From positions 371,202,166 to 371,266,165 of the forward strand of contig NC_080672.1 in assembly GCF_030247195.1 (NCBI RefSeq): a stretch of DNA of 64,000 nucleotides, written 5' to 3'. Source of the stretch: Topomyia yanbarensis. Its lineage: Eukaryota; Arthropoda; Insecta; Diptera; Culicidae. Position 1 is the first letter of the stretch. Every line of letters begins with the position of its first letter. Below, piece by piece: positions 1 to 64,000 of the stretch. Under the pieces are notes generated by a model, which searched no databases, was not told where the DNA came from, and saw only the letters and a program-made list of their open reading frames with translations. A program made the translations under genes and the position numbers.

Positions 1-454
1 AAAAATGAAAAATGCGAGCGTTTTCCTGTCCAGTAAAAAAATAGAAATGGCGCTTATACGACTTTGAATATATACTCTTTATTTGCACTCAGTCAAGTGA
101 ATCGCTTGCTGACTTATTCTTGAAATAATTTGATTTTGGAGGACAATTCAATTACACTACTTACCCAGCGGCTTATTCCACAGTTTCATTAGTGTTTAGA
201 ATGAATTATTCATGAAAAATTAGGAAGTCTTGTGAAACTAGTATTTTGGGAAAAAAGACTAGTGAGTTCTACCCGAATCGATAGAATGTTCTAGCCGGAT
301 AGGCGTCAATTTTTTTTTATTTTATGGTTGTAAAGCAATTAATAATTTGCACAGTTGTACCAACCTAAACGAATATTTAGAAATCCGTTAGCAACACAGC
401 AGAAAAAAACCCAACCTAATGAGAAACTGTATTTTTTGCACCTTCGCCCGCTAG

Positions 455-542
455 ATGAAGCCTTCTCTGCTGCCCATCCTGCTCAAGGTGCTGACCTGCA
501 TTGTGCTACCCGGAGGCCTGAATGCCCAGAAGGAGGGTAATG
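455..542 (+). CDS. burs: bursicon alpha, signal-peptide exon (candidate)
   Basis: An ATG at 455 opens a 29-codon frame with a short basic start (MKPS) and a hydrophobic run (LLPILLKVLTCIVLPGG), then NAQKEGN. This is a typical secretory signal peptide. The frame runs into a consensus 5' splice site (G^GTGAGT at 542/543), which leaves the exon in phase 1; a weaker donor G^GTAATG at 536/537 is also phase 1. The assignment to burs rests mainly on the clear burs terminal exon 750 bp downstream on the same strand; signal peptides alone are not diagnostic. Bursicon is a secreted cystine-knot neurohormone (heterodimer with partner of bursicon, acting through the receptor rickets/LGR2) that drives cuticle tanning and wing expansion after eclosion. 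The mature domain is not encoded here. Confidence 0.65.
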
Positions 543-1292
543 GTGAGTAAATGCCAGCTCAAAATAAACACGTTGCACCCGTTGGTTGGTTGGTTGCTGA
601 ACTAGTCGCTCGCGGTTTGTGCCATTTGATACGGCGCGGTGTGGCGGCGGGTTTCGAAGACCGGGCGGGCTGCCGGAAATATGTACATACATACCTACAT
701 ATAAAACGGGATGATAACCGTAAAGCGCTGTATGCTAATTTATTATCAAGCCATAAAAACTAATTTATTCCGCAGGTTTTATAGAGGTTGGTTGGCTGGC
801 TGGCTGGTTGGTCGGAATTGTTGGGTTAACCAGAAAAACCTCTGCCAGGTTCAGCGTTCGACGTAAATTAATATTACACTGTCTCTTTCCAGCATTTTGC
901 CACCTGGCCTGCGAATAGGTTTGAAACCGAACAGAACCAACTTGGTTCAGTATTCTCCGGTTGGAAAAACTTGCACCCTCTGGAATATAATTAAATCAGT
1001 CGATTTTCAGGTTTTTGAACACTAAACAGCAGTTGCAGCGGTAGGTTGGATGAATAATGTCCCGATGAAATGTGAGCTGTTTGCATCATAATGGGAATTT
1101 AAATATAGTTTTAACGAGTCTCCAGTTAGCAGTTTTGTGTATTCGTAATTTTTTTGGTCGTGATGTGAAATCTAAGCATGTGCATGGTATTATTGTACCG
1201 AAATGTGGATAACAGCGAACTAATTGATCACTTTTGCTTTTATTTTCATCCTATTCATCCGAACTAATCGGAACCATTACGGATGGATGTAG
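543..1292 (+). other. burs intron interval lacking the cystine-knot exon
   Basis: This interval lies between the signal-peptide exon and the last burs exon. No frame in it encodes the cysteine-rich core expected between them. It holds GGTT/GGCT-rich tracts (about 580-600 and 785-815) and a pyrimidine-rich stretch near 1229-1258 ahead of the 3' splice site TAG at 1290-1292. Joining the flanking exons directly would shift the frame, because the donor is phase 1 and the acceptor is phase 0. Confidence 0.6.
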
Positions 1293-1442
1293 GTTTCCAC
1301 GAAGGCTCCACTGGAGTGCATGTGCCGTCCCTGTACCGGAATCGAGGACTCCAACGTGATCCCGCAGGAGCTGGCCGCGTTTGCCGATGATGGAACACTG
1401 ACCAGCTATTTCCAGAAGGGACAGTTCAAGTCGGTTGAATAA
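1293..1442 (+). CDS. burs: bursicon alpha, terminal exon
   Basis: After a 3' splice site (TAG^GTT) a 49-codon frame reads VSTKAPLECMCRPCTGIED and continues with NVIPQELAAFADDGTL to a TAA at 1440-1442. The block KAPLECMCRPC followed by IEDS..IPQE is the conserved C-terminus of insect bursicon alpha, with the last cysteines of the cystine knot. The exon starts in phase 0. In Drosophila these residues directly follow the rest of the knot in one protein; here the preceding knot residues are absent from the local DNA. A published study (Robertson and colleagues, 2007) reported that mosquito burs mRNA is assembled by trans-splicing, with one internal exon supplied from a separate locus. The arrangement here fits that model. 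Confidence 0.9.
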   Translation, partial: VSTKAPLECMCRPCTGIEDSNVIPQELAAFADDGTLTSYFQKGQFKSVE

Positions 1443-1443
1443 A
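1438..1443 (+). promoter_or_regulatory. Possible polyadenylation signal of burs
   Basis: An AATAAA hexamer overlaps the stop codon of the terminal exon and is followed by a GT/T-rich stretch (1445-1465) of the kind found downstream of cleavage sites. If used, the 3' UTR would be extremely short, so a later site is also possible. Confidence 0.35.
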
Positions 1444-1734
1444 ATGTTTTTGTTTTGTTTTTTGCGTTCAATTTTATCACTTGAATTTTAATCATTTCGT
1501 TGGAGCAAGAGAGAATTGTTATTTTATGTGGAGATGATTAATCTTATCAGCCATAAATATATGTCGGGGAATATGTACTGTTTGCTTAATGGAATTATTA
1601 GAGAGAAAAGTTCATGAGCGCAAAACGTTGAAAACTTGTTGATCTTCTGATTGAAAATTAAAATTTTCATGGACTCTTGTAGTACCGCGAAAGGAAATAC
1701 CGCAATTGAATTTTTTTCAAGGAATTTGTTGCGT

Positions 1735-1837
1735 AATAGGGGAGGGGGGCTAGAGGAATTTGTGAAAATTTGTTACGTGTGAGGAGGGGGAGTCAATTTT
1801 AGGCAATTTTTGTTTTACGTAATTTATGAATGGTCCC
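1735..1837. mobile_element. Half of a MITE (right end)
   Basis: The segment ends in TACGTAATTTATGAATGGTCCC and carries GTTACGTGTGAGGAGGGGG upstream. This matches the right end of the MITE at 12888-13185 (ATCCATAAATG / CATTTATGGATGGTCCC ends, TACGT and poly-G/C interior). The left end is missing. Confidence 0.45.
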
Positions 1838-2235
1838 TTAGAATTTTAACGATTTTTTTTAAACCAGTTCCTCTTGTGTTCGATTCTATTTTGTTTCCAC
1901 GGTAGTTTCTTGTGGAATAACCTATCTTTTATTGTTGAGTGATTCGTCCTAATGCGCGCAGTACAAAAACTGCGATTCATGAGGGGCGAAAAAATGATTA
2001 ATTGAAATATAGAACTTTTTCACGATTTTCTGAAAGATTGTTTTGGTTTTTGTTTTCAGTTTATCTATGCAGTTGTAAATACCAAAATCCAATATATTTT
2101 CAGCAAAAATGTTCGGACTTATTTATTAAATTCTCGTATGTTAGTTCTAAAAAGGGCGTTTGATGACAGAAAAGGTGGAAGAAAATGCTGCAATCTTTTA
2201 ATAGTTCAAATTTCATTTGATATCGGCACGAAACG
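1838..2235. other. No recognisable feature
   Basis: AT-rich sequence without long frames or clear repeats that I could identify. Confidence 0.5.
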
Positions 2236-2236
2236 G

Positions 2237-2565
2237 ACCAAAGCTGCATTTGATCGAGTTGATCACGGAATTTTTATGACCAAAGTAAACAAGCGTCTGC
2301 GAATTTAATCGGTTGGTTGAGCTCATATTTACGTACCCATATGAAGGCCGTTAAACTGGGTGCTTCTATATTTGGCTGATTAAGTTACAATTCAGGACAA
2401 TACTCTGGGTCCTTTGTTATTTTCATTGTTTATCAGTAACGTATTCCGCCTACTTCCTCCAGATACACGTTTACTATACGTTTATTGATGTCAAAATGTT
2501 CATGAGTATTGAAACCTTTAATGATTGTGAAGAGTTACAGGAATCGGTCAATAGGTTCGATCGTC
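2237..2565 (+). pseudogene. Decayed Jockey-like non-LTR reverse transcriptase fragment
   Basis: The piecewise translation shows TKAAFDRVDHGIFMTK (RT block A, normally AFDxVDH), then a frame change, then GPLLFSLFISNVFR (block B region, GPLLFxLFINDI) and IDVKMFMSIETFNDCEELQ (block C region, usually ADDVKLF followed by DC..LQ). One catalytic aspartate of the usual YADD is lost and there are several stops and frameshifts. The order and spacing fit a Jockey/CR1-type reverse transcriptase. It is a dead fragment with no flanking domains preserved. Confidence 0.7.
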
Positions 2566-2810
2566 CGGCAGCCATATTTACAATTTTAACAGAGAACAAT
2601 TATTATTACATCAAATGTTGCCTCTACTGCTGCCAATTTCCAATAACTCACAGCCTTGCATAGGTATAAATTTCCAGTAACTAGCAATCTGTAGCCGTAT
2701 GAAAGGGACGCTCTCATAGTTAAATTTAACCATTCGAGAGGAAATATCAATCGAGCTGTCTCATTTAAACCAAATGTTAAAAAACAATCGCCAAATGGAT
2801 CACAGCCCTA

Positions 2811-2830
2811 GAAGAGAGAGAGAGAGAGAG
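2811..2830. repeat. (GA)n microsatellite
   Basis: Ten uninterrupted GA dinucleotides. Confidence 0.9.
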
Positions 2831-3014
2831 TAGGCGAATCCTGAGACAAGACGTGTGTGTAGTAACTATATTAACAGTTAGACGGACACAAAATGCTAAA
2901 AATCGGCAGCTCTTATCCCAGAAATAAAATTTCGGCAACCCATGCAAATGTTTCAGCTTTAGTTGTATGCACTCATACAAGCAACATGACCAGAGCTGGA
3001 CGAAACTCGATGGA

Positions 3015-3300
3015 TGTGTTTTGATCGATGATGAATGTTAAGCGAAAACCGATTTCAAACAAATTCCGGAGCTCAAATTCTACATGGCTGCGGTTCTCGA
3101 GAAGTTTGCAAGCCGATTCAAGTATGTTTCGCAAAACAAACTGATTTGGCAAGAGATCTGTTCCTGTGGCAAGAAAACTATATTGAAGTTGTCGTAATAA
3201 AATATGTTCCAATAGAAGGTTGTAATTCCTAAGAAATATATTTTGCCAAATTCCGGATCTACACCATTGAGGGGTTATATCTACTTCATTTGGTCGAGAA
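3015..3300 (+). pseudogene. Decayed DD37E-type Tc1 transposase fragment
   Basis: In one frame the DNA reads CVLIDDEC, a stop, then AKTDFKQIPELKFYMAAVLE and KFASRF...NKLIWQEICSCG. This aligns with the transposase on the minus strand at 60835-61765, which has CVMDDETYIKADFKQIPGLE and FASKYLIWQAICSCG. The first catalytic aspartate region is present, but stops follow and a further degenerate block (KYILPNSGSTPLRGYIYFIW) matches the LLPFLQQHDEAPLFWPD region. The TIRs are not visible nearby. Confidence 0.65.
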
Positions 3301-3636
3301 ATTCGAAATGTACTTTCTGTGAAGGATGTTTTTACAAATTTTCAAAAGATGAGAGTGACAGATCAGTTTTCGCTCGTTTAGGGTTAGGGGAGCATGGGGA
3401 GACTTAACCAAGCGCAAGATTCGATTTTTGGCTATGGCGTCTTCTATTCGGTTCTTAAATTTTTTTCAAAAATATTTTTATCATTGTTTCGATCTCTTGA
3501 GGTAATTTTGAAAGTTTGGAATGAAAAATCCTTTCCTTATAGAAAATATTCCGTAATTAATAAATTTGCATTAAATTATGTAATTTTTATCAAACTTTGT
3601 ATGGGCATATCTACTCGACTACTAATTACTATTAAA

Positions 3637-3647
3637 GTACTCATATA
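3637..3647. repeat. Target site duplication of I-clade element 1
   Basis: GTACTCATATA occurs here and again at 9781-9791, directly flanking the retrotransposon. The host sequence continues after the second copy exactly as in the empty site of the 42361-43358 element, where the equivalent reads GGACTAATATACCATC. Confidence 0.9.
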
Positions 3648-3931
3648 CATAACTCTCCGAGCTCTCGATCGAAGCAGTTCGTTTTCTGGTGCTGTGCATA
3701 AGGTGAACAAGAATAAATTGTCAGTGAAGGTCAACCATTGTTCGAGGCAGTCTTTGTTCGCCGGTGCCCAGGCTGGTGAAGTGAATACCAGAATAGCCGG
3801 AATCGCCGCTATATAAGCTAAGTATTTTTTTTTCTTTCATTTCCCTTTCCCCGATCGGTCTCTACTTCTGCCCTTTCCCCTGAATATAAGTTTCATCTCT
3901 CGTTTACACCACGTGTTATCCTCGTGCCTAA
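3648..3931 (+). promoter_or_regulatory. 5' leader / internal promoter region of element 1
   Basis: This 284-bp leader starts with CATAAC, the same first six bases as element 2 at 17637. A CA start with GC-containing motifs such as CGAGCTCTCGATCG close behind is what is expected of an internal RNA polymerase II promoter in TATA-less non-LTR elements. A pyrimidine-rich tract (about 3830-3910) precedes the ORF1 start codon. Promoter function is inferred from position. Confidence 0.5.
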
Positions 3932-5296
3932 ATGGCCGAGGGCGAAGTAACATTGGATGGGAATGATATTCCCATGGATATACCGGATAAACCCGAAATT
4001 GCTCCCTCCCCTGATTCCCCCAGTCCTCCCCGTATTAAGACATACCCAGCCAGTTCGACTGGACCCTGGGTGGTGTATTTCCGGCCCAACACGAAATCGC
4101 CCAATATTCTAGAAGTCTCACGGGAGCTGACTGCCAACTACCCGTCCGTGGCTCAGATAACACGTGTTCGAGCTAATAAGATACGCGTTATGGTAAATGA
4201 CCTCGACCAGGCAAACCAGATTGCTCGCAGCGAGCGTTTTACGAAGCAATTCAAAGTGTATGTGCCTTGTAGAGTTGTGGAGATCGATGGGGTCGTCGCC
4301 GAACCGGGTCTAAAGTGCGAAGACCTGTTGAAGTACGGGGTTGGCTGCTTTAAGGACCCTTCACTTCAAAAGGTGAAAATTCTGGAATGCAAGCAATTGT
4401 ATTCCGCAAAAACTGAAGATGATAAGACAACTTATTCTCCGTCAGACTCGATTCGGGTGACTTTCTCCGGATCTGCTCTTCCCAACTATGTCCTCCTGGA
4501 TAAGGTTCGCCTACCTGTTCGCCTATTTGTACCGCGGGTAATGAACTGCAGCAATTGCAAGCAACTGGGCCACACAGCCACTTATTGTGGCAATAAAAAA
4601 CGGTGCGGCAAATGCGAGGGAGAGCATGAGGATGACGCTTGCGGTGGAGAAACTGAGAAGTGTATTTACTGCGGGGGCCCTCCGCATGCTCTTAAGTCAT
4701 GCCCGGCGTACAAGCAGCGCGGGGATAAAATTAAGCGCTCCCTTAAGGATCGCTCGAGGCACTCTTATGCAGAAATGCTAAAGAATGCTTCGCCATCTGT
4801 CCCTTCCGAAAATTCCTTTGCTCTTTTGGCTGGCGTTGAGCAAGAATCTGACGACCCACAAGAGGGAACATCATTGGTTAACCCAGGGGAATCCAGGAAG
4901 AGGAGAAATCTAGCCTCACCTACATTGCCTCGTAAGGGTGCCAAGGTGTCGTCCACTCAGAGTGCGCCAACCGCAATCAATAAATCCAACGGAAGTGATG
5001 CACAAAAGCCGAAGCAATTTGCTCCAGGACTTGGAAATCTTAATTCTAACAAGGAGTACCCACCACTTCCAGGGACACCAAAAACCCCAAGTGTCCCCTT
5101 TTTTCAAACAGATACTCAGTCCAGTAGCGGACTAATGAAATTTTCTGACATAGTGGACTTAATTTTCACAGCTTTCAATGTTACTGATCCTCTTAAAAGC
5201 CTTCTGATACGTTTTCTCCCTATAGTGCAAACATTTTTGAAGCAGTTGACTACTAAATGGCCCCTCCTTGCAGCGATCGTATCCTTCGATGGCTAA
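3932..5296 (+). CDS. Retrotransposon ORF1 protein (gag-like, three CCHC zinc knuckles)
   Basis: A 454-residue protein. The N-terminal third is acidic and proline-rich (MAEGEVTLDGNDIPMDIPD), followed by a region starting KTYPASSTGPWVVYFRP which in I-clade ORF1 proteins precedes the RNA-binding domain. Three zinc knuckles are visible: C206-C219 (CSNCKQLGHTATYC), C225-C237 (CGKCEGEHEDDAC, one residue shorter before His) and C244-C257 (CIYCGGPPHALKSC). A basic segment (DKIKRSLKDRSRHSYAEML) follows, then a low-complexity tail and a hydrophobic C-terminus. By analogy with I-factor ORF1 it would bind element RNA and form the ribonucleoprotein. Its stop codon overlaps the ORF2 start (ATGGCTAA, 5289-5296). 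The frame is intact. Confidence 0.9.
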   Translation: MAEGEVTLDGNDIPMDIPDKPEIAPSPDSPSPPRIKTYPASSTGPWVVYFRPNTKSPNILEVSRELTANYPSVAQITRVRANKIRVMVNDLDQANQIARSERFTKQFKVYVPCRVVEIDGVVAEPGLKCEDLLKYGVGCFKDPSLQKVKILECKQLYSAKTEDDKTTYSPSDSIRVTFSGSALPNYVLLDKVRLPVRLFVPRVMNCSNCKQLGHTATYCGNKKRCGKCEGEHEDDACGGETEKCIYCGGPPHALKSCPAYKQRGDKIKRSLKDRSRHSYAEMLKNASPSVPSENSFALLAGVEQESDDPQEGTSLVNPGESRKRRNLASPTLPRKGAKVSSTQSAPTAINKSNGSDAQKPKQFAPGLGNLNSNKEYPPLPGTPKTPSVPFFQTDTQSSSGLMKFSDIVDLIFTAFNVTDPLKSLLIRFLPIVQTFLKQLTTKWPLLAAIVSFDG

Positions 5297-8200
5297 GTCA
5301 TCGAACGAGGTCACCGATTCGATCACTGTTCTACAGTGGAACAGCAGAAGTATCCTCCCGAAAATCGATTCCTTTAAATTTTTACTAAATAGTTTAAAAT
5401 GTGATGCTTTCGCATTATGTGAAACTTGGTTAACTTCCGATATAAATCTCAACTTCCACGACTTTAATATAATTCGTCTGGATCGAGAAAACCCCTATGG
5501 AGGAGTACTTTTGGGGATCAAAAAGTGCTATTCTTTCAACCGAATTAACCTCCCTTCGACACCAGGCATTGAAATTGTCGCTTGTCAAGTTTTAATCAAA
5601 GGTAAAGACCTTTGCATTGCTTCCATCTACATTCCTCCTAGAGCCTCGGTAGGGCACCGAACGCTTTGTAATATCACGGAATCCTTACCGGCACCGCGGC
5701 TAGTTCTGGGAGACTTTAACTCGCACGGTACGGTATGGGGCTGTCTTCATGATGATAATAGATCAACATTAATCCAAGATCTTTGCGATAATTTCAACAT
5801 GACCATCTTAAACACGGGAGAAATGACGCGGATTCCTACACCACCAGCACGCGCAAGCGCGTTGGATTTGTCGCTTTGCTCGACATCGCTACAGTTAGAT
5901 TGCATGTGGAAGGTGATCCCTGATCCCCACGGTAGCGACCATTTGCCTATCGTGATTTCAATTGCTAACGGTTCAAGACCATCGGAAACAATCAATGTAT
6001 CGTATGACCTCACACGGAACATTGATTGGAAGAGTTACGCGACCGCGATATCCGTTAAAATCGAATCCACTCAAGAACTTCCTCCGGAGGAAGAGTACAG
6101 GTTTTTGGCTGGCTTGATTCTCGACAGTGCGAATCAAGCTCAGACTAAACCAGTACCCAGCGCGAATACCCATGGACGGTCTCACACCCTGTGGTGGGAT
6201 AAAGAGTGCTCAGAGCTGTACGCGGAAAAGTCCACTGCATATAAGACCTTCCGGGAAGACGGGTTACCCGCTAGCTATCAACAGTACGCGTCGTTAGAAA
6301 GGCGAATGAAGAGCCTAATGAAAGCCAAAAAACGCAGTTATTGGCGCCGGTTCGTCGACGGGTTAACGAGAGAAACAGCGATGAGCACTCTTTGGGGTAC
6401 GGCTCGACGTATGCGTAACCGTAATAGTACCAACGAGAACGTGGAATATTCAAACCGTTGGATATTCGCTTTCGCCAAGAAAATCTGTCCGGACTCTGTC
6501 CCGGTACAGAAAACGTGCCGCGCCGCGTCTCCTCACGATACCGCGAACGAAACACCGTTTTCGATGGTGGAGTTCTCACTTGCTCTCTTATCATGCAACA
6601 ATAACGCCCCAGGGTTAGACAGAATCAAATTCAACTTGCTGAAGAATCTGCCTGACACTGCAAAAAGGCGCTTGTTGAATTTATTTAACAAGTTTCTTGA
6701 GGGTAACATTGTCCCTTATAAATGGAGGCAAGTGAAGGTCATCGCCATCCAAAAACCAGGAAAACCAGCCTCCGACCACAACTCGTATCGACCGATTGCA
6801 ATGCTGTCCTGTATTCGGAAGTTGTTCGAGAAAATGATCTTGTTTCGCCTCGACAATTGGGTTGAAGCAAATGGCTTACTGTCAGATACACAATTTGGCT
6901 TCCGCAAAGGCAAAGGGACGAACGATTGCCTTGCGTTGCTTTCTACAGAAATCCAAATGGCCTATGCTAACAAAGAGCAGATGGCATCAGTCTTCTTGGA
7001 TATTAAGGGGGCTTTTGACTCAGTTTCTATCAACATTCTGTCAGAGAAGCTGCACCAGCATGGTCTTTCGCCAATTTTAAATAACTTTTTGCTAAACCTG
7101 TTGTCTGAAAAGCACATGCACTTTTCGCATGGCGATTTAACAACATCGCGATTTAGCTACATGGGTCTTCCCCAGGGCTCATGTCTAAGTCCCCTGCTCT
7201 ACAATTTCTACGTGAATGACATTGACGATTGTCTTGCCAATTCATGCACGCTAAGGCAACTTGCAGACGACGGGGTGGTCTCTGTTACAGGGCCCAAAGC
7301 TGCCGACTTGCAAGGACCATTACAAAATACCTTGGACAATTTGTCTGCTTGGGCTCTTCAGCTGGGTATTGAGTTCTCCACGGAGAAAACTGAGTTGGTT
7401 GTTTTTTCTAGGAAGCGTGAGCCGGCGCAACTCCAGCTTCTATTGATGGGTGCAACGATCAACCAGGTTTTCACATTTAAATATCTCGGGGTCTGGTTCG
7501 ACTCTAAAGGTACCTGGGGATGTCACATTAGGTATCTGAAACAGAAATGCCAACAAAGGATCAATTTTCTCCGAACAATAACTGGAACATGGTGGGGTGC
7601 TCACCCAGGAGACCTGATCAGGTTATACCAAACAACGATATTGTCGGTGATGGAGTACGGGAGTTTCTGTTTCCGCTCCGCTGCGAACATACACTTCATC
7701 AAACTGGAGAGAATCCAGTATCGTTGCTTGCGCATTGCCTTGGGTTGCATGCACTCGACCCATACGATGAGTCTCGAAGTGCTGGCGGGCGTTCTTCCGC
7801 TAAAAAATCGATTTTGGGAACTCTCATATCGATTGCTCATCCGATGCGACATTCTGAACCCGTTGGTGATTGAAAACTTCGAGAGGCTCGTCGAGCTTAA
7901 TTCTCAAACCCGATTTATGGCCTTGTACTTCGACTACATGGCACAGAGCATTAATCCTTCTTCATATACTCCCAGCCGTGTTCGTTTCCTAGATACTTCT
8001 GATTCTACTGTATTCTTCGACACATCCATGAAGGAAGAGATTCGTGGAATCCCGGACCATATACGCCCGCAGGTGATCCCCAATATATTTTATAATAAAT
8101 TCCAAGAAGTCGACTGTGACAAAATGTTTTACACTGACGGATCAAATCTCGATGGGTCCACTGGCTTCGGTATCTTCAACAATACTATCACCGCTTCATT

Positions 8201-8975
8201 CAAGCTCAATGATCCCGCTTCAGTTTACGTCGCAGAGTTAGCTGCAATTCAGTACACTCTTGGGATCATCGACACTCTGCCCACAGATCACTACTTCATC
8301 ATTTCGGACAGCCTCAGCTCCATCGAGGCTCTTCGTGCGATGAAGCCCAAAAAGCAATTCCCATATTTCCTGGGGAAGATACGGGAGTCCTTGTGTACGT
8401 TATCTGAAAAATCTTATCAAATTACCTTTGTTTGGGTCCCCTCTCATTGCTCTATCCCGGGAAATGAAAAGGCCGACTCATTAGCAAAGGTGGGCGCATT
8501 AAATGGTGACATATACGAAAGACCAATCTGCTTCAACGAATTTTTTAGTATTTGTCGTCAGAGGACACTCAACAGTTGGCAAACCTCGTGGAGCAATGGT
8601 GAACTTGGACGATGGCTACATTCCATTATCCCAAAGGTATCAACGAAGCCTTGGTTCAGGGGGATGGATGTGGGTCGGGATTTTATTCGTGTAATGTCCC
8701 GACTTATGTCCAACCACTACACCTTGGATGCGCATCTGCGGCGTATTGGGCTTGCGGAGAGTAGTCTGTGCGCTTGTGACGAGGGCTATCACGACATCGA
8801 GCACGTTGTCTGGGTATGCGCCGGGTACTTGGACGCCAGGTCTCAGTTAAAGGATTCCCTTCGGGCCCGAGGTAGACCACCCAATGTCCCAGTCCGAGAT
8901 ATACTGGCAAATCGTGATTTCCCCTATATGTCCCTTATTTATACTTTCATAAAAACGACAAATATCCCCATTTAG
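5289..8975 (+). CDS. Retrotransposon ORF2: endonuclease, reverse transcriptase, RNase H
   Basis: I chose ATG 5289, giving 1228 residues, because it overlaps the ORF1 stop and this overlap is kept in element 2; an in-frame ATG at 5268 also exists. Residues 12-225 are an APE-type endonuclease (ITVLQWNSRS, GDFN at 141-144, GSDHLP with D217/H218). The reverse transcriptase spans about 450-760: YRPIAMLSCIRKL at 500, FLDIKGAFD with D571, GLPQGSCLSPLLYNFYVND, and QLADDGVV with D660/D661 (LADD replaces the commoner YADD). RNase H follows: D950 (YTDGS), E983 (VAELAA), D1007 (ISDSLSS), and HCSIPGNEKAD with D1063. Near the C-terminus a CACDEGYHDIEHVVWVC motif starts at C1161. All catalytic residues are present and no stops occur. 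It would nick the target and prime cDNA synthesis on it. Confidence 0.93.
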   Translation: MAKSSNEVTDSITVLQWNSRSILPKIDSFKFLLNSLKCDAFALCETWLTSDINLNFHDFNIIRLDRENPYGGVLLGIKKCYSFNRINLPSTPGIEIVACQVLIKGKDLCIASIYIPPRASVGHRTLCNITESLPAPRLVLGDFNSHGTVWGCLHDDNRSTLIQDLCDNFNMTILNTGEMTRIPTPPARASALDLSLCSTSLQLDCMWKVIPDPHGSDHLPIVISIANGSRPSETINVSYDLTRNIDWKSYATAISVKIESTQELPPEEEYRFLAGLILDSANQAQTKPVPSANTHGRSHTLWWDKECSELYAEKSTAYKTFREDGLPASYQQYASLERRMKSLMKAKKRSYWRRFVDGLTRETAMSTLWGTARRMRNRNSTNENVEYSNRWIFAFAKKICPDSVPVQKTCRAASPHDTANETPFSMVEFSLALLSCNNNAPGLDRIKFNLLKNLPDTAKRRLLNLFNKFLEGNIVPYKWRQVKVIAIQKPGKPASDHNSYRPIAMLSCIRKLFEKMILFRLDNWVEANGLLSDTQFGFRKGKGTNDCLALLSTEIQMAYANKEQMASVFLDIKGAFDSVSINILSEKLHQHGLSPILNNFLLNLLSEKHMHFSHGDLTTSRFSYMGLPQGSCLSPLLYNFYVNDIDDCLANSCTLRQLADDGVVSVTGPKAADLQGPLQNTLDNLSAWALQLGIEFSTEKTELVVFSRKREPAQLQLLLMGATINQVFTFKYLGVWFDSKGTWGCHIRYLKQKCQQRINFLRTITGTWWGAHPGDLIRLYQTTILSVMEYGSFCFRSAANIHFIKLERIQYRCLRIALGCMHSTHTMSLEVLAGVLPLKNRFWELSYRLLIRCDILNPLVIENFERLVELNSQTRFMALYFDYMAQSINPSSYTPSRVRFLDTSDSTVFFDTSMKEEIRGIPDHIRPQVIPNIFYNKFQEVDCDKMFYTDGSNLDGSTGFGIFNNTITASFKLNDPASVYVAELAAIQYTLGIIDTLPTDHYFIISDSLSSIEALRAMKPKKQFPYFLGKIRESLCTLSEKSYQITFVWVPSHCSIPGNEKADSLAKVGALNGDIYERPICFNEFFSICRQRTLNSWQTSWSNGELGRWLHSIIPKVSTKPWFRGMDVGRDFIRVMSRLMSNHYTLDAHLRRIGLAESSLCACDEGYHDIEHVVWVCAGYLDARSQLKDSLRARGRPPNVPVRDILANRDFPYMSLIYTFIKTTNIPI

Positions 8976-9719
8976 CCCCTCTCTTTTTATTTCTCGTTTT
9001 AGAAGCTTTCTCTTGCCTTGTGGGACCGATCAGCTCCAGACTGCAACTATGTAACCGCCGTCGCACTTACCACTACGGAAACTGAAGCGAGAGCGACTCA
9101 AGGTCCGATGACTTTTGAAGGATTCCCCGCGGGTCCGAAGAATACCATCCGCCAATCCGACCTACTAGACTGAGGCGGTAATCTTTCGCTGATCTCCCGT
9201 TTGAGCGAAAGTTGCAAGTTTTGCTCTTCTCTCCCGGTCACCATCTACGCTTTCTCTCCCCTGTCCTTGATACAACTGCTTCTACAGCCCCCCTCTGAAT
9301 ATCTTGACCAAGCATAAGTCTCCGCTAAAAAAGTTCAAATTTGTATTCTGTATTCCTAGTTTTAAGATAGTTGTAATTTTACCTCTTTGTTAAAACTATT
9401 GTCCCCCATCTTGTAAATAGAATTGTATCCCTAGTCTTAAAACACCTGCGAATTTTCTCATAAATATTTGTTCCCCCTTTTGTGTACCAAACTATATTGT
9501 TAGTTTTAAGATAACTGTAAATATTTCCTAAAAATTATTACTATTGAATTCCTTGTTTTAAAATTTTTTCATAAAAAAAAATCTTTCGCCCCCTCTCTTG
9601 TATATAGAATCTTATTTCTAGTCTTAAGATAGATGTAAAATTTTTCTTTTTTAAAAACATATTTCAACATTGTAACCTCCTAGTTTTAAAATATACAAAA
9701 TGTAAAAACAAAAGAATTT
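8976..9719 (+). other. 3' UTR of element 1 with degenerate repeats
   Basis: The AT-rich part repeats the motif TAGTTTTAAGATA (variants TAGTCTTAAAACA, TAGTCTTAAGATA, TTGTTTTAAAATT) at about 9352, 9430, 9498, 9549, 9615 and 9681, spaced mostly 50-80 bp. Runs of C/T with CCCCC sit between several of them. Similar TAGTTTTA motifs occur in the shorter 3' UTR of element 2. Confidence 0.6.
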
Positions 9720-9780
9720 GGCACCGCCAAGCTAACGCATTTGTGCCTATCAAATAAACGAAATGAATAAAAAAAAAAAA
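9720..9780 (+). promoter_or_regulatory. 3' terminal hairpin, AATAAA and A tail of element 1
   Basis: GGCAC (9720-9724) can pair with GTGCC (9743-9747) around a loop containing GCTAACGCATT. It is followed by TATCAAATAAACG and the A tail. The same layout is present at the ends of three other I-type tails in the window (23585-23641, 48555-48622 and the complement of 60369-60413), so it is probably the part recognised when cDNA synthesis starts. Confidence 0.65.
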
Positions 9781-10325
9781 GTACTCATATATCATCTTAT
9801 TCATTAGCAGTGAAATAATTCTATATTTTACATAAATCGGAACATTGGAATAGTTGTTACTAAAATTTGCACGACATTGAACACAATAGCTAATGTTGGG
9901 GAGACTTGACCAAGATTTTATGGGGAGACTTGACCAGGTGGCAATAAGCTGAAGAAAGATGCAAAATTCCTGATATTTATCATGCTTTGGTATCTGCTGT
10001 TAATGTTAATCACGCCACAAAAAAATCCTACCTCAAACAACAGTCTATATATTTTAGTATTAGTCAACAAATGTAGCAACAATATGACTGATTTTTTGAC
10101 GCGTGAACATGCAATGTAAGCAGTGCAGTTAATCCTTAAAAAGAAATGAATTTAAAAAAAATCGAAATTTATGAAATGAAACCCTTCTATATTTTTTACT
10201 GCTCCCTAAGGATTTCGGCAATATGTAAAAAATTAATACAGCATGTTTTAAGTTTTTACTTTTTGTTATGACCTCTAAATTTTTTTTGGTCAAGTCTACC
10301 CAGGCCTTGGTCAAGTCTCCCTACA

Positions 10326-10464
10326 CCCGATCAGAATGAAATAACAAGATTATAACAAAACACAATTTGTGTAAAATATTGTGTTATAAATTAGGTCTCG
10401 TTAGTAGTTAAAATAACAGAAATTTACAGTTTAGAAATATTTCTGTTATGTGTTTCTGATCGGG
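10326..10464. mobile_element. 139-bp MITE inside copy A of the TA-flanked element
   Basis: The ends CCCGATCAGAATGAAATAAC and, inverted, CCCGATCAGAAACACATAAC form terminal inverted repeats. The segment is absent from the corresponding position of the 42361-43358 copy, which proves it is an insertion. Confidence 0.75.
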
Positions 10465-10669
10465 CAGTGGGGAGACTTGACCAAAAAAAAAATATCGCGT
10501 AAAAAGTTTTAAAATTTTTGAAAAATGAAATTAAAAATTCTGCAAAAAATCATGAGCACGTACAATAACTTTGCACATTATACCACAATGACTTTTGGGG
10601 GATTAAAGGCTTCTTTAGAGATTTATGCAGGTTTAGCTGAAAACCTGGTCAAGTCTCCCCATGTTCCCC

Positions 10670-11526
10670 TATTCCCAAAACGGCAAAATTGGCAATCACG
10701 TTTGTCAGAATGTACATTAGTGTTAGTGATCCACGAAAAACAGTATCGTGAGTTATAATCAACTTCTCTAGAAAATTAGTCCAATGATTCTTCCTGAAGA
10801 AGTTTCACCAGTCGAAATCGTATCTTTCATTTCCCGTCTGGGTTTTCAACGATGGATGTTACGGATTTGATGATCAGTTTGTTACAAAGGAGGACTAGGC
10901 TAGGGATCACTAAAGAGGGAAGAATGACACGTCATCAACATCAAAATCACATTCTTCACATTGCTGCGGAATCAGAAGATGGTCAGCATGGAGCCGAAAT
11001 AGGTAACTCTATGCAGATCGCCTAAAACTCATTTTAACATTGCACAGTATTGACTTGAAACTTCAAACGCAATTATCCATAAAATCGTGCATTTTCGAAA
11101 ACGGTTTAGCGGTGACCACGATTTTTCGGCAACTGCTACGCTAATCGATTTGAAACCTGGACCCTATCATTTCTATGACTTCTTCGTGAACGAAGAAGAT
11201 TTTTATGTGGAAAATATTTCTGTTTTTAGGCCAAAAAACCATTCAAAATCAGCAATTTAAGCGAATATTGTCATCATTTTGTAACAAAACAGAATTTTGT
11301 AAAATCCTTCGCTCACGAAGGGCGCCAAGTTATTTACCGTCTACCGTTTAGCAAAGACAATTGTCATCATTCATCAAACCGTGTTTAAAGCAACAATTAA
11401 AGGTGGAAAAAATAACAAGTACGTATTTTGGAATGCTTCAGGCTCCTATTTTATGGAATGATTTTTGTTTGGGTGGAAACACAGATATTTTAAAGACGCT
11501 CACATCTTTTGTGCGAAATGAGCGTA
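10670..11526. other. No recognisable gene
   Basis: AT-rich unique-looking sequence. A few short open stretches are present, but none has a recognisable domain or consistent coding character. Confidence 0.5.
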
Positions 11527-11857
11527 CGGGGCTATTCGGACCCCCTATTCCATCAACCAACGCTCAGCGGCCTGCGGCTACGCACACAATTGCGCGCGCT
11601 ACGGTAAAGAAAATACATGATGAGCCAAACGACAGCTGTCACTAACCAAATTAAGTTTCTGTAACACATTTTTTTGCTTCTTAAGGAGTTTCTCTAATAA
11701 ATATTTCATAAGTAAACATAATTCCATTGTAATAAAATGACGCTCTGGATACATTGTATAAGGATAAAAAACTTAAAATTTTGCAAATCGTCACCTAGCT
11801 CTGCCATGGAGTGATGCATCTGTCAACCTAAAATGGCGATTTGTCCGAATAGCTCCG
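11527..11857. mobile_element. 331-bp MITE with CGGGGCTATTCGGAC ends
   Basis: Left end CGGGGCTATTCGGAC is mirrored by GTCCGAATAGCTCCG at the right (one mismatch). The interior is non-coding, AT-rich in the right half and GC-rich near 11560-11640. Confidence 0.65.
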
Positions 11858-12884
11858 GGTTCACGTATATATTGGTCATTCCGCGCAAGGTGACCAAAAA
11901 ACCAAACCTTGAAATCGATCTTCAGGAAATATAACTAAGTTTGAAGAGATAGTTCGTTTAGAACCAATATATAATAAGCCAAAGTATTGTGTCGATTGAT
12001 CCACCCCTCGGTCCAGGGGAACACTTAAATTTGACAAATTGTTAAAAAATTGTGTTTCTTGTGATTATATCTCCGGCACTGTTGCCACTACAATCAATTA
12101 GCGAAATGATTTTAGAAGGAAAATGTTCAAGGAATCATGTGAAAATACTAGTTTTGAACGGCAATGTTGCCAAATAAGCATCATTTTTAGATTAAAACTA
12201 GAAGTGCATAAATGTCATTTGACTTCGGTTGAGCGGATTCTGGTACTCTCTTGGAATACTGAAGACATGTTGCTCAGGATTCTGTTGGATCTTTTTCGGA
12301 ATTTTAATAGAATGCTTTTAAGAATTCCAATGGAATCTGCCTCAGAATTTCGATTGAATCCTTATCCGTATATTTACGTTTTCTTGCTCTGAATATTTAT
12401 TCAGGATTCTGGAGAAAAGCCGCTCAGGGTTAAGTGGAATATCATGGTGAAATATTTCAATCACCTAAACAAGACACTGCAGTGTATTCAGTTTATAATA
12501 CCTTTTTGTAACAATATAAAATAAATTACATGGAATAATATTATGAATGGAGTGCTATAAGCCACGAAACAGTAGGTTTTCAATACACTCTACTGTGTAA
12601 CCGGGTCGAAGTCACTCAAAGTTACAGCAAAAACTGTGGGTGCCAGGAACAATGAAGAGGTAGGTAGTGTTGCATAATTCTCTGTACGGGATCTATAATA
12701 CCACAGACTCTAGTATATGTGAGAATAGGTTTGTCAGGATGCTTACAGAGTGACGGCGAGAAGCTGAGCTGAGGCTAGAGATGACATTTGAATGCGAGAT
12801 GCGAGAGACCTGTTTGCCGCAAATCAAAGGGATGATGTCAGAGTGAAAGCAGAGCGGATCTGCGCCGACTACTTGATTTTACTC
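11858..12884. other. No recognisable gene
   Basis: The stretch contains reiterations of a GGATTCTG/GAATTC-like motif around 12230-12420 but no supported gene. Confidence 0.45.
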
Positions 12885-12887
12885 TGA

Positions 12888-13185
12888 GGGATCATCCATA
12901 AATGGCATTTTTGAGTGATTTTCAACACCCCCCCCCCCCCCCCCCCCCATCGTAGCATTTCGTCACAAACCTCTAAATACCCCTGGTAATTACGTAGCTT
13001 GACGGTAACTGTCCCCCCCCTTGACACCGATTTTTTTTTTAAATGAAAAACTATGTTAGTTATTCCCCTTTAAAAAAGCTACGTAGCATGACATGACCCC
13101 GTACCTTTCCTGTCGTCACACATCATCACAAAATACAAAACTCCCCCCTCCCCCATGTAATGCTACGTCATTTATGGATGGTCCC
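12888..13185. mobile_element. 298-bp MITE with GGGAYCATCCATAAATG ends
   Basis: GGGATCATCCATAAATG at the left is the inverted counterpart of CATTTATGGATGGTCCC at the right. Both sides carry TGA (12885-12887 and 13186-13188), a likely 3-bp target duplication. The interior has TACGTAGC motifs and C tracts, including 21 consecutive C at 12928-12948. A half copy of the same family is at 1735-1837. Confidence 0.75.
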
Positions 13186-13385
13186 TGACAGTCTACATTT
13201 GATATGCTGCAGGCAGGTAGAGCCGTAGCAACCTAAAGGGCAAGGGGGGCTTTGCCCCCCAAACGTTTCCGCCGCACCTTGCATGTTTCTTATATATGAA
13301 ATAGATACTAGAAAGAAAGGAACGAAATTAATGATTAATCAAATAAAAAGCAATAAGGAGATCTATTTGTATAGTTTATACTGTG

Positions 13386-14330
13386 TTAATTAGTATTGAC
13401 CCGAAATTTACCCGCCGCAACGCTGCACGGCTCATGTTTGTGTTGGTGGTTTACCAGCCAGTAAACGGCCAGTGGGCGATATCTTCCACCGTGAGCATCT
13501 ACCAGATTGTGATCCAATGGAACGGCGATGTCGAGCCTTGTCATAGACTCGTATATCTGGCCGGTTGTGGTGTAGGAATTGGTCCGATGCAACAGTGCGT
13601 TTCCACTTCCCAGTACAGCTTGAAACGGGCATTAGCCATACCAGGTACAGACAGACAGATAAAGGTAGTTCAGCACAATCTCTTCCAATAGACCATGTTG
13701 CAGGTGCAAAATCTTAGCAGCGCCGATGTAACGGTCGGTATAGGATGCGTTGACTAGTACGCACGAACCTGCCATAATGTGGTCTCGTGCGGTGAATAGC
13801 ACACCCGGCATATATGCCTGATGTCTTGGTAGCAAACATACCTCCTGCAATTCCTCGACGGCATTATCATGTCGGACTCGATCACTAAAGAGAGCTTACC
13901 TCGCTTGAACCACAGGTTAGATGCAGCCTTGTAGACGTACGGCTGCTCCAGCTGGTGTGGATGGGCACCTTGCATAGCTTTCTGCCTCCACTCTCCAATT
14001 TTCTCCTCCGTAGTCTGCAAATTGCAGTTAATTTTCTGGCATTGAAAATCTAGCGAAATTGTCTATGGGCTCCAGCGGGTGCTCGTTCAGTGAGCCATTT
14101 GCACAACTTCCGGAGGGTTAAGATTGTAGTTCGCTTGCGCAATATATGTGGTTCCCAGCACAAACTGCTTGATATATTCAGTGGCGTTTGGCATTTTCCA
14201 CGAAGTATTCTCGCAGTCGTAGCACCTGCGTTACACATAGTGCCTGGATGTCGACTATTCCTTGTCCTCCTTCATCCCGTGGCAATGTGAAACTTTCCAG
14301 CGCCGACTGAGAATGGCGCTTTCTCGCTAG
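13386..14330 (-). pseudogene. Decayed reverse-transcriptase polyprotein, C-terminal part
   Basis: On the minus strand, in shifting frames, the DNA reads EGGQGIVDIQALCVTQVLRL (14270-14190), KIGEWRQKAMQGAHPHQLEQ then ASNLWFKRGKLSLVIE (14000-13880), RRYVCYQDI and ICRVCYSPHET, then KLYWEVET, NRPDIRVYDKA and LDIAVPLDHNLVDAH. This succession (EGGRGL.DI..., SN.WL.RG.L..ETEG, CR.C...ET..H, RPDI...DK, IDIAVP.D.N) is one I know from the C-terminal region of a widespread animal reverse-transcriptase polyprotein family; I cannot name the clade. Stops and frameshifts are frequent, so the copy is dead. Confidence 0.5.
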
Positions 14331-14432
14331 TTCTAAACGTCCTCCTCAATGTTCTCTCTAGATTTTCCAGGTCAGTTCATCTCAATTCTAGTTCTAGTTA
14401 TTCTCCGTCGGCCTACTTCCGCTACGAGGCCA

Positions 14433-14593
14433 AACACCGACACCAGATAGGTGACTCCCACTATCTGGACAAGATATCGCCCCGCGACCGGGGACCAACG
14501 GTTTTACTTCCCTTCCGAAGGTAGGCGTGACCTCAGATTTTTTCACCTTAGAAAAATCTCAACGACCCTGGCTGGGATTGAATCCAGACCAAC
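14433..14593 (-). mobile_element. tRNA-related SINE, partial
   Basis: The minus strand carries GGTCTGGATTCAATCCCAGC, a B-box-like sequence, followed by a body shared with the better copy at 38185-38403 (both contain ACCGGGGACCAACGG, CTTCCCTTCC and CAGATTTTTTCA on the plus strand). The tRNA-like 5' head with the A box is not preserved. It interrupts the decayed polyprotein on either side. Confidence 0.6.
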
Positions 14594-14779
14594 TATTGCG
14601 GTATTGTACGGGGGTCTCCCAAATACTAGTTCAAAAGCTATTGACATCGCTGATATGCGGTAGACCTGCGCTGAAATTGGCCTTCCTATTGTTAATTTGG
14701 TCATAGAGGTGTAACGCCTTAGCTATTTTGATAAGACACTCTATTGTTGCATTAGTGTGTCGTGTTTTTTCGTCAGCTG

Positions 14780-15110
14780 GTGAGCTCCCAACATGCGAAG
14801 CTCAGGAGGTGCAATGATCATATATAATTTCGCCGATATTTTGCCGTCTCCGTACGCGGTCAGCCTTTTAATAGCAGCAAGGTTGTTCGAGATCCGACTC
14901 TCCAATCTCCGCTACCTTGGAGGTGCTGGCTTTTCCCGGTGATGTCGAAACGGATCGCCTCTAGGTGCAAGTCGGTATCCTAAACATGTTACGGTTGCCA
15001 CTGCAGCACAGAATACTTCCAGGTTCTGCACAAATTCCAAGTGAATTGGAAGCACGCTACCATTCATGACCTGAAGCTTATCAACTTAAAAGAATGCTGC
15101 AGCTTCGGGA
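14780..15110 (-). pseudogene. Decayed reverse-transcriptase polyprotein, upstream part
   Basis: Minus-strand reading gives RRLESRISNNLAAIKRLTAY preceded by KPAPPR, and LEFVQNLEVFCAAVATVT. The pattern P.W.RRLE.RI..LR.....L occurs upstream of the reverse transcriptase in the same polyprotein family as 13386-14330, and the order on the minus strand is correct. The reverse-transcriptase core between the two parts is not recognisable. Low certainty. Confidence 0.35.
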
Positions 15111-15767
15111 TCCTGAGACGCGACATTAGATCCGTGTCGCGACATTGTACAACCGTTTTATCCACATTAAAGACCAAATCGCCGATCAAAGGGTGGATCT
15201 TCTTGCAACGATTCACTTTTTTTCTTTTTCTAAACGGGTAAGAGTGAGTTATTTTTTTTGTTTTTATCTTGTAACGAGCGAGACGATGAAGGAAGAAAAT
15301 TTTGAACAGCATGCAATGAAGTCATATGAGCATGTTTATAATTTGCTGACGACGTAACCCTTTGTGTTCTACTGCAGGAGTCAGGAACGTCTTTTAGGAC
15401 TGTGGCTCTTAATATTAAATATACTTTTTTTCCAGTCGTTTTATTTTAAATATACGTTAAATTTAATCAAAAAAATATTCATCGTTAGGCGGAAACAATG
15501 AGCGGAGCCAATCGAGCATGACGTCACAAAACATGTTCTCTTTGGGTGTATATGGAAAAGGTATTGTGATTATGGTGATAATTATTTTAATCTTTCTTGT
15601 GTTATCGGACATAAAGAAACGAAAATAAACGTTATTTTTTCTGTAGCACCGAAAGATTTTCGCACAAGTATTAAACTACATTATTTCTTCAATTAACAAT
15701 GAAATTACTAAGCTAGGGTTTGAACATTTGCATGGGATGCCAGTGTTTTCTTCCTGAAATAAGAGAT
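15111..15767. other. No recognisable gene
   Basis: Minus-strand frame to about 15310 is open but has no identifiable domain; the rest is AT-rich. Confidence 0.4.
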
Positions 15768-15935
15768 ACCAGTATAGTAACTATAGGAGAAACTGGAAGT
15801 ACGGAGCAAATAGGTAGAAACCCGTTCCTGTATTCTCTTCTCCTCTTTTTTCCACTTGTGGTAGCACACCGGAATAAAAAGGAGCAAGTATTTTTTGCTC
15901 CTGTTTACTCCAGAACTACAGACACTTTATATAAC
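15768..15935. repeat. Diverged copy of the repeat at 29790-29950
   Basis: Shared segments include TCGTTCCTGTA/CCGTTCCTGTA, TCTCTTCT.CTC, GGTAGCA, AAAAGGAGCAAG and TTTGCTCCTGTTTACTCC. The two copies are in the same orientation. Confidence 0.6.
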
Positions 15936-17622
15936 AGACTTGCGGAGAGAGAAACAGTAAAACTAGCAACCATGAACGTAAACTGGCTTCACGGAAGCTC
16001 CTAAAAGCTTTGCATGGGCTTTCTCTTGCACTTTCCCTCTCAAAATCACCATGCTCGTTTGGCTGCACTTTTTGACAGTCCGGATGCAATTTTTGACACT
16101 TCGCTATTCTGTGTATAAAGTGTCTGTATCCAGAACAGCTTCTGCACGCAGAATTTTATTTATGCATCGATAGCATACTTTTCTATCTGCCTCTCGTTTC
16201 CTCTGCTATAAATTTTATACATTGGACATATTCGGTCTATCCACTCATTGAATGCTTTCTAGAAGTATATGCATGAAAATTCATAAAAATCACAGCAGAA
16301 GAAAAGAGACGGGAATAGAAAGTATGCTAACTATGCATATTTTTGTTTCTCAGTGTGTGTACTGGAACGAAACTAATAGGCGTGTTTCGAAATTCAACAA
16401 TGCTCAACAGTCGGTCATCGATGACCAAATTGCTGAGTTAAACATGGCCGCCGAGATATTTTTTCGAGATCAAAAGAATACTTTCGCTCTGTAGTCGGAT
16501 GCTACATTTCATTGAGTTGAGTTTTTGAGATAATTTTTCGAAAAAAGGGGTTTTTACTCATAAAAAGGTGTAACCGTTTGTTACAAAGCCCACTATTTGT
16601 TTTAAATATGTGCCTAAATGTTTAGTTGTGCTGTCACGTCACTAAATGTAAAAGGGTTAATTATTAGTAGGTTTAGTAGTATAAAATGTAAATAATAAAT
16701 TGTTTGTTAATTGTTAATTGATAAAAGTAGGATTAGTAGGAATTAAAACAACACAAATTATTGTTAACACATTAAAGCAACACTGTGGGTACAAGTGGGT
16801 GTTAAAAGCAGTGAACACCAATCCGTATAACAGATAACGAAAGGGGAGGAAAGCTGTTATACGGCAGGCGAAAAATAGTAGCGCGACACACCCAACGCTC
16901 GCCCACAGAAGGTAACGAAAAACCGCCAAAATATTACGCTACGCTAGGGTTAAAACATCCTACGGGAACCCCGCCAGAGATCAGAAGTAATCTGGCGTTC
17001 GCGTGCTTAAGACCATAAAGTTGAGTAAATTAACATACTGTTATCAGTGTACTGATACGTGAGGAGATAGATATTCGTTCAGGTAAAATGAAGAGTTGAT
17101 CCGAATTGATCTAAAGCTAGCTACTAGGAGTTGGACTAATACCCGTTCCCTGAACTCCCTCAGGACCTTTTGGTTTTTTTAAACAATTTTCCATGCCTTG
17201 GGTGACCCGATCATCACCACCCGGCAGCACACGATTCGGCCTAGCAAGCCCTGGATGCTTGCTACGTCTAACCCGTCAAAGACCAGCGATCGTCCTCTGG
17301 CCTTGGGCCATAACCGCTACGGAGGACTTACTCCTCTCGGCACGGTCACTCCGGTATCGTCATGGGCCTGTCGATACTAGTCAATGAGGGAAGACGGCAG
17401 CAGCCGCCATTAGACTGCACAAACGCCGACAAGAACCCGCCAACCCACCAACGAGAAACAGCAGCCACCATTGTCACCAGTTCCCGAACCCCATCGTCGT
17501 CAGCAGCAACCACGCGAGCGCTCACAGGACGACCCCGAACCACCAGCAACCTTCAGCAACAGCAGCGGTACGTACCAGTATAAACCCACAACCCACATAC
17601 ACACTCACACACAAGCAATAGT
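15936..17622. other. Unclassified, GC-richer from about 17190
   Basis: No gene recognised. The 17190-17600 part is GC-rich with short open frames in several phases (one plus-strand frame reads PLALGHNRYGGLTPLGTVTP) and ends in CAGCAGCAACCACG-type sequence. It may be the leader or gag region of an unidentified retroelement. Element 2 is inserted at its right edge. Confidence 0.35.
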
Positions 17623-17636
17623 TAAATAAAAGTAAA
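17623..17636. repeat. Target site duplication of I-clade element 2
   Basis: TAAATAAAAGTAAA is repeated at 23642-23655, flanking element 2. Confidence 0.85.
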
Positions 17637-18372
17637 CATAACAGTTTTTGCAACCGACCGAGACGGTTGTGCCTCCAGGTGGAAGGTTTTGTTCTCGAGA
17701 GAGTGACGGAGTGCGAGACGCTGTATGCGTTATTGTGGGAGAGAGAGTGAGAGACGAGTTTGTTAAGTGTGAGTCGACAGTTGATACGTCGGAGGCGTGG
17801 TCAACGGCATCCTCGACAAGTGGTATTTTGACAGCAAACCGCGGGTAGACGAATTTGTCTACTGCGGTGGCAGAAATCGACAGTGATCGTGCCTGTACAC
17901 ACAGAAAAAAATATAGTGTATTGGTGTCGTCGGGCAATTCTAATCGACGAGAGGGAAGCGTCACAGGTAGACCCATTTTCTCTATTTGTCTACCGCAGAA
18001 GTGGTACGACGAATAAGGAAAACAAGTGGCACCGAAAAGTGCCGCATCGACAGTGGGATTTTCGCAGCAAGCCACAGGTAGCCACATTTGTCTACCGAGG
18101 TGGTGGAAACGGAGAAAGCGCGCTTGTGGTGGTGATACCGACGAGCAGCTTAATCGGAGAGAGTTTTGAAGTGTTGCAGGTAGGACTATTTCTCTACTGA
18201 AGAAGCAACGCGACGAAGAAGGACAGCAAGTGTCACATTGTCAAACAACGGGCACCGAGTTTACAACGTAACACATGAGGTGTGTTCTACCGGTGTCTTC
18301 GTCACCTAATAGATAGCAGATAACAGGTATATTTTTCATTCCTTTTTGTGATAGTTTTTCTTACTAGGTAAA
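17637..18372 (+). promoter_or_regulatory. 5' leader of element 2 with tandem hairpin-bearing repeats
   Basis: Four degenerate units start at about 17844, 17966, 18077 and 18179 (spacing 122, 111, 102 bp). Each holds GGTAG...CTAC arms that can pair: GTAGAC/GTCTAC at 17845-17850/17857-17862, GGTAGAC/GTCTACC at 17966-17972/17988-17994, GGTAG/CTACC at 18077-18081/18092-18096, and GTAG/CTAC at 18180-18183/18194-18197. Flanking parts such as GACAGTGGGATTTTCGCAGC and GACAAGTGG also recur. Such monomers in non-LTR leaders often act as stacked promoters; function here is inferred. Confidence 0.65.
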
Positions 18373-19671
18373 ATGGATGAAGAGATGGGAGAACGAGTAA
18401 CAGACCCTCCCCCTAAGCCTTATGCTGAAAATGTAAATCCGACTAGAATTAAAATTTACCCAGAGTCGTCAACGGGACCATGGATTGTATTTATTAGGCG
18501 TAAAGCAAAGGCGCTAAATATCATTCAAATTTCTAAAGATTTGACTTCTCGGATGTAAAAGAGATCGTCAAAGTTAATAAAGATAAAATACGCATTGTCG
18601 TTGGTTGTCTCAAACAAGCCAATGCAATTGCTTCTTGCGAGCTTTTTACGCGTGAATATAGAGCGTATATTCCTTCAAAGGAAATTGAAATTGATGGGGT
18701 CATCACAGAATCGAGTTTGACTGTTGATGACTTAGTTAAGCATGGGGTTGGTCGTTTCAAAGACACCATACTTAAAGACGTAAAAATACTTGAATGCAAG
18801 CAATTGCATTCAGTATCACACGAAGGAGATAAAAAAGTTTATCGACTGTCTGACTCATTTCGAGTGACTTTCGCTGGGTCTGCGCTGCCCAACTATGTCA
18901 TTATCGATAAGATTCGTCTCCCTGTTCGCCTTTTTATCCCTCGTGTAATGAATTGCCTTAATTGCAAACAGCTTGGCCACACAGCCACTTACTGTTCCAA
19001 TAAGGCACGGTGTGGCAAATGTGGGGGTTCTCATCAAGAGGATACATGCAATGAAAATTCAGAAAAATGTTTAATGTGCGGAGAAAACTCACATGAGCTC
19101 CCTGCATGCCCCATTTATAAATTGCGTGAGGATAAAATTAAACGATCCTTGAAGGAGAGGTCTAAGCGCTCCTATGCAGAAATGTTGAAAAATGCTACCC
19201 CTAAACCCATCTTCTTAGAAAACACTTACGCATCTCTATTTTCGGAACAGTCTGACTCTGACGGAGCGTGCGAAGGTACATCATTTGTTTTACCCGGAAA
19301 TTCCAGAAAAAGAAAACAGTCTTCTTTTCCCAAGCTGCCAAGCAAGGGCCTTAAAATTTCTCCACCAATAGATAAACTGCGCCCAAAACCGAAAAATTCC
19401 GATTCAAAACCGAAATCAATTCCGCCCGGTTTTGGGAACGTACAATCCAAACAGAACACCATTACTGGAAATAATAAAATTTCGACTTCCTCTGAGGATT
19501 ATTGGATTATTGAAATTTTCTGAAATTGTTGATTGGATTTTTAAAGCATTCAATATTTCTGAACCACTAAAGAGTATACTTTCAGCTTTCCTCCCAACAA
19601 TTAGAACATTTTTAGAGCAGCTGATTGCTCAATGGCCCATCCTTGCAGCGATTGTATCTTTCAATGGGTAA
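18373..19671 (+). pseudogene. Element 2 ORF1 (frameshifted)
   Basis: The first segment (MDEEMGERVTDPPPK to SKDLTS) breaks at about 18550; the second frame runs from DVKEIVKVNKDKIRIVV to about 19500 and carries three zinc knuckles (CLNCKQLGHTATYC, CGKCGGSHQEDTC, CLMCGENSHELPAC); the third frame resumes with KFSEIVDWIFKAFNISEPLK and ends at TAA 19669-19671. Sequence and knuckle spacing follow element 1 ORF1 closely, including the shorter second knuckle. Two frameshifts make it non-functional. Confidence 0.85.
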
Positions 19672-22600
19672 TTCACCTCCTCCAATGAAAGATTCCATCA
19701 CTGTTTTACAGTGGAATTGCAGAAGTATCATACCTAAAATTGATTCCTTAAAAATTTTACTGCATAATTTAAAATGCGATGCTTTTGCTCTATGTGAAAC
19801 ATGGCTTACCTCAAACATTAATTTCAACTTAAATGATTTCAACATTATTCGCCTAGACCGAGACACCCCGTATGGAGGAGTGCTTCTAGGAATTAAAAAG
19901 TGCTATTCTTTCTATAGAATTACCATCCCCATGATTGCTGGCATTGAGGCTGTAGCAGTCCAAACGAATATTAAAGGCAAAGACATGTCTATCGCTTCTA
20001 TATATATACCTCCCAAAGTTCAAATTGGACAACGTCAAATTTTTGAGGTAGTGGAATCGATGGCTGCTCCGCGTCTGATACTGGGAGACTTCAACTCGCA
20101 CGGAGTATTGTGGGGTTCCCTCTACAATGATAATCGATCCTCTTTGATATACAATGTTTGTGACGAATTTAATATGACAGTTTTAAATACTGGCGAAACA
20201 ACACGCATCCCCAGACCTCCTGCACGTCCAAGTGCATTAGATCTATCTCTGTGCTCGACATCACTTCGGTTAGATTGCACGTGGAAGGTTGTACCTGATC
20301 CTCACGGTAGCGATCATTTGCCAATCGTTGTTTCAATTAACAGTGAATTAGGCCTTACGAATTCAATCAATGTTCCTTATGACTTAACACGAAATATTGA
20401 TTGGAAAACATACGAAACATTAATTTCCACTTCTCTTGCTTCGACAGAAGAGCTACCCCCTACCGAAGAATATGAATTCTTAGCGGGTTTAATTATTGAA
20501 GCAGCAGAACAAGCCCAAACGAAATGCAATCCTGGAATGACAATAAATAGACGGCCCCCTAATCCTTGGTGGGACAAAGAGTGCTCTGATGCATATAAAG
20601 CTAAACAAGTTGCCTACAAAGAAATTATGAAACAGAAAGGGGGTATACGTGAGAACTTTGAAAATTATTTCATGCCAAAAAATCTAGTTATTGGAGACAC
20701 TTCGTTAATGGCTTGTCAAGAGAAACATCAATGAGTACTCTTTGGAACACAGCCAGAAGAATGAGGAATCGAAACGTGACTAATGAAAGCGAAGATTTTT
20801 CGAATCGTTGGATATTTAATTTTGCCAAGAAAATTTGTCCCGATTCTGCTCCTGCGCAGAAAATCACTCGCGATGCTCCCACAAGTAACGATTTCATAGA
20901 TTCGCCTTTGACAATGATGGAATTCTCAATTGCACTCCTCTCATGCAACAATAATGCTCCGGGACTAGACAGAATTAAATTCAACTTGGTGAAGAATCTG
21001 CCTGACCTAGCAAAAAGACGCTTGTTGAATTTATTCAATAAGCTTCTTGAGCAGAACATTGTCCCGCACGACTGGAGACAAGTGAGAGTTATCGCTATTC
21101 CAAAACCGGGAAAACCAGCCTCCGATCATAACTCGTATCGACCGATTGCAATGCTATCCTGCATCAGGAAATTGTTGGAAAAAATTATCCTACGACGTCT
21201 CGACAATTGGGTTGAGGCGAACGGCTTGCTATCAGATACCCAGTTTGGTTTTCGGAGAGGAAAGGGAACGAATGATTGTCTGGCGCTACTTTCGTCAGAA
21301 ATCCAACTCGCTTACGCAAAAAAAGAACAAATGGCGTCTGTGTTCTTAGACATAAAAGGAGCATTCGACTCAGTCTCCATTGATGTTCTCTCGGAGAAGC
21401 TACATCAATGTGGTCTTTCACCGATATTAAATAATTATTTATACAATTTATTGTCAGAAAAGCACATGCATTTTTCATATGGCGATTTGGCGACACTCAG
21501 AATAAGTTACATGGGCCTCCCACAAGGCTCTTGTCTAAGCCCCCTTCTCTATAATTTTTACGTGAATGACATTGATAATTGTATTGTCAGCCCATGCACT
21601 TTAAGACAACTTGCAGATGATGGGGTGGTTTCTGCCACAGGACCAAAAGCTATAAATTTACAACAACCATTGCAAGATAGCTTGGATAATTTATCAATTT
21701 GGGCTTTAAAACTGGGCATCGATTTCTCTACGGAGAAAACAGAGTTGGTCGTTTTCTCAAGGAAGCGTGATCCGGCTCAGCTTCAGCTTCAGTTGGTTGG
21801 TAGAACGATAGCCCAAGTCCTGACTTTTAAATACCTTGGAATTTGGTTCGATTCTAAAGGCACATGGGGAGGCCACATTAGGTATCTAATAACGAAATGC
21901 CAACAAAGGATAAATTTTCTGCGAACAATAACTGGATCATGGTGGGGTTCTCATCCAAGTGACATGATAAGATTGTATCAAACAACAATACTTTCAGTAA
22001 TGGAATATGGGTGCATCTGTTTCCGTTCAGCTGCGAACACTCACATTATTAAACTGGAACGGATACAGTATCGCTGTTTACGAATTGCCTTAGGTTGCAT
22101 GCAGTCGACCCATACGATGAGTCTTGAAGTACTAGCGGGAGTTCTTCCTTTAAAAGACCGATTCTGGGATCTTTCTTCTCGTTTACTTATTCGATGTGAG
22201 GTTATGAACCCACTGGTAATTGATAATTTTGAAAGACTTGTCGAGCTTCAACCCCAAACCAGATTCATGACAGTGTATTTCAATCACATGTCACAAGAAA
22301 TAACGCCTGCTAGGTATGTTCCCACATACGTCAATATACTAGATATTCCTGAATCCACTTTATTCTTCGACACGTCCATGCAAGCAGAGATTCGTGGAAT
22401 TCCGGATCATCTACGCTCGCGGGAGATCCCTAAAATATTCACAAGTAAATATCAACACATAGACTGCCTTAAAATGTTTTACACTGATGGGTCACGAATC
22501 AGTGAGGCCACTGGTTTCGGTATTTTCAACAATAATTTTTCAATTTCTCTCAAACTTGCAGAACCCGCCTCTGTTTATATAGCGGAACTAGCAGCAGTTC

Positions 22601-23325
22601 ACTATAGTTTTCAAATAATTAATACTTTACCCCCGAACCATTACTTTATCCTCACTGATAGTCTCAGCACAATTGCAGCTCTACGCTCAAAGAGGATTGA
22701 TAATCACGATCCATTCTTTTTGGGGAAGATACGAGAATCTCTGAGTAACCTGACAAGAAAATGTTATAAATTTACCCTAGTGTGGCTCCCCGCCCATTGC
22801 TCTATTGCGGGCAATGAGAAAGCTGATAATTTAGCCAAGATTGGTGCACTAGATGGTGAAATATATGAAAGACCCATCGCTTACAATGAATTTTATAGCG
22901 CTTCTCGACAGAGGACACTTGCTAGTTGGCAAACATCTTGGGACAATGGAGATATGGGACGATGGCTACACTCAATTATCCCTAAAGTATTAATGAAGGC
23001 ATGGTTCAAAGGATTGGATGTAAGTCGGGACTTCATCCGTGTGATGCCTAGGCTCATGTCCAATCATTATGCTTTAGATGCGCATCTCCGTCGTATTGGG
23101 CTCGCTGAGGGTAATCATTGTGCTTGTGGAGAAGGTTACCATGACATTGAGCATGTTGTTTGGTCCTGCACTGAATATCGTGAAGCCAGATCACAATTAG
23201 TAGATTCTTTACAAGTCCGAGGAAGACCAATCCATGTTCCTGTTAGAGACATCCTGGCGTATCGCGATCCTCTATACATGGAACTTATCTATCATTTTCT
23301 AAAAACAGCGTCTGTCAAAATTTAA
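19664..23325 (+). pseudogene. Element 2 ORF2 (one deletion/frameshift)
   Basis: The first part (from ATG 19664) contains the whole endonuclease: ITVLQWNCRS, GDFNSHG and GSDHLP. At about 20645-20675 sequence equivalent to the ASLERRMKSLMK region of element 1 is missing and the frame changes. The second part continues AKKSSYW..., then the RT (FLDIKGAFDSV, GLPQGSCLSPLLYNFYVND, QLADDGVV), RNase H (FYTDGS, AELAA, LTDSLS, HCSIAGNEKAD) and the terminal CACGEGYHDIEHVVWSC motif, to a stop at 23323-23325. All catalytic residues are retained, and apart from this lesion the frame is open, so loss of coding capacity may be recent. Confidence 0.88.
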
Positions 23326-23641
23326 TTAAATTCATCTCCTCATACTCTCATCCAAGGCTAATCATTCACCAATTAAAGTGTCCTAGAATATTTAGTTTTA
23401 AATTTAGACAATAACAGAAAAAAGTAAATAAATACACCCGAAAATACTAGATCATTATGAAATACAACAATGTAAGGAAAAAAGCAAACAATAAAGTGAT
23501 TTCAGTGTTAGTTTTAGACAAAGTACTAGTATAGTTAAAATTAGTCTTAAGGATTTTTGTAACGTGCTATGTAAAAAAAGAAACTGGCGTAAAAAGCTTT
23601 TGCAAATGCCGTGTCAAATAAACGTATGAAAAATAAAAAAA
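23326..23641 (+). other. 3' UTR and tail of element 2
   Basis: AT-rich, with TTTAGTTTTAAATTTAGACA and TTAGTCTTAAGG motifs like those of element 1. It ends with a GGC/GCC stem around GTAAAAAGCTTTTGCAAAT (23586-23610), GTGTCAAATAAACG and an A-rich tail. Confidence 0.7.
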
Positions 23642-23655
23642 TAAATAAAAGTAAA

Positions 23656-25274
23656 TATTTTAAAGGTAAAGTTTTCATTAATAAAATAGTTTTCCGAAGT
23701 TTAGATTACATTTTCAATTTGTTTATTTCACAACCTAGTTTAGTCAATTGATAGTACCCTGCACAGTTGTCCGCGAAACCCCTCCGATTACCCAGTAGTA
23801 AGCCGACCCTGAGACCCAGTTCGAGGGGGCTCTTGCTACTGAGCTTTACCGGGATACACAGTAAAAAAAAGTTACAAAGGCGGAGATTTTCGTGAAAAAT
23901 AATTTTTTTTATTTGAAATGAGTAAAAAACCTTGCAACCGTGTTTGTGTTTTATTGCTATTTTGATTTTGACTTTGCACTACACCAATGTATTCGACGTC
24001 ACACTTATTCAAACTTGGATGTAGTCAGTATTTCCCTGTTTTTTTCACTACACCAGTGTAACCCCGTGTAAAAAAGAAAACGCTGTTAATTTGTAGTGTA
24101 TTTTTAAGAATCTCAAAAGGTTTTTGAAATATACAATAAACATGTTGTCCGAGAATTAAAAACGAGATTGATGGTCACTTTTGCAATACTAAACAATTTT
24201 CACAGAAACATTAGCGCCTAAATCACTCCTGCCGACATGCAACACTCAATAAACTTCAAAGGTCAACTATCTGTTAAACTATTTCAAACACCTAATTTGT
24301 TCTGCTCGTTCGCACTAGTTATTCACGGCTTCAATTCACTCCGCTTGGTTCGGAGCGTAAATTTGGAAGGCAAATCTCCAACGAACCATCATTTATTAAA
24401 ATCGCTGGGATCATCCAGTTGTGTCACCAAGGAAGCGCCTAGCTGCCATAATTCCGTAGAATCAGCCACTCTTGAAACGTCATTGAGCATGGGATGAACT
24501 GTGCTTATCGTTTAGCATACCCATTCAAGCGTTCCACCGAGCGAACCGAACATTGGCGAAAAGTGCCTCGTGCCTATCTACACGTATCAGGTAGGAACAG
24601 TCTACGAGGCAGCAGCAGCAACTGTGTTCACTGTCGACTGAATCGCTGAATGACTGCCACGACCGGATGAGCATTACGTAGGTACCTACAATTTACTATA
24701 GTATAGGCAGACTGTATCCACAGTGATCCGCGGGCAGCTGTTGCCTTTCTCAGGCGCGTTGGAAAAACCCACCCACTCAATTTTCACCGTTCCGTGGGCT
24801 TGGCGACTCGTTCGAAACGTTTGATTTTCTGACCTTTTCTCCCCTTCGCCACCCTCGCCGGCCTGCCTGTTTGTTGCCCTTGCTAGAGAGCTGTTACAAT
24901 AATAATTGATCGTCGCCGGCATCAGATTGCCATGATAACGAGCGGAAGGCGATGTTAATCAACGATTATCGTTATGGCGTTATGATGGCCGACATAAGGT
25001 TGGATGCGGATGGTTCTCTTTCTCACTTTTCACTACTTTGTTGGAATGATGATGCTACACTGCTAGAGGAGCGAGAGAAGTCCTTTGATGTCAGTTATCG
25101 ATGTGGAACACTTGTCAACTACGTGTATTCTCAAGCAATAACAACATAAACAGTGTGTTAATAACCCAAGAATACGCGTGGCCAACCAAGTTTTTACGGC
25201 GACAGTTTTTGCTCGTTCGCTCGTGTATCTGTCAAGTTGAAAGAAAAAATACAAATGGTGGCGTTAGTGTTTTG
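23656..25274. other. No recognisable gene
   Basis: Mixed AT-rich and GC-richer sequence (24500-25000 is GC-richer). Short frames exist without identifiable products. Part near 25020-25270 could be 5' untranslated sequence of the candidate split gene described next, but nothing proves it. Confidence 0.35.
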
Positions 25275-25284
25275 ATGATGTCGG
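25275..25284 (+). CDS. Candidate first coding exon of an unrecognised gene
   Basis: ATGATGTCGG is followed directly by a strong donor GTGAGT (25285-25290), leaving phase 1. The next candidate exon at 25913 has a matching phase, giving MMSGTSNEHRNQETTLES across the junction. This is inferred from splice signals and phase only. Confidence 0.3.
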
Positions 25285-25563
25285 GTGAGTTTCTATTTTG
25301 ATTAGTTGCTTGTTTTGGTAAGGTTATTTTTTCATAATATTTTATTGTGCAATCCTTTTCGGTTTATATTGCATTTCTTATTCAATACATTAGGCTTTCA
25401 ATCACAATAGATGACTTTACGACGCTTTTGTTTATATGGTTTAGAATTGCGATATAAATATATGTAAACTATAATTCGTTTGAAATTGATTAAATATAAT
25501 TACACTATGTATCGTAAAATATTGAAAATATACATTTTCCTCGAATCTTCAGAGTAAACTTAT

Positions 25564-25669
25564 ACTATGTTCACACTACAGAGTTAAAACATGTTTTAAT
25601 AATTGGCAACAAGAAAAACGTCATCAAGATAGCGTTAAAACACGTTTTAACTCGTAGTGTGAACGTAGT
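25564..25669. mobile_element. Palindromic MITE, first of a tandem pair
   Basis: A 106-bp unit with ends ACTATGTTCACACTACAGAG and the mirror GTAGTGTGAACGTAGT, and GTTAAAAC...GTTTTAAC inside. An adjacent copy of equal length follows at 25675. Confidence 0.75.
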
Positions 25670-25674
25670 ATTAT

Positions 25675-25780
25675 ACTAGGTTCACACTACAGAGTTAAAA
25701 CCTGTTATAATAATTAGCAACAAGAAAAATGTCATCAAGATAGCGTTAAAACACGTTTTAACACGTAGTTTGAACGTAGT
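25675..25780. mobile_element. Palindromic MITE, second of a tandem pair
   Basis: The unit is 106 bp, nearly identical to the first (both contain AGCAACAAGAAAAA or GGCAACAAGAAAAA and GTCATCAAGATAGCGTTAAA). The two are separated by ATTAT and followed by ATTAC, suggesting repeated use of an ATTA-like target or duplication of one copy. Confidence 0.75.
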
Positions 25781-25912
25781 ATTACACATTATTGTAAAAC
25801 AAGAAGATACTTCAACTTTGATTGACGAATTGCCACGGTTGTTGCTAAATTTAAACAGAAAAACGATCACTTCCCGTTCAACCGATCTAGTAAATAATTT
25901 TCTTTTTCCAAG

Positions 25913-26229
25913 GTACTTCGAACGAGCATAGGAATCAAGAAACCACGTTGGAGTCGCCTGTCAAAAAAACCGTTTCTTCGCCTAGACCGAAAACCCCCGT
26001 GCCCCGTCAACCCACAGAGATAAGCACTCAGCGGAGATTAATATTTTCTCATTTATTAGAGCTAGACGCATTCTCGAATCATCCGATATTTTCAACGGGA
26101 TGCGATATTTTTCTGCTGACAGCAAACGAACCTATCTCGGGTGTAAAAGGTTCCCAGTGGCCAATAATAATAATAAGCTGCTCGGCCAGATCGACCGTGT
26201 GCGACTCCTACTGCTGGCTGCAAGAGTGA
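25913..26229 (+). CDS. Candidate second exon of an unrecognised gene
   Basis: A pyrimidine tract TTTTCTTTTTCCAAG ends at 25912. The frame that continues phase 1 from 25284 reads GTSNEHRNQETTLESPVKKT then VSSPRPKTPVPRQPTEISTQRR and stays open to a TGA at 26227-26229. The first 40 residues are rich in Ser/Pro/Lys with SP and TP sites, typical of a disordered phosphorylated N-terminus. After about 26040 the sequence looks less protein-like, so a donor I cannot define may end the exon earlier. I do not recognise the protein. Confidence 0.3.
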
Positions 26230-27165
26230 AGATGGCCAATTCAGGGCCGCCCTGGCATCGCATCGTGGCACCGCGGTAACGACCAGGACGACCATAGCAC
26301 GACGATGACGACGCTGAGGTTAATTATAATTTATTTAAACTGATATCCGGTGTCGTATAGTATTTGCTTTCTTTCTGCTTCCTGAATTACACGTCTAACA
26401 ATCCCGCTCCCGTACGGGCCGATGGTCGGCGACCGGCGTCGGCGAGAGGAAGCTAGTGTTGCGCGGGACTATCCAGGAGGCGACACCATTAGAGTAACTG
26501 TACTACCGCCGCCGTACCGTTGAGCGCCGGTCAAAGCTCGACGAACAATTTCCCCCCGGGGGAAACAACCAACGCGCGAAGAACCTCTTCTCCTTTGCTA
26601 CACATATCCGGTTACATTATGGCTTGAGTTATTGCAATGCTCCAACACGGTCTTGTGTTCGATCCTACCTTCCCTGGTATGTACTCTCTCCCTCGTATTA
26701 TTGGCATGGTTTGAGTTCTAACGAGCTGTGGAAGCGCCCTTTAGGATCTCGTAACAGGGTGAACAGTTGCACCGTAATTTTCACTCAAGTGGGTGATTGT
26801 TCTTCAGTTTTGGGTTGCTCGTAGTTTTTTTTTGTACTGTCTGTACGATGTGCGTCGGAATTTCATGATAAGGGTTAACTTTATGATTATTATTTTTGGC
26901 GATGATATTTTTGAGTAGTAGTAAGTTCAAACTGTCAGCCTTTTCATTTCTGAATATTTTCAGGTATTAAGATGCTTTCATATGTTGTTTTAGAAAATAA
27001 TTATTCTGTTTTTGGAACATCTATTGCGCGTTTAATGTAAAAGTTTGAAGTGTTTTAGTGAATCAAATAACCATGTACCCTCGAATTACCCGGATTGTTC
27101 GGCCTTGATGATGACGATGATGGTAATGATGATGATGTAGGAGAAACAATGCTTTAATAAGACTT
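26230..27165. other. No recognisable gene; GC-rich patch
   Basis: 26390-26590 is GC-rich (CGGCGACCGGCGTCGGCGAG and similar). 27105-27140 is a GAT/GAC trinucleotide-rich tract. No coding feature supported. Confidence 0.4.
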
Positions 27166-27392
27166 CTGTATCGATTTTGTTGGCTATTTTCGGCAAATTG
27201 GAGACTAAGAGAAACGAAAGCAATGAAATTGAAAGACGGATAGGTATTCTAGAGCGAATCAGTTATAAAATTAGAACGGGAAACTAGGACTAGGCAGGCT
27301 CATATGGACAATATCGAAAGGAAATGTGAATAATTCTTTGCCTTCTGCTAAGTAGGAGTTGGGCGTTGCACCCAAGTCTACCGCATGGTCTA
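27166..27392 (+). repeat. Direct repeat, copy 1 (227 bp)
   Basis: Starts CTGTATCGATTTTGTTGGC and ends ACCGCATGGTCTA. It matches 27617-27843 across its full 227 bp with few differences. Its right side is interrupted by a CACTGATA-ended sequence. Confidence 0.85.
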
Positions 27393-27616
27393 CACTGATA
27401 GAATGAATTCGTAAATCTGCTACGAATGGGTTTTGTGCAGAAAACTTTCGTAAAATATACGAATTTTTCGTACATATGATAAACCATTCGTAGTTCTATG
27501 GACACGGTTTTTATTTTTATTACGAATTTTTCGTAAATACCACGAAACAACTTTTGTAGGTTTATTGCGATTCGGTATCAGTAGTCAAACGAGATATTTT
27601 ATGAAATACGATATTA
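27393..27616. mobile_element. MITE-like sequence with CACTGATA end
   Basis: Begins CACTGATAGAATGAATTCGT right after TA, and repeats TACGAA/TTCGTA motifs in both orientations. A related sequence ending in TATCAGTG then TA is at about 31925-32250. A clear right end is not seen here (a TATCAGTA at 27575 may be its relic). Confidence 0.45.
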
Positions 27617-27843
27617 CTGTATCGATTTTGTTGGCTATTTTCGGCAAATTTGAGACTAAGAGAAACGAAAGCAATGAAATTGAAAGACGGATAGGTATTC
27701 TAGAGCGAATCAGTTATAAACTTAGAACGGAAAACTAGAACTAGGCAGGCGCATATGGGCATGATCGAAAGGAAATGTGAAGAATTTTTTGCCTTCTGCA
27801 GAGTAGGAGTTGGGCGTTTCACCCAAGTCTACCGCATGGTCTA
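27617..27843 (+). repeat. Direct repeat, copy 2 (227 bp)
   Basis: Same sequence as 27166-27392. It continues into TGGTAGAACATAACTCATCA, which reappears at 32253 next to the right end of the CACTGATA/TATCAGTG element. CCGCATGGTCTATG (27832 on) is inverted at 27888-27901. Confidence 0.85.
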
Positions 27844-28399
27844 TGGTAGAACATAACTCATCATCATGTTTTACCGCCGACGCCGGCATAGACCATGCGG
27901 AACCCACTTTCGACTGTAAACAAGCCTCCAGGCGGATTACGCCTCTGCATTTCTAAGGTAGTGTGTACGAGCGAAATTGAAAGCATCATTGTTTACAAAG
28001 CCCGTAAGCAGAGTCGCCCTAAACAAAAACCAACTGCTTGATACGCCCGGGAAGAATAACAAATTTTCCCCTCCGGCGAGCATGGCGAAACCCACATTTG
28101 GTTTTTGTTTTCTGGCGACACTGCAGGGCGAAATTGTGAATGGTCAAAATAAGAGGGCGACTCAAAAATGGCCTAATCAACATTTCATAACAACACTCGG
28201 CGAAATATATTTTTTTCAATTTTATCTACGAAAACGTTATTATGTAAAATATTTTTGTAATGCTTCCGAAAACTAGTATTGTTTTGAAGTGTTTCAATAC
28301 ATTTGAAAGCGCAGTATGCAAACACTGTAAAATACGATTTAATTTTTTGAAGCGAATTATCAAAGCTATTTTTCTCGATTCGATATCATTTCGTCTTCG
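27844..28399. other. No recognisable gene
   Basis: It includes the shared CATCATCATGTTTTACCGCC motif (27859 on) and AT-rich sequence. Confidence 0.4.
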
Positions 28400-29051
28400 G
28401 CCCTTTGGTCGGTTCATGATCGATATACTCCGATTTTAAAGAGATCCGATTTGACATAACTCCAGCGTCCAGCTCGCAGCCGACTTTATCATCACTAGTC
28501 ACAGTCTGTAGCCCAATTTTCTGTTTAAAGAAACCGCTGGCAAACAGGGGTTCCTTATCAGCGGGTTCCCGTTCTCCTTGCCTTCATCGAAAAACGTAGT
28601 CCTTTGGCAGTTTCGTTTTAATGCTTGTTTTTGAAGCTCGCCACGTCCAACATATACGTAAAAACTTTAATCTTCTTCGAAGCATCCACTGAGACCGTCA
28701 GTTCGATCTCGTCTGTCATTTTCCTCCGTGAGATTCGGAATTTTATCCTTCCCGATTACATCCTCATCATCGACCATTTCACTTCATTTCAGCACAATAT
28801 TCCACTCCTAGAGAATGTTTAGCTTTCCTTTCCGATTGTTGGCCACTGCTTCGCCGTCTAACTTTTCGACTTTCAACGATTTTGTACTTCTGGCCAGCGA
28901 CTCTGATGACGTAGCCCCGAAGCAAGGCATTTAGTTTATCCTTAAACCGCGGGGTAGCATTTTTCTTCGTCCAGTGCCAATTGTTTACATTCGTTGGATC
29001 CAGTCGTTCCTCTACAATCCAACGAGGACCTCCTTCGCCCCACTTGGCCAT
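28400..29051 (-). pseudogene. AHSA1/Aha1 (Hsp90 ATPase activator) pseudogene, N-terminal half
   Basis: From an ATG at 29051 the minus strand reads MAKWGEGGPRWIVEERLDPT then NVNNWHWTKKNAT, the highly conserved start of Aha1. Further on, with frame changes, KYKIVE, LDGEAVANNRKGKLNIL, EWNIVLK, IPNLTEEN and a diverged VDASKK segment match the rest of the N-terminal Aha1 domain. Aha1 normally binds Hsp90 and stimulates its ATPase. Frameshifts and stops begin within 75 codons and the C-terminal AHSA1 domain is absent. No introns interrupt the match, which suggests a processed copy, although I see no clear A tail or target duplication. A functional parent gene should exist elsewhere. Confidence 0.75.
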
Positions 29052-29420
29052 TCTCAGGTGTCTAGAACCACACGTAACTGAGAAGAGTTGGTACTTTTTG
29101 AATATTTGTTGCACAAATATTATATTTTCTATTTTTATATTTTGTGTGGTAGAACAAAGAACAAGACTTAGTCTAGAACCTAGATTTTACTACAAATCGA
29201 TTTTTTCATCCCTGGATTAAAATATCGATATGGCAAAATCGATTTTTTTAATACCCATCAGTGATGCCAGATGGTCTTTATTTTGAAGGCATGTAAAATG
29301 TAATTTTTTTTACATTTCTAAAACATTTTTGTATATCTGGTGTATATCTCAACGATTGCCGGCAGAATTGTGGCTCAACATCAACAACCGATTTCAGATC
29401 CTGGTCGTTCCCGGTCAAAC

Positions 29421-29578
29421 CATTCGGAATTTGATTCGGTATCCTGAATGGAGTCAGTATGGATTCCAAATCAAATGCCATAACCGATTCTGAAACCGAT
29501 TAAGTCGGAATCGGTTGTTGCATTTGATTTGGAATCCATTATGACTCCATTCAGAAATCCGAACCGGTTCCGGAATGA
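29421..29578. repeat. Foldback hairpin with about 70-bp arms
   Basis: Left arm (29421-29490) contains CTGAATGGAGTCAGTATGGA, TTCCAAATCAAATGCCATAA and CCGATTC; right arm (29506-29578) is the near-perfect reverse complement (GAATCGG, TGCATTTGATTTGGAATCC, ATTATGACTCCATTCAG). The loop is about 15 bp. Confidence 0.8.
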
Positions 29579-29789
29579 GTTTAACTGGGTTAGAGGCAAA
29601 TAAAGTCTTTTTATCAAATAGTAAGAAATTTGAAAAATATACCTGGTATCTCCGCCCATCATAACGATATTCCCAAATATTACGAAGTTTTTCTATATTT
29701 TATACAAGGGTCTGCCTCAAAGGAAAGAAGAGAATAAGAAAGCGAAAAGTGACAGATTTGATAAATACAAAACAGAATCGAGATAAGTT

Positions 29790-29950
29790 TCGTTCCAGTA
29801 CCGGAAGAAAATAGAAATAGTCCGGAGCAAACAGGAAAAAATCGTTCCTGTACTCTCTTCTTCTCTTTTTTCTTCTTAGGGTAGCAAACTGGAATTAAAA
29901 GGAGCAAGGGTTTTTGCTCCTGTTTACTCCGGAGCTTCTTTGTACTGGAA
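29790..29950. mobile_element. MITE-like element with GTTCCAGTAC ends
   Basis: GTTCCAGTACCGGAAG at the left and the mirror CTTCTTTGTACTGGAAC at the right form inverted ends. A diverged copy is at 15768-15935. Confidence 0.55.
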
Positions 29951-30117
29951 CCACCGTTAAAAAAAGAAAAAGCGGTGAATTATTTCGTGAAGAAAACAAA
30001 ACATTTTGCTCTGCAAAAACCGGTTGAGGTTAGGTATTTCATGGGCAAAACAAACCAAACTTCTCTAGTTCGAGTTTGCTTCTGTGGTTGTGAATGAGCT
30101 GTTAGAAATCTTAATAG

Positions 30118-30382
30118 AGTACTTGACAATCTGTAACTGTATTATTGCGTTCAACGATTTGTTTTCCTCCACCTGTTGTAATGTTCCGATAGCTGAAGGA
30201 AAACAAATCGAAAATAGCTTTTCTGTCGGATTATTTGCATGATGATCCCGTCATGATATTGCATGTCTCCGGAATAAGTTTTACAGCGACACAGTACATT
30301 TAAATGCCATCAAAAATACTTTAGGAAAGCTATTTAAAACGTTTAAATTGACAGTTTTACATATGACAGCTGGAGGAAAACA
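30118..30382 (+). repeat. Direct repeat flanking a poly-A-tailed segment, left copy
   Basis: Begins AGAGTACTTGACAATCTGTA and ends GACAGCTGGAGGAAAACA. It corresponds in order to 30908-31151 (AGAGTACTTTACAATCTGTA ... GACAGCTGGAGGAAAACA) with moderate divergence. Confidence 0.7.
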
Positions 30383-30439
30383 AAAGCCCTAGTAGTGTGA
30401 GTGAAATCAGTTGCATAGAGCACTATAATCTGCATAAGG

Positions 30440-30860
30440 TCTCACATTGCATGTTAAGGGTGAGCATAAAAGTCAGCCTCACAGGTTGGGAGAGGCTAGC
30501 ACAAAAGTCAGCCTAGCAAGGAATGAGTAAGGTGAGCACACAAGTCAGCCTCATGTGGGAGTGTTTGAGAGTGAATCAAAGTGCGATTGAGAGAGCACCC
30601 AAGTAAGCCTCATACAGGATGTATGAACGCGTGAGTGAGAGTGAATGAGTACATTTAGTACAGCCATCCCCCCAGAAGTAATACCGAGAGGTAGTTCCTG
30701 GGAGGAATGATGGCGGAGCCCAATGGAGTTTAGTCGGTATTAATGGCTGGTCACCATTCGAGTCCGACACGCCCCCAGTGCACCCCGTGCGGTAGATTGG
30801 ACCCTACCAATAGCACGTGTACTGGGCTAGGACATAAAGGTCTTCTCCATTGTAAAAAAA
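30440..30860 (+). mobile_element. Unclassified retroelement 3' end with A tail
   Basis: 30465-30620 repeats the motif GAGCACAnAAGTCAGCCTCA about four times (AAGTCAGCC at 30471, 30506, 30543 and a variant AAGTAAGCC at 30602). It is followed by a GC-rich segment (CAGTGCACCCCGTGCGGTAG) and a run of A at 30857-30868. The A run suggests a reverse-transcribed element; no coding domain is recognised. Confidence 0.4.
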
Positions 30861-30907
30861 AAAAAAAGAAAAAGGGTATGCATGTGAGTACATACTAGAG
30901 TCTGTGT

Positions 30908-31151
30908 ATAGAGTACTTTACAATCTGTAACGGAATTAGTACGCTCAACGCCTTTTGGTTGGATTATTTTCATCAATTGCTTTTTGGTTGGATTATTTTC
31001 ATGAAGGAATCGGACTAACCGACATTGTACGTTTTCAGAATAAGCTTTACAGCGATATAGAGCATTTCAACACCATTATAAATACTGTAGGTGAGTAATT
31101 TTAAATGTTTAAATTGGCTAATAGTTTTACATGTGACAGCTGGAGGAAAAC
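30908..31151 (+). repeat. Direct repeat flanking a poly-A-tailed segment, right copy
   Basis: Homologous to 30118-30382. Inside it TTTTGGTTGGATTATTTTCAT is locally doubled (30953 and 30982). Confidence 0.7.
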
Positions 31152-31924
31152 ATGATTTTTTTAACATGATGCAGTATTTACTCAATGTCGATTCTGCCTA
31201 TCGTAAAACCAAAACTCACTTTACGTATGTAAATACCTTACTTGGTACCATCTTGAGTTATCACAGCATTTTGCAGACGTTTGTCAATACCTATTTGCCC
31301 TACCTATTTCTATTTGCTTCAAACACTTTCATGTGCCTTATAGCTATACAATGTGAGTGTAAGATTAATATTGCTTGTAAATACACACATTAGGTTTATG
31401 TGCCGTGCAAGTAGTGTCTACATGCCACCGCTAATTGTAAAAATCTATGTGTAAATTACATTTACTTAATTGATTAGACCATAATTTGATTTGTTCGAAA
31501 CAGTTTATCCCCAGGGTTGATCATTGAAAGGGCAGTCCCTTGATTTTATCAAAAAATTCTTGCTATTGACGAAATAGATTCTTCATCATCACAAGAAATT
31601 TGGTTTTGAGCTATTCACGGTTTTGGCCAAAGCATCCCCAAAAGAATTATTCACAAAAAATTCAGCATCTGATTCGCCATCCCGAATCACAAAAAAATAC
31701 TTCAAACGATTCTTTTAAGAAATTTTGTTGTTGCTTTGGTACAGAATCCGGTATAAATTTTCCTATAGAAAAGAACATATAGAAAAGATTTTTCGACACC
31801 TAGTATAGATTTAATTGTGGCTACACTGCCCATAATAGTCATGAAATAAAATCGATTTTGCCAGATCGATCTCTTAAATTTAAAAAAAAAATCGATTTTG
31901 TGGAACATCGATTATAAAAGATCG
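31152..31924. other. No recognisable gene
   Basis: AT-rich sequence with short open stretches and no recognisable domain. Confidence 0.4.
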
Positions 31925-32250
31925 GATGAAAAAATAATATGTAAAATATACGAAAACTTCCGTTGGATGAACGAAATGTAATCGTGCGACGAACGAAATC
32001 GTTCGTGCTATATACAAACATTCAATAAAAACGAAACATTTCGTAACATTTACCAGAAATAGTTTCATCATCGACGAAAAGTTTCTTGCAATGTACACTA
32101 AACATGTAAATATTTGTGCAAGTGCAGTTGGTGAAATAAACGAAAGCGCCTTTTTACAATGCACGAAAATGCTTCGTTGCAGAAAACGACGAATGAATTC
32201 GTGCATTGTATGATCATTTTCGTTCTATTTATGAATTTATTTTATCAGTG
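31925..32250. mobile_element. MITE-like sequence with TATCAGTG end
   Basis: Rich in ACGAAA/TTCGT motifs in both orientations and ends TTTATCAGTG followed by TA at 32251-32252. The start of a related sequence is at 27393. The left boundary is approximate. Confidence 0.4.
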
Positions 32251-32329
32251 TATGGTAGAATATAACTCATCATCATGTTTTACCGCCGACGCCAGCAATT
32301 GAATCATAGTAACAAAACAAAAAAATGTA

Positions 32330-32578
32330 ATTTTTTTTCGGTGAGCTTATTTAAAAACGCAACCTTTTTTAGTTAATATTTTTTTCCATATATCGAAATG
32401 TTTTCATAGTTCTCAATGATTGAAAAATGCTCAAACTTCAAAAGTTTAAAAATTAATAACTTGAAAAAATATCATATTCAGCCAAATCAAAAAATTCGTG
32501 TCAATTATTTTTAGCTAAAGAATGCAAGAATTTTTTTTTTTGAAAAAAATTAGTTGTAAATCTGACGTGGAATGACCC
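32330..32578. mobile_element. Half copy of the long inverted-repeat family
   Basis: Contains AACTTCAAAAGTTTAAAAA, TAACTTGAAAAAATA, TTCAGCCAAA and TTTTTAGCTAAAGAATGCAA, ending GTAAATCTGACGTGGAATGA. The same succession forms the right arm of the element at 52948-53894. Confidence 0.7.
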
Positions 32579-32579
32579 A

Positions 32580-33440
32580 TATATTAGATTGAGTTTTTGC
32601 GCATTGCTCCATTCCGGGTAATGAGAAAGAGGACACTTAGATAAGGCATGGTAATGAGAAGGCGGATTAGAATGAATCCCTTCGGCCTTGTTCCAGTCCG
32701 AGATATGCTGGCTATTCCCGATCTTCCCTATATATCTCTCATACACATAGTTTTAGACGCGATAAATCCAAATTTATTTACTTCTTCCCTTTTGGTTGAC
32801 ACGCTAAAAGCTACCTGGAAATCTTATCCCAAAGGAGTTTCCAGCGGATCCAAGGAGGCCAGTCAGCGACCCGGTTCATGATGTCCTCACAATGATCTTC
32901 CGTTTGCCAAAAAGCTGCAAGTTTAATTTCTTTTTTTTTGCCTGTCATTATTGTTCGCTTTCTCTTCACTTCTTTGATGTGGTTTCTACTACTCTTATGT
33001 TGAAATTAATCCCTTTTGGGTATGTCTTTTTACTTCCATATTAAAAGCTCCTTGATTCAATTTTTAATCAAATAATAGTTCTTGTTAAAAAATTGCAAAT
33101 TTTAATCCTTTAGTCTAAATAAAATTGCATTTTTTGTATATCGTTCTGAATTCCAAAATGTGTCAAAATGTATTCCCCTTAGTATGCATATAAAAAAGAA
33201 TTTCAAATTTCAAACAAATCCCATATTTTCAAGAAATTTAAATAGCAAAGAAATTGATATCTAAATAAATATATGATATTGCTGAACATCGAGAATTGCA
33301 GATGCATGCATTTTGTGCGCGAAACACACGTGATTAATCTCAGGTATTGGTTTGTTCCAAACTTTCGAGTGGGTACTTCCCCCCCCCCCCCTCGGTAATT
33401 TTAGAGTGGGTAGAACTTCCCATACTACCCACGTGTTCCG
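32580..33440 (+). pseudogene. I-clade ORF2 terminus and 3' flank, decayed (duplicate A)
   Basis: A relic of RNase H (HCSIPGNEKE at about 32600) is followed, after loss of roughly a kilobase, by VPVRDMLAIPDLPYISLIHI (32693-32752), matching VPVRDILANRDFPYMSLIYT at the end of element 1 ORF2. From 32780 to 33435 the sequence matches 37500-38180 base by base with moderate divergence, including the GGACACTTAGAT lesion in the RNase H part and the CAAACTTTCGAGTGGGTA sequence at the end. A C-run is at 33379-33391. Confidence 0.7.
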
Positions 33441-33449
33441 CCGGCCCTG

Positions 33450-33605
33450 CCCAAATCGCTGCTCCCCGCTCCTGTACCGTCAGCCGCTTTGGAGCCGTCG
33501 GTGAAGATTTGAGTGTGATGTGAGTATCTTCGGTGAACTAGCTGTCTGCACTTAACCAGCATGCTGCTGGGATAGTCGCCGACTTTTATCGTGTGAGCAC
33601 AGTCT
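33450..33605 (-). pseudogene. Non-LTR RNase H domain fragment
   Basis: The minus strand reads KVGDYPSSMLVKCRQLVHRR then YSHHTQIFTDGSKAADGTGA. IFTDGSK..DGTGAG is the first catalytic aspartate motif of retrotransposon RNase H. The domain stops soon after and the rest is absent. Confidence 0.65.
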
Positions 33606-34982
33606 GCCCATGAACTTGGACAAGTTTACACCTGTGTACAAAATTTCGTGCACGCGTTGGTGAGTGGACCGGCGTACTGTCCTTCTAATGACCGCAGGGT
33701 GTATTGCAGGGAGGTCGGCAGGCGTTGTTTGTTGCGTTGTGCGTAGTGTCTGCTATCGTTTGCTGGAGGATGTGGTCAGCCAAACGCCGGCAGTTCGATA
33801 TCTCCTTGAAAAAGGGTTTTGTCGGTTGGAAAGGTGGTATGAACTTAGCTGGGAGGTGGTTGGGTTCCCTGAACCGGCAGCCGCCGAAGTCATGTCAATG
33901 GGGTCCGGAACATCGGCGGACGGGGCCGATGCAGAGGAGGGGTTTTTCTATAAGCTCCTTGCCCTTGGCCTTTTGGTCCCAGTATGTGGTGCGTTGGTTG
34001 GGTATATGTTGGTTGGTTGCATCCCCCCTACCCCCACATTACGTACCACCCTTCTTTAAACCTCCCTGCCCTAATCAAGTCCCCTTTCATCAAGCCCCCC
34101 CCCCCCATCAAGCCACCCACCTCAAACGACCCACTCCTCTCTCATCCCAATCACCTTCACCCAGTAAGCATACCAAGATAGGCTGTGGGTTATCATCCCC
34201 TTCACACTTACATCCCCGCATGATAAAATAGTTAGCCGAAAGACAACATTGAGTTAATACGAACACTGCATATCAAGAAGAGCGGCAACTCTGTCCAAAA
34301 TTTGGAGACAGTAACAGTAACGCCACTTGCGAGTAAAGGTGGTACTTCCCATAGTGATGCACACACGCACACACATAAACTTTTACATTAAGCTTCCTAC
34401 CTTCCTCCAATAGAGGCGCTGTAACCTCTGACGCTTCTCGTTTGTATGGGGGAAGGAAAGAGATATCAGTCTTCTTAGTGTGTAGTCTTCGGCTAATTCT
34501 ACTTATGCTAATTAATAGTTTTGCTTCAAGTAGGGGCGGATCCAGAACAACATTTCTTAGTGGGTCTGAAATTTCGATTTTGAAATGAACAAATTACGTA
34601 ATAGGCAATAACTGCGTTTAATGAAAACCATCAAAAAATTAAGTTCGAAATGATTTTGAGTTTGAAACTCGCTCGAACTGTCGGTCTGGCTCGTGAGGAT
34701 GGTGAGTATCACTCGTCTATTACGAATCGGATTCGCTGTTTTCAGAAACAGGGACGACAATCTCTTATGGATGGACCTCTTTCTCAAACATACTGTTCAA
34801 CAACTATTTAATGCTCAACTAGCCTAAAATAATAAACTGAAACATGTAGTTTTTGAAGAAATTCAATTCACGCGAACCACATCACCAAACACGTAGTTTA
34901 GATGCATGCAATATATATTTCTTTCTGTAGATAACATATTTTCATTTACTCAATAGTGTAGAAAATCTCTAAATTTTTTCGC
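33606..34982. other. Unclassified, GC-rich in the left part
   Basis: 33660-34210 is GC-rich with overlapping open frames (up to 175 codons on the plus strand) of low-complexity, Pro-rich character, and C runs. It borders the RNase H fragment and may be remaining retroelement sequence. 34240-34980 is AT-rich without a recognised feature. Confidence 0.35.
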
Positions 34983-35115
34983 TTTTGGCCTTTCTCTTAT
35001 AACGAAAGGCTATGCAATCACTGAAAAAATCGATTTACCAACCGAGGCCCGGATTCAGTTCGTCGAGATCGGCAAATGTCTGTATGTATGTGTGTATGTG
35101 AGTGTTTACGAGCAA
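34983..35115 (-). mobile_element. Tail of the mosquito GAGAAAGGC repeat family
   Basis: The minus strand ends with GCATAGCCTTTCGTTATAAG, AGAAAGGC, preceded by CGGGCCTCGGTTGG and a TACACACATAC tract, the reverse of the family member at 46640-47767. Confidence 0.65.
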
Positions 35116-35157
35116 ATGCGTTCAGCATAAATCGAGGAGTATAAGAACTTATTTTCT

Positions 35158-36617
35158 ATCAGTCTCATGTGACTTTCGCCGGATCTACTCTTCCAAACAT
35201 TGTTCTTTTGAACGGGGCTCGTCTATCTGTTCACCTTTTTGTGCCTCAGGGCATGCCCTAATTGCGAACAATTGGACCATACCGCTACCCAATGAAGAAA
35301 CATAGAAACCACAACTAGTTTCTGCGCTCCCTTGTTCACTGAAGAGCGAGAGTCTGACAATCACATTGAGAGAACATGTTCTAATGTACCTATAAATTTT
35401 CGAAAAAAGAAAATCATTTCCTCTCCTAAGCTACCTCGTAAAGGCCTTAGAGTGTCCTTTGATGGATGCTAATACCGAAGTAAGTGGCTCCTCCTCTCGG
35501 AAATATTAGAAACTAACAGGCATTTCTTCATGGGACTTCAAAAACCCTAAGTGTCCCTAAATTTCATTCTCATGATTTTTCTAGGTTTAACATGAAGTAT
35601 TTGGTTAACTTCTGACGTAGATCTTCCACAATTTTAATATTTTTCGCCAGGGCCGAGTTAATCCTCGGTTCCAGATATTGAAGTTATCGGTTGTCAAATC
35701 CGAATCAAAGGCAGACATTGTTCCCTTATACATCACACCTCATCTGGTTCAGGAAGACTTCAACTCCCACGGTATGTCATAGGGTTGTCATCATGTTGAT
35801 AATCTTTCTATCTTACTACATGATATTCGCGTCGATTTCAATATGATCATGACTACTCTACCAACTTAATGTATGCTGAAAATGCGGTTATTGGCACCGA
35901 TTTGTAAACGGATTAACGAGAGAAATAATGTTTCATCTGATCGCTATGTCCTACGATGCATAAATTCTATTCAACCGTTGATCGGAATACGCAAAATCAA
36001 GGATCCTTTTTCGGCGACAACAGCATTTCATATAGATCTACACTCAAACAATTTATGTTTCCCGATGAAATAATAATACATTATTTAAACGCAACGATTG
36101 TTCTTTGCACACACAAAGATGCTCGCGCTAAACATTGTAGTGCCCATATCACTGTAGCTTTCGTTCGATGATGACAGCTATGTATTGCGTCTATGCTAAT
36201 TATTATGACAGTAGTGGTGAGGGTGATCATAAAAGAGGCTGTTCTGCATACATTCTCCCCACAAAACTGATGGTTTTATATTTACCCACCAAGGACCATG
36301 TCCACATCGTTACAGTTCCAAGGATACTGTCCATTCGATGGAGCATGGAAAGCACTCCTTGCAATTCCTGTAGCAAAAAAAACGGGGGAGTTTCTTAGTT
36401 CTTTATCTGAAAAATCATATCCGACTACCTTAGTTTGAATTCTTTTGCATTGCTTCATTCCAGGTAATGAGAAGGTGGACACTTAGATTGGAATGGTAAT
36501 GAGAAAAGGCGTACAGTTAGGCATTAGAAGATGATCGCGTAGCTTCAAGGAGTTTTTCGGTATTTCTTGTCAGAGGACGCTCGAAAATTGGCAAATTTCG
36601 TGGAACAATGGAAGTTT
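35158..36617 (+). pseudogene. Decayed I-clade element: ORF1, endonuclease and RNase H relics
   Basis: In broken frames, in the correct order: VTFAGSTLPNIVLLNGARL and CEQLDHTATQ (ORF1 knuckle region, 35168-35290), SSPKLPRKGLRVSF (35420-35460), TWLTSDVDLPQF (EN, 35595), DFNSHGMS.GC (EN, 35757), YWHRFVNGLTREIM (35885-35928), ESLSSLSEKSYPTTLV and HCFIPGNEKVD (RNase H, 36385-36480), QRTLENWQISWNNG (36570-36612). Large internal deletions remove most of the reverse transcriptase. Numerous stops show great age relative to elements 1 and 2. Confidence 0.75.
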
Positions 36618-36680
36618 GTATATTCCTTGGTTGGACGTGAATCTTTGTTTTTTTCCTTTCTTAAGGATTTTTTATGAACG
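36618..36680 (+). repeat. 62-bp direct repeat, left
   Basis: TATATTCCTTGGTTGGACGT through TTAAGGATTTTTTATGAACG; repeated at 37190-37251 with three or four differences. Confidence 0.85.
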
Positions 36681-36776
36681 TGTCCACTGGAAAACAGACA
36701 GAGAAAGAATGACCGGAACGGTGAGAATGAAGAAACGGTGAAAATTCACCTTTATTGGAAACACTGAGAAAAGATA

Positions 36777-36852
36777 TGTCCTCAAGTAGGAATCGAACCT
36801 GCGATCTCCCAGTCTCTAGTTGAGTGCGTTAACCACCCCGCCATCGAGGAAC
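36777..36852 (-). tRNA. tRNA-like sequence (SINE head or tRNA pseudogene)
   Basis: The minus strand has TGGCGGGGTGGTTAACGC (A-box-like) and GGTTCGATTCC (perfect B box) at tRNA spacing, starting GTTCCTCGATGG and ending TTGAGGACA. The acceptor stem pairs at only five positions and the anticodon stem is poor, so a functional tRNA is unlikely. It lies between the two 62-bp direct repeats. Confidence 0.5.
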
Positions 36853-37189
36853 TGTGATAATGCCATCACACGTTCCCAACAGTTTTCGTGATCACCGCTG
36901 CAGCCTTCCAATACCTCCTAATTGACCCATCGACCCCCAATGTCTCCTATAAGCAGATCGTCACCTCTCCCTCTCACCGATCGGGTCAAATCACTCTTGT
37001 TGTCTATTTTTAGGTCCAGTGGACTGCGCTCAAGGCTTGAGATATTGATTATCACTGTTTGCCCCCATTTCCTAACTCAGTCGCCACCAGACAGTTGGCA
37101 GTGAAAGAGCTATGGAGGGGCATGTTGATAACTGCCCTCAAAGCCTATCGGCAGAAGCTAACGACAAATTCAGCCGTTGATGGAATTTT

Positions 37190-37251
37190 ATATATTCCTT
37201 GTTTGGACGTGATTCTTTATTTTTTCCTTTCTTAAGGATTTTTTATGAACG
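37190..37251 (+). repeat. 62-bp direct repeat, right
   Basis: Second copy of 36618-36680. The decayed I-clade ORF2 resumes immediately after it. Confidence 0.85.
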
Positions 37252-38184
37252 TTGTGGAAGTTTAGAAATCGCAAAGGAACAAATAAGCCATGGTTAGGGG
37301 ATGAATAAGGCTTGTGACTTCATTCGGATGATATCACGGGTCATGTCCAGTCATTATACGTTGGATGAGCATCTCCGGTGTAGTGAGGTCGTGGAGAGAG
37401 GTCTCAACGCTTAGTGTCACGATTATCGCAACATTAAACATGTTGTCTGGTCGTGCGCCTAGTGCCCTAGCGCCAGATATCCATTAAACGAATCCCTTCG
37501 GCCTCGTTTGTCTTCTCATGAGGTTGATGTGCTAACAGCCACCTGGAAATCTGGTTCTAAAAGAATTCCCAGCGGATCTAAGGAGGGCAGTCGGTGATCC
37601 GGTTCATGACGCCCTATAGTATTTTTCCGTTTACCAAGTTTAATTTCTTCTTTTCCCTAACATTTTTGTCCGCCCTTGACTTTCCCTGATACCGTCTCTG
37701 CTACGCTGATGTTAAAATCAATTCCTCTTGTGTATATCTTTTGCCTTCCTTATAATAAGCCTAATAATGTTTCTCCTTGTTTCAATTGTCAAATAATAGT
37801 TCGTGCTAAAAAATAACAAAATGTATATCTAGCCTTTGAAAATATTTCTAACTACATCCTTTAGACTGAATAAAAATGCACCAATATTTTTTCTGCATAT
37901 CGATCTGAATTCCTTGTTTTATGATGTAGATGTGTCAAATTATATTCCCCTTAGTATTACAAAAAAAATAAGTTAAAATTTTCAAGAAATTTAAATTGTA
38001 GGCCAAACAAAATTTGTAGCTCCATAAAAAATGAAACTCTTGTGCATTGAGAATTTCAGATGCATGCATTTGTACGCAAGACGAATATGCGGTTAATTTC
38101 AGGTTTTAGTTTGTTCCAAACTTTCGAGTGGGTATTTCCCCACTCGGTTATTTTCAAGTGAGTAGTACTACCCATACTACCCAT
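37252..38184 (+). pseudogene. I-clade ORF2 terminus and 3' flank, decayed (duplicate B)
   Basis: KPWLG, then DFIRMISRVMSSHYTLDEHL (37318-37375), INIKHVVWSCA-like sequence (37430-37460), then a 3' flank matching 32780-33435 through to TACTACCCATACTACCCA. In element 1 the equivalent is KPWFRGMDVGRDFIRVMSRL and SNHYTLDAHLRR. Frameshifts and stops throughout. Confidence 0.7.
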
Positions 38185-38403
38185 AGACCGACACTAGAGA
38201 GGTGACTCCACTATCTGGGGACCACGACCCATCGACTCGTGGACCGGGGACCAACGGATTATCTTCCCTTCCGTAAGAAGATATGGCCACAGATTTTTTC
38301 ATCTCAAAAAAATCTCGACGAGCTCGACTGGGATTGAACCCAGACCAAAGGGGATGGGTGGCGGTCAAGCTTACCGCTCAACCACTGCACTGGTGCCGTC
38401 CTC
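38185..38403 (-). mobile_element. tRNA-related SINE
   Basis: On the minus strand the head reads CAGTGGTTGAGCGGTAAGC (A box) and GGTCTGGGTTCAATCCCAGT (B box), followed by a body with GAAAAAATCTGTGG and ACCAACCGTTGG-like sequence ending near AGTCACCTCTCTAGTGTCGG. Insertion is at the end of duplicate B. A partial relative is at 14433-14593. Confidence 0.75.
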
Positions 38404-41400
38404 CTTTACAATATTTTGTATATGTTTAGTTTACTAAAAAACGATATAATGCAATTCAGCACTAAATATTAGTCTCATAATATAACAATCATTACCTAGG
38501 GTGCATTCGCCATAACCGAACCACGCCAAAGTAACCCTGCCAGGTACATAGTCCCTTTCCCTTTCAACTCACGTTTCTCCGCTCCCGTTTGCCAGTCTGT
38601 GTTGCCCATTCTTTTATCACAAACCGCCAAATATATAGCCTCATAATGGTCCACCCGCCACGCTTAATTGCCTCCATTAAATTAATTTAATAAGTTTTGT
38701 TTCCCCCGTCCACTCCTCCGCTGACTTTATCTTAATATTCCTGCACCACCGTGAAACGAATTCTCGCTCTTCTTTTCGCTACCATCCGCCACCACAGCAC
38801 AGACAGGCAGGCGAGAGTAGGACGGCGGCGTAAGCTAGAAAGCTACGCTCCTATAGCTGATCGCCTGAGTGGGTGGTGGCGCCCAGGCAGGGTGACGGAA
38901 CACATTTCGGGTTTCTCCTTTCGGAGTGACGTGGCGGAAAAAATCGCTCCTTTTATCAAAAGTGCCTCCGTTCGTTTGTGGCTGACAGACGGACAGTAGG
39001 GAGTAACGGAAGGGGTGGCAGTTCGAGACACAAGAAGGAGGTGAGGTGAAAATTAAGCTGTTTGGCTTTCGGGCACCTTTCCGCACAATTTTTGACACCT
39101 CTAACAAGCCGACACCAAAGCGGCAGCCGGCTCGAACTGTAAACCGGTTGTTTGGCGGGCTTGGAAAAGCGTAAACGTGGAAAGGGGAGGTTTTATTGAC
39201 AGGAACAGGATATTCAAGTACCCTTAGCTTAATTTGGCGTGTAAATGAGTCTTTACTGCCGGCCCGGTAGGTTGGAGTGGAGTAGGATATTATATACTTT
39301 CCGCTGCGGATCGCAGTCGATAATTAACCAACCGTGTTATGATTGGTACTGGCGTAAAATGCTCTACAATATAGTTGTAGAGATAGGGTTATTTTTATTA
39401 CATCAGTGTAGTACGCTATGGGCAATAAGACCACTATTATTGCATAGGTGTAAAAGTTTACCCCCTAACTAAATTTCATGTTTGCCAAATACAATGCTAA
39501 CTTGCCATGAGGAAGGAACAGAAACTCCCTTCCGTGGGAAACTTGAATCGGATTCCGCAAAGATTGTGCACAGCTTCCAACCAACGTTGGGTCGTGTAGC
39601 ACAAATAGCCGAACGATTGTTTGCAGTTAACATAACCTCATTATCTGTCATGATTTCGTGCAAACACTTGCCCCAGGAAATCAGTCATAAACCACCATAA
39701 CACGGGTCCTTTTGTCATTGAGCAGGGTACAACAATAAGCAAGATGGATAGCGGACATCAATATCCCGTCGGGAAGAACACCGCTCCTCATCCTCCTCTT
39801 TCCGCCATCTGATTCAATACACGCACTTCTGTAAGCTCGAAGCGCGCCCTACTTCTCCTCGCAGACAAGCCAGAACAATTTACTTCCGTACACGTTTTTC
39901 ATTTTCATCTTCATTTTTGTTTACCCTGCACAAGACACATTATCCTCATTCATTCATAACAAACAAACGGTACCCCGCGTCCGGATCGTCCCACCCCCGT
40001 TAGAACAGTGCAGATGAAAAGCCGCATCCCCTTTGTGGGAGTGGAGGAACCAAATGAAGAACAGAAGAATCAAATTGTGGAAAAGCTACTTTTCCTTTTC
40101 ATCCTGGCTCCACTTGACGGTTCACCGCAACAATACTCCCGAGGGGGAAACTTTGTGCCAAAGTCAAAGGTATAGGACGGGGAAATGTTTAGCGAGCGAG
40201 CGAGACTTGTCCCGGTCGACGGAGCACCTCCTCGGTTGCTAGCTACACACTTCTGCCTGGTGCCCCCGGGCTGTTTCACTGCCAGTCCCTGGTAGAGTTT
40301 TGGTGAGCGTGTTTGTGAGGGAGTTGTAAAGCGCTCAAATTACGTTAATTTGCATGCAAATTATAATTACATTTGTCTGGGTCTGTGAATGGAGACGAGT
40401 CGACCGTGTGTTTCGTCGGTACGGCAGGAATGAATCTCCGAGGGGAAAACATCCTTCGCAGGAATTTCACCTGTTTGCGATGCGAGTTTTTCCAAAGCTG
40501 GAGCATATTACGAACGGAATTGGGTAAGTGGTGGATGATTTAATACTGGAAAAAATCATATGAGAAGTATAGGGTTAAAAATAATAGCGTGATTTGAACA
40601 CTAAATTGAAGATCGAAGTAACGAATGATATCTCGTTTGTCAACAACCCAGATTTATGGAAATTGTCGCGTCGCATAATCAACCAGATGTAGGGCTTTAC
40701 CTCACAAAATCGTTACTAGAAAGTTTGGTTCTATAATATTTGCTTGGAAAAGTATGGAGTTATTCTAATTTTTGCATTAATTTTGAACTTCGAATATAGT
40801 TTGTAAAAGTCATTTTAAATCTTGCAATAGTATACACAAAAGGATAAAAATAATTGCCACCGTAAAAATTTATTGTCGAACAATACTTCGTCACTGTTGT
40901 GTTATCTTATGACAAACGCCATTTTGGAGTAAACTGAATTAAAAATGCCACATTAGTTGTTTAAAAAATCTTTACAAAGTGGCGTTTTCAGAATTTTGAC
41001 ATTATGCTTGGTTACTGAGATGTAGCGAGAAACGTGCTGAGAAATTCTGTGATTTTTGTTTAAAATGACTGTAAGTGGGGATTGGCACGAGTTATCTTGA
41101 TGTATAAGATATTTTTCTATGTAAAACTGTCTGAGAAACAAAATGACATAATTATTTTCAAAATAAAAGCACACGAATTATGAGAAAAATGCACTTTAAG
41201 TTTTATACTGGATTGATATAGCATATTTGGCAAAACTGTAACCAAAACTACTATTTTTCTAAATTCCCTGACTCATTTCCTTCAAAATGCATCGAACCGA
41301 TTGTTTATAGATCAAAGTAAGCCAAAGATATGAATAAATGTTTATAATTGATACACACAAATTTTGTCATCAATACACACTTATGACACGTGTTAGAGCG

Positions 41401-42358
41401 ACTTTTGTTTACATTTTTAGTAAAAAGTCGCAATATAGTCAAACGATCTTCGTAATACTTGAAAGATGAATACAGAATAGACAGAAGCATTAATTGTCTT
41501 CTATGAATTGTTTCTACCATTTATAAGTATCAAGATATTCAATCTCAAACTTTAATAATCATTTTTCTCGAAATGTGCTTGACATAAGATAGCACAACAG
41601 CGACGACTTGTGCTTGTGGAATGGAGTCAGTGTGCCTCCATTACAATCGGCTACAGGTATTAAAGTTCGCACAAGGACACTTGTCTGATACGTTGATTGA
41701 CAATCTATTGAGAAATCATCATGACTGTCTCTTTACACTTCTTTATACTCCATGAGAAGCCTTGGTATGTCTAAGGGTTGCCAAAGTTCTGAACCTGGGC
41801 AAATTACTGTATTTTTCATATTAATGTATATAAATATAAATCAAACAACTCGTGACATATATATCAAGAATCCCATGAAGATCTGTCCGAAAATCTCTAA
41901 AATCGTGACCGACCAGGTTTCACCGGTATGAAAGATTTAACATTTTCCACAGTCAATAAGATTATGTTGACTCAAGAGCAATTTTTCAAAAGAGTATAGA
42001 CGCTCCTAAGTACATTAATTTCAGTTTTTGTTTGTTCGAGAACTCTATTTGGTACAGCAAAACTATCTGAGAACGAGTTACAGGGAATGAATACTCTTTC
42101 ATGAAAAAAATTTACAATGAAAAAAATGTTGTGTGATTTTTCACAAAAACAAAAATTTATGTTAAAAATTAAAACTGCAAAAAAACATTTCTTTTAAATT
42201 TTTTATGTATTGTCAACTTAAAGAGAAAAGAACAATTTTGTATGATGGATAACTAATCGGTAAAAAAGTTTTATTTGACAATAGCTTTATACATGTTTTT
42301 AAATTTCATACTAATTGACATATAAAACTATAATGTTATTACAGAATATAATTTTAAG
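38404..42358. other. No recognisable gene; GC-richer 38700-40540
   Basis: 38700-39200 and 39740-40540 are GC-richer with CT-rich stretches and could hold untranslated exons or regulatory DNA of a gene extending outside the window, but no splice-consistent coding frame was found. 40540-42358 is AT-rich. No known repeat recognised. Confidence 0.35.
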
Positions 42359-42360
42359 TA

Positions 42361-43358
42361 GGGGAACATGGGGAGACTTGACCAGGTTTTCAGCTAAAAC
42401 TGCATAAATCTCTAAAAAAGCCTTCAATCCCCCAAAAATCATCCAGATATAATGCGCAAAGTTATTGCGCGTCTTCATGATTTTTTGCAGAATTTTTAAT
42501 TTAATTTTTGAAAAGTTACAAAAGTTTTTCTGTGATCGTTTTTTGTGGTCAAGTCTCCCCATTGCGGGGAGACTTGACCAAGGCGTGGGGAGACTTGACC
42601 AAGAGAATTTTGAAAAATCATAACAAAAAATAATAACATAAAACGTACAGTAATTATTTTTTTTCCCTATTGTCGAGATCCTTAGGTAGCAGTAAAAAAT
42701 ATAAAAGAGTTGCATTTGATAAATTTTGATTTTTTAAATGCATATCTTTTTAAGGGTTAACTGTACTGCTTGCATTGCATGTTCACACGTCACGAAATCA
42801 GTCCTACTATTGCTAACTTTGCTTACAAATTTTAAAATATAAAGACTTATGTTTGGGGTGGGATTTCTTTTATGGCGTGATTAACATTAACAGTAGGTAC
42901 CAAAGCATAATAAATATTAGGAATTTTGTATCTTTCTTCAGCTGATCGCCACTTGGTCAAGTCTCCCCATAAAATCTTGGTCAAGTCTCCCCAACATTAG
43001 TTATTGCGTTCAATTTCATGCGAATTCTAGTAATAACTATTCCAATGTTCCAGTTTATGTAAAATCATTTCACTGCTTCACAAGGATTAAGATGGTATAT
43101 TAGTCCTTTAATAGTAATTAGTAGTCGAGTAGATATGTCCATACAAAGTTTGATAAAAAAATTACATCATTTAATGCAAATTTATTAATCACGTAATATT
43201 TTCTGCAAGGAAACGATTTTTTACTCCAAACTTTCAAAATTACCTTAAGGGATCGAAACAAGTATAAAAATATTTTTGAAAAAAAGTTAAGAATCGAATA
43301 GAAGACGCCATAGCCGAAAATAGAATTTTGCGCTTGGTCAAGTCTCCCCATGTTCCCC
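42361..43358 (-). mobile_element. TA-flanked 1-kb inverted-repeat element, copy B (complete)
   Basis: 998 bp, flanked by TA (42359-42360, 43359-43360), with ends GGGGAACATGGGGAGACTTG in both orientations. The 15-mer GGGGAGACTTGACCA occurs seven times: plus strand at about 42370, 42567 and 42587; minus strand at about 42548, 42957, 42981 and 43336. On the minus strand two open stretches match copy A: MGRLDQAQNSIFGYGVFYSI onward from 43351, and IKLKILQKIM...LAENLVKSPHVPL near the other end. No transposase recognised. Confidence 0.85.
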
Positions 43359-43360
43359 TA

Positions 43361-46300
43361 TCATTTCAAATCAAAATTCATTTAACAAGTTAATAAGTTG
43401 TTCGTGTTAGCCCATCAAATGTTAACAATCTATTGTTAATCATTTTAACGACTTAAAAGAAACATTTTCAGTGTATTTGGATCATGGAGGAGCTTTCAAT
43501 AAAAAAGTTTTCCCAACAGCAACTTTTGACATAATTTTATAATTCATACTATTTGCAGTCAAAAGTATAATTTTTTTTTTTTGAACATGATTAGAAACGC
43601 AATTTTAAATCAAAATGCTCATAAAAAATGCTGAAATGTAGTAGTTCTTGAGTTATTTTAAATTTGGTTTAACAACACAATTATTTTGTTTTATTGCGAC
43701 CTATTCATAAATTATTCACGTTTCTCCATTAACAACAATAGGTTTTTTAAAAGGCCAATAAAATTTTCTGTAACTTTCCCCCCTCATGTCAAGGCGGTAT
43801 TGTATTTGAAAGCTATACAAATGCAATTAAAATATTATTAAACCATAGGGTCTGATGACTAAACTATGTAGTTGAATCGTATTTTGCTTGTTTCATGTTG
43901 CTTTAATGTTTAATAATTTTTTTTGAAGCATTAAAATGACTTAGACATGTGAGCTATTCTGCAAAATGTCTATTAAGGTTTCATCTATAAATAAACATTT
44001 TCGAGTGTATGGTGTCAAAAATGGTGTCCAAAATGGCGGCTTTCTCGGTACAAGATTTTTCGAATCTACGGGCATTCTCGTTTTTGAACCATTCAACCAA
44101 TCAATTTCCCGCCCGCCTAAAAGAAGGCAACATTTTCGGGCGCTGTAACCTACAAAATCGCAATATTTTGATCATTGATAATTTTTAAAAACTTTTTTTG
44201 GATTGTTTGTATTTACACTCTTGTGTACATGAACAATTCCTTTTTCATCCAAAAAAAATTTGAATCCTTTCAATGAATTTGAAAATTTTAAACATTACAG
44301 AACTCAATTTTTTGGACAAGATGGAATTTTGTAGGATTTTTTTTATTGGCAAGCCGATCCGCTGAAGTACACATTAATACATTTCAGTTAAGCGGTTCGC
44401 CTTGGAGAGCGTTCACCGCAAGCCCCTGCCAAAAAACACGCTTCGGGGAAGGAGCCACGACAATCTTGAATTTTTCTTTACAATCACAATCTTGAATTTT
44501 TTTTAATCCAACATATTTTTTCTATCTTCGGTAGTACTGCCACAAAACTGTTTTTCGCTTGTTCGAATAATAATTGCATAAAACCCTTTAAAAAACTACA
44601 AGGGACAGCCCTATGGGGTTGTACGAATTGCAGACGCAGGACTGCAATACGTGAAATATTTAATTTCTTATTACATTTGGATTAATAATTAATCAAACAT
44701 TTCTTTCTACAGTTCACTTCATTAATCAAACCGTCTTGCTCATCAGGTCATTTTATTTACAATGAGCGATCGAATCCGATTAAAGAAAGCAGCCAGAAAA
44801 CTGCGATGGAAAACCGAACTAATATCTGGAACTGCTTTAAAATTTTAAAGTTTTCTATTGTGTACGGTAAATAACCAGACCGATGCTTAAAAATCATGTT
44901 TTAGACAATACAGTCACAGTTCTTGTATAGGTCAAGCTTTATAGTTTTATTTTGCCGTTATTGTAATTTTCCTAAAGTACACATAAATGTAGCGAATGCA
45001 GTGGTCATAATCATATATCGAAGCAACATATACAAGAATTGAAAATAGTTTTATGGATGGAATTAGATGCATTTTTTGCAGCGATTTTTTGAGTAACAGT
45101 GCATCCATTCATAAATAGGCTTTGTAGTACCTATGTATTGGTAGAATCAAAGTGGGATAGGTTGAGTGGAAATGAATCTCGTGGAATCAATAAATTGATG
45201 AAACGTAAATAATAAACCTTCGTTGCACTTTCTTCTATCCATTCGCGTGAATTTGCTGCTAAGAAAGTTTTCGTCTCTTTAGCCTGTCATGGGGACGACA
45301 ACACAAAGAAAAACCGAAAGTTTTCGCTTCGCGCAACGAAAGCTCAGATTTCTATCATACACGCAAAACTTGGATATACCTACACATTCGCCTCAAACAA
45401 TAAACCCAAGCGAACGGTGTACCGTGCTTGAATCAAAAAGCTGTGCCAGTACATCGTGTCCGTGCACGAATGGAAGATACGCACCAAGCATAGTGAGTCA
45501 ACGCTGGTGATGATGGGTGGTACGAAAGAGACAACTAGTACCACGACGCTAGCCTCTGCTACACTGGCTGTGGGAGCATGCAGCGCAGTGCTCTGTTCTG
45601 CCTGCTGTCCAAGAGGTAATTGAGCATGCCCGACCAAATCTGCTATTTAAATAGTCGATGATGACGTCATTCATAGAAGCGTTGCGCGTTAGGTACATAA
45701 ATCTGTCGTGCCAGGCTAGGGAAGCGCAGCCTTTTGTGTGCAAATGCGTGGTATTTTAACTATGTTGAACATTATTTAAAATTTTAATGCCATGATATCA
45801 AAAATCTTTGGGTTTATCTATTGGAATCTATTCTTAGAAGTATTTCTGAGCGATATGAACACTCATAACTAAAACATCACGATAACGTGAATAGACATAA
45901 CAAAAGTCGCGCCTAAGGTCCTGAAATCATGAACTTTAGTCCCGCTAGTCTGACAGAAAAATGCGATGGTAAACTCATGAATACGATAGCACAATACGTG
46001 ATGAGTAATCACCAGAATCGCGAATAAGCTCTTGAAATCATGAACATCGTTTAACTGTCGGCTGTATATTCTCCAATCATGAACTAGAATCACAACTAAA
46101 ACTAAACATGTCCAGGAAACAATAACAGTACCCTAACCAAACATTCTAATGTGACGCCATGTATATATTCGGGGCAAACTAGTTTTTTGAAAACACAAAT
46201 AGTTTCAAGAATTCGAAGTTAATTATTCATAATTTCAGGACTTGGTCATGGTTTCCGTAAAATGTTCAGTTCACGAAATCATGACCTTACGTTCATGAAT

Positions 46301-46404
46301 TTTTTTTTTTCGTGTGCGAATCCATGGACCATGGTCATGGTGGAAATATCCATTACATATTCAGTAAGATTTGCACATACATACAAAGGATCGACAGCCA
46401 CGAA
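43361..46404. other. No recognisable gene
   Basis: AT-rich to 45250. 45300-45750 is GC-richer without a supported exon. 45890-46290 repeats GAAATCATGAAC (45925, 46031, with variants at 46072 and 46276) and probably belongs to an unrecognised MITE. ACAATCTTGAATTTTTCTTT is locally doubled at 44459 and 44485. Confidence 0.35.
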
Positions 46405-47767
46405 CTTGAGAAGCTATATGAGAAAGGCAAAAAAGTAAGGTGAACTTTTAAATATGGGACATCACTTTTTTCACTTAAACTGCCATAACAAACGAACAAA
46501 ACGCACCAGGACTTCTAAATTTCGAGAAACATCGTTGATTAAGCTTCAAAGCAAACGCTATAAAATTGGTGCAGTTTGTTTGAACAGAAAAAAAGTTATT
46601 CTGAGAAATTAGGGTGAACGTATAAATGTGAGACACACTGTATTTTCCCATGAAACCAATGTCAAAAACTACTAGCAAAGTGGGCGGATGTCTAAAATTG
46701 ACCAAATGATGTGAAATTTGGCATCTGAGCTTACTTTGCTATTTGTCACAATAGGAGGCCTTTGAGATCGCAAAAATGAGTGTTTTTTGCAAATCCCTAA
46801 CGCGAGTGCAAGGGTGGCCAAGGAGGGGGTTTGATGAAAGATGGAAGTGTTAGGGTAAATGGGGGGCGATACTGCACCAATCTGCATATTATACCTTCCA
46901 TTTGAGACTTGTTTTGAGAAAATCGGTTCGGTCATCTCCAAGTAACCGATGCGCAATTGTTGGTCACACACAGACATAAACACATACGAATACACACATA
47001 CGAATACACACGTTTTCCGAAGTCAACGAAGTGAGTTGAATGGTATAAGAGTGTCGGCCAACAATTTTAGGCAATTTGTAACTCATTTTAATTATTTTTG
47101 CATCATTTAAACATATATTGATTACCTGTCTATATGGAAATTTCGCATGTGGCCGCATACTTTAACCCGTAACACAGAAACCAGAGCTCCAATTCAAAGG
47201 AAATTTAATAGCATTCAATATGAATATTCTAGCTTTCATTTGAGACTGATTTTGTGAAAAATGAGGTGTGAATTCACCTTAGGAACATAACTACTTTCCC
47301 GAAGCTTCCGTTTCCGCCCAAGTTGTCCAATGTGGTCAACGTGGGTTTGATTGGGCATTAGTGAACTGAAACTATAAATTCAAACATTTTCGAACACATT
47401 TCATGAAGTTTTGCATCTTTTAGATACCATGCTGATTCCGATTTATATGGGAATTTCATGCGTGACCCCACTCTTCAACCTGTAACTCCGGTACCGGAAG
47501 TCGGAATTAAATGAAATTTAATAGCTAGCCTATGGGAACGTTGTACCTTTCATTTGAGACTAAGTTTGAAGAAATCGGCTCAACCATTCCTGAGTAACCG
47601 ATGTGCTTCTTTTTGGTCACATACATACATACACGCACACACACACATACGCACAGACATTTGCCTAACTCGACGAACTGATTCGAATGGTATAGCCCTC
47701 CGGGCCTCGGTTAAAAAGTCGGTTTTCAGAGCGATTGCATAGCCTTTCTATAGGAGAAAGGCAAAAC
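46405..47767 (+). mobile_element. Mosquito GAGAAAGGC repeat family, nested/partial copies
   Basis: Two related units are present. Both contain CATTTGAGACT, GAAATCGG/AAAATCGG, ACCGATG and GGTCACA, then a CA-rich tract (46970-47010; 47627-47660) and a CGACGAA/CAACGAAGT block. The second ends CCCTCCGGGCCTCGGTTAAA, AGTCGGTTTTCAGAGCGATT, GCATAGCCTTTCTATAGGAG, AAAGGCAAAA. A terminal fragment (GCTATATGAGAAAGGCAAAA) also lies at 46412. I know this sequence as a very abundant repeat in culicid genomes; no coding capacity. Confidence 0.65.
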
Positions 47768-48483
47768 ATTAATTTTTCAGTGATGAATTAGCCAACCAAT
47801 TTGAAAGGAGATTTATTAATTACAGGGCATCTCCATATGGGTATTTTCATAAATATAGATGCAATAACTGCGGCGCAAAATGCGCAAGATAAATTTTGAG
47901 TCAGATACGTGATAAGTGACCCATGGGAGACAATCTCAAAAATTGGAGGACGTATAATGATAAATTACTGACATGACATTAAATTTCTCAATTGCTTTTT
48001 CTTGATGCAGAACAAACGTAAATCATTTCTGCACGAAAAACTCACATCTATAATTTAGCATATCTATTCTTCTTTACAAAGAACCTTAAATTACTCCGAT
48101 CGGCCATGTACTTCTTGAGATATCGCAAGTTGAAGTTCTAAGGTACTAACAATTCTAATGAATTGAATTAAACAGAAATCCTCGGCATCACTTGCTTCAA
48201 ATTTTGAGATACTTTTATTACAACTGAGAGAAAAATAAAATAAATAATTACAAAAGAATTACAATACATTGATTTTTAGTGTTTTGTCACTCGTTGTGCC
48301 ACTGTGCGTCGATCTACCCGAGAATGGTCAATATAAAAAAAATCATGGGATGACAATTTCCAAAACTACCATAATAGTTTTCAATGATGTGTTTCATAAA
48401 ACGCAACAATTTGTTCAATTTTGATTATTATAAAAAAAAAATTATTTGCCTCCTGATTTTTTCAGCGATTTTGATGGTGAAGA
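47768..48483. other. No recognisable gene
   Basis: AT-rich, no repeats identified. Confidence 0.45.
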
Positions 48484-48497
48484 GGGGGGGGGGGGGG
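48484..48497. repeat. Poly-G run (14 G)
   Basis: Uninterrupted G tract, a likely spot for length variation or assembly error. Confidence 0.9.
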
Positions 48498-48554
48498 TGA
48501 GTGATTCAATTTTTGAAAAAGATTTGTAATGGCCTTATTGCAAAAACTTAAAAG

Positions 48555-48622
48555 ATCCACGGCTCAGTTGTGCTAACGCATTAAGCCGTGTCAAATAAAC
48601 CTTTAGGAGAAATAAAAATAAA
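48555..48622 (+). mobile_element. 5'-truncated I-clade tail
   Basis: CACGGCT (48558-48564) and AGCCGTG (48584-48590) pair around a loop ending GCTAACGCATT, followed by TCAAATAAACC and an A-rich end. The loop matches element 1, and the post-hairpin GTGTCAAATAAAC matches element 2. The left boundary is uncertain. Confidence 0.7.
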
Positions 48623-51600
48623 TTAAGACTGCTTAATTATCTGCATTAAAACAAGACCAGAAAAAAATTGTTGTATAATCGGGGTGATTCACTTTCAAAG
48701 ATAGCACTGCTGATGAATCACTTTATAAAAATAAGTGATAGGGTCGCGGACGAAAATAGCTGACCACTGCCTAGTTTCATCAAACTAGATCGTAGATCAT
48801 TCCAGAAAAATACTTTCGGTGGAATTTTTTTTCAATTTCAATAAAATGGGGCACAAATGATTAAACCACATCAAAATGTTCAAGCTGCGTTCTTTATTTT
48901 TTTGACAATCAATTTCTTTTTGTCAACCTTGAAAATCAAGATTTCTCATTGTTCTGCTTTCAATATGTCCAGAAAATCCTAAATAATTTTCCTGAATTTA
49001 TTTGGTTCAAATTTGTTCTATTTGTTCCGTATGTCCCGCTTCGTTAATGAGTCAGCGAAATACACGAACGAATGAATCACGGATATTGGCATTGTATTTC
49101 TAGAATACAAAAATCAAAATTGAAAAAGAAACACAATTAAATCGACAGAACAGACGAGAGAAAAATTAGCCCCGATAAAGAGGACGCAACGAGGGCACGT
49201 ATCTCTCCGTTTCCGACAAAAAACAATAATAACAAAAGTGTTTACTTCAAAAGTTCACTTTGTTTTCCCCGGTTTACTTACCAAACTTATGAAGCAGCAT
49301 TTATCTTTCGGTTTTCCCGGTAGCGGTGGTGGGTTGCAATCATGAGCCATAATAACACATCAAACTGTAAAAAAGACGAAAGAATAAAAAAACACACAGA
49401 TAAAAAGGAGAACTCCTGCTTCTTTTGCCGACGCTACAGTGCGGAAACGGCAAAAACATGAATATAATGAGTTTGTAATTTATTTTAAATTTCGAATGCA
49501 CAACTCGTAGTAGAGTAGCGCAGTGGTGCGGGAACTTGGTTGGTATCCGCAGTAGGTACTAGGGCGGGAGGTTCCGACACACCGGCTGAGGTTGGGTTTT
49601 TAATTGTTGCGGGAATTTCAGTCGTGGTTTTTATTGTCTCCTGGGCGAGAGCAGGGGACACTCGAATGAATGGCACTGATGAGCCACTCGGTGTCGCGTG
49701 CAATTGTCTATGCGCACGTGTGAGTGTGTGTGTGTATGTGTGTGTGTAAGAGCTGGAGTGCTCTGTGATGCGGTCGGTGAAAAAACCTAGTTTTAATTAG
49801 TGGATCGTTAAAATGGAATTATTTTCATCCCTTTGTATAATTAGCCGTAATCCCGAAAAGGTACATCACATGTGCGAGTGTGGGATGCAGCGAAGCCACT
49901 TGTAAATGAGTGCTATTGCACACTGATTTGTTTAACTGCCGGTATGTATTGTTGTACCGGAGCGGGCGGCGGTGTTACTTATTGTGATAAATTGCAATGC
50001 ATACTAAGTACCAAGCGTTTCCTTCGAATGAAAGGCTGCAAAGGAGGCGCGTGGTTGTTTATTTTTCAATTAATATTTGACTGTAATGGACGCATATTAT
50101 GAAATTTAGTTTAAAGTTATTCACATTTTTGAGTAGAAAAAGCCAAAAAAATCTGTCATCTTGTATTTTTTGGAGAACACAATGAAAAGATTCATTAATA
50201 CTATTTTAAACTTGAAAAGCACAAAACAAAACCACAGAGAACAGACATATAAGCTAAAACAAACTTTCTTGAAAACCTGGGTAAACATTCAAATAGAAAT
50301 ACGTTAAAAATCACCACCGCATACAGATTCGCATGCATCAATCACCATTGTATCCAAATTTGCACGCAACGCCCGTATAGCGTTTGCTGGCCAATCGTAG
50401 CGCCTGCTAGTGGCAAGTTGCTACTTGCTGGTGGCATTTCAAAACGACAGTTTTATTTTTACACATATTGAAAACTTTACTTGTATGTCAGTTCTCAGTG
50501 ACAAAATTTTATCATGTGGAGAGATTTGCATTTCGACTATGTCTCTTTAGATTTTGACATTGACTGACTGACCAGATTGATGCCAAACCAAAATTGGAAA
50601 CCTTACTTTTATTCACTACTAAACAAGTTATGTTAGTTGGTGAAATTTATTGAATCCTAACCTGTTTTTGAGCTACACAGAAAGCAATGCGCCTTAATTT
50701 GACAGAACATCAATAAATTCATTAAAGACATGTACTTTTTATGTTGAAACTTTTTTGAAATCGTCAACCTAAAGAATAAATAATTGAAGCTAAAATCCAT
50801 TATAAAAAACCTAATCACCTTCCAACCTCCAGAAAAGTGATTTCTTAGATCCGGCAATTAATTATTGAAAAATAAATCCGGCCTTTTCTCCTCAGTCCCA
50901 TTCGTTATTTTCGATTCCAAATTCTCGATGTCACCTCCCGACCTCATCGACTATGTAACGATGACATCCTATGTAACTCAACTCCTAGACCTGTTCAGTT
51001 TGTTCGCACTTCTGTTATATGAAGACAACACACCGTATCAAATGAAAAAAACAACATCAAAGCAAGCAGGGACCTGAGCTTCCCTTCCCAAAACCACAGA
51101 AAATCGCGTAGGTACCTATCCATCGGCTGCCAACTGTGCCAACCGAAACGAAACCCCACAGTCGGTCGGTGGCAACAACAAGCAAGAAAAAAAAGCAAAG
51201 AAGCAACTCTCGGTCTTTCGCACGCCCATCAAAAAGTCAAAAAAGCATCACCGCGAAGAAATACGGCCACGGGCAGAAAAAAAACAGACCGACCCAAGCA
51301 ATAACACGAAATGAGGGAAACATGTTTCTTTTGTCTGCGGGCTTCTACTTTTTTTTGTTGTTGCTCCCCGTCGGTACCGTCAATGGTCCTGCTCAGGAAC
51401 TTCTTTACGGCTAGCGCTGCGCTACTGTTCCGACAATGTCAAATACTTAGAAGCTACTTATTTTATTTTTATTTCACTTAAATTTTCCCTTGTGTGCCTT
51501 CGGGTACAATCGTGGACGCGGCAGAGGATGGTCGGTCGGTCGGTCGGTCGTAGGGTGCTTTCATGCAATTGACTGTTGCGGACGGAAAATTGGGCGACAA

Positions 51601-52329
51601 GGGAACCCTTAGCTTCGCAGCAGCTCCACCGTTGCGCGCTTTCGCAGCAGCCAACATACAATGTAGGAACTGTTGAGCAGCAAGCAACAGGCTGTTGGTT
51701 GGTCGGTCGGTCGGTCGGATGGTCGTCCTTTCGTTCGTTCCTTCGTTCGCTGGTTTGGGAAGCCAGTCAAGCAAGGCAGAAAACCTAATAAAAAGGGAAA
51801 ACTTCCGTAACAAAATTCCTCACTTCCTGTTGCGCTTTGTGTGCTGATGATGCTGTTTGCTGTATGTATGTCCGTGTTTGTATGTATGAGTGCGCGTGTG
51901 TATTTCGCTGGAAAATGATAGACGGAAGGGATGCTCGTTCCATTCTGTTTCTCAAGCTAGTGTGGTGAGATTCTCCATGGAATTGGTTGCATTCAATCTG
52001 AACTCCGGATGGAACTATTTTTTACTCCTCCCACTCCTAAATCGATTACGGTACCCGCCAAGTGCGTTTGGTTCAATTTTCAGCCAAATCGATCAAGTCT
52101 CGAAGTAAGTAGAATTGAGATTCCGGAAGATAGTTTTACTGCCTACAACTCTGTTGAGGAATGCTATTTGCTCCAGAGTCGTCTTAAGACAACACGGGGC
52201 CTCCGGGCACTATTGAACTGCGGGGTTCCTATAAGCGAGCAGGTGTAATCGGATGTAGAGCTACATTTGATGAAAGTGATAAGATTTGAGTGATGATTAA
52301 TTTCAGTATATCGTGTTTAGCCCAAGGTT
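48623..52329. other. No recognisable gene; simple repeats
   Basis: Contains a TG-rich microsatellite (49720-49748), GGTC tetranucleotide runs (51531-51551, 51697-51718) with an adjacent TTCG/GTTC run (51728-51752), and a poly-T/A-rich 51180-51360. The GC-richer 49140-49760 and 51050-52250 contain frames of 60-111 codons, including SVEECYLLQSRLKTTRGLRA near 52153, but none is recognised or has supporting splice signals. Confidence 0.35.
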
Positions 52330-52860
52330 CAGATAACGTGACATATTTTAGTGGCAATTGCAAAAAATAATTTTTTTTGTCCTGGCTGAATATGATATTT
52401 TTTCCAAGTTATTAGTTTTTGAACTTTTGAACTTTAATAAATTGAACATTTTGCAATCACTGATAACTCGGAAACGATGCGATATATTGAGAAAAATATT
52501 AAATAAAGAAAGTTCCGTTTTCAAATGAGAATACCGAAAAAAAAATTAAAAGAAAATATTTTTTGTTATATAACTTATAAAATTTGCAATTATTTGAAAC
52601 AAATTGATTTTTTTCAAAGTTGGACCAATTTTTTTTACTTATTATATTCTTTAAATATTAAAAATTGTGTTAGAAATATTGTGTAAAAATTTGGGAGTGG
52701 ATATCAAATTACTTTGTGAGATATTACAATTATAAACTTAAAACAAGGCAATTTTACACTAAATTCCCAGTGATAAATCTGTTATAATTGAAATATCTCG
52801 TAAAATACTTCAAGTTCCATTCTGAAGTTCTCGCATAATCCTCTTAATATACTTATGTTA
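52330..52860. repeat. Inverted arm matching 53335-53860
   Basis: CTGGCTGAATATGATATTTT, GAACATTTTGCAATCACTG, AAGTTGGACCAA, ATCTCGTAAAATACTTC and ATTCTGAAGTTC appear in reverse complement in 53335-53860. It is a second, truncated left arm of the long inverted-repeat family. Confidence 0.75.
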
Positions 52861-52947
52861 TCAAAAAAAATTGTTTTCAGGGCGGCTTAAAAAAAATTAT
52901 TTGCTTCTAACGCTTGGATACCACCAAAAATGTCTTAAATTTGCAGA

Positions 52948-53894
52948 ATGCGAGTCATTCCACGCCACATTTACAACTCCAATTTTAGTTCCCTACATTT
53001 TTTTTGCATTCTTTAGCTAAAAATTATTGACACGAACTTTAAGCTTTGGCTGAATTTGGTACGTTTTTCAAGTTATGAGTTGTGGAACTTTATAAAATAT
53101 TTTACTAAAAATAATTTTTTTTTAATAAAATTGGACGTTTTTTAACCCCTGATAACTTAGAAATTATTAGATAAGTGGAAAAAAACATAATAAAAGTTGG
53201 GTTTTGCAAGATCTCCCCGGATTTTTTTTTAAATATTTGTTTTTGTTATGTAATTATGTATTCTGCAAATTTCAGAAGTAATTAATTTTTTTAGGACAGC
53301 ACAAATTTTTTTTTTGCTTTTTCAAATAATTTAAAATTATATCGAGAAGATTGTATAAAAATCTCAGAATGGAACTCGAAGTATTTTACGAGATATTTCA
53401 ATTATAACAGGCTTATCACTGGGCGTTTAGTGTAAAATTGTTTTGTTTTAAGTTTATAATTGTAATAGTATTTTGATATCCATTCCCAAATTTTTACACA
53501 ATTTTTTTAACATGATTCTTAATATTTAAAAAATATAATAAGTAAAAAAATTTGGTCCAACTTTGAAAAAATTCAATTTGTTTCAAATAATTGCAAATTT
53601 CATAAGTTATATAACAAAAAATATTTTTTTGTGAAATTTTTCGGTAAGCTCATTGAAAAACGCAACTTTTTTATTTAATATTTTTCCAATATATCGAATC
53701 GTTTACGAGTTATCAGTGATTGAAAAATGTTCAATTTATTAAACTTCAAAAGTTTAAAAACTAATAACTTGAAAAAAAATAACATATTCAGCCAGAACAA
53801 AAAATACGTGTCAATTATTTTTAGCTAAAGAATACAAGAAAATTTTTTGGAAGAAATCAAAATTTTGGTTGTAAATCTGACATGTAATGACCCA
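52948..53894. mobile_element. AT-rich long terminal inverted-repeat element
   Basis: Left end GAGTCATTCCACGCCACATT with TTTAGCTAAAAATTATTGAC is mirrored at the right by GTCAATTATTTTTAGCTAAA and AATCTGACATGTAATGACCC. Arms extend over 150 bp with moderate divergence. No coding frame. A half copy is at 32330-32578. Confidence 0.65.
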
Positions 53895-54495
53895 TAAATT
53901 AAATAAATGAATTAACTAAAGAAATACAAGACCATATGCACTCCATGAATTAAATTAATAACATTATTTAAATGAATAAAATAATATAATTACTCAAATT
54001 AATAAAATGAACAAAATGAATAAAAATAAAAAAGTGACTCAAATTAATGAAATGAATTAAATAAATGAATCATACAAAAAAAAATAAACGAAGCGTATAA
54101 AATAAAAAAAAAGTTAGAAGTAATAAAATTTATAATGCGAATAATATAATAAAATAACAAAATTAATAACTGTAATTAATTGTATAGATTAATAAAATGA
54201 TCAAAATCAATGAAATGAAGCAAAAAAATTAAAGAAATTAATAAAATGATTAAAATGGATGGTTTGAATAAAATAAATAGAATTAAAATAAACAGAATGA
54301 ATTAATAAGACATAACCCTCAAAATGAATAGACCTAATAAAATAATATTACCAAACTGAATATGATTATAAACATTGGTAAAATAAAACTAATCAAGTAA
54401 TAAAAGAATAAAATTAATAAAATTAATTTTAATTAAATGGGTAATAATAAGAATAAAATTAATAAAATTCGATACTGGTTGTGTAAGGGCCTAAA
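53895..54495. repeat. Degenerate AATAAAAT-rich border of the minisatellite
   Basis: Irregular repetition of AATAAAATNAAT-like words, thinning out toward the left. It looks like an older, decayed part of the adjacent array. Confidence 0.6.
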
Positions 54496-55415
54496 TTGCA
54501 TAAAATGCGCAAAATGAATAAAATGCGCAAAATGAATAAAATGCGCAAAATGCATAAAATGCGCAAAATGCATAAAATGCACAAAATGAATAAAATGCGC
54601 AAAATGCATAAAATGCGCAAAATGCATAAAATGCGCAAAATGTATAAAATGCGCAAAATGCATAAAATGCGCAAAATGCATAAAATGCGCAAAATGCATA
54701 AAACGCGCAAAATACATAAAATGCAGAAAATGGGCAAAATGTATAAAATGCGCAAAATGCATAAAATACGCAAAATGCATAAAATGTACAAAATGAATAA
54801 AATGCGCAAAATGCATAAAATGCGCAAAATGCATAAAATGCATAAAATGCGCAAAATGCATAAAATGCGCAAAATGTATAAAATGCGCAAAATGCATAAA
54901 ATGCGCAAAATGCGCAAAATGCATAAAATGCGCAAAATGCGCAAAATGCATAAAATGCGCAAAATGCATAAAATGCGCAAAATGCATAAAACGCGCAAAA
55001 TACAGAGAATGGGCAAAATGCATAAAATGCATAAAATGTATAAAATGCATAAAATGCGCAAAATACAGAAAATGCATAAAATGCATAAAATGCATAAAAT
55101 GCATAAAATGCATAAAATGCATAAAATGCATAAAATGCATAAAATGCATAAAATGCATAAAATGCATAAAATGCATAAAATGCATAAAATGCATGAAATG
55201 CAAAAAAGGCATTAAATGCAAAAAAGGCATAAAATGCAAAAAAGGCATAAAATGCAAAAAAGGCATAAAATGCAAAAAAGGCATAAAATGCAAAAAAGGC
55301 ATAAAATGCAAAAAAGGCATAAAATGCAAAAAAGCATAAAATGCAAAAAAGGCATAAAATGCAAAAAAAGGCATAAAATGCAAAAAAGGCATAAAATGCA
55401 TAAAATGAAAGAAAA
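54496..55415. repeat. 9/18-bp minisatellite with three domains
   Basis: 54496-55070: alternating 18-mer ATAAAATGCGCAAAATGC with AATAAAATG and single-base variants. 55072-55189: about 13 perfect copies of the 9-mer ATGCATAAA. 55200-55400: 18-mer AAAAAAGGCATAAAATGC, about eleven copies with occasional indels. Because the unit is a multiple of three, several frames on both strands stay open (for example MHKMRK repeats); these are not genes. There are no flanking coding signals. Confidence 0.95.
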
Positions 55416-55586
55416 GAATAATGAATAAAATAGATGAAATCAATAGAAGTAAAAAATGAACAAAATAAATAAAAAACGAATCGAATTGATGAAATTAATA
55501 AAAGAAGTAAAAATAAACAGATCGCATTTAATGAATAAAATGAAAAATTGCGCACTATTAAAAAATAATAAAATCAATAGAATAAA

Positions 55587-56346
55587 TTAGTTATGGAATT
55601 TCCGTTTCGATTTCATTGTCATCAGAATCCGACACTAAGTTAGTGACAGGACTATGCTGGCGCCGGATTGGTGCTAGCCTCAAATCACGGAAACACAGTA
55701 TGTGTTCCTGAGCAAACGTACCCCTAGTCAAGCGTGATGTCCCGCAAGAAAATGCAGAAATTGTGCGACATCACGTTTGACCAGGGATTTGCTTAGGATA
55801 AGAAAGTGTATCTCCATTGTTTGGAGATAGCGTCAATTTGGTGCTTAGTCTTGTCACTATAAAGGCACTAAAACAAAATGAGCTTTTAAACACCGATTAT
55901 TTTAAAGTGCGGTGCAGTAAAAATACGCGTATGTACTGTAAGTACAACTTTTGTACAGGATAAAATATATATTGTTTTTTTCATTGAAACTAAATTAGCT
56001 ATAGAAGGACGCCATTGTAAACACACACCGGACAACCTATGTTGGACACAAACACACTTAACAAAAAAACGAACCGTTTCAGAGAGTACAAAAAAACACA
56101 GACAAACAGACAACAGTAACAGAAATAGTTTCATTTTATAGACTCCTTCATAAAGGTGAAATAAAATCACCGAAACTGTCGGATTAAGAAGCAATACTTC
56201 GTTTTTGGCGTTTTATTTTGACTGATTCAGCCGATAACATCCTCAGAATAATTAACAACAGTCGTCAAACAACTTAAAGTAAACTTGTCACTAAGTTAAT
56301 GTCGGATTCTGATGAGACGAAGTCGAAGCGGATATTCCGTAGTTAA
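55587..56346. mobile_element. 760-bp element with about 64-bp terminal inverted repeats
   Basis: Left end TTAGTTATGGAATTTCCGTT and CATCAGAATCCGACACTAAG; right end is the mirror (CTTAGTGACAAG, CATTAACTTAGT, AATATCCGCTTCGACTTCG in complement). The bases at the junctions are TTA/TAA. Within it, 55708-55745 and 55763-55797 form a strong hairpin (CAAGCGTGATGTC / GACATCACGTTTG). No transposase. Confidence 0.75.
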
Positions 56347-58956
56347 TTTTCTTATAGATTTTTTGCTTTTCGTGCGCAAAGATGGTTTTAAACAATTTTC
56401 TCCTTAATGGAGAAAAAATAGTGTTTACCTAAATTGTTTTCCATTAAGGGGAAATATAGCATAGAACAATGAAATATGCATCACGTTGTTATTAAAAATA
56501 CTACTGATCATATTTACACACAAAAATTATTATGCTAAGTGTTCGGGGCTTATTGTATACGACGGCGACCTCGTAATGTGCGTTTAGGAACAGGTATTCT
56601 TGAAATGGGTCTTTGGATGTACAATAAAGCTATTACCTTCCATATCCAGGCTTGAACATGTTTGCAGCTGGGGATAAAGGCATGTAAATAGACGCAAACA
56701 AATGTCTTTCATAAAAGCACTACCGGCCACTGCGATATGGATTGAATTCACGTACACATTATTGGACCATAAACTCATTACTATTTTGTTTAGAAACTAG
56801 TTTGTGTAGGCAGCAGAAGTCCCACCTCTCCAAAGAAGGAACTTATTGAGTGATCGATGGGCTTCTGGGAAGAATCTTGTGCTCAATATCCAGTGTTAAA
56901 GAGCTGGCTGGGATGCTGATAAAATGCGACAAAAATGCATTTATTTTTCGGAACAACGCCTAAATTCGACCATGATAATAACGATATAGGTAAATTAGAG
57001 GAAAACAATTTTTTCTGAATTTGTTACAACAGTTCCACAAATACTTCCCAATTACAGCGTAATATTTAATTATTATCACAGTACATTGGTAAAGTTCTAA
57101 ATCCACCCGGCTAAACAACGCATTCCTAGCACTATGGCCACAAATTATAACCAACAACTCGCTGCTGCTCATTAGCTTCCAATTTAACGGTAAGCCCAGA
57201 ATAATTACGCTACTCACGGTATGCACTGAGCCGGAAAGCAAATTTATTTGCATACAAATAATATAATATAAAAAGGATTCCCGCACGAAACTCCAGCAAA
57301 TGTGCCTTCCCATATAATTAAGGAAATATAATTTAAATAATTTAATTAGTAACCCAAATGTATGCCGGCAGCATCAAACCTACAAAGGCTACGTTGCGAT
57401 CAACAACATATGTTTGCAGAGTGTGTGCTCCGCCCATCCCTCGTCCAGTCCCCCCCCCCCCCATCACGCGCAAAATCACTCCATCACCTGCTGCTATGTC
57501 CATCGATCAGTCTGAAAGGAGTCGCAAATGAAGAGTCAATTGTAGATTCCAGCCGACACGTGGCAGCAGTGGAATGCAGCAGGCAGCAAAACGACATGGC
57601 AAGGGGCTGGAAACTCAGTGCCAATAATGATGATGTTAATGAATAGCAACAGCCTCTCGACTGTGGCACATCACAAACACACCACGGTTAGTCTCTTCCT
57701 TCTCCACCAGTCCAATCGATGGACCGACGGATGAACGCGAGACGAGAGACGAGGGCTTCCGACGTGTTGTGCACTTTTGAGTTTCGAGTTACCAAAGCAG
57801 AAAATCCCACTTCCATTTTCCGACCTATCTAGCGGAGCGGATTCAGGTTCCATACAGGTTCGTAGCACAACGCAACGGAACGAAGCAGATGGAAGTCGAA
57901 GGGGAGAAAGGCGGAAGCCAATTTGGATGTGGCGCCAGAAATGTTACACCGGAACAATTCCGGTTAAATAACCTGCCTAATAAAACGAATGCTCGACAGA
58001 AGGGATTCAACCGGCATCGATGGCTGCATTGTACACACACACACTCACATTGGCAAAACGACCGAACCGAGAATCATCATGACTCTCGGTTCGGAAACAA
58101 TAGAAGCTTTAATTTAATTCATTAAACTGTGAATGGAGCAGAAAATATTTTTTTTTTCATTCTCGTACGTTTGTTGCATACTTTATCGGCCTCACCGGGA
58201 TACGCACATCACCACATTCTGGATGGTTCGGCCGGGGGAACAGCCTCAATGGTATCCGACCGACCGACCAACCGAATGCCGGACAATGATGAGCGTCGTT
58301 CGGGGAATTTCCACCAAAGGGTTTTATCAAATATATGGCTTGTCCTTCTGGACAATGCTAACAGATTGGAATGGTCCTATAATGAACTGCATTCGTTGAG
58401 GGTGTGGGGGGGAGGAAATATTTCGTTTATTGAACTACAGAATAGAAAGGGTTTAATATTGTTCATCCAAACTTTCACTTATGAAGATGATCTAGTTAAG
58501 TGAACTGCGTTACTCGATCAGGAAAAGGAGGGAGATTGTTTCCAGGATTTTTATGATGATGTGCTGTTTTCTTCGATATGGACTGTTCCGGGTTTTACGT
58601 TAAAGATACCCAGAGAAAAGTTTACATCAAAATAGAACACATCGGGGTAAGATTTTTTTTGTTTTATGAATTTACCTCATTTGTTTCGAGTCTAAAACTG
58701 GGCTAAGCATTTGAAGTTGGAGTAGTTAAGTTTATTAGTAGGATATCAAATCCAGCTAAATATAATTCGACAGTTGGACTATTTTCTCATTCCTTATTTC
58801 ATCTATGGTAATAGAATTTATTTGATTTATTTTTATGTCTGATTTAAAAGGTTTATATTCTTACACTCAGGTCTTTTAGGCGTTTGTTCTGCGCGGTTTT
58901 TTATGAGGTTTTTTTAAGCGGATTTTTCAATTAACGCGGTTTTTGCAAAAATATTT
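56347..58956. other. No recognisable gene; GC-richer 57360-58450
   Basis: A run of 14 C lies at about 57449-57462. 57360-58450 holds several overlapping frames on both strands (up to 124 codons, 58129-58503) but no domain, no repeated coding frame and no consistent splice pattern. It could be regulatory DNA or untranslated exon sequence. Confidence 0.35.
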
Positions 58957-59126
58957 TAAGTCCTTCTAAATGCAAAAGACTTAGACTTTTTTCCGAAAAA
59001 AAATATTAAGTCCTTTCAAATGCAAAGAACTTAGAAGAATTTTGGTAGTTTTTATTTTGCGCGGATTTCGCAATTAACACGGTTTTTGCAAAAAATATTC
59101 TAAGTCTTTGAATGCAAAAGACTTAG
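58957..59126. repeat. Three TAAGTC...GACTTA hairpin motifs
   Basis: TAAGTCCTTCTAAATGCAAA ending AGACTTAGA at 58957-58984, a variant at 59007-59035, and TAAGTCTTTGAATGCAAAAG ending ACTTAGA at 59101-59126. The arms TAAGTC/GACTTA can pair. They alternate with GCGGTTTTTGCAAAAA-type sequence. Confidence 0.65.
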
Positions 59127-60368
59127 AAGATTTTCGGAACGATGGAAGAGACGGGTCTGGAAGGCTCCTTATGGCCCGCACCCTAACAATATTGGCATTT
59201 TCGGAATGTTCTTGGAGAGTAGGTGCCAGAAATTGATCTTTGAAGTCATTTTGAAATCCAAGATGGCGACTTCCGATTTAGCGAAATTCGCTATAACCCA
59301 ATCAATATGACATTTTCGGAATTGTGGATTTTTTGTGAAAAATAGAAATTTTTATTTAAAATGAGTAAAAACCCCCTTTCATTGAAAAGTTAACTCGAAA
59401 ACTCAACATAGGAGTTAGGTATTTTTACATACAATGTGTATTAGACTGCCCAGAAAAATAATGAATTTTTGAAAACTCAAAATCCTGAGTCGATTCCTAG
59501 TCCCACCAGGAGTACTTGTAACAATTTTGAAGCCAATCAGACAAGTCTAGCTACCGGACCAACGTGCCTGAAGTTTGTATGGGATTTTTCGACAATTTAC
59601 ATGGAGAAAACCCACTAGCTCGCATTTTCGCCGCTAGGTGGCACTGTGTGCATCGTATTATGACTGTAAGTGAAAATAAGATATACAATATAATTATCTA
59701 CAATTTTGTCGAAGACTGCTAGTCAATCCGGCTTTGTTGAAAGAAGTTATTAAACTTTTAAAGAAGTTTTTTTATGAGTCAGTTTTGCATGGGGCCTAGC
59801 AGTACATGGTTGTGTATCAGTACTCGATTCCCACGAACTAAACATTTTTGTGAAATAATGGTTAGAATTAACTGAATAGTATGTTCAGAAGAATTGCAGT
59901 ATATGATACAAGTTATGTTTTGGTTTAAAAAAAATTAGTTCCACCTGTGACCTAATAGAGGGCGCTAACACTAACTTTTCACAGAGAAGAGATAGAATAT
60001 CGGATGTTAGCAGAATTACTAAAAAATGTCTCTTCTGCAACTTTGTAGAAGGCACCTAATCTTTATCTCTCTACGTTGAAAAGTTAGTGTTGGCGCCCTC
60101 TATGCGGTAACATATAGAACTAAAATCTTCTAACCAAAACATGACTCGTATTATTTACTATCATTCTTCTGAACATGCTATTGAGCTAAACCTAACCATT
60201 ATTTCACAAAAATGTTTAGTTCGTGGGAATCGAGTACTGATACACAACTATGCACTGCTAGGCCCCATGCAAAACTGACTCAGACATCATTTCGTTAAAA
60301 GTTTAATGACTTCTTTTAACAAAGCCGAATTGACTAGCAGTCTTCGACAAAGTTGTAGATAATTATAT

Positions 60369-60413
60369 TTTTTTTTTTTCAATTCGTTTATTTGATAAGG
60401 CAGGTTTGCGTTA
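60369..60413 (-). mobile_element. 45-bp 5'-truncated I-clade tail
   Basis: On the minus strand it reads TAACGCAAACCTGCCTTATC, AAATAAACG, AATTG and an A tail, matching the end of element 1. It is flanked by the 15-bp direct repeat TGTAGATAATTATAT (60354-60368 and 60414-60428). The opposite arm of the palindrome (59690-59706) shows the empty site. Confidence 0.88.
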
Positions 60414-60618
60414 TGTAGATAATTATATTGTATATCTTATTTTCACTTATAGTAATAATACGATGCACACAGTGCCACCTAGCGGCGAAAATGCGAGCTA
60501 GTGGGTTTTCTCCAGGTAAATTGTCGAAAAAGCCCATACAAACTTCAGGCACGTTGGTCCGGTAGCTAGACTTGTCTGATTTGCTTCAAATTTGGAGCAA
60601 GTACTCCTGGTTGGACTA

Positions 60619-61916
60619 AAGGGCGAACACGAAATTATTGCGACACCGAAAATGTCATGCCAATTTTCTTATAATGTTTAAAATCAAACCAAAATTTTAG
60701 GGTAGTTTTATACATATATTTACTTCAAAAATCAAAAGAAAAGTTAATCGATGGAGCCTTGAGTGTAAAATTGAACGCATTTTCGCTTGATGCCCTTCAT
60801 CAAAGTCTTTACAGTGTCATCCGGTACCAGTTTCTCAGTTTTTTTTCCATTTTCTTAACATGTCCTTCTCGTCTTTGACTGTCTTCTTGCTCTTCCGAAG
60901 TTCCCGCTTCATCATTGCCCAGTACTGCTCCACCGGGCGCAGCTCCGGACAGTTTGGCGGATTCATGTCCTTTGGAACAAAATGGACAGAATTGGCCTCA
61001 TACCACTCCAGGACACTTTTAGAATAGTGGTATGATGCCAAATCTGGCCAAAATAGCGGAGCTTCGTCGTGCTGCTGCAAGAACGGTAAAAGGCGCTTCT
61101 CGAGGCACTCAGACTTGTAGATCTCGCCATTTACTGTGCCCTTTGTCACGAAAGGCTCACTCCTCAGTCCGCAAGAGCAGATGGCCTGCCAAATGAGATA
61201 TTTGGAGGCGAACTTCGACATTTTCTTCTTCTTAAATTTGTCGTCCACATAGAATTTGCTCTTGTCGGTGAAAAACTCCAACCCCGGAATTTGCTTAAAA
61301 TCGGCTTTTATATACGTTTCGTCGTCCATCACACAGCAGCCATATTTTGTCAGCATCTTCTCGTAGAGCTTCCGTGCCCGAGTTTTAGCCGTCGATTGTT
61401 GCCGCTCATAGCGGTTTGAGAAGTTTTGTATCTTGTATGTATGTAGTCCAGCTCTCTTCTTTGCATTCTGGACGTAGCTCTGCGACATGCTGATCTTTTT
61501 AGCCAAATCACGGCTTGAGACGTTGGGATTTGCTTTTATTCGTCCGCTTCACCTATCCCTCCGTCTTTTTGTTCTCCGGTCCCGGTTTTCTTCCAGTTCC
61601 TTTGCCGTGGTTCAACGTCAACCGCTCCTGGAACCGCTTCAACACTCTGGAGACGGTTGAATGGTGAATGTTCAACATTTTTCCCAACAGCCGGTGCCAC
61701 AGGTCAGGAAATTCCAGGTGTTTGGAAAGAATTTGTTCTCTCGACTCGCGTTGGTTCACCTCCATTTTCGTTGAATCGAAAAACACGACTTCGAGTTTGA
61801 CAGCATGTAAACAATACACATCAATGAGAAAATGTGCAAAATTTGGTTGATTTTTACCCAATTGTAAAAAAGTTATGCCCTGTTGAATGTGTCGCAATAA
61901 TTTCGTGTTCGCCCTT
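60619..61916 (-). mobile_element. DD37E Tc1/mariner-superfamily transposon
   Basis: 1298 bp with perfect 28-bp terminal inverted repeats starting AAGGGCGAACACGAAATTAT (60619-60646 and 61889-61916) and TA on both sides (60617-60618, 61917-61918). The empty site ...GGACTAGGAATCGACT is predicted by the left palindrome arm (CGATTCCTAGTCCCACC). It carries a transposase on the minus strand with one lesion. A decayed relative is at 3015-3300. Confidence 0.92.
60835..61765 (-). pseudogene. DD37E transposase, frameshifted
   Basis: I place the start at ATG 61765 (MEVNQRESREQILSKHLE), because an open frame further upstream runs through the terminal repeat. The first frame has the helix-turn-helix region (HHSTVSRVLKRFQERLT) and GTGRKPGPENKKTEG, ending at a stop at 61553-61555. 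A frame change at about 61507-61550 separates it from the second frame, which starts NPNVSSRDLAKKISMSQSYV and contains the catalytic core: MDDETY, FWPDLASYHYS and RPVEQYW. Thirty-seven residues lie between the second Asp and the Glu, the DD37E signature known from mosquitoes. The C-terminal stop is at 60835. The single lesion prevents activity. Confidence 0.88.
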
Positions 61917-61985
61917 TAGGAATCGACTGAGAGGTGGGCCTATAGGGGTTATTTGTTTTCTTGACACTCTAATGTGTATGCAAAG

Positions 61986-62262
61986 TTTGAAAGAAATCAG
62001 TTAAGTAGTTTTGGAATGGCAGGTTACACCGTACAAAAAGTTTCATCACCGAGTCGTTTGTCGATATTTTTGCATAGAATAATTACAGCATGTTATTGAA
62101 ATGATAGACTTTAATGTACAAAAGTTTTGATCAATTCGCATCACGCAAAGTTCCAAAAAATCGCAAAAAATTAAGCGAATGTTTAAAGTATATTTACATT
62201 TTTAGGTTATTTTGAATATGTTGAATCGTTTAAATAAATATAATTAAACAGGAAAGAACAAA
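61986..62262. other. No recognisable feature
   Basis: AT-rich spacer between the palindrome and a MITE. Confidence 0.5.
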
Positions 62263-62512
62263 TGGTCGGTGTTAAGTCAGACCGGACCAAGTCGCAATAC
62301 ATCAAAAAATGAGTTAATGATAGCACTGGATAAAGAATTTCTTCATCTACATTCCACTTTTACCAGCTTTGAAATATGAAACAATCAACAAGAATTATGC
62401 TAAATAATATTTTCCAATTATAATGTAAAGGATGCTACGATTCAAACTTTAAACGCGTTTTTCTTGAAATCAATGCACTGTCACTTAGTCCGGTCTGACC
62501 TAACACCGACCA
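62263..62512. mobile_element. 250-bp MITE with TGGTCGGTGTTA ends
   Basis: TGGTCGGTGTTAAGTCAGAC and, in complement at the right, TGGTCGGTGTTAGGTCAGAC; both continue CGGAC.AAGT. About 32-bp TIRs with two mismatches. Interior non-coding. Confidence 0.85.
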
Positions 62513-62716
62513 AATATTCCTAGAACAAGATATTGATTAATCAGTTTTCTGACCAATTATGAACAGTTCATAATACAAAATGTATTTTCTGATTGGATAT
62601 ACAATAAAATGTCAACGAGATTCCTAAAGCAAGAAATTAGCATTACGTATCAAACTAAAAATGAATTTGTATATAATTGCACCATTGAAAAGGAACGAAA
62701 AAAAAGGAATATATAA

Positions 62717-62800
62717 GGTCATTCGCCTTTTCCGCCAATGTGCCAGGTGCGCTGCGTACAAGGCAATCGATTTACCAACTACGCTACGCCCACCCCCTAA
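62717..62800 (-). mobile_element. tRNA-related SINE head fragment
   Basis: The minus strand reads GGGGGTGGGCGTAGCGTAGT, TGGTAAATCGATTGCCTTGT, ACGCAGCGCACCTGG. TAGCGTAGTTGGTAAATCG is an A-box-like sequence and the line matches the head of a mosquito tRNA-derived SINE as I remember it. The B box is lost (CACATTGGCGG follows). Confidence 0.55.
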
Positions 62801-64000
62801 AAAACCAAATTAAAATAAATAGTTCAAATATCTTTAAACTTCTTTAAAACTTTGTTGATAACATTGGAATCATTTTTTGAGGCGAGAAATTCAGCAGATC
62901 AAACAAATTTCTAAGCTACAGTCCAGTTTCGATTATCCGTAGTGCTCAAAAAATTCTCACTCCTGATAATCAAATAAAAAAATATTTCATGAAAAAATTT
63001 GTTTTATGTACAAAAAATACGCCCTAAGATGTATGCGTACATGTAGGACTTTTTTTGTCAAACCATTTCACAGTATTTTTGACAATACCCTGCGATAAAT
63101 TATTCACACGAGAACAGCAAAATGTATAACAGTCAAGTATTTTAAAATATTGTAAGATGATCTAATACTTTCGTTTTGGTGAAATAGTTGCAGTTGTTAA
63201 TCCCTCTTGAAGTGTGTTATTTGCTACCTCTAGAAGGTATAAAAAACATAATACAGCCATTAGAAATGTTGAAGAGCTTGATTTGTGAAGATCTTTACTG
63301 AAGACCAAAAATCTTCTACTGGTACTACTCTCCAAGCTATAGGCCGGTGTATTTCAATGCCCCGAAAAATTCTCAACTTTATTCGTACCACGGACCCCTT
63401 CAAAATCACACCATGTTGTAGTGGACCCCCATGGTTTAACGTCGATTTGTATGCAATCGAAAAAAATGCTTGAAAGTCCAAAATACATCCGGAAAAAACA
63501 TATTTGGTTATAGTTGAAAGAAATATCTCTTGCTGAAATTGGACCCTATTAATTTCACAATTTCACAATTTTCATGTAGAAATATACAGAAAGAACAGCT
63601 CATGTTAAAAAGAAGGAAAATGTTCACAGAGCATTTAATAACTATGAATATTGTAAACTAAAGAATAATTAATTTATGTAGTAATTTATGACTAAAATCA
63701 GATTCGTTATTATTTAGTACGTATCTATAGATTTATCTATTATGGTTATTCAGATAAATAGAATAGCATTCGGCCTAATTACTCAATCAGCATTCGGATG
63801 TTTGGAATTTTGCTAAAAGGTTCATCATATTTGTTACACATGCAAAGATGGGAAATAATTGAACTCTTTTGATACGTTCGCCATAAAAGGGGCGGCAGAT
63901 TTAATTTCCTGCACCGACCGGCAAAAAAACTCGCCCCGCCACTGAGCTTGAGTACAATGAGTTCAGCTTTAGCCTTTGTATCGTTGGCTGAAAACCCATT
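62801..64000. other. No recognisable gene
   Basis: AT-rich sequence. A 73-codon minus-strand frame (63260-63481) and its plus-strand shadow have no recognisable domain. Confidence 0.4.

Follow-up and report, generated by a model that had tools for sequence, protein, structure and literature searches.

Introduction

The bursicon alpha gene (burs) of mosquitoes, which encodes a subunit of the cuticle-hardening hormone bursicon, is reportedly expressed by trans-splicing, as Robertson et al. (2007; Genetics 176:1351) are said to have described for Anopheles, Aedes and Culex, where the two loci were named burs124 and burs3. In other species burs3 is said to be a single donor locus, and a study by Roy (2016; bioRxiv 050625) reportedly also deals with trans-splicing of mosquito burs. 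In the split introns of Giardia, pairing between the intron halves acts as a guide. The work of Robertson et al. on mosquito bursicon trans-splicing is cited in the accessible portions of PMC7524744, PMC4414376 and PMC5224939. For mod(mdg4) and lola of Drosophila, the accessible portions of PMC12692577 and PMC10645366 describe exons of separately transcribed units that are joined by the spliceosome, either obligatorily or frequently. In the literature searched, outside which most subscription papers lie, we found neither a report of guide pairing for bursicon nor an explanation of how the two bursicon transcripts meet.

Here we describe a putative acceptor locus of this kind in Topomyia yanbarensis, a sabethine mosquito (Culicidae, Sabethini) with a genome assembly of 1.168 Gb in 1044 contigs. 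The window, that is, the whole stretch of DNA analyzed, comprises 64,000 nucleotides (C3:371202166-371266165), and the locus lies near its start. The remainder of the window contains a mir-137 microRNA precursor (25114-25186, minus strand; 80.6 bits, gathering score 56.7), a tRNA-Ser (AGA) (36778-36850, minus strand), and a non-LTR retrotransposon-like element (3932-8975, plus strand) whose frames of 454 and 1241 aa include endonuclease, reverse transcriptase and RNase H. A related element (18537-23325, plus strand) is split over several frames. A 237-aa transposase-like frame (60835-61548, minus strand), which matches DDE_3, is adjoined by a 120-aa frame (61553-61915), and a long tandem simple repeat (54433-55573) is open in several frames on both strands.

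Results and Discussion

Outer exons at the acceptor locus

The initial annotation of this DNA described a signal-peptide exon and the last exon of bursicon alpha in mutually incompatible frames, and direct reading bears out both exons as well as their phases. The signal-peptide coding exon (455-542, plus strand) encodes MKPSLLPILLKVLTCIVLPGGLNAQKEGN plus one base and ends at the donor site AATG|GTGAGT in phase 1. The last coding exon (1293-1442, plus strand) encodes VSTKAPLECMCRPCTGIEDSNVIPQELAAFADDGTLTSYFQKGQFKSVE followed by a stop codon. It is preceded by GATGTAG, an acceptor in phase 0, and the segment leading up to it (1264-1292, plus strand) carries a branch-like CTAAT at -29 in addition to the acceptor AG. 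Joining 542 straight to 1293 in cis shifts the frame and leads to a premature stop. The interval between the two exons (543-1292, plus strand), which would behave as two half-introns, is 750 bp long, contains no N and is single-copy in the genome. The last exon is also single-copy, matching only the window when searched alone genome-wide. The entire 1021-bp acceptor locus is unique by copy search, with no second copy in the genome.

The stretch directly before the signal-peptide exon (416-454, plus strand) is acceptor-like. Since a branch-like CTAAT lies at -39 and CTAG immediately precedes position 455, an untranslated exon 1 is probably located further upstream, and GTGAGT at window position 262 is one candidate for its donor. 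When the Culex N-terminus was used as a query for exon 1 against the window and 20 kb upstream, the only sensible match was to the 455-542 exon itself. The Anopheles acceptor-locus models P0164, P0165 and P0166 likewise begin MKST..AQKD, a likeness judged by eye, while BLASTP with the 29 aa of the signal exon returned zero alignments.

The annotation had found no cystine-knot exon in the interval or in the rest of the window, and our searches agree. Inspection by eye of the six frames of window positions 1-3000 showed no cystine-knot coding, and when the whole genome was searched for bursicon (E up to 10), the window was matched only once, at the last exon (E 8e-12). Neither the frame reading nor the genome search turned up such an exon between 543 and 1292 or in any other part of the window.

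The cystine-knot exon is present in three copies on another contig

The genome-wide search, which the annotation had called for, used a Drosophila bursicon query and gave six matches. Three of these are strong, and all three are on the plus strand of C2 (470,223,097 bp), a chromosome-scale contig other than C3, where the window lies. They correspond to three donor copies: c1 at C2:339765130 (query 41-129, 88% identity), c2 at C2:339771879 (query 41-129, 88% identity) and D at C2:339924374 (query 41-128, 89% identity), each on the plus strand. Two weak matches on C2, L006 (E 0.19) and L007 (E 2.1), were dropped, as their translations look unrelated. A contiguous copy of bursicon alpha was not found in this genome-wide search.

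In each of the three copies, the donor is a single uninterrupted and intact exon of 257 nt, bordered by CGCCAG|AT at its start and AAAAAA|GTACAT at its end. The latter conforms weakly to the common 5' splice site consensus. The phases fit at both joins for c1, c2 and D, and the outer splice sites are compatible only by way of this distant exon, so that the need for an intervening trans-spliced exon, as argued in the annotation, is supported. Combining the outer exons with any of the donor copies yields a coding sequence of 495 nt and an identical protein of 164 aa, in which 8 cysteines are contributed by the donor exon and 3 by the last exon. The DAN domain (PF03045) is detected in the joined 164 aa (E 2.2e-7) and in the donor exon (E 3.6e-8); the last exon alone has no PF03045 match. 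With a DAN domain and a bursicon-type C-terminus, the joined protein belongs to bursicon alpha of the DAN/cystine-knot family. It is 96% identical to the Culex pipiens protein P0002 over 86% of the query.

Copies c1 and c2 are part of a 6757-bp tandem duplication whose units show 2 mismatches (C2:339761598-339775103; L009/L010), which may be very recent and real, or may be an assembly duplicate. Copy D is located 152-159 kb from them. Between the exons of c1 and D there are 3 differences in 257 bases, none of which alters the protein. In the flanks, where gap columns (8 in -400..0) are excluded from the counts, c1 and D differ by 5 substitutions over 393 aligned sites between -400 and the exon, by 3 over 199 in the 200 nt behind it, and by 42 over 427 between -930 and -500 (Fisher p 3e-8 for -930..-500 against -400..0). 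Conservation in this donor block, at the 160-kb scale, extends past the exon. Flank and exon do not differ in their degree of conservation (Fisher p 1.0), which fits two explanations: the donor minigene may be wholly under constraint, or it may have been evened out by gene conversion. Further downstream of D, a stretch of ~840 bp has no counterpart in c1, and beyond it identity is 92% over 391 bp. A TATA-like TATATAC is visible by eye near -385 of the donor. A satellite-like array lies upstream of both the c1/c2 and D donors (L008, 707-7005; L011, at least 672-2728); BLAST offsets put its period at about 56 bp.

Bursicon records in mosquitoes and other flies

A protein search returned 444 matches; the counts given here are drawn from 120 listed, using records named as mosquitoes. 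Among these listed matches, 20 of the 21 named mosquito records (1 Aedes aegypti, 2 Culex, 2 Topomyia and 15 Anopheles) have the cystine knot without the KAPLEC tail. The remaining one is P0002 of Culex pipiens, which is full length and carries exactly the predicted joins, AQKEGN-DDIQHY and KFKK-VSTKAPLEC. P0002 is a UniRef-type protein record that we take to be derived from a transcriptome. When the last exon was used as the query, five proteins matched: four are mosquito models without a cystine knot, and the fifth is P0167. The last exon stands nearly alone in P0163 of Culex pipiens pallens, and P0163 and the lone donor model P0118 are each on a contig of 186,194,774 bp. In Anopheles P0164, P0165 and P0166, the signal exon is joined to the last exon via short fillers. 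Lone-exon models occur separately in Aedes, Culex and Anopheles. Knot and tail are found within one protein in Drosophila (P0008), a sand fly (P0006), a biting midge (P0029) and chironomids (P0069 and P0081). Thus, among the protein records compared, mosquitoes share the split and the five other flies lack it.

The two bursicon-like models of T. yanbarensis, P0123 and P0124, are both models of the C2 donor exon. P0123 reads through the c1/c2 exon and its flanks. In P0124 that exon is preceded by a first exon consisting of repeat sequence (150 scored matches among 290 candidates); this first exon was rejected as a genuine donor-side exon, and because of it P0124 looks like a gene-model artefact. 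Automated annotation scatters the bursicon gene, the Topomyia models covering the donor exon only. In Timema, the model P0001 (283 aa) is a single protein with two tandem bursicon-alpha units.

The interval contains tracts complementary to the donor flank

The annotation had put forward two possible marks of the interval for trans-splicing: its GGTT/GGCT tracts, and complementarity to the donor locus. The two proposals amount to the same thing, because the GGTT/GGCT tract is complementary to the 5' flank of the donor; this lends them partial support, some of which is weakened by a composition control. In tract A (580-597, plus strand; CGTTGGTTGGTTGG..), the 11 nt of 580-590 are perfectly complementary to the donor flank at ~-54 in all three copies. 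Tract B (785-815, plus strand; AGGTTGGTTGGCTGGCTGGCTGGTTGGTCGG), to which the composition caveat applies, pairs through 787-815 with -269..-241 of D in a helix of 29 nt with 2 mismatches and 3 G-U pairs (score 60), and through 785-803 with -275..-257 of c1 (score 41); helices were scored ungapped with G-U allowed. The complementarity was first spotted by eye, and both flanks were then tested. The perfect complement at window 790 with the donor at ~-270 is 14 nt for c1 and c2 and 15 nt for D, where c2, with a flank nearly identical to that of c1, was scored for perfect matches only. The perfect matches at 790 and 580 are ordered as in one antiparallel duplex.

The score of the helix with D was reached by 0/2000 shuffled flanks, 0/2000 shuffled intervals, 0/2600 genomic 300-mers against the interval and 0/1000 genomic 750-mers against the flank. 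For c1 the corresponding values are 11/2000, 0/2000, 17/2600 and 2/1000. An earlier, smaller run gave 0/200 in all four upstream shuffles. On the downstream side of the donor, shuffled flanks reached the real helix score in 178/200 (c1) and 151/200 (D) cases, and controls reached the co-folding energy in 85/240 (c1) and 74/240 (D); pairing there was rejected, with both helix and energy at control level.

Co-folding of 543-842 with the upstream 300 nt gave interaction energies of -39.9 (D) and -37.5 (c1). These were not reached by random 300-mers in a first run (0/160, and 0/80 against the D flank) or in a second run (0/500). Random against random gave 1/200, and random 300-mers paired with the D flank reached the D value once and the c1 value twice in 500. 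Of eight donor tiles (four each for c1 and D) folded with the 750-nt interval, those immediately upstream of the exon were the only two to stand out (0/240 controls each), the other tiles being reached by 31 to 233 of 240 controls; 4/400 random 750-mers against the D flank reached the D value and 7/400 the c1 value. Shuffled intervals never reached the co-fold energies (0/150). Shuffled D flanks folded with the real interval reached the D value in 16/150 cases and the c1 value in 33/150. Base composition, with a C/A-rich flank and a G/T-rich interval, explains much of the co-folding energy. Since shuffled flanks reach the real energies, the specific helix is the better evidence. RNAduplex over the full lengths was uninformative. 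Tracts A and B are partly paired within the interval (unpaired 0.21 and 0.32, mean 0.41), and the core 14-mer GGTTGGCTGGCTGG has 111 sites in the genome, compared with 162 for the reversed control. A partner for tract A was not seen by eye in the visible flank (~96 nt) of Aedes aegypti P0122, with the tract B site falling outside that flank, and the genome and viral contig sets searched contained no other mosquito DNA.

Proposed mechanism and alternative explanations

We consider it very probable that the bursicon alpha gene of T. yanbarensis is split over C3 and C2 and depends on trans-splicing, the splicing act in this species being what we infer from the sequence. This confidence covers the split gene and trans-splicing, and leaves pairing aside. 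It draws on the observed exon content, phases, positions, copy numbers and joined Culex record. The identification of an acceptor locus in the annotation gains support from the C2 exon, the required phases and the joined record of Culex pipiens. In the proposed scheme, 455-1442 would be the outer (acceptor) locus, whose C3 pre-mRNA would carry the signal-peptide exon and the last exon, and a separate C2 transcript would carry the lone 257-nt cystine-knot exon. Two trans-splicing events, from 542 to the donor exon and from the donor exon to 1293, would give one mRNA with 495 coding nt for the 164-aa hormone subunit. Such an internal exon from another chromosome in a hormone mRNA would be a very rare gene layout.

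Two ways of doing without trans-splicing can be weighed against this scheme. A cystine-knot exon truly located between 542 and 1293 could have been misplaced by an assembly error. The assembly does comprise 1044 contigs, but the interval is free of N, the exon is found at three places where the shared flank runs to hundreds of bp or more, lone-exon models occur separately in three mosquito genera, and the Anopheles acceptor models P0164-P0166 have no cystine knot; such an error is highly improbable. We give even less credence to the locus being a decayed relic of a gene whose intact, working copy lies outside the assembly. The reading frames of the outer exons and of the three donor exons are uninterrupted and their splice sites agree in phase, the differences between the c1 and D exons are all silent in the protein, and the genome-wide search found no contiguous copy.

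How the two RNAs of the split gene would be brought together is a separate question. Tentatively, the donor 5' flank may do so by base pairing with tracts A and B, although we think the chances are somewhat against it. The interval 543-1292 would then possibly be an RNA docking site, where A and B form a duplex with the 5' flank of a separately transcribed C2 donor minigene. One duplex at 580-815 could hang the donor exon between the outer splice sites and serve both joins, an arrangement that would agree with the absence of downstream pairing. The minigene, spanning about -450 to +200 relative to the exon, would have been kept as a unit and triplicated. Alternatively, trans-splicing could be guided by intronic protein or U1 snRNP motifs, or by nuclear closeness of the loci, with the complementary tracts a by-product of the G/T richness of the interval and the C/A richness of the flank. 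On balance we regard this alternative as slightly more likely than not. It is favored by the shuffled flanks that match the real co-fold energy, by the core 14-mer being less frequent than its reversed control, by the partial pairing of both tracts inside the interval, and by the lack of a tract A partner in the visible Aedes aegypti flank. In Drosophila mod(mdg4), trans-splicing is attributed to intronic motifs, a U1-binding sequence among them, according to the accessible portions of PMC12692577 and PMC10645366. A by-product does not readily account for the D helix, which neither shuffled flanks nor genomic 300-mers matched, for the c1 helix, which they seldom matched, or for the confinement of the signal to the two of eight donor tiles directly upstream. 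For the docking proposal, the 29-nt tract and the donor copies differing in pairing strength are concrete targets for mutation.

Comparison with known trans-splicing systems

The Topomyia locus resembles the mosquito burs system in that the same gene is concerned, the internal exon comes from a distant locus and the outer exons stay together. It has three donor copies, compared with the one reported for other mosquitoes, a difference that we regard as variation rather than as grounds for exclusion. It also differs in coming from a sabethine, in having donor and acceptor on different chromosome-scale contigs, and in the complementary tract described here. The triplicated donor and an interval tract complementary to the donor flank appear to be new. 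As with the split introns of Giardia, pieces of a coding region from distinct loci would be joined by trans-splicing, although Giardia, unlike a mosquito, is a protist (PMC5224939, accessible portions). With mod(mdg4) and lola the locus shares the joining of separately transcribed exons and a possible role of intronic sequence, and those genes, as far as covered by the accessible portions of PMC12692577 and PMC10645366, combine a common 5' part with alternative 3' exons, mostly at one locus. Topomyia bursicon, in contrast, would receive one internal exon from another chromosome and require two joins.
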